NCBI GenBank assembly: GCA_015522475.1
Contig: WAMF01000003.1
Span: forward strand, 1-33,042
Direction: 5' to 3'
Length of the DNA: 33,042 nucleotides
Origin: Microcaldota archaeon
Lineage (GTDB): Archaea; Micrarchaeota; Micrarchaeia; Anstonellales; J096
Positions 1 through 33,042 of this stretch are shown here, piece after piece. The position numbers were made by a program, and so were the translations under genes. The notes under the pieces are model-generated. The model had not been told where the DNA came from. It saw nothing but the letters and a program-made list of their open reading frames with translations, and did not search any database. Within the stretch, counting starts at the first letter, position 1, and the number at the start of each line of letters is the position of its first letter.

Positions 1-1611
1 GAGAAGCTCAACCAAGCTTGGAAGCAAACCTGCAAGATCATACTGGGAGGTGGGGTAGGCGAGTTGGGCGAGTATGAAGAGCTGCTCAGCTGGGCTGTTA
101 AAGGGGATTTGGTCTCTAAACCCTCAGCTTTAAGCGGGAAAGAGACGTTTGTTCCTTATTATTATGAAAAGCTGCCCGTAGCTAAGCTTAGTGAGATAGA
201 CACTGCTAAGGATAAGCTGAGAAGGATTAAGCTCGGCATAAACGAGATAAAGGACATAGATACTATTGTTGAGAGGCTGAAGGAAGAATTCCTATACGTG
301 GGAAGTACTGTGTTAGGGAAGAGCTTTTCTGTGGAGAGGAGTAGTGGAGTCGTTGATAGTCAGCACGTGTTGAACAGTTATGATGTTATGAACTCTAAGT
401 TTGTGGCTTATAGCGCTCATATACGGAGTCCCTCCTACGTCTTCGGCTCTAGAATCGTGGGGACAGGCCAGTTTGTGGTCCTCTCCCTAGATGTGGGTGG
501 AGACCACATCCTCCGCGCCTTCGAGGCTTATGAGATTGAAGATTCCTCAGATGTTTATTATTCAGCGGACTGTCATGGTTGTCAAGACATATTCTTTTCA
601 TTCTTCCAGAACGGCCTTCGATACGGCATAGGAAACCTAGCATTGAGCCCAGATAAGTACAAACGTATCAAGGAAAAGCTGTTGGAAGACATTAGAGAAA
701 ACTTGAAGGCTGGAAAACACGTTCGCTTCTTTGATTTGGTGCCAGAAAAGCAGGATTATGGGGTAGATATTAAGTCATTACCAAACATAAAGAACACAAG
801 CAATTTCGACAAGGAGAAAATAAACAAAGCATTCAGAAAAACCGCTAAGCTCCTTTTGAATAAGGATTTAGAGGGCAATATGGATGAGTACGTGGCCTTC
901 CTCACAAAAGATACACCATACTACTCGGAAACTGGAGAAAAGCCCATCCGTCTTTCACCTATTATAAAAGCACCTATATATCTCAGCGGGTTTCATGAGG
1001 GGCTTTTTCCAGAGAGAGCCTTCAAGGGTATGGTCCACTTAAATGAGGGATACGGTATTGGTCGTCTCCATTTAGACGAAAGAGAGGTAAAGGATATAAC
1101 CCTTAGAGATGTAAAACGCCTTCGCATTACACTTTCTCCTATATTTGCCTATGCTTTAGACTACATTGATCCATACACAAGATATTATGATGAAGCTTCC
1201 ACGATATTCTACAAAGCTATGTATGTATATCGCTCTTCGTTCGTAGCGTTTTCTAAGTATACTGCTTTTAGTGCGCGTGTGGGTGAAGGGAGCTATCAAT
1301 TCGGTTCAGCTCTAACCCTAAGAAGTGAATTCGGCATAAATGTATACAATGGATGGAATGTCAAGCGTGGTTTCGAAGTAGACAGTATAGCATATAGCAG
1401 CGACATTTACTTCAGCCATAACTGCGAGGGCAGCTCAGACGTCATGTTCTGCTTTAACGGGAAAGGGCAGCGAAATAGTATTGGCCACAATCAGCTGCCG
1501 AGAGAGAAGTATTTGGAAGTGAAGGCCGCTCTGTTGGAGCAGATATGGAGCGAGCTCAACACGAAGAAGGACTTCCGCTATGGCATTTATTCGCTGGTGA
1601 GGGAAGAATGA
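1..1611 (+). CDS. Two-module repeat protein, 5'-truncated by the window edge
   Basis: The frame is open from base 1 (reading EKLNQAWKQTCKI...), so the gene begins left of the window; a TTG at 64 is not the true start. Comparison with its paralogue on the minus strand at 18238-19839 suggests only about six codons are missing. The 536 visible residues form two halves. Each half has a short helical segment (e.g. AWKQTCKI, AFRKTAKL) followed by a Ser/Tyr/Phe-rich, probably beta-rich stretch. The stretch ends in a shared signature of the form YxFGS...SSDxYFSH...SSDVMF...GxRxxIGNxxLxxEKYxxxKxxLLEQI. I do not know its function. From memory, the closing signature recalls Cys-rich repeat proteins common in CPR bacteria (Y-C-I-x-N-K-Q-Y-x-K-E-E-Y), which is only a resemblance. 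No signal peptide or membrane segment is visible in the part present. Confidence 0.85.
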   Translation, partial: EKLNQAWKQTCKIILGGGVGELGEYEELLSWAVKGDLVSKPSALSGKETFVPYYYEKLPVAKLSEIDTAKDKLRRIKLGINEIKDIDTIVERLKEEFLYVGSTVLGKSFSVERSSGVVDSQHVLNSYDVMNSKFVAYSAHIRSPSYVFGSRIVGTGQFVVLSLDVGGDHILRAFEAYEIEDSSDVYYSADCHGCQDIFFSFFQNGLRYGIGNLALSPDKYKRIKEKLLEDIRENLKAGKHVRFFDLVPEKQDYGVDIKSLPNIKNTSNFDKEKINKAFRKTAKLLLNKDLEGNMDEYVAFLTKDTPYYSETGEKPIRLSPIIKAPIYLSGFHEGLFPERAFKGMVHLNEGYGIGRLHLDEREVKDITLRDVKRLRITLSPIFAYALDYIDPYTRYYDEASTIFYKAMYVYRSSFVAFSKYTAFSARVGEGSYQFGSALTLRSEFGINVYNGWNVKRGFEVDSIAYSSDIYFSHNCEGSSDVMFCFNGKGQRNSIGHNQLPREKYLEVKAALLEQIWSELNTKKDFRYGIYSLVREE

Positions 1612-1700
1612 AGGCCTAGTAGGCTTAGACTGCATTGTAAAAGCCAAAGGTCAAAAGGCAGAGAGGAAAAGTTTATATACTCTATTACACAATAGAGGGA

Positions 1701-1709
1701 CTATTTAAG
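1701..1709 (+). promoter_or_regulatory. TATA-like box for the HerA/VirB4-like ATPase
   Basis: CTATTTAAG lies about 30 bases before the ATG at 1736, giving a predicted leader of only a few bases. A second candidate, TTTATATA at 1672-1679 after a purine-rich stretch, would give a leader of about 34 bases. Which is used cannot be told from sequence. Confidence 0.45.
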
Positions 1710-1735
1710 TGTCAATAGTGGTGTGGGTGCGTTAG

Positions 1736-3616
1736 ATGGTAGAAAAGCTCATAAAGGACGTGCGTGAAATAGGCTTCTACAAAGAAGCTATCGAAGAGAA
1801 GGATATAGAAGAGCTTTTAGACAATATAAGTAGACACCATCTGCCATTTTTGGGCATATTCAACTTAGGGTGGCTCTTCTATAGGTTTCCAAAGATTTTC
1901 ATAAAGAAAGTAGGAAACACCTTCCATATGTACATCGAGAACAGAAAGGAAGTGAAGAGAATATCTCATTTGCTCTTTCCTTTTCGTCTAGGAACGCCAG
2001 AAGAGGTTCAGTTCTTAAAAGGGAGGGGAATCCCGGGCTTCACATTTGCTTCCGGTAACTTCGTCGAATTTATGCTAAAGGGAGGCTTTGAAGAACTCCA
2101 CCTTAGGGTCCATAAGGTGCTTGGTAGATACATTATGAAAGGCGTTGCCATAAATGAGGAAGACCAGCACAAAACGATTTTCTTTGCAGATCTTGTTAAA
2201 TTCCTAAAGTTCAATCTTTTGGAGCACCCCTCTATATACATTGAAATTTTGCAGCCTCTTCTGAAGAGCTTTGGGCTTAAATCAAACGAGCCCCTCTTCC
2301 AAACAGAAGACATATCTATAGGCTTAGATAACTTCGATCCTACTCAGCACACACTAGTTGTTGGCGAAAGCGGTAGTGGTAAGTCTGTCTTCCTTATGAT
2401 GTACATACTAGCGCTTCTCCATAAATACGGACCGAATATACGCCTTATTGTCATAGACCCACACGGTGAATTCAAGAAAAAGCTTCACATCAATGGTGAA
2501 TTCGTCGTAGATTATATCGGCGCATATATAGATCCAGTAGAGTTGCCCTCTGCCAACGAGTCCCCTATGTACGCTCAGCTTATAACCCAGCTCATCATGA
2601 GCACCCTCGGGAGCAACAACAAGTATGCCGAGAGAGTTGCATTCCACAGTGTGTATCTTCTCCTGTCTATTGGCAAGCTAGATTTGGCAAACCTAAAAGC
2701 GCTTCTCGTGGATGAACTTAAGAGAGGCGAATTCTTAGCTGAAACAGATAAAGAAGAATTGAAGGTCTTCTTTGACAATGAATACAACGATATATACACT
2801 TCTCACTTCAACGAAGCCATTTTACCTGTTATAAACTTCATAAGCGAATACCTTCTCCACATGAGCAAGGAAGGCAAACAAGTATCCATAACAGACTTGC
2901 TAAAAAAGCACCGCCTAGTTGTAATTTCGTTTGATCCAAACAGATTCAGCAAGAACATGATTAAATTCCTCTCGGGCAGTATAATGAATGCTATGTACAT
3001 AGAGGCTATAACAGGCAAGATCAGCATTCCCACCCTTCTGATCGTGGATGAATTTCCCCGCGTAGCAAACCCTGTATTAACGAATATATTGGCGGAAACG
3101 CGCAAGTTTAACCTCTTTGCTGTGTTAGCAACGCAGTATTTAAGCCAGCTCCCAAAGGACATTCTTGACGCGGTCATAAGCAACGTGCGCAACATTGTAG
3201 CGTTTAAGCTCCACAAAAAGGACGCTGAACTCTTAAGCGGGGCCATGAACATGAAGATAGAAGAGTACTTCCTCAAAAATAGAAGCACAACAGAGCTAGA
3301 GATGGAGCGCGTGGAGCTCTTCGTAAGACTACACACGCGAGAGGCTGTTGTTAGACTCTTCGACGGCGAAAAATACTTTGACCCCATGGTTGTGAAAACA
3401 GTAGATGCCAACAATTGGTTTAAGTACATGAATCAGATCAGTGCTAGTGTCGAGACTTTGGAAGAGGCTAGCAAAACAAGCGTAGCAAAAGGAACGGCGA
3501 AAAAAAGAAAGACCAGCAGAAACAAGAAAGGGAATGGTGAAGATGAAGCCCAACTAGAAGAAAGCGAGGCTGAAGAAAATCCCTTCAAAAAACACACACC
3601 TAAAGAAGACAAATAA
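1736..3616 (+). CDS. HerA/VirB4/TraG-like P-loop ATPase
   Basis: A 626-residue ATPase of the HerA-FtsK superfamily, probably a DNA- or protein-translocating motor. About 200 N-terminal residues of unknown fold precede the motor. Walker A is GESGSGKS (residues ~210-217), followed by VIDPHGEF as in HerA-like proteins. Walker B is TLLIVDEFPRV (~435-445). The segment TRKFNLFAVLATQYLSQLP matches the sensor region of VirD4/VirB4-type ATPases. The last ~50 residues are Lys/Glu-rich and probably disordered. No transmembrane helices are evident, so it would need a membrane partner if it belongs to a secretion machine; none is recognisable nearby. Its placement with peptidase-like genes and a large coiled-coil orphan suggests an accessory or conjugative-type element. 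The family is well supported; the exact role (conjugation, secretion, DNA processing) is not. Confidence 0.85.
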   Translation: MVEKLIKDVREIGFYKEAIEEKDIEELLDNISRHHLPFLGIFNLGWLFYRFPKIFIKKVGNTFHMYIENRKEVKRISHLLFPFRLGTPEEVQFLKGRGIPGFTFASGNFVEFMLKGGFEELHLRVHKVLGRYIMKGVAINEEDQHKTIFFADLVKFLKFNLLEHPSIYIEILQPLLKSFGLKSNEPLFQTEDISIGLDNFDPTQHTLVVGESGSGKSVFLMMYILALLHKYGPNIRLIVIDPHGEFKKKLHINGEFVVDYIGAYIDPVELPSANESPMYAQLITQLIMSTLGSNNKYAERVAFHSVYLLLSIGKLDLANLKALLVDELKRGEFLAETDKEELKVFFDNEYNDIYTSHFNEAILPVINFISEYLLHMSKEGKQVSITDLLKKHRLVVISFDPNRFSKNMIKFLSGSIMNAMYIEAITGKISIPTLLIVDEFPRVANPVLTNILAETRKFNLFAVLATQYLSQLPKDILDAVISNVRNIVAFKLHKKDAELLSGAMNMKIEEYFLKNRSTTELEMERVELFVRLHTREAVVRLFDGEKYFDPMVVKTVDANNWFKYMNQISASVETLEEASKTSVAKGTAKKRKTSRNKKGNGEDEAQLEESEAEENPFKKHTPKEDK

Positions 3617-3688
3617 TTGAGAAAGCAGAGATGTGAGCATATAGATAAGATAACTAGACGAAAACACGAAGAAATGACGGAGCCCATA

Positions 3689-3696
3689 TTTTTATA
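3689..3696 (+). promoter_or_regulatory. TATA-like box, leaderless gene at 3717
   Basis: TTTTTATA is centred about 25 bases before the ATG at 3717, so transcription should start at or next to the start codon. Confidence 0.55.
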
Positions 3697-3716
3697 AGTT
3701 GTATCGCCTCTAGTTT

Positions 3717-4352
3717 ATGGTGCAATCCGTGAAGCTGAACATTCCTTTCTATAGAGACAGCGGAGATGGCAATTGCCTCCAAGCCTCAATGGCTTCCTTA
3801 TTAGAATACTTAACAGGCAAAAAACAGGATTTGGCTCTTTTAGATAAGCTCACGCACAGAAAAAAAGGTAAGTGGATGATGACGACGCAGGGTGTCAAAG
3901 CGCTGGTGGAGATGGGCTTAGACGTGAAATATTACACAAAGGTAGATTTGGAGCCCTTCTTAAGGGGCTCTGCTTACATTCGCGAGCGCTTTCCTAAAAT
4001 GGCCGATTTCCTCATGGAAAAGCTCGATGAGAAGGAGATGGTAGAGAGCACAAGGTACGTCATTGAAAGGGGGCTTTATGTAAAAAAACAACTGACTTTA
4101 AGTGAGATTGAGGTGTTTATAAAGGCAAGAAAGGGAGTCATTCTCCTTATAGACGCAAACATCATTAATGGCAGAGCGCCATATCATGGCCATTACGTAA
4201 CAGTAACTGGCTTCGACGACCTTTATGTTTATTATCATGACTCATCTATAGGACCAAATAGAAAAGCCGAGAAAACTATCTTAGAAAAAGCCTGGCACTC
4301 CCCATACACAGATAGTGACACGATCGTCGTTGGTAAGAAGGGCAATAGATAA
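3717..4352 (+). CDS. Peptidase C39-like (papain-fold) protein
   Basis: A 211-residue protein with the layout of the peptidase C39-like group. An N-terminal Cys sits in GDGNCLQAS (Cys20) at the head of a helix, a His in GHYVTVTGF (His159), and an Asp in YYHDSS (Asp175), giving a Cys-His-Asp triad in the right order and spacing. In C39 enzymes a Gln about six residues before the Cys forms the oxyanion hole; here that position is Asp14, so activity may be altered or the family may be divergent. There is no ABC transporter fusion, signal peptide or membrane segment. It follows the HerA/VirB4-like ATPase by 100 bases on the same strand but has its own TATA box. Substrate unknown; a peptidase, a deacylating enzyme or an inactive binding protein are all possible. 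Confidence 0.65.
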   Translation: MVQSVKLNIPFYRDSGDGNCLQASMASLLEYLTGKKQDLALLDKLTHRKKGKWMMTTQGVKALVEMGLDVKYYTKVDLEPFLRGSAYIRERFPKMADFLMEKLDEKEMVESTRYVIERGLYVKKQLTLSEIEVFIKARKGVILLIDANIINGRAPYHGHYVTVTGFDDLYVYYHDSSIGPNRKAEKTILEKAWHSPYTDSDTIVVGKKGNR

Positions 4353-4353
4353 A

Positions 4354-4362
4354 CTTAAAAAT
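4354..4362 (+). promoter_or_regulatory. TATA-like box for the orphan gene at 4391
   Basis: CTTAAAAAT begins two bases after the stop of the upstream gene and is centred about 33 bases before the ATG, predicting a leader of roughly 7 bases. Confidence 0.4.
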
Positions 4363-4390
4363 CTACTCAGAGAGAGTTGAGTGGGGTATT

Positions 4391-5047
4391 ATGGGAGGAA
4401 GTACTACAACAATCAAAAAAGCGAGTGTAGTGAATCAGCGACAGCTCTACACTTTAAGCCTCGCCATAGGAAAGCAAGTAGTTGCATGGGGAGAAGAAAG
4501 TGGTATAAAAATAAACAAAATTACCCAACGCCAGCTTGCACGCATAATTAGGTTAGCAATTCTGCATCCTCGACGGATTTATACATTAACTTTTAAAGAC
4601 AAAGCAAATGCAGAGAATATGGCAGAAACATTAAGCAGGTTTGGATTTGTAGTTGAGGATATAGGATGGAACCCTATTAAGAGACAACATGAGTTGCATT
4701 TTAAATCCAACGGATTCCATTTGAGGGCATTGAAAAGACTAATTGCAGCCGCGAGAAATGCAGAAATATCCTATTCAAGAAAAGAATATGAAAAAGTATT
4801 ACCAAAAAGCAGAGTTAAAAGATATTGGTTACCCCTCTATATGTTCTTAAGCATGTATTTAAGCCCAGATCACAGTAGGGGCTTGCGTTTGGCAATCGAA
4901 AACAAAAAAGGCAATTTTAAGATAACCTCTGTAAAAATAAGCAAAAATAGCACAATCATACACTTCCACTATAAAAGCATTACAGAAGATGGTTATCCAA
5001 AAGACAACACTGGCTATGCTACTTTTCCTTCTCCTCTACAGGAATGA
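4391..5047 (+). CDS. Orphan protein, 218 residues
   Basis: I do not recognise this protein. It is basic, with no signal peptide or clear membrane helix. The middle (residues ~60-125) alternates predicted strands and helices (RRIYTLTFKDKANAENMAETL; LHFKSNGFHLRALKRLIAAAR), which might be a small alpha/beta nucleic-acid-binding fold, but no diagnostic motif is present. Codon use is noticeably more AT-rich than in the core genes to the right, as in the 1141-residue orphan and the truncated gene at the right edge. That fits an accessory or recently acquired gene. The 3' end overlaps the convergent transglutaminase-like gene by 29 bases. Confidence 0.7.
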   Translation: MGGSTTTIKKASVVNQRQLYTLSLAIGKQVVAWGEESGIKINKITQRQLARIIRLAILHPRRIYTLTFKDKANAENMAETLSRFGFVVEDIGWNPIKRQHELHFKSNGFHLRALKRLIAAARNAEISYSRKEYEKVLPKSRVKRYWLPLYMFLSMYLSPDHSRGLRLAIENKKGNFKITSVKISKNSTIIHFHYKSITEDGYPKDNTGYATFPSPLQE

Positions 5048-6053
5048 ATATTTTGCCCTTTCGCTTGAACTTCATGATAATCACTCTGCAATTAGGTGGC
5101 CTGCATTTATACAATTTATGCACATACCTTTTTATCTCCGACCTTGGCCGCATATAAACGTAGAGCATATCTGTAGGTTTCGTCAGTGGATGAGAAAAAG
5201 GGTTTATATCAGAAGTTAAAGGACGAACATTCAACAGCATGTCCCTATCAAATAATAAATGCACACTATTTGGCTTAGCATGTTCTGAAGAATAGAAGGA
5301 TCCTAAAATGAAAAGGACATAGGAGTCTTTGAATAGATGAAAAGTGTTTGGAACCATAATCTTTAGAAATTCTTTCCAGGGCATTGTATGAGGTGGTTTC
5401 ATCAAGTGTTGAGGAAGAGGATCGCTTATATAGAGTGTACTTTTATAATCAAATAAAGTCATAGCATGCTGAAGAATATCTACTCCATTATCAGGAACAA
5501 CTACTCGCTTTCCATTCATGTATACATAGTCTTTTGTACCCACACTCCAACCCACAATTATAGATCTATAACCCGCTACGGATAAGAGAGTAGCTAATAT
5601 TGCAGACCTTGTATAACAAAAACCCTCTCGAAGTTTAAGAGCTGCATCTATGTTAAAGACCTGCCTCTTTAAGGTATAAGAAGTGGGAAATCTGCCCGGC
5701 TTTGGCTTTCGGAAGGTAGTAAGATCATTAACAAGGGCATAAATATCTTGCAGAGTTTTCAGATGGTTATATCTATCTAAATATTTCTCAACCAAAGGCG
5801 TCTTCTTAAAGGGAATTACATTAAACACATCGTCATTCGCATCTGTATATACAATCTGAGACTGCCAGGGTTTTGGTGAAACATGCATCTCTTTTTTGGT
5901 ATCAACTCTGGCTAAAGGTGACACCTCTAAAGACAATAGAAGCATAACACCTGCAGCAATTTTCCCTAAAACATGGGTTCTTCTCCCTCTTTTCTTAGGG
6001 GACTTATCTTCAACACTTTTGACATTCTTGAACTTAGTGAATGGCTTCTGCAT
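5019..6053 (-). CDS. Membrane-anchored transglutaminase-like protein
   Basis: A 344-residue protein, taking the ATG at 6053 because a TATA-like box (6076-6085) lies 27 bases upstream; a TTG two codons earlier is also open. A basic N-terminus is followed by one hydrophobic segment (~residues 28-48), a signal anchor placing the rest outside the membrane. The core carries the transglutaminase-like triad in order: Cys146 in LREGFCYTRSAILATLL, His196 in QHAMTLFDYKS, and Asp211 in LYISDP. In archaea and bacteria this fold mostly occurs in cysteine peptidases and related hydrolases rather than cross-linking enzymes. The ~110 residues after the triad and the basic tail are unassigned. It is convergent with, and overlaps, the orphan at 4391-5047. 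With the C39-like gene it gives this block two papain/transglutaminase-fold proteins. Confidence 0.7.
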   Translation of the reverse strand: MQKPFTKFKNVKSVEDKSPKKRGRRTHVLGKIAAGVMLLLSLEVSPLARVDTKKEMHVSPKPWQSQIVYTDANDDVFNVIPFKKTPLVEKYLDRYNHLKTLQDIYALVNDLTTFRKPKPGRFPTSYTLKRQVFNIDAALKLREGFCYTRSAILATLLSVAGYRSIIVGWSVGTKDYVYMNGKRVVVPDNGVDILQHAMTLFDYKSTLYISDPLPQHLMKPPHTMPWKEFLKIMVPNTFHLFKDSYVLFILGSFYSSEHAKPNSVHLLFDRDMLLNVRPLTSDINPFSHPLTKPTDMLYVYMRPRSEIKRYVHKLYKCRPPNCRVIIMKFKRKGKIFIPVEEKEK

Positions 6054-6075
6054 ATACAAATAAGTGATAGAATAT

Positions 6076-6085
6076 GTTTAAAATA
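6076..6085 (-). promoter_or_regulatory. TATA-like box for the transglutaminase-like gene
   Basis: The minus-strand box TATTTTAAAC is centred 27 bases before the ATG at 6053, supporting that start and a leaderless transcript. Confidence 0.5.
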
Positions 6086-6156
6086 GTATCGCATTAAAGG
6101 AGCGTATCCTTCTAGCTTCTATAGTTTATTAACCTTATATATCTATTACTGGTCCA

Positions 6157-9100
6157 CTATTCACTTATCCATACGCTTTTCTCTTCTTCGTTGTAAAAGT
6201 GCCTAGCAGCTGCTTTCAACACAGCAAAGTAGAGCTCTTCTGAACTCATGGCTGCGCTTATGTCCGTAAATCTAGAAAGAAATGTTTCTGTTATGCTGTC
6301 AAACAAAACCCTTTCTTCTTCTGTTAGTTCTTCGCTGTTTGATAGCTCAATTGAAGCAAGTTGCTCCTTGACGTAATTGAGGCCTTTCTCAGGAATCGCA
6401 TATATAAGCTCATCTGTGAGCTTTTGATACTCTTCAGGATCTGAGATTATTCTTCTCTCTTCTTTGATGATCATAGAGGTTGTTGCCTTGATGACAGATT
6501 CGTCGAATTCTTCGGGCTCATTTTGTCCCCTATCATTATCGCCTTCATCAGCCTGCTCTAGCATTTCTGGCATTGCGTAATAATGTCTATTCTCTGGTAT
6601 AATGAAAAGCTTTGCTAGTTCAGGTAGTATTATCGTTCGTATATAGTCTCCTTGATCTTTCATAATTGCTCGCGTCTTGTTATCAAAGTTGTTGTACATC
6701 TTTTGTGTTATCGTATCCAGGTCCGCGGCAAGTTTTGAGTCTGGATTTATGCCTTTAATCCTCTCCTTGAGTGCAAAAACTTTGGCACTTATTTTTCTTT
6801 TAGCTACTTCTGGATCCACTTCACCCAATATAAGTTGCTTGCCTATCTTCCCAATCTCTTTGAGCCTCTTAGTATACTCCCTTAAAGTAATTGGAGGTCT
6901 GTGAGATGTATCAACAAGAGGCTCAGGAGGTTCCTTTTTATTGAATAAAGGCCTTTTAGAAATTGGAGGGGGTGTAATTCGACCCAGCGCTTTTTGATCC
7001 ACATTTTCCTGACTTGCACCTTCCGCATACTGGGAGAATATCTCTTTAACAGCTTCAAAAACCCTTTTCCTTTCATCTTCAAATGGCCACTCATATTGGA
7101 ATTGCTTTAGCCTGTTCTTCAACCAGTTTTTCACATCTGCGTGTCCCCCTGAAACAGCAATAGCATTCTTTGCCGCATCCTTGAGCTGTCCCTTGAAGTA
7201 ATCCAAAACATTCTCATCTATATGACTTTTAGTAAAAGCACGTGGAATCTCAAGTGAAAGTATTTTATCAATTTCTTCTATGAAAAGCGATGCCTTTGTG
7301 ACATCGGGCCTCTCTGCTTCCCTAGCTTGCCTTTCTTTTTCAGCTTTCCCCTCCTTGATCTTTTTCTCTACCTCTTTAAATTCTTCTGAGAGTTCTTCTC
7401 CAAGTTCTTCCAAGGACATTTCTTCCTCCCATCTAGCGATATCTTCATCTGTAATTGGAGGCATGGCTTGCTCTTCTTCCTCCTTCTTTAGCTGTTCATT
7501 TAGCTTCTTAGCTTCTTCTTCCTCCCTCTTAATCTCCTCCTCTATGTCCTTTACTTGAACATATAAATTCATAAGTTGAGAGGTCAGCTCAGCTACAATA
7601 GTCTCAAGGTTCTGCCTATCAAAGGAGCTTATCTTACTCCAAACAGACTTTTTAATCTCCTTGTGCATAGATGTACTTTTGGAGACACCTTTAAGTTCTA
7701 AAGGGTATAATATAGTTTCTAGAAGGTCATTCTCTATCCTGAAGTTCTTAAGGAATATGAAGAATGACTTAATCTGATCCTTTGCATCCTCAAAGTAGTA
7801 TGTGGACAAATTGCTCTTCTCTAAATCCTCTTTAATTTCGCTGGTGGCTTCCTTTATGGATGTAAAAATGGAATCTACGTTGTCCAAAAGTGCAACATAT
7901 AGCCAATGCAATCCGTCGATGTAAAACTCCTTCGTTTCTTTTAAATGCTTTAAATCTTCCCTCGAGATGACATTCTCTGAGAATTGTGTTATAGATTTAG
8001 ATATTGTTGATGAAGCCTTCTCTTTTTCTATTAAAAAAGAGTGTCTTGAATTATAAAGAACCACTGAAAATAGCAATTCTGCAAATTTATGATAAAAAAG
8101 TCTCCTTAGTCTTTTAAATGAGGTTAACTCTTTCTTAAGGTTCTCTTGAGAATTATGGGCTGGAATCTTCATCTTTTTTAAGGCAGTTACCCACATCTCT
8201 ATACTTGCAGCGGCATCCATCATTTTCATAGTGATTTGATGTTGGGAAGTAAGTGTAGAATAAGGTTTGGACGTTTGGGTTGTGCTATCAATATTAGAGA
8301 GCAAAACAAGCAAGGTTTCAATAGATTTGTTAATATCTTTTAAGCTTTCTCTCCCCAATGCTTGAAGGTTCTTTTCCTCTTTGGGTATCTCAGTTAAGAC
8401 TTCTAAATAATAGTAAGCAAGCACTGCTTTTATCTCTTGAGAGGGAATCTTCGAAATACTAATAGAGTTCTGGTTGAAAGCATTTAATAGGTACTTATAT
8501 AGGTACATCTTATCAATTCGCAATCCATTTTTCTTTGCCTTGAGAGGAAGCTCATAAAGCCTATCAAAAATGTTGAATACAGAATTTGCCGGGATAGTTT
8601 TCATGAACCAAGATGTGTGTACTTCTTGGATTTCACCTTTAGCCTTGTAAAATTGCGAAGACGAAGAGCTGAGGGAAGAATCTGTCTCACTCCCGGAAAA
8701 TACATTTTGGCTTATAAAATTTATAGCTTCGTCAACTGCCTCCTTATATATTGTTTCCCATTTTACTTCATATAAGTTTTCCTCTCCTGGTGCAGAAGGA
8801 GTGGCGTATCCTTCATACACATCACGTATGAGTTCTGTAAGAGTTTCCAAAAGGAAGTTTATTCTAATAGGTAGAGGAAGCTTCTTCGTTTTTTTCTTCC
8901 ACCATGCAGAGAAGCCCAACTCGAACCTCTTATCATTCCCTGAGAAGAATAACCCAGTAAAATTAGAATCTCTACCTAAAAATAAGAGCTTAAGAAGAGT
9001 AGTTTTGGCTCTCTCATATTCTCTATTGGGTAAAAAAGCAACGGCCTTTGCCTTTTTCAGTTCAGTTTGGTCCTCTTGGGGATTTATATCTGCTATTGCT

Positions 9101-9582
9101 TTCTCCAAAGAAACACCTTTCTCGGCTAAAAATTCTGCAAGTTCTTCTGGTCCTAAGAATAGCTCATGAGCATAAACCCCGCTCTTAGGTGGATTACCAT
9201 GTAGACTCTTAACAACCTTATCATACCAGCGCTTAGCTCTCTTTGCCAATGGGCTCTCCCGAGTAGATTTGTCCAACTTCCGTTCAGACTGAAAAGAAGG
9301 CAATTCTGACGTGTGCTTAGCAGAAAGATCTTTTTGAAGGTTTGTGATTACCCTTTCAAAGAACCCCCTATTATGAATAGCCATACTACCTTTGAATTCC
9401 TCTACAATAGCGGCTTGCACAAGATTGATGAATTCCTTATTAGACATGCCCTGCTTAAACCTGACGAGCTCTCTAGCAAGTGCCTCTGGAGTTGGTTGTC
9501 CTGGAGCTCCTAAGCGGTTAGCTGCTTGCCTTAATTTTTCCCTTATTGCGCTGAATTTAGCATCGCGCATATTAAATTCCAT
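6157..9582 (-). CDS. Very large coiled-coil orphan, 1141 residues
   Basis: I do not recognise this protein. It is hydrophilic, mostly helical and very rich in Lys and Glu, with no signal peptide or membrane segment, so it is probably cytoplasmic or a structural component. Residues ~670-760 form a strongly charged coiled coil (repeats of the type EEEIKREEEEAKKL and KEEEEQ). A Pro-rich linker follows at ~865-900 (ITPPPISKRPLF, KKEPPEPL), and a Glu-rich C-terminal region ends at the stop. The N-terminal ~100 residues contain helical stretches but no catalytic motif I can see. The minus-strand TATA box TTTAAAAA (9607-9615 region) is 27-29 bases upstream of the ATG. AT-rich codon use matches other genes of the block. 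Next to it is the 3' end of tRNA-Pro. It could be a structural or effector-like protein of an integrated element; this is inference. Confidence 0.75.
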   Translation of the reverse strand: MEFNMRDAKFSAIREKLRQAANRLGAPGQPTPEALARELVRFKQGMSNKEFINLVQAAIVEEFKGSMAIHNRGFFERVITNLQKDLSAKHTSELPSFQSERKLDKSTRESPLAKRAKRWYDKVVKSLHGNPPKSGVYAHELFLGPEELAEFLAEKGVSLEKAIADINPQEDQTELKKAKAVAFLPNREYERAKTTLLKLLFLGRDSNFTGLFFSGNDKRFELGFSAWWKKKTKKLPLPIRINFLLETLTELIRDVYEGYATPSAPGEENLYEVKWETIYKEAVDEAINFISQNVFSGSETDSSLSSSSSQFYKAKGEIQEVHTSWFMKTIPANSVFNIFDRLYELPLKAKKNGLRIDKMYLYKYLLNAFNQNSISISKIPSQEIKAVLAYYYLEVLTEIPKEEKNLQALGRESLKDINKSIETLLVLLSNIDSTTQTSKPYSTLTSQHQITMKMMDAAASIEMWVTALKKMKIPAHNSQENLKKELTSFKRLRRLFYHKFAELLFSVVLYNSRHSFLIEKEKASSTISKSITQFSENVISREDLKHLKETKEFYIDGLHWLYVALLDNVDSIFTSIKEATSEIKEDLEKSNLSTYYFEDAKDQIKSFFIFLKNFRIENDLLETILYPLELKGVSKSTSMHKEIKKSVWSKISSFDRQNLETIVAELTSQLMNLYVQVKDIEEEIKREEEEAKKLNEQLKKEEEEQAMPPITDEDIARWEEEMSLEELGEELSEEFKEVEKKIKEGKAEKERQAREAERPDVTKASLFIEEIDKILSLEIPRAFTKSHIDENVLDYFKGQLKDAAKNAIAVSGGHADVKNWLKNRLKQFQYEWPFEDERKRVFEAVKEIFSQYAEGASQENVDQKALGRITPPPISKRPLFNKKEPPEPLVDTSHRPPITLREYTKRLKEIGKIGKQLILGEVDPEVAKRKISAKVFALKERIKGINPDSKLAADLDTITQKMYNNFDNKTRAIMKDQGDYIRTIILPELAKLFIIPENRHYYAMPEMLEQADEGDNDRGQNEPEEFDESVIKATTSMIIKEERRIISDPEEYQKLTDELIYAIPEKGLNYVKEQLASIELSNSEELTEEERVLFDSITETFLSRFTDISAAMSSEELYFAVLKAAARHFYNEEEKSVWISE

Positions 9583-9606
9583 GTTAGTAATGTATGCATA
9601 TAAGTG

Positions 9607-9615
9607 TTTTTAAAT
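9607..9615 (-). promoter_or_regulatory. TATA-like box for the 1141-residue orphan
   Basis: The element (TTTTTAAAT read on plus) is centred about 29 bases before the ATG at 9582; a weaker CTTATATG lies closer. A transcript with almost no leader is predicted. Confidence 0.5.
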
Positions 9616-9730
9616 GTTTGCTAGTGGAGAACCTTAAGAAGAAGTCGTCAAAACAACATATAGGATGTACTTTAGGACATAACTTTTAAAATTACATCAA
9701 GAGAACTTATAAACGCCCAAATTTTTCGAT

Positions 9731-9755
9731 TGAGCCTTTTTTCTAAAAAGGCTCA
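9731..9755. terminator. Perfect 11-bp hairpin touching the tRNA-Pro 3' end
   Basis: TGAGCCTTTTT and AAAAAGGCTCA are perfect inverted repeats separated by three bases. On the minus strand the hairpin starts one base after the mature tRNA 3' end, so it would be the trailer of the tRNA transcript. The stem holds five T's in a row on each strand, but no long U tract follows it. It may act as a terminator, a processing signal, or a scar or attachment structure at the island boundary. Confidence 0.5.
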
Positions 9756-9828
9756 TGGGGCTGCCCGGATTTGAACCGGGATCACCACCGCCCGAAGGTG
9801 GCATGCTACCAGGTTACACCACAGCCCC
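9756..9828 (-). tRNA. tRNA-Pro (anticodon CGG)
   Basis: Read on the minus strand, the 73-base sequence folds as a tRNA. The acceptor stem is GGGGCTG/CAGCCCC with discriminator A. The D arm contains CCTGGTAGC. The anticodon stem CCACC/GGTGG encloses the loop TTCGGGC, so the anticodon is CGG, reading the proline codon CCG. The T arm is CCCGG-TTCAAAT-CCGGG. No intron is seen and CCA is not encoded. The 3' end faces the accessory block at 1-9600, the side on which elements integrating at tRNA 3' ends normally sit. Confidence 0.95.
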
Positions 9829-9838
9829 GAAGATAAAA

Positions 9839-9965
9839 GGCAGGCCGAGGCCAGTAAACACTCAAACCTTAAACACCCATCTTAAGCCAGCAGGTAAAGC
9901 ATCGCCCAACCCGCGCCTAATCCCATTATCAGCTCCAAGCCCCTAGTTTACTACCGGTGCCTGCC
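9839..9965 (-). ncRNA. Possible structured RNA or tRNA leader
   Basis: The 155 bases between tRNA-Pro and the prenyltransferase gene hold no ORF on the minus strand that I believe. They are bounded by GGCAGGC (9839-9845) and its exact complement GCCTGCC (9959-9965), and inside these by a second 7-bp match, AGTAAAC (9853-9859) with GTTTACT (9946-9952). Together these would close a ~127-base RNA with a two-part terminal stem. The minus-strand TATA-like box at 9983-9990 predicts transcription from about 9960, right at the edge of the stem. It could be a free non-coding RNA or the leader of the tRNA-Pro transcript. The loop matches no RNA family I know; a 5S rRNA was considered and rejected. Confidence 0.35.
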
Positions 9966-9982
9966 ATGGTCGTTTCACACCC

Positions 9983-9990
9983 TTTATATA
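9983..9990 (-). promoter_or_regulatory. TATA-like box upstream of the RNA/tRNA-Pro region
   Basis: Minus-strand TATATAAA overlaps the stop codon of the prenyltransferase gene. It is placed about 26 bases before the left arm of the long terminal stem described at 9839-9965. Confidence 0.45.
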
Positions 9991-10940
9991 TGCACAAAAA
10001 CGTTTAAATAGCGCGACATGAGTAAGCCAAGAAGGGCTAAGCCAAAGGCCCAAAGTGTTACCTTCCTATACAATGCCAATGTTTGAGGCAGACCCTTCCC
10101 AAAGAACAAAATGCCCGCTGCATAGGAAAGCATGCCTAGAACAATGACAAGCGTAATAAGCGCGACTATAGAAGAGAGCTCAAGCATAAAGAGCCAAAGG
10201 GCTAAAGCAAGCCCTGCTATAAAGGACGTTAAAGCCAAATAAATGGCATTTTTCTTACCGACAAGAGCTGGCAAGGTCTTCGCCTTTCGAGCCTTAACGT
10301 CTCCTTCTACGTCCTCAACATCCTTCACAATCTCTCGACTGAGACCCAATAGAAAAGCTATTCCCCCAAGAAGAAATAACTCGACATTCTGCGCCCCGAC
10401 TATGGCAGAGGCAAAGAAAAAAGGCACAGCCATAGAAAGTGCTATGAATGCGTTGCCTAGGAAAGGCATGTTTTTGAGACGGGCATCGTAGAGATAAGCT
10501 AAGAATGCAAAGAAAGCGGCTATTGCAAAAGCAGTGCTCCCAAGAGGATACGCGAGTAAAACACCTAAGACGAGAAAAAACCATCCTAAGAGCCAGGCAG
10601 CTTTAACAGAGATCTCGCCATTGACAAGAGGGCGCTCTTCTCTGCCGTTTAACTTGTCTGCTTCTACGTCGTAAACGTCGTTCAATGCAAAAGCCCCCAT
10701 CTCTATAAATAAAGGCGAGAGAAGCGATAAAAGCAGCAAATGGAGAAGTGGAAAAGAGCCAAGAATAGCAAAAGCCAAAAATACAGCCAAGCTCAGCATA
10801 AGCCCGTGGCCTAACCTAAACAGACGCCAATAAGCGGAGAGTGGGCCTTTCCTTTCATCTGCCTTTCCTATTGCAGTTATGACAGTATTCCCCTCAGCTT
10901 TATAGCCTTTACCCTTCTGTGATTTCTTTGTAGAGCTCAT
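9984..10940 (-). CDS. UbiA-family prenyltransferase, probably digeranylgeranylglyceryl phosphate synthase
   Basis: A ~318-residue polytopic membrane protein with UbiA-family motifs. The first Asp-rich motif is NDVYDVEADKLN followed by REERPLVNGEIS. YDARLKN follows, and the second Asp-rich motif is DVEDVEGDVKARKAKTLP; the two Asp motifs bind Mg-diphosphate. Eight or so hydrophobic helices follow a basic N-terminus. In archaea this family member usually transfers the second geranylgeranyl chain to make the ether-lipid core, and that is the favoured role here. Quinone or heme prenylation cannot be excluded without alignment. I chose the ATG at 10940; an upstream start at 10964 is possible. Either way it overlaps the 3' end of the RIO1 gene by about 30 bases, so the two are probably translationally coupled. 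Confidence 0.8.
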   Translation of the reverse strand: MSSTKKSQKGKGYKAEGNTVITAIGKADERKGPLSAYWRLFRLGHGLMLSLAVFLAFAILGSFPLLHLLLLSLLSPLFIEMGAFALNDVYDVEADKLNGREERPLVNGEISVKAAWLLGWFFLVLGVLLAYPLGSTAFAIAAFFAFLAYLYDARLKNMPFLGNAFIALSMAVPFFFASAIVGAQNVELFLLGGIAFLLGLSREIVKDVEDVEGDVKARKAKTLPALVGKKNAIYLALTSFIAGLALALWLFMLELSSIVALITLVIVLGMLSYAAGILFFGKGLPQTLALYRKVTLWAFGLALLGLLMSRYLNVFVHI

Positions 10941-11619
10941 CTGTATCAACATCCAAAGCCACATACTTCTTAAAAAACTGTGTGATATGCTCGAGGTCGC
11001 GCCTCAGGAATACATGGGCCTTCGGGTGCTCGAGAACGACGCCTTGGGCAAAATCTATGAGATAGGGCTTTTCTCCCAATAGAATATTGAACTCGCTGAG
11101 ATCGCCATGCACCAAACCAGCCCTATAAAGCTTCTTTACATCGTCGACAATAGAGAAAAAATCTGCCTCTTCGAGCTCTTTACCCACTTTATATAAGGGG
11201 GGATAGGACAAGCCATCTCTGCCTAAAAAAGACATGACAAGCACATTTTTTACTTGATAGATGGGCAAAGGGGCTCTTACATGGGCTTTCTCTGCTATGG
11301 CCAGATTCTTGAATTCCTTCTTCGTAAACGCGTACACGACGTCAGAGAGCTTCTTCTTAACAAGGGGGAAACGTGGGTCGCCTTCTATATATTCCATCCT
11401 ATGAATAAATGAAGAGGTTTCAATCTTGTATATCTTGACTACTACAAATGCACCGTCGGGTGTTGTTGCCCTGTAGACATTGGCCTCTTTGCCAGTAGAT
11501 ACAGGAAAATCCACGTGGTCTATGATACCTTTCTTCAACACTTTAACAAGTGCAAGAAGAGACCGCCTGTCGAATACATTATTCTCTATCTTCCAGCGTT
11601 CTCTCTTTTCTTCACTCAT
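10909..11619 (-). CDS. rio1: RIO1-type serine/threonine protein kinase
   Basis: A 236-residue atypical kinase of the RIO family, involved in maturation of the small ribosomal subunit. Visible motifs are the nucleotide-binding loop STGKEANVYRA, the catalytic Lys in FVVVKIYKIET, the catalytic loop LVHGDLSEFNILL (Asp and Asn present) and the metal-binding LIDFAQGV. FLRRDLEHITQFFKK near the C-terminus is typical of RIO1. All catalytic residues are intact. The ATG at 11619 is preceded by GTGAGGG as a ribosome-binding site. The 3' end overlaps the prenyltransferase gene. Pairing of a ribosome-biogenesis kinase with a lipid gene is probably just compact gene packing. Confidence 0.92.
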   Translation of the reverse strand: MSEEKRERWKIENNVFDRRSLLALVKVLKKGIIDHVDFPVSTGKEANVYRATTPDGAFVVVKIYKIETSSFIHRMEYIEGDPRFPLVKKKLSDVVYAFTKKEFKNLAIAEKAHVRAPLPIYQVKNVLVMSFLGRDGLSYPPLYKVGKELEEADFFSIVDDVKKLYRAGLVHGDLSEFNILLGEKPYLIDFAQGVVLEHPKAHVFLRRDLEHITQFFKKYVALDVDTDELYKEITEG

Positions 11620-11758
11620 AGTTTGCCCTCACGCTTTTACTTCTTTATCGTTTATGTTATTACGCTATTATACTATACTCTGCGACGATCTTCCGTTCAA
11701 CCCTAAAACCTCTTATTTGTCCTACTTTACAAACCAAACCAATAAAATGACACACCAT

Positions 11759-11780
11759 TGACCAAAAGCTGACCAAAAGC
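11759..11780. repeat. Tandem 11-bp repeat
   Basis: TGACCAAAAGC occurs twice head-to-tail in the 210-base gap between aIF1A and RIO1. Apart from the promoter region of RIO1 I see nothing else in this gap. Confidence 0.7.
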
Positions 11781-11831
11781 CAAACTAGCGACATGCAAAG
11801 CAAGCCCTTATCAAACAACCCTTTAAAGAGG

Positions 11832-12152
11832 TCAGAAATCCTCTAAATAACCTCTCTTCTTTAACCATTCAACCTCAAGAGGCCTGTATCTCCAGAGTAT
11901 GTCACCTTTACTCTCGCCCTCCACAGTCCAAGGCTTTACTATAACATAATCGTTTTCCCTTACCCACACACGTCGTTTAAGCCTGCCGGGCACTCTACAG
12001 ACACGCTCTTTACCATCTTCGCAAAGACAGGCGAAACGCGCGCCTCCAAGCTCTGCTGTAACAATGGCAAACATCTCCCCGTCTCTCTGCCGAGGCAGCT
12101 TAACTCGCTTAATCTCTTCCACTTGTCCCGCAGAGTTATTTTGCCTTCTCAT
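11832..12152 (-). CDS. eif1A: Translation initiation factor aIF1A
   Basis: A 106-residue OB-fold (S1-like) factor that occupies the ribosomal A site during initiation. Family signatures are GEMFAIVTAELGGARFACLCEDGKERVCRVPGR, the basic RRVWVRENDYVIVKPW, and the C-terminal WRYRPLEVEWLKKRGYL. The start is the ATG at 12152: its A-T-G-A overlaps the stop of aIF2-beta, and GGAGG lies about 11 bases upstream. An upstream in-frame ATG would extend into aIF2-beta and lacks support. The adjacent, translationally coupled aIF2-beta gene fits joint expression of initiation factors. Confidence 0.93.
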   Translation of the reverse strand: MRRQNNSAGQVEEIKRVKLPRQRDGEMFAIVTAELGGARFACLCEDGKERVCRVPGRLKRRVWVRENDYVIVKPWTVEGESKGDILWRYRPLEVEWLKKRGYLEDF

Positions 12153-12688
12153 TTTTTTAGAGGCCTCCTTGCACCGCATGCTTCACATACGAGGTAATGC
12201 ACACCCTCAATATTAACGATTTTTGTATCTGGCTTGCCACACTCATGGCACAACACATAGTAATCAACGAAGAGTTCCATTTTCTTCTGAAAGAGGCCTC
12301 GTTTCACGCGCTTCTGCAGTATTAAGCGCTTCCCCTCTATACGCGCAGGAGCACCAAACTCCCTACTTATAAACTTAGCCACAAGCTCAGGCTCTCTCCT
12401 CACCTTCTCGCAAAACGTCGAAAAATTCCTGAATACGGTTCTGTTGCCTTCGACGGTTACATCAACTACGGGCATCTGGAAACGCTCAGCACTTCCCTTA
12501 CGCTTGCTTGAGAGCTCCTTGTAGAGCTCATCCAGCATAAAGTCATAAGACGGCAAAGAAGAGTTGGATGCTGCAGAAGATGGAATAGCAGAGTTGGAGC
12601 TAACCTTAGCAGCCTTGACAGTAGCTTTTCCCTTCTTGGATGAATGTGATGAGCTAGCGACATGGCTAACCTTCTTTTTTGACGACAT
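12149..12688 (-). CDS. eif2b: Translation initiation factor aIF2 subunit beta
   Basis: A 179-residue beta subunit of the heterotrimer that delivers initiator tRNA. An N-terminal Ser/Lys/Ala-rich stretch of ~45 residues is longer and more low-complexity than usual. The core begins around YDFMLDELYKEL and includes MPVVDVTVEGNRTVFRNF and the helical KVRREPELVAKFISREFG. The C-terminus holds a zinc ribbon with two CxxC pairs (CHECG and CEACG). The ATG at 12688 lies 27 bases from a palindromic TATA box shared with the divergent proteasome gene, so the transcript should be leaderless; an in-frame upstream ATG at 12811 would run through that gene's start and is rejected. Its stop overlaps the aIF1A start. 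Confidence 0.92.
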   Translation of the reverse strand: MSSKKKVSHVASSSHSSKKGKATVKAAKVSSNSAIPSSAASNSSLPSYDFMLDELYKELSSKRKGSAERFQMPVVDVTVEGNRTVFRNFSTFCEKVRREPELVAKFISREFGAPARIEGKRLILQKRVKRGLFQKKMELFVDYYVLCHECGKPDTKIVNIEGVHYLVCEACGARRPLKK

Positions 12689-12710
12689 AGCCTTCCTTTC
12701 TATAAGAGGG

Positions 12711-12719
12711 TTTTTAAAA
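12711..12719. promoter_or_regulatory. Shared divergent TATA box (aIF2-beta / proteasome)
   Basis: TTTTTAAAA is nearly palindromic. Counting 26 bases from its centre gives 12689 on the minus side, one base before the aIF2-beta ATG, and 12741 on the plus side, nine bases before the proteasome ATG, with GGTGAG as the first bases of that leader. No second box is seen in the 61-base gap. Confidence 0.6.
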
Positions 12720-12749
12720 GTTATGGCATCACATACTTGCGGTGAGAAT

Positions 12750-13421
12750 ATGAAAGCAGAAGCGCCATCTTCGATGGAAGGTGTAGGTGTCAGCACGTTC
12801 AAGACGGGCACTACGACAGTAGGTATAACAGCTAAAGACGCTGTGATTCTTGGGGCAGATAAGCGTGTGACGATGGGTAACTATATACATAGCAGGGAAA
12901 TCACGAAGATTATTCCCTTTGCAGAACATCTCGCTATGACGTTATCCGGCTCGGTTGGTGACAACCAAATGCTAGGTAGATGGATGGCCATGGAAGCCCG
13001 AAGATATGAGCTGGAGAACGGCGAGATTATCTCTCCAAACGCGGCAGCCACAATGCTCGCCAATATACTCTCGAGCCATAGGTATTATCCCTTCTGGGTT
13101 ATGAACCTCCTAGCAGGATACTATAAAGGGAAGGCCTATTTATACAGTATAGATATGATCGGCGGTGTGACACTGGAAAAAGTGACTAGCAGCGGCTCGG
13201 GCAGCCTCATAGCCTTTGGTATCTTGGACGAAGGCTACAAAGAAAACATGAACTGGAAAGATGCTGTTAAATTAGCTGTGAGGGCCATAAACTCGGCCAT
13301 GAATAGAGACTCTGCAAGCGGAGATGGTGTGAATATACTCGTAATAGATGAGAAAGGCTACAGGTTTTTGTCAAAGGAAGAAATAGAAAAGATTACAAAA
13401 GAGAAAGTAGCAGCGAAGTAG
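12750..13421 (+). CDS. psmB: 20S proteasome beta subunit
   Basis: A 223-residue precursor of the catalytic proteasome subunit. A ~20-residue propeptide ends in Gly before the catalytic threonine (TG|TTTVG, Thr at residue 21). Counting from that Thr, Asp17 (GADKR) and Lys33 (REITK) are in the expected places, and the SGSGS and SASGD motifs complete the active site. All catalytic residues are therefore intact. I chose the ATG at 12750 because the predicted transcription start leaves a short leader containing GGTGAG; an ATG at 12723 lies upstream of the predicted transcript start. The alpha subunit is not in this window. Confidence 0.95.
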   Translation: MKAEAPSSMEGVGVSTFKTGTTTVGITAKDAVILGADKRVTMGNYIHSREITKIIPFAEHLAMTLSGSVGDNQMLGRWMAMEARRYELENGEIISPNAAATMLANILSSHRYYPFWVMNLLAGYYKGKAYLYSIDMIGGVTLEKVTSSGSGSLIAFGILDEGYKENMNWKDAVKLAVRAINSAMNRDSASGDGVNILVIDEKGYRFLSKEEIEKITKEKVAAK

Positions 13422-13562
13422 CACGTGAGCATCAAAAGGCTTAGCCAAGCTTATCAAATCTATTCTACGCTACGGGCACCTTAATCTTTCTTTGCCCTCT
13501 TTGTTTTATTCTTTTTGTTTTACTCACTTCAGTTAAGCGCGGCTCGGCCTTTTCCATATCCC

Positions 13563-13595
13563 CTTTATTACCTTTTTTGCTTTATTACCTTTTTT
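13563..13595 (+). terminator. T-rich tandem repeat, probable terminator of psmB
   Basis: The 16-mer CTTTATTACCTTTTTT occurs twice with a period of 17 bases inside a 275-base pyrimidine-rich gap between convergent genes. Successive T runs are typical archaeal termination signals for plus-strand transcripts. Nothing else is recognisable in the gap. Confidence 0.45.
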
Positions 13596-13696
13596 CGTTT
13601 TCCTCCGCTTTTTCTTCATTCTCCTTTCGGCCTTCTTTCCTATCCCATTTTCTCTTCCAGCTATCACAAGGCTATCGCAAGGCCATTAAGAGAAGA

Positions 13697-14893
13697 TTAA
13701 GGTTTTTTAGCCAACACGACGCTTTCCCTAACGCGATAAGTCTTGCCTTTTATCCTTGTCTTTCTCACAAGGCCCACCACAATTTTTACATCTTCGAAGC
13801 TCAGCGACTCTGCCATCTCAGCTACATGCTCATCCACTGCAATATGCTCGGCGTTTATGACGGCGTTGCTCACATTGTAAGCCACGACAGCCTTAGGAGT
13901 GAGCACTCTGTAAAATTCTTTCCAAACCTGTTGTGTAGCGGTGAAATAAGCGTTGGCAGCCATCTCTTTGTACTGACCAAAACTGCCCTTTATGCAAATG
14001 AATGAAGGAAACAAGCGCTTTCTGACGAGAGAGGTCACGCGCTCATCTAAATAAAGGAGAGAAAGCTCTAATCCATAAATCTTTGAATAGTCTACATTGT
14101 TGAGATAAGGTGGAGAGGTTATTATTGCATCGACAGTCTTGTCTGCTAAAGGCATGGCTCGCGCATCACCTAATTCAGCTCTCTGCTCAGCACAGCGTTT
14201 CCCCGCTTTTTTTATGTCTACCGACATGCGCTTAGCCGCACGTTTTAGGGCTGAAAAGACATCCATGGCATGCTTTCTCTTGCTTATCTTAAGGACACCG
14301 CCGTCTTTAATCACAAGAGATGTCAACGGAACAATGGAAAGCACAGCTAACAAAAAAAGGTCACGTATGCGCTGCTCTTCTATACTCTCCAGCCAGCGTC
14401 GAAGAAATAAGAGCTTCTCTGCATTCTTCCTCGGAAACGCCTTCTTAGGTGGGAAGAGCTCAAACTTCCACGCGCCCATCTCAGCCTTGCTTGGCTCTTT
14501 ATAGGCCAGCTTCGCTGCCTTCACATATTCAAGCAGTTTTGCCCCATCTTCATCTTCATAGCTTCTTGTCTTCACTTCGCTCACAAAAACAGAAAGTGGC
14601 GAAACATCCAAGCCTATAGCCTTTTTGCATTCCTCATCAGCAGCTAGCAGCGTCGTTCCACTGCCCATAAAAGGATCGAGAACTAGTTCTGCTTTTTTGG
14701 CGTAGCGCTCTAAAAACCAATGAACCAATTGAGGCGAAAAGCCCTCCTTGTAGTGAAACCACCTATAAATAGGAAGTCTATCTGCTTCCTTAAACGTAAA
14801 GTACCTGCCTAGAGAAAGTTCGTTTACCAATTCCACATACTTTGTATTCAGAAGAGCCTTTTTAAGTGTTTGCAACCCGTTTGGAAAGGCCAC
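13697..14893 (-). CDS. SAM-dependent methyltransferase, DNA N4/N6-methylase type
   Basis: A 398-residue class I methyltransferase. SAM-binding motif I is LDPFMGSGTT (residues 73-81), preceded by the substrate-side segment RWFHYKEGFSP. Catalytic motif IV is IITSPPYLNNVDYS at about residues 256-270; TSPPY is typical of N4-cytosine methylases but also occurs in N6-adenine and some RNA enzymes. The order is motif I before motif IV with about 180 residues between, where a target-recognition region could sit. No restriction endonuclease lies next to it, so it may be an orphan DNA methylase or an RNA enzyme. Translation starts at GTG 14893, preceded by GAGGGG; no ATG start is available. Confidence 0.75.
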   Translation of the reverse strand: MAFPNGLQTLKKALLNTKYVELVNELSLGRYFTFKEADRLPIYRWFHYKEGFSPQLVHWFLERYAKKAELVLDPFMGSGTTLLAADEECKKAIGLDVSPLSVFVSEVKTRSYEDEDGAKLLEYVKAAKLAYKEPSKAEMGAWKFELFPPKKAFPRKNAEKLLFLRRWLESIEEQRIRDLFLLAVLSIVPLTSLVIKDGGVLKISKRKHAMDVFSALKRAAKRMSVDIKKAGKRCAEQRAELGDARAMPLADKTVDAIITSPPYLNNVDYSKIYGLELSLLYLDERVTSLVRKRLFPSFICIKGSFGQYKEMAANAYFTATQQVWKEFYRVLTPKAVVAYNVSNAVINAEHIAVDEHVAEMAESLSFEDVKIVVGLVRKTRIKGKTYRVRESVVLAKKP

Positions 14894-14956
14894 AAGCCCC
14901 TCAAGAGCTACTACGATTTACCGCGATTTACTTCACGACATATCTTCATACACACT

Positions 14957-15607
14957 CTACCCTTTGCTTACTTTACCTAAACCTTTACCTAGGCGAAGAG
15001 CAATGGTTATCCTATAGAGGCGCTTGCCTTCCTTCTGTGTGTGCAGCTTCCTGCTGAGCTTATAATCCTTTATGCGTTTATCGGCCAAAAATTGAATTAA
15101 AACTTTGGACGAGCCCACGTATATGTCCATGCCTTCTTTTTTCTCGTCTGTCTTAGTTATAAACGTCTTGCCCCTTGCGTATCTGATGAATTCGTTCGCG
15201 AGTTTTCTTTGCTTATACCTATCGCCCCTCAACTGAAACACAGCTTCATAATAACCGCCGTGCTCTCTAGAGCAGGAAGGGCAGAGCACCTTCTCTATTT
15301 TAACCTGGAGAGGAAAAGTGTATTCGAACTCTTTGCCGCCGTTTCCTTCGACAAACACATGAACTTTGCCTTCATCTAAGTCATAGAAGGCCCGCTTAAA
15401 CTCCCCCTTGACCTTCGAGGCCACGTATGCCTCGAGCTCCTCTCTGCTCATATGCTGCCACTTGCCACCGACGAAGAATTTATGGCAAGCCCTACACTGC
15501 TTTATAGTTATGGGTTTAGGCAACTTAACAACTGGATTATAGCAAGAGCTGCACAGAAGGCCTATCTCTGCTGGCCTCTTTCCACACTTTATACAAACAT
15601 CAACCAC
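14957..15607 (-). CDS. NMD3-family 60S/50S export-adaptor homologue
   Basis: A 216-residue homologue of the N-terminal part of NMD3, which in eukaryotes binds the large ribosomal subunit; archaeal versions are shorter and probably act in large-subunit assembly. The zinc-binding pairs are CIKC, CSSC, CRAC and CPSC, in the NMD3 order. These are followed by the mixed alpha/beta region (QLRGDRYKQRKLANEFIRYA) and a C-terminal basic segment. The start is GTG at 15607: a TATA-like box is centred 26 bases upstream, and an earlier ATG at 15694 would run into the divergent RuBisCO gene. It is predicted to be leaderless. Confidence 0.85.
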   Translation of the reverse strand: MVDVCIKCGKRPAEIGLLCSSCYNPVVKLPKPITIKQCRACHKFFVGGKWQHMSREELEAYVASKVKGEFKRAFYDLDEGKVHVFVEGNGGKEFEYTFPLQVKIEKVLCPSCSREHGGYYEAVFQLRGDRYKQRKLANEFIRYARGKTFITKTDEKKEGMDIYVGSSKVLIQFLADKRIKDYKLSRKLHTQKEGKRLYRITIALRLGKGLGKVSKG

Positions 15608-15628
15608 GAAGAGAAAGGCATGCGAAAG

Positions 15629-15637
15629 CTTAAAAAA
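15629..15637. promoter_or_regulatory. Shared divergent TATA box (NMD3 / RuBisCO)
   Basis: CTTAAAAAA is centred at 15633. Twenty-six bases to the left is the NMD3 GTG at 15607. Twenty-six to the right is 15659, leaving an 8-base RuBisCO leader with GGTG. No other box lies in the 59-base gap. Confidence 0.5.
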
Positions 15638-15666
15638 GGGCTCTCTCAAAAGGCGTTGGTGTAAGC

Positions 15667-17187
15667 ATGCCAAGAGTAAAAAAGAAAGGGTCAAATAAGA
15701 AGGCCAAAACAGTAGTGAAAGGGGCTAAGGCCAAGAAGAGTAAAAAAAGCAGCGTCGTTACTTATGGCGGTTATAACTACATAGACAAGAACTATAAACC
15801 TAGTAAAGAGGACTTTGTCGTCTGGATGTGGATGAAAGGAGAGAAGCCACTTCCTATATTGGCTGAAGCTGTAGCAGCCGAAAGCTCCGTCGGCACATTC
15901 ACAAAAATAAAGACAATGAATAAGCGAGTATTCACGCATTACAGAGCGCATGTATTCGAAGTTTTGCCAGTTCAAGACAACGCTGGCTTTGTAAAAATAG
16001 CTTACCCCTTTGAACACTTCGACGCCAAAAATCTTCTCCAATTCGAAGCAAGTGTCTTAGGAAACATTTTTGGTATGCTCGAGCTTGACGAGCTTTACGT
16101 TATAGACATCGCCTTTCCCAAAAAATTCCAGCGCTACTTCTCTGGCCCAATAGGCTTGAATGCCATAAGAAAATACTTGGGCACAGACAAAAACAAGAGA
16201 CCCCACGTCGGCACAATCGTAAAGCCCAAAGTTGGCCTAACACCCAAGGAGTTTGCCCACGTCGCCTATGAGGCATATATAGGTGGCCTTGACCTCGTCA
16301 AAGATGATGAGAACTTAGTGGATCAGCCCTTCTGCCCTTGGAAGAAGCGCTTCGACGAGGTTTATGCAGCTCTAGACAAAGTAGAAACAAAGACGGGCGA
16401 GAAGAAACTCTATGCCACAAATATATCTGACATAAGCCTCGAGAGAATGTTGGATAGGCTTGACTACGTAGCTGAGAGCGGCGCCAAAATGATAATGTTA
16501 GATGTATTCGTAGCTGGGCCTGCAGTTGTTAAAATGATAGCAGAGGAAGCCCATAGGAAAGGCCTTTTCGTGCATGCACACAGAGCTGGATACGCAGCTA
16601 TGCACAGAGGACGCTACGGCTATTCATTCGGCATATTGGCAAAGCTATATAGGCTACTCGGTGTGGATCAGCTACACGTCGGCACTGGCGTTGGCAAGAT
16701 GGACGGCAGCCCTACACTCATACGTCATTTCGGCAGCATTGTCCGCGACAGAAAGCTGAAAGAGAGCTGGTTCCCATTCAGCTTATCTATGGAGTATGAA
16801 AAACACGTGGCGAAGACATTCCCTGTAGCTAGTGGTGGTCTTCATGCAGGTTTAGTAGAAGGCGTCGTTGAGATATTTGGCACAGACGTCATAATACAAG
16901 CGGGTGGCGGCGTCCATGGACATCCTCGAGGTACAAGAGCAGGAGCTGAATCTCTAAGAGCAGCGGCAGAAGCAGCAGCAAAGGGCATAAGCATAAAAAC
17001 GGCTGCCAAGCGAAACAAAGCCTTAAAGGAAGCCATCGACCACTTTGGTTTTGTGCCTAGAGAACACGTAAGGGCTATGTTGAATTTTGGCTCAAGAAAT
17101 AAGAAAACGCTCGAAGCCATGATAAGGAAGGGTGGCTACGACGTGGCGAGAATGTTTGATAAAACGCTGGATCCAAGAGGAGATTAA
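15667..17187 (+). CDS. rbcL: RuBisCO large subunit, form III-like
   Basis: A 506-residue ribulose-bisphosphate carboxylase. In archaea form III enzymes normally work in AMP/nucleoside salvage, converting ribulose-1,5-bisphosphate plus CO2 to two 3-phosphoglycerates. Active-site residues are present: Glu72/Thr77 in AAESSVGTFT, Asn133 in GNIFG, Lys186/Lys188 in TIVKPKVG, the carbamylated Lys212 with Asp214/Glu215 in GGLDLVKDDE, His305-Arg306 in HAHRAG, loop-6 Lys344 in VGKMDG, and Ser389-Gly-Gly. Two oddities stand out. Loop 6 has Asp346 where Glu is usual. About 32 extra residues precede the fold, almost all Lys, Ala, Ser and Gly. Partner genes of the AMP pathway (AMP phosphorylase, ribose-1,5-bisphosphate isomerase) are not in this window. 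Confidence 0.95.
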   Translation: MPRVKKKGSNKKAKTVVKGAKAKKSKKSSVVTYGGYNYIDKNYKPSKEDFVVWMWMKGEKPLPILAEAVAAESSVGTFTKIKTMNKRVFTHYRAHVFEVLPVQDNAGFVKIAYPFEHFDAKNLLQFEASVLGNIFGMLELDELYVIDIAFPKKFQRYFSGPIGLNAIRKYLGTDKNKRPHVGTIVKPKVGLTPKEFAHVAYEAYIGGLDLVKDDENLVDQPFCPWKKRFDEVYAALDKVETKTGEKKLYATNISDISLERMLDRLDYVAESGAKMIMLDVFVAGPAVVKMIAEEAHRKGLFVHAHRAGYAAMHRGRYGYSFGILAKLYRLLGVDQLHVGTGVGKMDGSPTLIRHFGSIVRDRKLKESWFPFSLSMEYEKHVAKTFPVASGGLHAGLVEGVVEIFGTDVIIQAGGGVHGHPRGTRAGAESLRAAAEAAAKGISIKTAAKRNKALKEAIDHFGFVPREHVRAMLNFGSRNKKTLEAMIRKGGYDVARMFDKTLDPRGD

Positions 17188-17272
17188 AGGCATAGGCACT
17201 TAGATGTAGTAAATGTGGATGAATAGAAAACAGGAAGAAAATAGGATAGAGAAAATAAAGTATAGATAAACG

Positions 17273-17293
17273 AGTGCCTTTTTCTTTTTTTAT
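17273..17293 (+). terminator. Terminator-like T tract after RuBisCO
   Basis: AGTGCCT is followed directly by TTTTCTTTTTTTATT. AGTGCCT is complementary to AGGCACT at 17194-17200 just after the stop codon, so the 3' end could fold into a long hairpin ending in a U tract. The gap up to the convergent gene holds nothing else I can identify. Confidence 0.5.
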
Positions 17294-17385
17294 TACTTTC
17301 AGCCCTTCAATCCTTCTTCATTTCTTTACCTCTTTACCTAGGGCCTTTTCCTTCCCGTTTCCTTTTTCTTGCTTTTCTCTTCTTT

Positions 17386-18210
17386 CTACTTCTTTCTCGA
17401 CTCTTTGAAAAACTCCCAAAAGGCGAAGAGCTTGTATACGAGCAAGGCCGTAGCATAAGAAAATTGAGGCAAGTCTTTGCACGGCTTATGCTCCACAACA
17501 TCTCCTGCTATAACAGTGTTGGACGAAAAAAGCTCTTCTAAGCGGCCATAAAGCTCGCGCCACGTCAGGCCAAAGGGTTCTGGATTGGAGGTGCAGGGCA
17601 TAGCCGCCAGTTCTAGCACATCCACATCTATAGATAAATAGATGCGCTTACCCTTAGGCAGCTCATCTACGCGTATGCCTTCTGCGCTTATATAGGCAGC
17701 CTCATCTTCGCTCACACTTCTTATTCCAATTAGATAAGTATCTATTTTCCTCTTTTCTCTCAGGCGTCTCAGCCACGTCGCGTGAGCAAGGCGCTCGCCG
17801 TTGTAAACATCGTAGGCATCTGCATGAGCATCGAATACAACCAAGGCATCGGCATCCTTAAGAAAAGGCAGAGCACTGTAATAAGAAATGGTGTGCTCTC
17901 CCCCTAAAAAAACAGCCTTTTTCCCCTTTAGATTGGGCAAAACAGCAGCAACAGCACTCTTTATATACGAGTCGTTGTCTTCTATGCTGCTTTCTTGATC
18001 TGCCGCTTCATATGGGCATCTATAGGTTGCCACGCCTTGCTTAGCGGGATTTACGCGCAGCTTGTAGTCGTAGGGCTCAATGTTAAGGCTAGCACATAGT
18101 ATAGCATCTGGCCCCTCCTTCGTCCCTTTAAGATAAGCAGTCGTGGCTTCATAAGGGCAACTGACAACAGCATATCTTGCTTTCTCTTGAATGGCTTTTG
18201 GCATATCCAT
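17386..18210 (-). CDS. Ureohydrolase (agmatinase/arginase family)
   Basis: A 274-residue enzyme that hydrolyses a guanidino or related substrate to urea, in archaea most often agmatine to putrescine. The binuclear-metal ligands are present: His in GGEHTIS, the DAHADAYD set, and the Asp pair in SIDVDVLE. Differences from typical agmatinases are LAHATW where SHGT is common and VDVLEL where DVDVLDP is common, so the substrate may differ. The C-terminal GDVVEHKP matches the family's conserved Glu region. It starts 27 bases after the upstream repeat protein on the same strand and ends the long minus-strand run. Agmatinase is the most likely role, but the substrate is not certain. Confidence 0.8.
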   Translation of the reverse strand: MDMPKAIQEKARYAVVSCPYEATTAYLKGTKEGPDAILCASLNIEPYDYKLRVNPAKQGVATYRCPYEAADQESSIEDNDSYIKSAVAAVLPNLKGKKAVFLGGEHTISYYSALPFLKDADALVVFDAHADAYDVYNGERLAHATWLRRLREKRKIDTYLIGIRSVSEDEAAYISAEGIRVDELPKGKRIYLSIDVDVLELAAMPCTSNPEPFGLTWRELYGRLEELFSSNTVIAGDVVEHKPCKDLPQFSYATALLVYKLFAFWEFFKESRKK

Positions 18211-18237
18211 GAAATCTATGTTAGTCTTGGTTATCCT

Positions 18238-19839
18238 TCACACCCCCATACTCTTCACACTGAAGTGCAACTTGCCTTTGCTTTTTAGCTCATCCACGAT
18301 TTGGCTGAGCAGCTTGGCTTTTATTGAGAGATACTTTTCCTTCTCAAGGGCTAAGTTGCCTATAGTATAGCGCGCGCCTTTTAAATGCTGAGAGAACATG
18401 ACTTCTGTGCTTCCATCTATGTCGTGGCTGAAGTAGATATCACTGCTGTTGGAGCAGCGGTCTGCTCCAACAGTACGCTGTAAGTTCTCGTTTACATCGC
18501 TGTTTATGATGAAGGAAGAGTTGGTGGTGAAAAAGCTGCCGAAGATGTAGCTGGAGGAAGGACTGCCTATGTAGTTATAAGCCGCTACTTTATTGTCCAT
18601 TGCATGCATATAATAAGCAACATCCCTTGATATATGTGCAGCTGGAACATCGCACACGTTATAGCTTTTATATCTAAGGCTTTGGCATATGTATGCAATG
18701 CTTCCTATCCGTTCCATAATAGTTCCTAAAGAAAGAATGTCATTAAGTTCAAGATGAACCTTTGCTGCATACTCTACCTCTGCTTGGACAATAATCCTCT
18801 TTTTTATATTCGATTTCCATAAGTTGTGATAGAGGACTTTATAAAATACAGCAGTTCTCCCTGAAGGAGTTGTGGTACGTAAAGGTTCTCCAACTCTTTT
18901 TTGACGCAAATAATCCTCTAGCTCGCTCAATTCAAAGGGTTCGCCCAAGAGAATCGTCGTCGTTTTTTTGAATCCCTCTTTAATGGGTTCAAGTGTACAC
19001 TTCTCACTTTCCACAGCTTCTTTTTTGATTCCTTCTAAAGGTAGCAGTTGGGCGGAGCTTCCTTCAACAAGTTCAATAGTGGAGGGAAAACGCTTATCTT
19101 TGATTAATTTGTCTCTTATTTGCTCCAGGAGCCCTTTCTTAACTTGCAGATATTTCTCCTTTGATAGTTGAAGATTGCCTATAACATAGCGTTTTCCTAT
19201 TTGATTGAATGAAAACATAACCTCATTACTATCGAAGATGTAATGGCTAAAGTAAATGTCTGAAACGTTTGCAAAATAGTACGCGCCTACCCCCCTAGTT
19301 ATATTAGCTCCATAAGATGATCGTATAGAAAATTTATATTCTAAGCCATTTCCACTCCCAAAGACATACTTACTGCCATCTCTCATCCATAATGTGTAAG
19401 CTATGTAGCTTGACCCTGTTATGCCATATGACCTATATACAAATGTGGAATTAAATACGGAATCACTTTCTTCGACCCATGCACTTCTTCCCAGTACAAC
19501 ACTCGCTCGATAGTACCATCTTTCTTTCCATGCATCTAGAATGGTATCAATATCTTTTATCTCATCTATTGAAAGGGGTTCAATTTTTTTATTTTTTAGT
19601 AGGTCGTATTCGGCAAATTTAACATCCTTCTTATAAAAAGGGGCAAAAATATAAACTTCCTTATCTGTTAACTTTGACTCAACAGCCTTTCTCCACGCGC
19701 CATATTCAGGAGAATAATATTCCTTGAATATTTCTTTCAGCCAAGGCTTATATTCGCTCAACTCGCCTACCTCATCCCCTAGCACGATCTTACAGGTCTG
19801 CTTCCACGCTTGGTTGAGCTTTTCATACAACTCACTCAT
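18238..19839 (-). CDS. Two-module repeat protein, paralogue of the left-edge gene
   Basis: A 533-residue relative of the protein at 1-1611. The first ~25 codons are closely similar even at DNA level (KLNQAWKQTCKI, VGELSEY). It has two copies of the same unit. Each opens with a helical segment (AWKQTCKIVLG; GFKKTTTILLG) and contains a Ser/Tyr-rich stretch around YxFGS. Each closes with NVSDIYFSH/NSSDIYFSH...EVMFS...KRYVIGNLQL/ARYTIGNLAL..KEKY and a helix K..LLxQI. I chose the ATG at 19839 because AGGTGAGG precedes it; an ATG at 19863 is eight codons upstream. Function unknown. It follows the orphan at 19891-20706 by about 50 bases and lies in the same run as the transporter genes. Confidence 0.8.
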   Translation of the reverse strand: MSELYEKLNQAWKQTCKIVLGDEVGELSEYKPWLKEIFKEYYSPEYGAWRKAVESKLTDKEVYIFAPFYKKDVKFAEYDLLKNKKIEPLSIDEIKDIDTILDAWKERWYYRASVVLGRSAWVEESDSVFNSTFVYRSYGITGSSYIAYTLWMRDGSKYVFGSGNGLEYKFSIRSSYGANITRGVGAYYFANVSDIYFSHYIFDSNEVMFSFNQIGKRYVIGNLQLSKEKYLQVKKGLLEQIRDKLIKDKRFPSTIELVEGSSAQLLPLEGIKKEAVESEKCTLEPIKEGFKKTTTILLGEPFELSELEDYLRQKRVGEPLRTTTPSGRTAVFYKVLYHNLWKSNIKKRIIVQAEVEYAAKVHLELNDILSLGTIMERIGSIAYICQSLRYKSYNVCDVPAAHISRDVAYYMHAMDNKVAAYNYIGSPSSSYIFGSFFTTNSSFIINSDVNENLQRTVGADRCSNSSDIYFSHDIDGSTEVMFSQHLKGARYTIGNLALEKEKYLSIKAKLLSQIVDELKSKGKLHFSVKSMGV

Positions 19840-19890
19840 TAACCTCACCTTTACATCACTCACCTTTGCAAAATCTTAATCTTAACTCCA

Positions 19891-20706
19891 TTAGTTATTT
19901 GTATTACCTCTTCCTGCATCCTCTAAATTCCTGTTTGAGAAGGTATTAAAACCTTCGCCATAGAGCACGTCTATGTTTTTCTTGCCGTTGGCTATTTCCT
20001 CCTGTATCCCCACTTTCACAATGTACTTGCCATCAGATATAAGGAAAGCTTTGGAGAAGCCCTGTTCATGAATGGGTTGAGCAAAAGGCGTGCTTTCAAA
20101 CGCTATCTTAGGAACAATGTTCCAGCGCTTCTCGCCATATACAACAAAGAGCATATCTCTGAATAAAACAAATGCCACGCCTTTATCTAGGAAAAGTTTG
20201 GCTCTACCTGCGCCTTTTGTTTTAAACACGCTTTTATGTGCAACACCGTCTTGTATGCTTGCATAACTTTGCCCTTCCTCGTCGTACATGAAAAAGCTAT
20301 CGTCTCTGCAAGCAGTTTGCACGGATTTCTGCCTGTCGTTAGGAGAAGCCAACGAAGGCATATTCTCAAGCTTAAGTGTTCTCGTCTCTATAGAAAACTC
20401 TTTATTTAAGAGAACTTTCACAAAAATGAGGTAGCCCTGCTTCTTCTCCCATATAAAGAAGCTAAGCTCATCCTGTGCATCTCTGCCTTTAAAGAGCTCA
20501 CCGCTGAACTCGTCCGCTTTTATATTTAGACGCTTTGGACTTATCAAGTATATAAGGTCACCTATTCTAAGCTGCACGAGGCCCTCTTCCATGACAACCT
20601 TGCCTCTCTTGAACGTGAGCTCTTGCGACAATTGAGCAAGGCTTTCTCCAACTTCCTTGGCCTGCTTACTGCCTTCGGCGTCGCGCGCCCTTTTAGAGCT
20701 TCCCAT
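19891..20706 (-). CDS. Orphan beta-rich protein, 271 residues
   Basis: I do not recognise this protein. After a short charged N-terminus it is largely predicted beta strand (GLVQLRIGDLIYLISP, GVAFVLFRDMLFVVYG, AFLISDGKYIVKVGI), suggesting a beta-sandwich or propeller-like fold. There is no signal peptide, membrane helix or catalytic motif. Its first ATG (20718) lies inside the upstream PAS-like gene; the ATG at 20706 is preferred because GGGAGAG precedes it at good spacing. The overlap with the upstream gene implies translational coupling, so it may act with the PAS-like protein. Confidence 0.7.
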   Translation of the reverse strand: MGSSKRARDAEGSKQAKEVGESLAQLSQELTFKRGKVVMEEGLVQLRIGDLIYLISPKRLNIKADEFSGELFKGRDAQDELSFFIWEKKQGYLIFVKVLLNKEFSIETRTLKLENMPSLASPNDRQKSVQTACRDDSFFMYDEEGQSYASIQDGVAHKSVFKTKGAGRAKLFLDKGVAFVLFRDMLFVVYGEKRWNIVPKIAFESTPFAQPIHEQGFSKAFLISDGKYIVKVGIQEEIANGKKNIDVLYGEGFNTFSNRNLEDAGRGNTNN

Positions 20707-22228
20707 AATCTCTCCCATAAAAGTAGGCCTTTAGCGTGATGAGCCTTAGCTCGATGTACGAAGCACCATCATCATCTTCAGCATACGCTTTGCCTCCATC
20801 TGCACGCGGCTTAAGTGGCTCAGATGCAAGAGCCGTGTAGACAGTAGCTGTGTGGCGAGGCATGTGGTTTGCATGGGGAGTTAAAACGGCCAACTTGCCC
20901 CCCTCTTCTAACTCTGTTTTATACGCGCTATGCACTTCTGTCTCTCTTCTGAGCGTTCTTTTTCTCTTCTTCCCTTTGTATGCATTTTTCACGCTTTCCA
21001 AATTCATGTTTGAGGCATGTGAAGAAACGACTGTTGTGCTTTTTTCTTTTGCCTTTTCTGACGGGCTTTGCTTCTCAAGAACCTTTTTCATTCCCTCCCT
21101 CATATCAAGCCTTGCCTTCATAGGCGTCTCGCTCTGTTTATAGGCAAAAGTGCTAGAGGTTATTATATCGAGCCTTTGCTTTTCTCTCTGCTTCATTCTT
21201 TGTTTTGTGTTCTGCTGCATGTTTCGCTTAGGCTGGAAAGAGACAGAGGGAGTATCTCCTCCATCTCTATCCCAGTCTTCTTGTGGATAGTCAGCATTCG
21301 TAGCAGTTAAAGGTAAAGATAAAGATAAACCTTTTTCGTAACAGGTGCATGGCTCGTCAGATGAGGCATCTGGGTTATATGTTGAAGCAGAAGATAAAGG
21401 CTCAAGCAGAGGCTGTAGAAAGCCATTAAACACTGTAGAGAGAGCCAGCATACTACTCTCTCTTATACTTCCCATGTGCCGCTTTTCATAGAGGTTTGCA
21501 AATGAAGCTCTGCTTTTTGGCCTTATATAAATGAGCCTTCTTTTAGAGCGTTTCAGCTTGAGAAGGAGTTTTCTCTTCTTGGCAGAGATGGCGAATGTGA
21601 AGTTAACAGAGAGAAGCAAAAGGGCCTTCTTCCCATTGAATGAAGTGGGTAAGTAGAACACAGCATTCTTTGCAAAGCTGGCGCTGTCACAGGGCAACTC
21701 GTCCTTCTTTTTTGCGTCTATATATGAAAAGAGACGCTTGCCCGAGAGAGCCGCATGAAGAATGTGGGCAAACTGCTTCCTATGCTTCTCGTCTGTTATG
21801 AAGGAGAACATATTTTGGCCGACGAATTCCTCTTTTTCTTTGACCTTCGCTTCCTTGCCCGTTTCCTCCTCCCACATCTTGGCATTCTTAGCCGCTTGAT
21901 TGTTGGCATAGAGCACAGTAGCATCTTCACCTACAACAAAGCTCGTTATATGCACAGTTTGAAGCTCATCCTCGTCTAGGCCATCGAAGCTCAGCGATAC
22001 AGTTTCCTCGCCAACGTTAACGTCTACACGTCTCTCATAGTAAAGCGTATCTATGCTGGAAGACAGTTTTTCTTTCTCGTCGAGCTCTTGAAGCTCAACA
22101 TTCACCTTAAAGCGCTCAAATTCCATCTTAGCTCTGCCGTTGAAAGGGTTGAGCTTCTTCTGCCTAGAAAATGACGACGAGATAGCTCTTTTGAAGCTCG
22201 TAAAGAAGTGCTTAATAGATGGAGCCAT
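20693..22228 (-). CDS. PAS-domain-like protein with disordered basic tail
   Basis: A 511-residue protein. Residues ~95-215 resemble a PAS sensor domain: FVVGEDATVLYANNQAAKNAK, then FVGQNMFSFITDEKHRKQFAHILHAALSG. This matches the usual PAS order of strand, 'N-x-A-A', 'G-x-N/D-h-h-x-h-h', helix and 'G'. I see no histidine kinase, cyclase or DNA-binding domain. The C-terminal ~200 residues are low-complexity, rich in Lys, Arg, Gln and Ser (MQQNTKQRMKQREKQRLD) and probably disordered. Its ATG shares one base with the stop of the AAA-associated-domain gene (TAATG), so the two are coupled, and it overlaps the next orphan. A sensor or scaffold linked to the transporter is plausible but inferred. Confidence 0.6.
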   Translation of the reverse strand: MAPSIKHFFTSFKRAISSSFSRQKKLNPFNGRAKMEFERFKVNVELQELDEKEKLSSSIDTLYYERRVDVNVGEETVSLSFDGLDEDELQTVHITSFVVGEDATVLYANNQAAKNAKMWEEETGKEAKVKEKEEFVGQNMFSFITDEKHRKQFAHILHAALSGKRLFSYIDAKKKDELPCDSASFAKNAVFYLPTSFNGKKALLLLSVNFTFAISAKKRKLLLKLKRSKRRLIYIRPKSRASFANLYEKRHMGSIRESSMLALSTVFNGFLQPLLEPLSSASTYNPDASSDEPCTCYEKGLSLSLPLTATNADYPQEDWDRDGGDTPSVSFQPKRNMQQNTKQRMKQREKQRLDIITSSTFAYKQSETPMKARLDMREGMKKVLEKQSPSEKAKEKSTTVVSSHASNMNLESVKNAYKGKKRKRTLRRETEVHSAYKTELEEGGKLAVLTPHANHMPRHTATVYTALASEPLKPRADGGKAYAEDDDGASYIELRLITLKAYFYGRDYGKL

Positions 22229-22698
22229 TAGTCAGCCCTCCGTATGACATTGTTCTCATAATCGTAGTCAAACAAAGCGGCATAAGTTCCCCACATTACT
22301 ATGAAGTGGAGGTCATCCTTGTCAAGCGTCCCCTTAAAGCCCGCTTTGTGTAGAGCTGCCTTAAGCTCAGCTACGCTCATACTCTCCCGCTCTTTAAGCT
22401 CGCTTAGAATAGCTGCAAAGACGGGCAGGGCGCTTATCTTCTTAGCCAAAAGCTTCTTTCTCTCGTGGGGTGTCTTCTTAAGAAGGGCTTTGCCCTCCTG
22501 AGTTAAGCTGGCTAGTTGCCCTTTCAACTTCAAAAAGCCCAGCATCTCAGCCGCTTCTATGACGGGCTGAAGCTTGTCAAACTCTACACCTGTAAAGTTG
22601 TGAATCTCGTCGACAGGCATTCCGTCCTTGTAGTCGTGTATAAGCTCTAACAAGCCAAGCACTTCAATGATATCTGCAGAGGGTATCCTATCCATCAT
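22228..22698 (-). CDS. Stand-alone AAA-associated C-terminal domain protein of a NitT/TauT-type ABC system
   Basis: A 156-residue protein matching, from memory, the AAA-associated C-terminal domain that is normally fused to the ATPase of nitrate/sulfonate/bicarbonate-type ABC transporters. Matching segments are EVLGLLELIHDYKDGMPVDEI, LQPVIEAAEMLGFLKLKG, LTQEGKALLKK, ERKKLLAKKI and the closing IVMWGTYAALFDYDYEN. The domain probably regulates the transporter through winged-helix-like contacts. Here it is a separate polypeptide, about 150 bases after the ATPase gene. The ATG follows GGTGG. Its context confirms the pairing with the duplicated permease and the ATPase. Confidence 0.82.
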   Translation of the reverse strand: MMDRIPSADIIEVLGLLELIHDYKDGMPVDEIHNFTGVEFDKLQPVIEAAEMLGFLKLKGQLASLTQEGKALLKKTPHERKKLLAKKISALPVFAAILSELKERESMSVAELKAALHKAGFKGTLDKDDLHFIVMWGTYAALFDYDYENNVIRRAD

Positions 22699-22704
22699 TC
22701 CACC

Positions 22705-22824
22705 TTATACTTGCTCAAACTTCCCAAACCTTACTTCCAATTTGCCCAGGTTATTAAAGCGCGGCGCCACAGCCATGCAACCGTAGAGGCAAAAGCCACG
22801 CTTCCTAGACCTATCATCATTCAT
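22705..22824 (-). CDS. Possible small ORF, 39 residues
   Basis: An ATG-to-TAA frame fills nearly all of the 152-base gap between the ABC ATPase and the AAA-associated gene. It begins MNDDRSRKRGFCLYGC and ends GKFEQV, with GAAGG upstream and its stop followed by the GGTGG of the next gene. It contains two Cys in CLYGC. I recognise no family; it may be a real small gene, a leftover of the fusion that once joined ATPase and C-terminal domain, or chance. Confidence 0.4.
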   Translation of the reverse strand: MNDDRSRKRGFCLYGCMAVAPRFNNLGKLEVRFGKFEQV

Positions 22825-22850
22825 TCTATTCAACCTTCACTTGAGCAGGA

Positions 22851-23621
22851 TTACTTAAGCAGGAACTCGTAAACCTCGTCAACGTATGCTTGGAAGGTCT
22901 CACTTTTTAAATCACGTGGGAAGGGCAAATTTATGGCTAGCTTACCCTTCATCTCTCCGTTCTCGCCGCCGAGGATAACTACTTCATGAGCTAAGCTCAC
23001 AACGTCTTCAACACTGTTTGTAGAGAAGACTATGCCCTCTGTGGGCTGCTCTTCTAATATGCGGAGGAGCTCTTCCTTAAGGGCTATTGTTGAGAGTGGA
23101 TCAAGGTTGTCGAAAGGACTATCCATTAACAGCACGACAGGATCAACAGCTAAAGCGCGAGCTAAGCTGGCTTTAACTTTCAAGCTTCTCGAGAGCTCAA
23201 AGGGAAAAACCTCTTCATAACCGGCTAAGCCCACCAAGCCCAAGGCAGAAGAGATCCGTGCCTTCTCCATCTTCTCATCCATGTGAAGATGCTCGAGAGC
23301 TAAGCGTATATTCTCCTCTATTGTAAGCCAAGGAAGTAAAGCTGGCTCCTCGAACGTCATCGTTATGATGTCTTGATGAGGAGCCTTATTGAATAGAAAG
23401 TGAATGCTGCCTCTATCCGGCTTTTCTAGGCCTGTGAGCGTGCGTAAGAGCGTTGTCTTCCCACTCTCGGAGGGGCCAACGACACCAATAATCCTATTCC
23501 TATGAAGGGTAAAACTGACCTCTTGGAATATCCACTCTCTCTCGCCCTTGCCTTCTTCATAGCGCTTTCCCAGATTTTTAACGACGAGGATACGCTCCCT
23601 GTGCTTTATGGCCTTACCCAT
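22851..23621 (-). CDS. ABC transporter ATP-binding protein with degenerate catalytic motifs
   Basis: A 256-residue, full-length nucleotide-binding domain most similar to NitT/TauT-type ATPases, as shown by FEEPALLPWLTIEEN, ARALAVDP and SPFDNLDPLS. Key residues differ from the consensus. Walker A is GPSESGKTT with Glu52 replacing Gly. The Q-loop Gln is Glu91. The signature LSGGxxQ is LSRSLKVK (143-150). The catalytic Glu after Walker B Asp167 is Ser168. The H-loop His is Asn202. Walker Lys55 and Asp167 remain, so ATP binding may persist while hydrolysis should be poor. The frame is intact. Its ATG overlaps the permease stop by 8 bases with GGGAGGGG as ribosome-binding site, so it is coupled to the permease. 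Confidence 0.88.
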   Translation of the reverse strand: MGKAIKHRERILVVKNLGKRYEEGKGEREWIFQEVSFTLHRNRIIGVVGPSESGKTTLLRTLTGLEKPDRGSIHFLFNKAPHQDIITMTFEEPALLPWLTIEENIRLALEHLHMDEKMEKARISSALGLVGLAGYEEVFPFELSRSLKVKASLARALAVDPVVLLMDSPFDNLDPLSTIALKEELLRILEEQPTEGIVFSTNSVEDVVSLAHEVVILGGENGEMKGKLAINLPFPRDLKSETFQAYVDEVYEFLLK

Positions 23622-25185
23622 GCTCCCCTCCCGATATCGCAGATGCCTTCTTCATTATAGGCCTCCAGAAGAATATGTTTATAAGGGGAATCACTATACC
23701 CACGCTCAAAGACGCCAATACAAGAAGGGGCATGCTACCCGTCTCGTACAATGCCTTGTCCATCAGAGAGCCTATACCCAAAACGCTTTTTACACCTTGG
23801 GGCGTCGGCAAGTATTCAGCAACGATTATGGCATTCCATCCTCCACCTATCGCGCTCATAGAACCCACGACGACAGCTGGTAGGATGCCAAGCATAACGA
23901 CTTTTATAAGGTAGGTTTGGAAGGGCAGCTTGAACTGCCTCTTCACGTCGTGTGTAAAAGCAGGCAGAGACCTCAACCCCCCATATATGTTGAAGAAAAG
24001 ATACCACTCCATGCCCGTCATGAGCAATACGATAGCAGAGATCTCCATACTATGCGTAAATTGAAGAAGAACGACGATGAGAAAGGGGAAAAGAGCCGTA
24101 ACAGGTATGGAGGCAAAGATTTCAAAAAGAGGCACGACGACAGAAGCAGCCTTTTCATTCTCGTAGAGATAATAGGCGACGGGCAACGTCCATAGAAGCG
24201 AAAAGAGGAAAGCTAAGATGATTCTGCCAAACGACAAGAGAAAGGCTGGCACAACTTGAGAAGCACTTGGAGGAAGTGCTTGAAAAGCATTCCACACCGC
24301 TTTAAGTGAACCCGCGACAAACAGAACAAAAATCACGACGAGGCTTACCTCAACCAATGGCACCGCCACTCTAAAAGCCGCGTCAAGCGGAAAGCGACGG
24401 ACCGTGTAATATATGGAGGCCCATATCCTCTTAAGCATACCTAATAGAATACTCTTGCCCCTAGCCAAATGGGAAAAGATGTAATCGTATATATTCCATT
24501 CGCGCTTGCCAGAAAAGAGGAGAGATAGGCTAGCCAAAAGGGGCTTCCATATAAAGAAATTCATCAATATGACGAGAAGCGTGACAGCACCTATGCCAAT
24601 GAAGACAAGAGGGTAGTTGCCTTTCACGGCGTTTTCCATTAGAAGAGAACCTATGCCTTTCAGCTTGTATGTCTCCGTTCCCACAGTTATAATCTCCGTA
24701 GCTATAAGAAAGTACCAGCCGTTTGCCCATGAAACGACGGAATTAGGTATAACCTCTTTTAGACTGTAGGGTATGAAGTATCTGAAAAGCTTGGCCGTTG
24801 TATCCGAGCGATAGAGGCGCATAACATCCCTGAAGCGCTTGGGAAAGGAGAGAAATGCCTCGTAAACACCGAATATAATGTTCCAAACCATGCTCGTGAA
24901 TATGAGAAAAACGACGGCAACCTCAGGCCCGACCCAATGGGGCAAGTAGTGGATAAAAATATAAAGGGCTATGGGGAAGAACGTCAAGATAGGCACAGAT
25001 TGAAGTATGTCTATGAATGGAAAGAGGAGCTTCTCCAACATTTTGTTTTTGTAGAGCACATAGCCTACTGAGTAGGCAACAGCTATAGAAACAATGTAGG
25101 CAGCGAACATTCTACCGAATGAAAGAAGGAGCTCCACAAGCACAACTCTGCTTGACAGAAAACCTTTATAAACCCGCTTTTCCAT
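23614..25185 (-). CDS. Duplicated ABC permease, NitT/TauT-type anion transporter
   Basis: A ~523-residue polytopic membrane protein made of two tandem permease halves, as in the 'duplicated permease component' of anion-type ABC systems (COG4986, from memory). Each half has the coupling-helix region: IATEIITVGTETYKLKGIGSLL in the first, IVAEYLPTPQGVKSVLGIGSLM in the second. Both halves also share a LSFGR...VAYxxGYxLY start and end with ...NFFIWKP/NIFFWRP. No substrate-binding protein is nearby, so the substrate is unknown. Two starts are possible. The ATG at 25185 has no TATA box. The GTG at 25143 lies 26 bases from the palindromic TTTATAAA at 25165-25172 and keeps the first helix intact. Confidence 0.85.
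   Translation of the reverse strand: MEKRVYKGFLSSRVVLVELLLSFGRMFAAYIVSIAVAYSVGYVLYKNKMLEKLLFPFIDILQSVPILTFFPIALYIFIHYLPHWVGPEVAVVFLIFTSMVWNIIFGVYEAFLSFPKRFRDVMRLYRSDTTAKLFRYFIPYSLKEVIPNSVVSWANGWYFLIATEIITVGTETYKLKGIGSLLMENAVKGNYPLVFIGIGAVTLLVILMNFFIWKPLLASLSLLFSGKREWNIYDYIFSHLARGKSILLGMLKRIWASIYYTVRRFPLDAAFRVAVPLVEVSLVVIFVLFVAGSLKAVWNAFQALPPSASQVVPAFLLSFGRIILAFLFSLLWTLPVAYYLYENEKAASVVVPLFEIFASIPVTALFPFLIVVLLQFTHSMEISAIVLLMTGMEWYLFFNIYGGLRSLPAFTHDVKRQFKLPFQTYLIKVVMLGILPAVVVGSMSAIGGGWNAIIVAEYLPTPQGVKSVLGIGSLMDKALYETGSMPLLVLASLSVGIVIPLINIFFWRPIMKKASAISGGEHG
25165..25172. promoter_or_regulatory. Palindromic TATA box between divergent genes
   Basis: TTTATAAA is a perfect palindrome centred at 25168.5. 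Twenty-six bases right is the ATG at 25194; twenty-six bases left is the in-frame GTG at 25143 of the permease. It may therefore drive two leaderless transcripts. Confidence 0.5.
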
Positions 25186-25193
25186 ATATAGAC

Positions 25194-25526
25194 ATGGCAA
25201 CTAGGGAGAGGACAAGGGTTGCTTTCAAAACAAAGAAAAAAAGAAAAAGCAACATTTCTCCAAAGGCAAAGCGTAAACCAAATTTAGTAAAAAACTTAAA
25301 ACAACCTAATAGAAAGTTTAATGAGTTTAATGAAATAACTGCTGGATTTTTAAGCCGTGCAGGGCATAAAGTTTTAGAAGTAAAAAAGGAACCACTCTAT
25401 AAGCGATATGTCGATTTGTCTAACAACAGAGAGTTCAACAAGAAGTTTTTGGAAACATTGGAATATGTTAAAGATCAGTTTGATAAAAATCTCAATATGA
25501 AGAATCTTTATAAGTTGTTTGCATAG
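25194..25526 (+). CDS. Small basic orphan, 110 residues
   Basis: I do not recognise this protein. The first ~45 residues are strongly basic (TKKKRKSN, KAKRKPN), as in nucleic-acid-binding tails. The rest is helical and charged (FNKKFLETLEYVKDQFDKNLN). ATG 25194 lies exactly where a leaderless start is predicted from TTTATAAA. Earlier in-frame codons run into the permease gene and are rejected. It is followed after 9 bases by another small gene, so the two form an operon. Composition is more AT-rich than the second gene. Confidence 0.7.
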   Translation: MATRERTRVAFKTKKKRKSNISPKAKRKPNLVKNLKQPNRKFNEFNEITAGFLSRAGHKVLEVKKEPLYKRYVDLSNNREFNKKFLETLEYVKDQFDKNLNMKNLYKLFA

Positions 25527-25535
25527 GTGGTATTC

Positions 25536-25895
25536 ATGAAAAAGGTAAAAGGTCCGTTTGCGGATTTTCCGCCCGAGGATAAGCGTAGATTGGTGCTCGT
25601 CTGGAAGAAGATGTCCCCCATAGACAGAGAGCACTTCATAAATCAAGTGGCATATGCCATGGCTATGTGGGGCATGGACAAAAAGGGTAAAGAGCTTGTG
25701 GCTCTTGTTATAGAGCGCATGCTCGAAGATGACTCTATAAACTTAGCGGACTTTGGCATTTACTTAAAGAAGCTTACAAATGAGGGCCTGCTCGACGTGT
25801 ATAAGGATAAAGCAGACGCCATAAAAAAAGCCATTGTTCTCATAGATAGCTACAGATTAAAGTATGAGCTGCCCTTAAAACCCACAAAGATGTAA
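25536..25895 (+). CDS. Small orphan protein, 119 residues
   Basis: I do not recognise this protein. It is helical and soluble, with no zinc or catalytic motif. It opens with MKKVKGPFADFPPEDKRRL and contains an amphipathic helix (FINQVAYAMAMWGMDKKGKELVALVIERML). ATG 25536 is chosen because GGTGG precedes it at the right spacing; the GTG within that GGTGG (25527) is the ribosome-binding site rather than a start. It is co-transcribed with the basic orphan before it. Confidence 0.7.
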   Translation: MKKVKGPFADFPPEDKRRLVLVWKKMSPIDREHFINQVAYAMAMWGMDKKGKELVALVIERMLEDDSINLADFGIYLKKLTNEGLLDVYKDKADAIKKAIVLIDSYRLKYELPLKPTKM

Positions 25896-26027
25896 AAAGG
25901 ATAGATGGGTTGAAGTGGTGGGAGAGTTTGAAGGATAAGAATCAGTAAGTCTTACTCAATAGCAATAAAGTGAAAGAACAAGTTAGAGAAAAGTGTTAAT
26001 TCTCAGCGTGTTGATCTCCAACATTTC

Positions 26028-26107
26028 AGTGCTTAAACGCCTAGGCGTTTGATTTTTCACATGGCAGTGTTAAGCACTCGCTGCAAATCGGCCATTAAGC
26101 GTTTAAG
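26028..26107. repeat. Nested inverted repeats between convergent genes
   Basis: The 16-bp perfect palindrome AAACGCCTAGGCGTTT (26035-26050) lies inside a larger pair, AGTGCTTAA (26028-26036) with TTAAGCACT (26070-26078). CTTAAACGC (26032-26040) can instead pair with GCGTTTAAG (26099-26107), which spans the sufC stop codon. The element sits between the ends of the small orphan operon and sufC. It may be a bidirectional terminator or a protein-binding site; alternative pairings are mutually exclusive. Confidence 0.6.
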
Positions 26108-26876
26108 ACGTCTCTTCTAAAACACGGTGTGCTTCTTTTACAAGCTCATAGGGTCCACTCTCTATAATGCGGCCCTTTGCCATAAAATGGACTCTATCGG
26201 GTTTCATGTGCTCTAGGATGTGCAAGTTGTGTGTTATCAAAAGAAAGGCTGTGCCTTCCTCTTCTTTAAGACGTTTTGCAATGCCTTCGAATCGTTCGAG
26301 CGTCGGCGCGTCTAAGCCAGCATCGACCTCATCAAGTATGGCAAGTTTTGGCCTTACAAGCAAGAGTTGCAAGAGCTCCAGCTTTTTCTTTTCGCCGCCG
26401 GAAAAGCCCTTGTTTAGGCTTCGCTTAAGAAGAGCCTCGCTGATTTTGAGCTCCTTCATGCCTTCTTTCAAAATGTCGTCGAACGCTTCGCTTTTTGTTT
26501 CTTCAGCGTTCTCTTTGCCTTCTCTGCTCCCTTTACCAGCTCTGCTAGCGGGTCGGCTATTCTTGTAGAGCTCTTCAAGGAAACGCCTCACGTTTAACCC
26601 TTCTATAACGGGCGGATGTTGAAAGACAAGAAAAAGCCCCTCGAGGAAACGCTCTTCTGGCGAGAGGTGAGAAAGAGCTTTCCCATTGAATATAGCGGTG
26701 CCTTCAAGCTCGTACTTTGGATGCCCAGCCAAGGCGAAGGCAAGACTTGTCTTGCCTGAGCCGTTCGCACCTATGAGCGCATGGACGGAGCCTCTCTCTA
26801 TAGAGAAGGAGACACCCTTAACTACATAGCTCTGTGTTTCTTTCAGCTTGACGTAAAGATCCCTCGCCTTTAACAT
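26103..26876 (-). CDS. sufC: Fe-S cluster assembly ATPase SufC
   Basis: A 257-residue ABC-type ATPase of the SUF iron-sulfur assembly complex. It shows Walker A GANGSGKTS, the SufC-typical LFLVFQHPPVIEGLNVRRFL, signature FSGGEKKKLELLQ, Walker B LAILDEVDAGLD and H-loop ITHNL, all intact. A Gly/Arg/Lys/Glu-rich stretch of ~25 residues after the Q-loop region is looser than in typical SufC. I chose ATG 26876, where the SufC fold begins. A GTG at 27011 would add 45 unlikely residues and lies upstream of the transcription start predicted from the TATA box. SufB and SufD are not in this window, so this gene is an orphan locally. Confidence 0.9.
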   Translation of the reverse strand: MLKARDLYVKLKETQSYVVKGVSFSIERGSVHALIGANGSGKTSLAFALAGHPKYELEGTAIFNGKALSHLSPEERFLEGLFLVFQHPPVIEGLNVRRFLEELYKNSRPASRAGKGSREGKENAEETKSEAFDDILKEGMKELKISEALLKRSLNKGFSGGEKKKLELLQLLLVRPKLAILDEVDAGLDAPTLERFEGIAKRLKEEEGTAFLLITHNLHILEHMKPDRVHFMAKGRIIESGPYELVKEAHRVLEETS

Positions 26877-27021
26877 GGTCTCGCCTAGAAAAGAAGAGGC
26901 GCAACCTAGCCGCCCTAGCCGCGAAAGAAGAAAGCGCCAAAGCCCTGGAGGCCAAGAGGGAGCTGTGAAAAAAACAGAGTGAAAAGGCCCATGTGCTCTA
27001 CGCTTACCCACGCAGAAGCAC

Positions 27022-27030
27022 GTTTATAAG
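27022..27030 (-). promoter_or_regulatory. TATA-like box upstream of sufC
   Basis: Minus-strand CTTATAAAC predicts transcription from about 27000, leaving a leader of ~125 bases before the sufC ATG at 26876. That is unusually long in this window, where most genes look leaderless. Confidence 0.4.
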
Positions 27031-27228
27031 GATTGTAAAAGCATGTGTTAGCCGCTAGCATTATATATTAATAGGCAAAGCCCCTTTTAAAGCTTATCTC
27101 TACTCTTCTTTCCTCTTCTCTGCTTTCCTTTGCTCTCCTCTGGTGAGTCCAGCCTGCCTTTATTACTGGTCTAAAAAGGAAAAGCACTATCTTAACTGAT
27201 AGCGGCATAGAGCCTTATCAGAGCTCCA

Positions 27229-27252
27229 TAATACAGTTCTTAATACAGTTCT
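27229..27252. repeat. Tandem 12-bp repeat
   Basis: TAATACAGTTCT occurs twice head-to-tail downstream of the pilin-like gene. Confidence 0.75.
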
Positions 27253-27316
27253 TCAGTTTCTCGAGCTCTTCATCAGTTCCTCAAGCTGTGCAGCCCATTC
27301 TACTATGTTCAGCTAC

Positions 27317-27832
27317 TTATTCTATAACCACTGTATTGCCATTGTAATAAATTTTGATGCTCTGCATACCCGGACGTTTAAGCTTGTCTGTGTTGTGAAG
27401 AACAAGAGGTGCATTAACATATTTTGCAAACTCGCTACTGCTGCTTTGCACGACAAGCATGCTACCCCCTGCCTTTGAATCAACGCGCAGAGTCTTGACG
27501 CCCTTAGGCACATTTACATAGAGAGCAATGTAGCTTGAATTGCCTGAAAATGCCACCATGTTGGCGGCGCTTGCCAATGTATCTGCATAGTTGTCCATGA
27601 ATGTATTTTGGGACATGATGACGCTGCCTTTAGCCTGAGTATAAACGTAGAAAAGAATGGGGATGAAAATGGCCAAAACAAAACCCACAACCACAAGCAA
27701 CTCAAAGGAGACCTGACCTTTACGCTGCCCTTCAAGGCCTTTGGGATTGCCAACCCCCACGAGCATATTTATAGAGGTATTGTATGCTTTCTCATCAGAT
27801 TCCTTGAATTCCTTCACTCTCCTCACTCTCAT
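27317..27832 (-). CDS. Type IV pilin-like protein with class III signal peptide
   Basis: A 171-residue exported protein. The archaeal class III signal sequence is plain: RKG|QVSFELLVVVGFVLAIFIPILFYVYTQA fits the Q-x-S-x-E-x-L motif, with cleavage expected after Gly39 by a prepilin peptidase of the EppA type. The hydrophobic segment then forms the N-terminal helix that polymerises or anchors the protein, and the remainder is a beta-rich extracellular domain. Translation may start at ATG 27832, which overlaps the stop of the CBS gene (TAATG), giving a long 39-residue leader. It may instead start at ATG 27766, giving a 17-residue leader, more usual for this class. No pilus ATPase or membrane platform gene is nearby. 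Confidence 0.8.
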   Translation of the reverse strand: MRVRRVKEFKESDEKAYNTSINMLVGVGNPKGLEGQRKGQVSFELLVVVGFVLAIFIPILFYVYTQAKGSVIMSQNTFMDNYADTLASAANMVAFSGNSSYIALYVNVPKGVKTLRVDSKAGGSMLVVQSSSSEFAKYVNAPLVLHNTDKLKRPGMQSIKIYYNGNTVVIE

Positions 27833-28932
27833 TACCCCTCTCCATATTCTTCTATAACCTCAACGATGCTCTCGCCTTTCTTTTTAGAGAGCTCTTTTAT
27901 TTTTCCGGCAGCCCTTTCCAACGTATCCATAAGCCTATTGACAGCGGGCATAATATCATAATCTTCGTCGTGGAATCTGTAGCGGCGACCGTTAAGCTCA
28001 ACAGTCAGATCAAGCCTATACACACTCTTACCCTCTTTTATACGCAGATAAGCATGGCCCACCTCAAACATCTTTGCGAGCTTTGCCAAAATTCTGGAGA
28101 GCTCCTCCTTTATGTCGTCGTATAATATGCCCTCGTCTTCTGGCAAGCCCGAGATAATAATTTGAGGTCCTTCTGTCATTGCCTTTAAGACAAGAGCAAG
28201 AACATCTCTCACAGGTATGACACCCAGAGGTCTGATGCCTTTGGCTGGGTTTTCGACGACGGCAAACGAACTCCCTGTCTCAGCCAGCTTTTTAACAACG
28301 TCCACGAGGCACTCTGTCGGTGCTACCAAAACAAGCAATCGCTTGTTTACAAAATCACCTACTTTATACCTACTTCGCAAGCTCGCCTTTAGCTCAGGTG
28401 CAAAACGAAGAGGCATTAAATCAAACGTCGAAACCACACCTATAACCTTAGAGTGTTCTCTCACAACAAGATGGGAAACGGCAAGCTCCTTCATTAGAGC
28501 CCGCAGCCTACCAATTGTCTCATTTGAGCTTATTGTATACGGTGGCGTCTTCATAACAGTTTCTGCAGTCACGCGAGGCACAAGGTTCTGAGAGAGCAAC
28601 TCCTCGAGAAGGTCACTCCTTTTTATGTAGCCTAAAGCTTGTCCCTTACTGTCGACAACGGGCAAAGCCCTAAAGTGATTTGTAGAGAACTTGTGAAGCA
28701 AATCCTCTAAACCCACATCCTCTTTAAGACGAGGGGCCTTTATAGCCACTCTACCAGCCTTGACCTGGGAAGTATCACCTAGAATACGCGAGAGATGCCT
28801 CTCGTCTATAATGCCATAGAGCTTCTTATCCTTAATCACACCAACGATATCCTCCACATGCTTAATTTTTGAGAGCGCTTTAGAAAGCGGATCTTTAAAG
28901 TCTACGAGGGGCAAATCGTGCAATTCTATCAT
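27832..28932 (-). CDS. Four-CBS-domain protein with HPF-like C-terminal domain
   Basis: A 366-residue protein with four CBS motifs in two pairs. They occupy about residues 1-60, 65-118 (ALPVVDSKGQALGYIKRSDLL), 120-180 (VSHLVVREHSKVIGVVSTFDLM) and 195-252 (PLGVIPVRDVL). CBS pairs usually bind adenosine nucleotides as energy sensors. The last ~100 residues (PQIIISGLPEDE...YRLDLTVELNGRRYRFHDEDYDIMPAVNRLMDTLERAAGKIKE) look like the ribosome hibernation-promoting-factor/YfiA fold, with the typical alternating strands and closing helix 'DxxxAVxxxxDxLERxxxKxKE'. A nucleotide-sensing ribosome-binding factor is the favoured inference. The start ATG 28932 has a TATA box 27 bases upstream. The stop overlaps the pilin-like gene. 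Confidence 0.82.
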   Translation of the reverse strand: MIELHDLPLVDFKDPLSKALSKIKHVEDIVGVIKDKKLYGIIDERHLSRILGDTSQVKAGRVAIKAPRLKEDVGLEDLLHKFSTNHFRALPVVDSKGQALGYIKRSDLLEELLSQNLVPRVTAETVMKTPPYTISSNETIGRLRALMKELAVSHLVVREHSKVIGVVSTFDLMPLRFAPELKASLRSRYKVGDFVNKRLLVLVAPTECLVDVVKKLAETGSSFAVVENPAKGIRPLGVIPVRDVLALVLKAMTEGPQIIISGLPEDEGILYDDIKEELSRILAKLAKMFEVGHAYLRIKEGKSVYRLDLTVELNGRRYRFHDEDYDIMPAVNRLMDTLERAAGKIKELSKKKGESIVEVIEEYGEG

Positions 28933-28954
28933 GCTCTTGCCTTTAGGGCATAAT

Positions 28955-28964
28955 GTTTTTAAAG
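28955..28964 (-). promoter_or_regulatory. TATA-like box for the CBS protein
   Basis: Minus-strand CTTTAAAAAC is centred 27 bases before the ATG at 28932, predicting a leaderless transcript. Confidence 0.55.
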
Positions 28965-29049
28965 GTCTTTGGCTCGCCTGCTAACATAATAAGCAGCCTG
29001 TGCTCGTCGGAATTCAGAATTTACTCATACTCAGGATATTCCAGAGCAT

Positions 29050-29082
29050 ATTAGAGGGGTTTGATTAGAGGTTGATTAGAGG
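29050..29082. repeat. Short direct repeats (ATTAGAGG units)
   Basis: ATTAGAGG at 29050-29057 is followed by two adjacent copies of TTGATTAGAGG (29061-29082) in the 200-base gap between the CBS and secreted-orphan genes. No function is evident. Confidence 0.6.
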
Positions 29083-29135
29083 GATTTGCTCGGAATTTAT
29101 TGTGAATGCAATGACCTAAAGCTTAGATCACCCTT

Positions 29136-29771
29136 TCATGTTGGCGCCACTTGACCGCTCGAGTTATTGCTTGGGCCTGCTTCTGTGCCTACCTCTACAC
29201 CTTCGACGCGCGATATGTTAAGCAACTGCCCATGATCGCTTAAAGTAACGTCATAGCCCCTTCCATCTTTCAGCCAAAGAACACGCCAGACGTTGCCTTT
29301 CTTTAGGACATAAGCTGTGGGCTTCTCCGATAGAACAAAGCTCCTCACAGCTTCAGTGCCATTCAAATTGACACTCGCGATTATTGCTTCCTCTTCGTAG
29401 GTAATGAAGCAACCTTCTTTGACATCCTTGCACATATTGCAATCTGTAACTACTTTGACAGGGTATTCTGGCATAAAACGGCCATCTGGATAGGTGTAGT
29501 AAACATGATAGCGTTTGGGACATACAGACGAATAGTTGTATGTAACTCTTACAACGAAAACTTCATCATTGCCCTTTTTCTCGAGCTGCACAATGTCAAT
29601 CTTATCGGCATTCGGAAAACGGTAGGCCGCGTCTAGGAGGATAGCATCTTTAACAGAGCCTTTCTCTGCACTTACAGACGGTGTGGGACGGGCAAAGGCT
29701 AAGATAAGGAGAAGCGCAGCTAAAAAGAGAACAAAGATGGCTAAAGTGACGGCCTTTGCGACGTTTCGCAT
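29136..29771 (-). CDS. Secreted or membrane-anchored orphan with a Cys cluster
   Basis: I do not recognise this 211-residue protein. One N-terminal hydrophobic helix (~residues 8-27) after a short basic start makes it a signal anchor or signal-peptide protein. The outer part has four Cys (84, 111, 114, 121; DCNMCKDVKEGC), suited to disulfides or metal binding, and several N-glycosylation sequons (NYSS region, NGT, NIS, NSS). Predicted strands dominate. The ATG at 29771 is exactly 26 bases from the centre of a TATA box, so the transcript should be leaderless. It stands alone, divergent from the candidate C/D-box sRNA. Confidence 0.7.
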   Translation of the reverse strand: MRNVAKAVTLAIFVLFLAALLLILAFARPTPSVSAEKGSVKDAILLDAAYRFPNADKIDIVQLEKKGNDEVFVVRVTYNYSSVCPKRYHVYYTYPDGRFMPEYPVKVVTDCNMCKDVKEGCFITYEEEAIIASVNLNGTEAVRSFVLSEKPTAYVLKKGNVWRVLWLKDGRGYDVTLSDHGQLLNISRVEGVEVGTEAGPSNNSSGQVAPT

Positions 29772-29792
29772 GAAACTATTGGGAAGAGACGG

Positions 29793-29801
29793 TTTTTAAA
29801 T
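29793..29801. promoter_or_regulatory. Shared divergent TATA box (secreted orphan / C/D sRNA)
   Basis: TTTTTAAAT centred at 29797 predicts transcription starts at 29771 (the ATG of the secreted orphan) and at about 29823, where the candidate sRNA begins. Confidence 0.55.
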
Positions 29802-29819
29802 GTTCGTTTTAAGAAAAGG

Positions 29820-29913
29820 TTGGCTGTGATGACGAAGGTGATCTCTGAAGCTGGCGTCGATGGTTCGTCCATCGATGTTTTGGCAGTGATGAGTGATGGG
29901 CAGTCTGAGCCAT
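29820..29913 (+). ncRNA. Candidate C/D-box sRNA (2'-O-methylation guide)
   Basis: All elements of an archaeal C/D-box guide RNA occur in order. A terminal stem TGGC (29821-29824) pairs with GCCA (29909-29912). Box C GTGATGA (29826-29832) is followed by a 12-nt guide CGAAGGTGATCT (29833-29844) and box D' CTGA (29845-29848). After a 37-nt spacer come box C' GTGATGA (29886-29892), a 12-nt guide GTGATGGGCAGT (29893-29904) and box D CTGA (29905-29908). Both guides have the canonical 12-base length, and both C boxes match RUGAUGA exactly. A TATA box sits ~26 bases upstream. Unusually, the D'-C' spacer is long and holds a perfect 7-bp hairpin (TCGATGG/CCATCGA, loop TTCGT) instead of the usual few bases. 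The RNA would guide methylation with L7Ae, Nop5 and fibrillarin. Confidence 0.75.
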
Positions 29914-30055
29914 AGTTGGCAAAGCACGAGTACAGTCAGCAAAGTGCAGAACGAAGGAGAGGCACAAAGCAAAGCAGAGAAAACCCCGAGACAACCCACT
30001 TGTCTTAAGCGGATCGGCACTCAATCAACTCCAATTAACCACAATTTCAGAGAAG

Positions 30056-30064
30056 ATTTAAAAA
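30056..30064 (+). promoter_or_regulatory. TATA-like box for the GS-like gene
   Basis: ATTTAAAAA predicts transcription from about 30086, a 10-base leader containing GGTG before the ATG at 30096. Confidence 0.55.
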
Positions 30065-30095
30065 CCCCCTGCCTTCAAAGGCATGTGGTGAAAAC

Positions 30096-31460
30096 ATGAA
30101 CGCAGAAGAGCTTTTAGACAATATCCATACCCAACGCATAAAGTGGGTACAGCTTCAATTTCCAGACGTAAACGGTACACTGAAAGCCAAAACTATAGGC
30201 GCGCAAACACTCACAGTGAATATGCTCAAGGAAGGCATTATTGAAGGTGATGTGGCAGGGCTCTTTTCTGAGTTTGGAGTCAACGACCTCATATTAGTGC
30301 CTAGAACAGAGACTTACGGCACGCTCCCATGGGGTGCAGAAACGGCTAGAATGCTGGCAAAGGTGAAAAAAGGCAAGGACGAGCGCTATTTGAAAGACAG
30401 CATGTATCCGCTCGAGAGAGCTCAAGCGGCCTTCGAGACGGCAGGCAAGGGAAGGCTAGCTGTAACTCAAGAGGTAAAGTTTTACTTCACCGACGGTATA
30501 ACCATAGATACAACACCAGGCAGAGAAGCTATAACATTCAATTCGAAGGAGGCGAAGTGGAATCCAGCTGCACTTAAGTCTGCATCCGGCTTTGCATTTG
30601 CCACAGACCCGCAAGACGCGTATTCTCTCGTGAGGCAACAGATAGCAGATAGCTTGAACACAGCCTTTGCGTACGTCGTGAGTGGGCATAGCCACGGAAG
30701 CGTAGCTGCTCAACAAAAAATAAGCTTGGATCAGCTCTCTCCGCTCGAGGCAGCAGATGCTTTTGCCACGCTGAAGCTTGTGGCAAGAGCCGCAGGTATG
30801 GTAAATTTAGCTATTCCTACATTTATGGCCCTACCCTTCTCGGCTGATGACGGGGCTGTGCCTAATGGATACAGGTTAAGCTTCTCTTCCTACCTAAAAG
30901 GCAGCAACGTCTTCTACGACGCTACAGACAAGCACGGCTTAAGCCAACTAGCCTACTACTTTATAGGTGGTATCCTAGAGCATGCCGAAGCGCTCTCGCT
31001 CTTCACAAACCCCACGGTCAACTCTCACAAGAGGCTATGGGTCGAACCCAAGTACAGCTCAGCAGGTGTCGGCGACGCCCATAACAGCGTAGACATCAAT
31101 CCTTCAAAGAGAGACTTCCACATAACACTGCAAAGCCCAGATCCCCTTGTCAATCCTTACTTAATGTTAGCAGCTGTCATTGCAGCTGGCGTCTACGGCA
31201 TAAAGAAGAAAACACAAGCTGATATCTTATCAGACAGCCCGCTTGTCTTAAGCGAATCGACAAGGAAGAGACATCATGCGACAGAGCTGCCAAGAACAGT
31301 AAGTGATGCGGTCTCTGCTTTAGACAGTGACAACGAGTTCCTCAACGGCATCTTTTCCACAGACATTGTCTACGCCTACACAGAGCTGCGCGTCCATGAG
31401 AACAAAGAAGCGAACTTTAGGCCATCCACCTACGAATACATGAAGTACTTCCACTTCTAG
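30096..31460 (+). CDS. Glutamine-synthetase-fold protein, probably catalytically inactive
   Basis: A 454-residue, full-length homologue of glutamine synthetase. Fold-level motifs persist: WVQLQFPDVNGTLK, AADAFATLK, PTFMALPF, FIGGILEHAEAL, TNPTVNSHKRL and SPDPLVNPYLMLAAVIAAGVYGI. Active-site residues, in E. coli numbering, are mostly replaced. Glu131 is Lys128, Glu212 is Gly201, Glu220 is Lys208, His269 is Arg260, Glu357 is Thr344 and Arg359 is Gln346. The Arg339/Arg344 region reads HNSVDINP. Glu129 (Glu126) and Arg321 (Arg313) remain. Metal and substrate sites are thus essentially gone although the frame is intact, pointing to a retained non-catalytic role (regulatory, scaffold or ligand sensor). 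The ATG at 30096 follows GGTG and a TATA box. Confidence 0.9.
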   Translation: MNAEELLDNIHTQRIKWVQLQFPDVNGTLKAKTIGAQTLTVNMLKEGIIEGDVAGLFSEFGVNDLILVPRTETYGTLPWGAETARMLAKVKKGKDERYLKDSMYPLERAQAAFETAGKGRLAVTQEVKFYFTDGITIDTTPGREAITFNSKEAKWNPAALKSASGFAFATDPQDAYSLVRQQIADSLNTAFAYVVSGHSHGSVAAQQKISLDQLSPLEAADAFATLKLVARAAGMVNLAIPTFMALPFSADDGAVPNGYRLSFSSYLKGSNVFYDATDKHGLSQLAYYFIGGILEHAEALSLFTNPTVNSHKRLWVEPKYSSAGVGDAHNSVDINPSKRDFHITLQSPDPLVNPYLMLAAVIAAGVYGIKKKTQADILSDSPLVLSESTRKRHHATELPRTVSDAVSALDSDNEFLNGIFSTDIVYAYTELRVHENKEANFRPSTYEYMKYFHF

Positions 31461-31539
31461 AGAATTGAAAGGCGAAGCAGGAAGAGTAGATTTAGAAGGC
31501 ATTTAGACGAGAATTTGGCGGAAAAGAAAGCAACGCGGT

Positions 31540-32601
31540 CTAAGATTTAGAGCCAAGCTTATCCAAAAGAGACAAATAAAGGCCTTCGACACGCTCGTTG
31601 TAAGTAGAGGCAAGCTCTTTGGCTTTCTCCTTCAACTCCTTTCTGTGTTCAAGACCATAAGCAAGTGCATCCATAAGCGTCGAGCCATCTTTGTACAAAA
31701 GAGCCTTATCGAGCTCCCCTACAAATTCAGAAGAGGGGCTATGTTCAGCCGCTACGACAGGATTGCCAGCAAACATATATTCGAGCGTAGGGAAGGGAAA
31801 GGCTTCATAACTAGGGACATCCACGAAGAGCTGGAGTTTTCTATAGGCTGAGATGCGTTCGGCAAATGGAAGTTTTTCAGCCTCTTTGACATCTGCATAG
31901 GATGAATTGCCGTTTATAGAGAACACTTTAACCTCCTTACCAAACCTATTAGCGATACTGTCCTTTCTAGAGAGCAAAATATCGAGCTCACTCGCCTTTT
32001 TAGACGAACCCACATAACCGATGTACTTGGGCTTAGCATTCTCCAAAGCAGGCTCTTGTATAGGCAAAGGAACAATGGAACTGCTGGAACTTCCCTTTAT
32101 CACATCTTTCATAGCCTCCTTTGCAAAACTCGTCGGAAAGGCAACTTCATCGAAGAATGCATAGAACCATCGTGCATACTTTACAGCCATATCCTTAAAT
32201 AGATGTGCAAGCTTGCCCTCGCCCTTGCCTTCCGACAAATGGAGAACACTCGTCACTGTAGCAACGCTGGGAATCTCTAAATCGCGGGCGCATGTAGCTG
32301 CAGCTAAGCCCATAGTCGCCACAGCAAAGTTGTGAATAGCGTCGATATTCAAACCAGAAACAATCTTCTTGGCTGAGAGAAAAGGTGAAAGAGACAGCCT
32401 AAACTGTGGATACTGTTTAAAATGGGCAGAAGTGAATGTAAAAACACCTTCCTCCTTGTTGGCTCTTGCCTTTTGCCTATTGGCTGCAGTGAACACGTAA
32501 ACCTTATGACCCGCTTTCTCGTATATACGCCTTACAAGACGCACGCTGTGCGCTATGAAGTTGTCCTCGAGATAAAAGTCGGTAAACAAGCCTATGCGCA
32601 T
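31540..32601 (-). CDS. GT4-type glycosyltransferase
   Basis: A 353-residue GT-B-fold sugar transferase. The N-terminal Rossmann half starts MRIGLFTDFYLEDNFIAHSVRLV with the usual loop facing the acceptor. The C-terminal half has KPKYIGYVG and the donor-binding E-rich motif SYEAFPFPTLEYMFAGNPVVAAEHS, a GT4-type variant of E-x7-E (EGfgxxxLEAmaxGxPVi). Members add sugars to lipids, glycans or proteins. The best guess here is surface glycan or glycolipid synthesis; the acceptor and donor are unknown. The start ATG 32601 lies 26 bases from a TATA box (32623-32631); the ATG at 32676 upstream is rejected. Confidence 0.85.
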   Translation of the reverse strand: MRIGLFTDFYLEDNFIAHSVRLVRRIYEKAGHKVYVFTAANRQKARANKEEGVFTFTSAHFKQYPQFRLSLSPFLSAKKIVSGLNIDAIHNFAVATMGLAAATCARDLEIPSVATVTSVLHLSEGKGEGKLAHLFKDMAVKYARWFYAFFDEVAFPTSFAKEAMKDVIKGSSSSSIVPLPIQEPALENAKPKYIGYVGSSKKASELDILLSRKDSIANRFGKEVKVFSINGNSSYADVKEAEKLPFAERISAYRKLQLFVDVPSYEAFPFPTLEYMFAGNPVVAAEHSPSSEFVGELDKALLYKDGSTLMDALAYGLEHRKELKEKAKELASTYNERVEGLYLSLLDKLGSKS

Positions 32602-32622
32602 CGCTTTATTAGGATAGAGAAT

Positions 32623-32631
32623 GTTTAAAAG
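32623..32631 (-). promoter_or_regulatory. TATA-like box for the glycosyltransferase
   Basis: Minus-strand CTTTTAAAC is centred 26 bases before the ATG at 32601, supporting that start. Confidence 0.55.
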
Positions 32632-32674
32632 GGGTGTAGGCCGATAACAGCATAGTAACATGACAAAGGCAAAC

Positions 32675-32683
32675 ATTTAAAAA
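32675..32683 (+). promoter_or_regulatory. TATA-like box for the truncated orphan
   Basis: ATTTAAAAA is centred 31 bases before the ATG at 32710, predicting a leader of about 5 bases. Confidence 0.5.
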
Positions 32684-32709
32684 CATAACTTAGCACAAAT
32701 AATGCACAA

Positions 32710-33042
32710 ATGGCTGTAACTACTAAATTAAGTAAAGGAAGCAAACAGCAAAAATCGCCTAATTTAACATGGGCTAACTTGCTGCTTGACCATGAAGTCA
32801 TGGAATATTCTCTGGAGTTTGGTAAAAGAGCCTATATGCACGAATTTTTTTGGCAGCACAGAAATAAGGGCTTTGGGTCAGGATTCATATTTCCTCGAAT
32901 GACCTTCAAACAGTATTGTAACATTATTAAAAAAGATAAAGATAGAATTAATAAGATTGTAACTCCGGAGGTAAATCATGCTCAGTTACTACCCATATTC
33001 ATAAAAAGCTTAAATCACTATACCAACCTAAAAAATCCCAAT
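32710..33042 (+). CDS. Orphan protein, truncated by the right edge
   Basis: An ATG-initiated frame stays open for 111 codons to the last base of the window. It begins MAVTTKLSKGSKQQKSPN, then has a mixed helical region (NLLLDHEVMEYSLEFGKRAYMHEFF in two parts) and FRxMTFKQY-like aromatic and basic stretches. I recognise no family. AT-rich codon use resembles the accessory genes at 4391-9582. The TATA box and the long unbroken frame support a real gene; the 3' part is outside the window. Confidence 0.65.
   Translation, partial: MAVTTKLSKGSKQQKSPNLTWANLLLDHEVMEYSLEFGKRAYMHEFFWQHRNKGFGSGFIFPRMTFKQYCNIIKKDKDRINKIVTPEVNHAQLLPIFIKSLNHYTNLKNPN

Follow-up and report, generated by a model that had tools for sequence, protein, structure and literature searches.

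A glutamine synthetase homologue without its catalytic residues in two families of Candidatus Anstonellales

The locus described here raises the question of whether a gene with the complete frame of a glutamine synthetase (GS) and a changed active site still encodes that enzyme and, if it does not, what it has been kept for. The window, that is, the whole stretch of 33,042 nt that was analysed, belongs to a Candidatus Micrarchaeota metagenome-assembled genome (MAG) of 910 kb, which is 88% complete with 4% contamination. This genome is placed in the order Ca. Anstonellales, in a family other than Ca. Bilamarchaeaceae, and the two are described as sister families. The type of Ca. Bilamarchaeaceae (GTDB f__UBA10214), of the same order, is Ca. 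Bilamarchaeum dharawalense, represented by the MAG LFW-283_2 (PMC8561730). The window's genome was found to hold one GS homologue and no second GS. Residue calls were made by aligning the proteins in MAFFT to E. coli GlnA, whose sequence came from its genome record, and are given in mature E. coli numbering. The functional roles of the ligand and arginine positions are those which we take to be established for the Salmonella and Mycobacterium enzymes. The features of the locus were collected in Table 1.

Table 1 Features of the degenerate GS locus, with positions in the window
Feature	Position	Strand	Description
TATA-like box, archaeal, TTTAAAAA	30057..30064	+	39 nt before the ATG; read from the sequence
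GGTGA motif, like a ribosome-binding site	30087..30091	+	just before the ATG; read from the sequence
Pseudo glutamine synthetase (GS) gene	30096..31460	+	454 aa, ATG start, intact ORF; class I, beta-type insertion kept
N-terminal beta-grasp domain	30138..30371	+	residues 15-92; D50' still Asp, S53' changed to Gly
Catalytic-fold domain	30411..31448	+	residues 106-451, complete through the C-terminal helix
E126 (E129)	30471..30473	+	sole metal ligand retained; alignment
K128 (E131K)	30477..30479	+	metal-ligand position; alignment
G201 (E212G)	30696..30698	+	metal-ligand position; alignment
K208 (E220K)	30717..30719	+	metal-ligand position; alignment
R260 (H269R)	30873..30875	+	metal-ligand position; alignment
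Site of deleted flap, between V316 and E317	31041..31046	+	3 residues lost, including catalytic E327; gap at E327 in 51/51 members
A328, D333 (R339A, R344D)	31077..31094	+	replace ATP/phosphate arginines; alignment
H342, T344, Q346 (R355H, E357T, R359Q)	31119..31133	+	replace R355, E357, R359; alignment

Fold and active site of the window protein

The gene encodes a full-length GS homologue, as a sequence-only reading of this DNA had held, since its intact frame of 454 aa was matched end to end by the Pfam and TIGR00653 models. The catalytic domain model Gln-synt_C (PF00120) scored 180.8 bits over residues 106-451, against a gathering cut-off of 24, while Gln-synt_N (PF03951), with 32.4 bits, fell just below its cut-off of 33.4. 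The TIGR00653 GlnA model aligned over the whole length with 236.7 bits, short of its equivalog cut-off of 429.15. An AlphaFold monomer predicted with the family alignment (pLDDT 84.9, pTM 0.88) contained the GS elements through the last helix, and the copy of Ca. Bilamarchaeum was predicted to have a similar fold (pLDDT 84.7, pTM 0.87). The top PDB matches of the predicted fold were GSI subunits, with TM values of 0.80-0.88. By the score of its catalytic domain and by its predicted tertiary fold, the window protein is a member of the GS fold family.

The five substitutions of metal ligands claimed from the sequence alone (E131K, E212G, E220K, H269R and E357T) all proved exact in the alignment with E. 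coli GlnA. One of the six ligands scored (E129, E131, E212, E220, H269 and E357) is thus present. The arginines around 339-359, likewise said to have been replaced, were found as R339A, R344D, R355H and R359Q, and N264D and H271S are further changes. None of the features of an active type I glutamate-ammonia ligase (the equivalog score, the set of six ligands and the E327 flap) was found in the window protein, which is almost certainly not a glutamine synthetase.

Distribution, descent and selection of the family

The order Ca. Anstonellales was sampled with 83-84 genomes, among them 10 from the window's family and 43 from Bilamarchaeaceae, and all relatives are MAGs. With the Pfam HMM, a single GS homologue was found in each of the 10 genomes of the window's family, always of the degenerate type, referred to here as pseudo-GS. 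Among Bilamarchaeaceae, pseudo-GS was present in 41 of the 43 genomes, at full length except in G081, where it is cut by a contig end, and a further genome outside the 41 (G053) has, at the end of a contig, a C-terminal fragment of pseudo type. When named genomes were scanned with a profile, 38 Candidatus Micrarchaeota copies were obtained, LFW-283_2 included, together with two probable non-members, and the 38 copies were matched by sequence identity to the Bilamarchaeaceae set of the whole-genome searches. A scan of the named genome contigs with a single protein gave no match, unlike the profile scan.

A canonical GS was found beside pseudo-GS in 25 of the 41 Bilamarchaeaceae genomes (22 complete, 3 partial) and was missing from the other 16. 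Pseudo-GS is therefore the only GS match in 26 of 51 genomes, namely all 10 of the window's family and these 16. Incompleteness could explain the absence of a canonical GS in single genomes, but hardly in 26, several of which are 92-95% complete.

The 51 pseudo-GS proteins of both families formed one clade, with bootstrap/SH-aLRT support of 99/98 in the careful tree, and the canonical proteins nearest to it were Micrarchaeota GSI genes. The canonical Bilamarchaeaceae copies fell into two other lineages (one E. coli-like, one f5-like), neither of them sister to the pseudo clade, and are therefore not the duplication partner of pseudo-GS. No member of the pseudo clade had an intact site. The pattern is common to 51 genomes and is therefore not the artefact of one MAG. 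One metal ligand is kept in 30 members, two in 18 and none in 3, the maximum being two of six. At position E212, all 41 Bilamarchaeaceae copies have Gly, and the copies of the window's family have Gly (6/10) or Ser (4/10). R339 is retained in 3 of the 41 Bilamarchaeaceae copies and in none of the residues listed for the window's family. The glutamate ligand R321 is Arg in 10/10 copies of the window's family and Arg or Lys in 38/41 Bilamarchaeaceae copies. The GSI-beta insertion around E. coli 145-160 is retained in the clade.

In most members, a substitute Glu, Asp, His or Cys within four columns of E220 or E357 was not found. The exceptions are columns +2 and +4 of E220, where an acidic residue, His or Cys is present in about half of the Bilamarchaeaceae copies and in 8/10 copies of the window's family, respectively. 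Most Bilamarchaeaceae members also had no such substitute within four columns of H269, and position 269 itself is Glu in five copies of the window's family. Near E212, the only candidates are H209 and H211, which are present in active GS too. Apart from the Glu at position 269, the sequence alignment of the 51 members showed no Glu, Asp or His near the lost ligands that could consistently compensate for them.

Partly degraded homologues were observed outside the clade. In other Micrarchaeota families, two proteins (L143 in genome G109 and L144 in genome G110) have lost E212, E220 and H269 like the pseudo clade, but unlike it they keep R339, R344, R355 and R359, and Glu or Asp at position 357. 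Both lie outside the pseudo clade on the tree, and a common origin, with both joining it, was weakly rejected in an AU test (p = 0.032). From their sequences, they look like either earlier stages or parallel, separate losses, and the number of separate losses depends on a tree with long branches. Genome G109 carries a canonical GS (L161) besides L143. A very divergent degenerate GS homologue (L060, genome G011, L060:3445-4749) was seen in a third Ca. Anstonellales family; it has E212A, E220C and H269R, lacks E327 and sits on a long branch, and its membership of the pseudo clade had an AU p value of 0.34.

Sister pairs of pseudo-GS with dS of 0.36-0.9 had dN/dS values of 0.07-0.10 (G068/G051 0.091, G070/G065 0.088, G055/G076 0.071), about the same as the 0.075-0.13 of canonical GS in similar pairs of the same data, which indicates strong purifying selection on the close copies. 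Within the window's own family, dS was saturated for all pairs but one. The canonical-invariant residues are better kept outside the pocket than in it, at 64% vs 29% in Bilamarchaeaceae (Mann-Whitney p = 0.0008) and 52% vs 21% in the window's family (p = 0.002). Pocket entropy in Bilamarchaeaceae is 1.84 bits, compared with an average of 1.31 for the same proteins and 0.17 for the pocket of active GS. Near-invariant residues specific to the pseudo clade include Q182, Q207, K100 and W155-x-P157-S158. Some pocket residues are conserved in Bilamarchaeaceae, namely E/D131 (40/41), E/D129 (35/41), K/R264 (37/41) and G265 (41/41). The combination of E/D at 53', 129 and 131 with K/R at 264 occurs in 29 of the 41 copies and is lost in the window's family. 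The earlier proposal that a gene free of frameshifts and stops is retained for another role was upheld by the 51 homologues, the low dN/dS, the promoter and ribosome site and the conserved framework, and the product is very probably a functional protein under selection.

Upstream elements and gene surroundings

Of 50 pseudo-GS genes, 78% were preceded by a box resembling TTTAWAWA (at least 7/8 matches), compared with 34% in mononucleotide shuffles, and this box mostly lies 38-41 nt upstream. Most of the upstream regions listed also have the motif GGTGA before the start. Read from the sequence, the positions of the two elements suggest a short leader and one gene with one promoter.

A comparison of the gene neighbourhoods of 52 loci revealed no neighbour gene conserved family-wide. 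As a way to a partner, gene linkage gave local clusters only, with a divergent phosphomannomutase-like gene at 17 of the 52 loci and PdxS at 5. PII signal proteins were absent from 82 of 83 genomes in an order-wide search. The lack of a conserved neighbour and the missing PII proteins therefore argue against a link to classic nitrogen control. Each genome in the window's family has 0 or 1 class-I glutamine amidotransferase, and three have none; the one in G000 lies within a 525-aa frame of CTP-synthase size. With so few of these enzymes, the family seems to have little need for glutamine chemistry.

Other genes of the window were also recorded. A form III RuBisCO large subunit of 506 aa is encoded at 15667-17187 (+); it scored 438.8 against the PRK04208 cut-off of 438 and 422.8 against the rubisco_III equivalog cut-off of 497, and is therefore divergent. 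An ORF of 1141 aa at 6157-9582 (-), which has no Pfam or NCBIfam match, adjoins a tRNA-Pro gene (9756-9828, -). Three consecutive ORFs are found at 18238-22228 (-), of which those of 541 aa and 511 aa have no Pfam match. A CBS-domain protein of 366 aa is encoded at 27832-28932 (-), with a weak C-terminal match to the ribosome hibernation factor HPF/YfiA (TIGR00741, E 6.5e-4), and G001, a genome of the same genus, has a homologue of it close to pseudo-GS.

Proposed function and comparison with known systems

Across the family, the catalytic residues of GS type have been lost and the fold has been retained, and the gene is a single unit preceded by promoter-like elements of its own. The best explanation overall, to which we give about an even chance, is an old and conserved family of GS-fold pseudoenzymes of Ca. 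Anstonellales that would be non-catalytic and would form a putative homo-oligomeric binding ring. Judging from the subunit framework and the C-terminal helix, which keep their length and conservation, pseudo-GS would still build a GS-like ring, and this ring would act by binding, with its outer surface as a scaffold or adaptor and with no catalysis. The role of scaffold or adaptor, for which the oligomer and the partner are extrapolated from monomer models, falls a little short of an even chance. Two points stand against this reading: no gene association indicates a partner, and the conserved pocket residues of Bilamarchaeaceae (129, 131, 264 and G265) would not be needed by a pure scaffold. 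In that family, salt bridges between Lys or Arg at 264 and the acids at 53', 129 and 131 may replace the structural role of the metals; the charge pattern would fit such bridges or a local ligand. Across the clade, no part is less conserved than the pocket, and a common small-molecule chemistry is therefore unlikely.

The pocket residues of Bilamarchaeaceae also bear on the possibility of a ligand sensor, in which the remodelled pocket would bind a metabolite (e.g., glutamate, glutamine or a nucleotide) and the ring would signal to a partner without catalysis. Active Bacillus GS, which passes a signal to GlnR and TnrA, is the model for such a role. The charge pattern in 29/41 Bilamarchaeaceae copies, the presence of G265 in all of them and the retention of a basic residue at R321 in nearly all copies of both families are in its favour. 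Against it, variability is on average highest at the pocket positions, the window's family has lost the charge pattern and no conserved neighbouring regulator was found. We consider a sensor unlikely, though worth some weight as the second candidate.

The sequence-only reading had named a decoy subunit beside a ring scaffold and a ligand sensor. A regulatory or decoy subunit that lowers or tunes activity in mixed rings with active GS would agree with the canonical GS, complete or partial, of 25 Bilamarchaeaceae genomes and with the predicted retention of the fold and the C-terminal helix. However, the co-occurrence expected of such a subunit was not found: pseudo-GS is kept without an active GS to poison in all 10 genomes sampled from the window's family and in 16 of Bilamarchaeaceae, and mixing is therefore not its general role. 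Since the active copies fall into two lineages that are not sister to the pseudo clade, a matched partner interface is also unlikely, and we regard this subunit role as improbable.

A new enzyme on the GS fold, whose active site would lack metals or lie elsewhere, is given an equally small chance. The metal ligands, which are kept in the GS-type ligases known to us, were lost without clear substitutes, and no pocket constellation is conserved clade-wide. On the other side stand the family-specific conserved residues (Q182, Q207, W155-x-P157-S158 and K100) and the enzymes for other substrates in the GS superfamily, such as the glutamate-putrescine ligase GlnA-2 of Haloferax (PMC8394153). A gene in decay or an artefact of metagenome assembly, which might be suspected from data that are all MAGs and from the completeness and contamination of the window's genome, is refuted by copies free of stops and frameshifts in 51 independent genomes, by dN/dS of about 0.07-0.1 and by the conserved promoter elements, and its probability is negligible.

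Returning to the non-catalytic binding ring, a wider course of events is plausible, although we give it less than an even chance. In two Micrarchaeota families, a vertically inherited GS of bacterial type would have become a conserved non-catalytic ring that serves the whole cell as a scaffold or as a sensor of metabolites. Where genome reduction went furthest, this ring would have outlived active GS, and some Bilamarchaeaceae would later have regained an active GS from two other lineages. If this is true, a pseudoenzyme of central nitrogen metabolism is more widely kept than the enzyme itself. The cells that host pseudo-GS have genomes of about 0.5-1.6 Mb, and the partly degraded homologues in related families would show step by step how a central enzyme turns into a pseudoenzyme. 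Homology-based annotation would label these genes glutamine synthetase, and reconstructions of nitrogen metabolism for these archaea are therefore probably wrong; judging from sequence, 26 seemingly GS-positive genomes would carry the inactive form only.

Among known systems, class I GS (GlnA, GSI-beta) shares with pseudo-GS the complete fold, the domain order, the beta-type insertion and structural motifs (FTNPTxNSYKR-like and DP-x-x-NPY). The difference lies in the loss of at least four of the six metal ligands, the deletion of the E327 flap and the loss, in most copies, of R339, R344 and R359. To our knowledge, the metal sites are intact in ligases of the GlnA-2 type and in gamma-glutamylpolyamine synthetases. 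These non-GS members of the GlnA superfamily, including the Haloferax glutamate-putrescine ligase, resemble pseudo-GS as GS paralogues in other roles in archaea and bacteria, but they are working ATP-dependent ligases (PMC8394153, PMC8998196). No published case of an inactive archaeal GS was found among the open papers searched, which is weak evidence of absence.

By analogy, the closest precedent is lengsin (LGSN) of the vertebrate lens, a class I GS homologue that reportedly assembles into a ring and has a structural role. Both would be class I GS homologues re-used without GS activity, which for pseudo-GS is read from its sequence. Like lengsin, the archaeal protein was found to be a GS homologue without catalytic residues and under purifying selection, a likeness in working for which no common descent is claimed. 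In the trees built from the prokaryotic sequences, the pseudo clade groups with GSI homologues of Micrarchaeota, and the likeness to lengsin is one of description. Lengsin is eukaryotic, tissue-specific and of an unrelated lineage, whereas archaeal pseudo-GS extends across two families and is present in genomes that lack GS.
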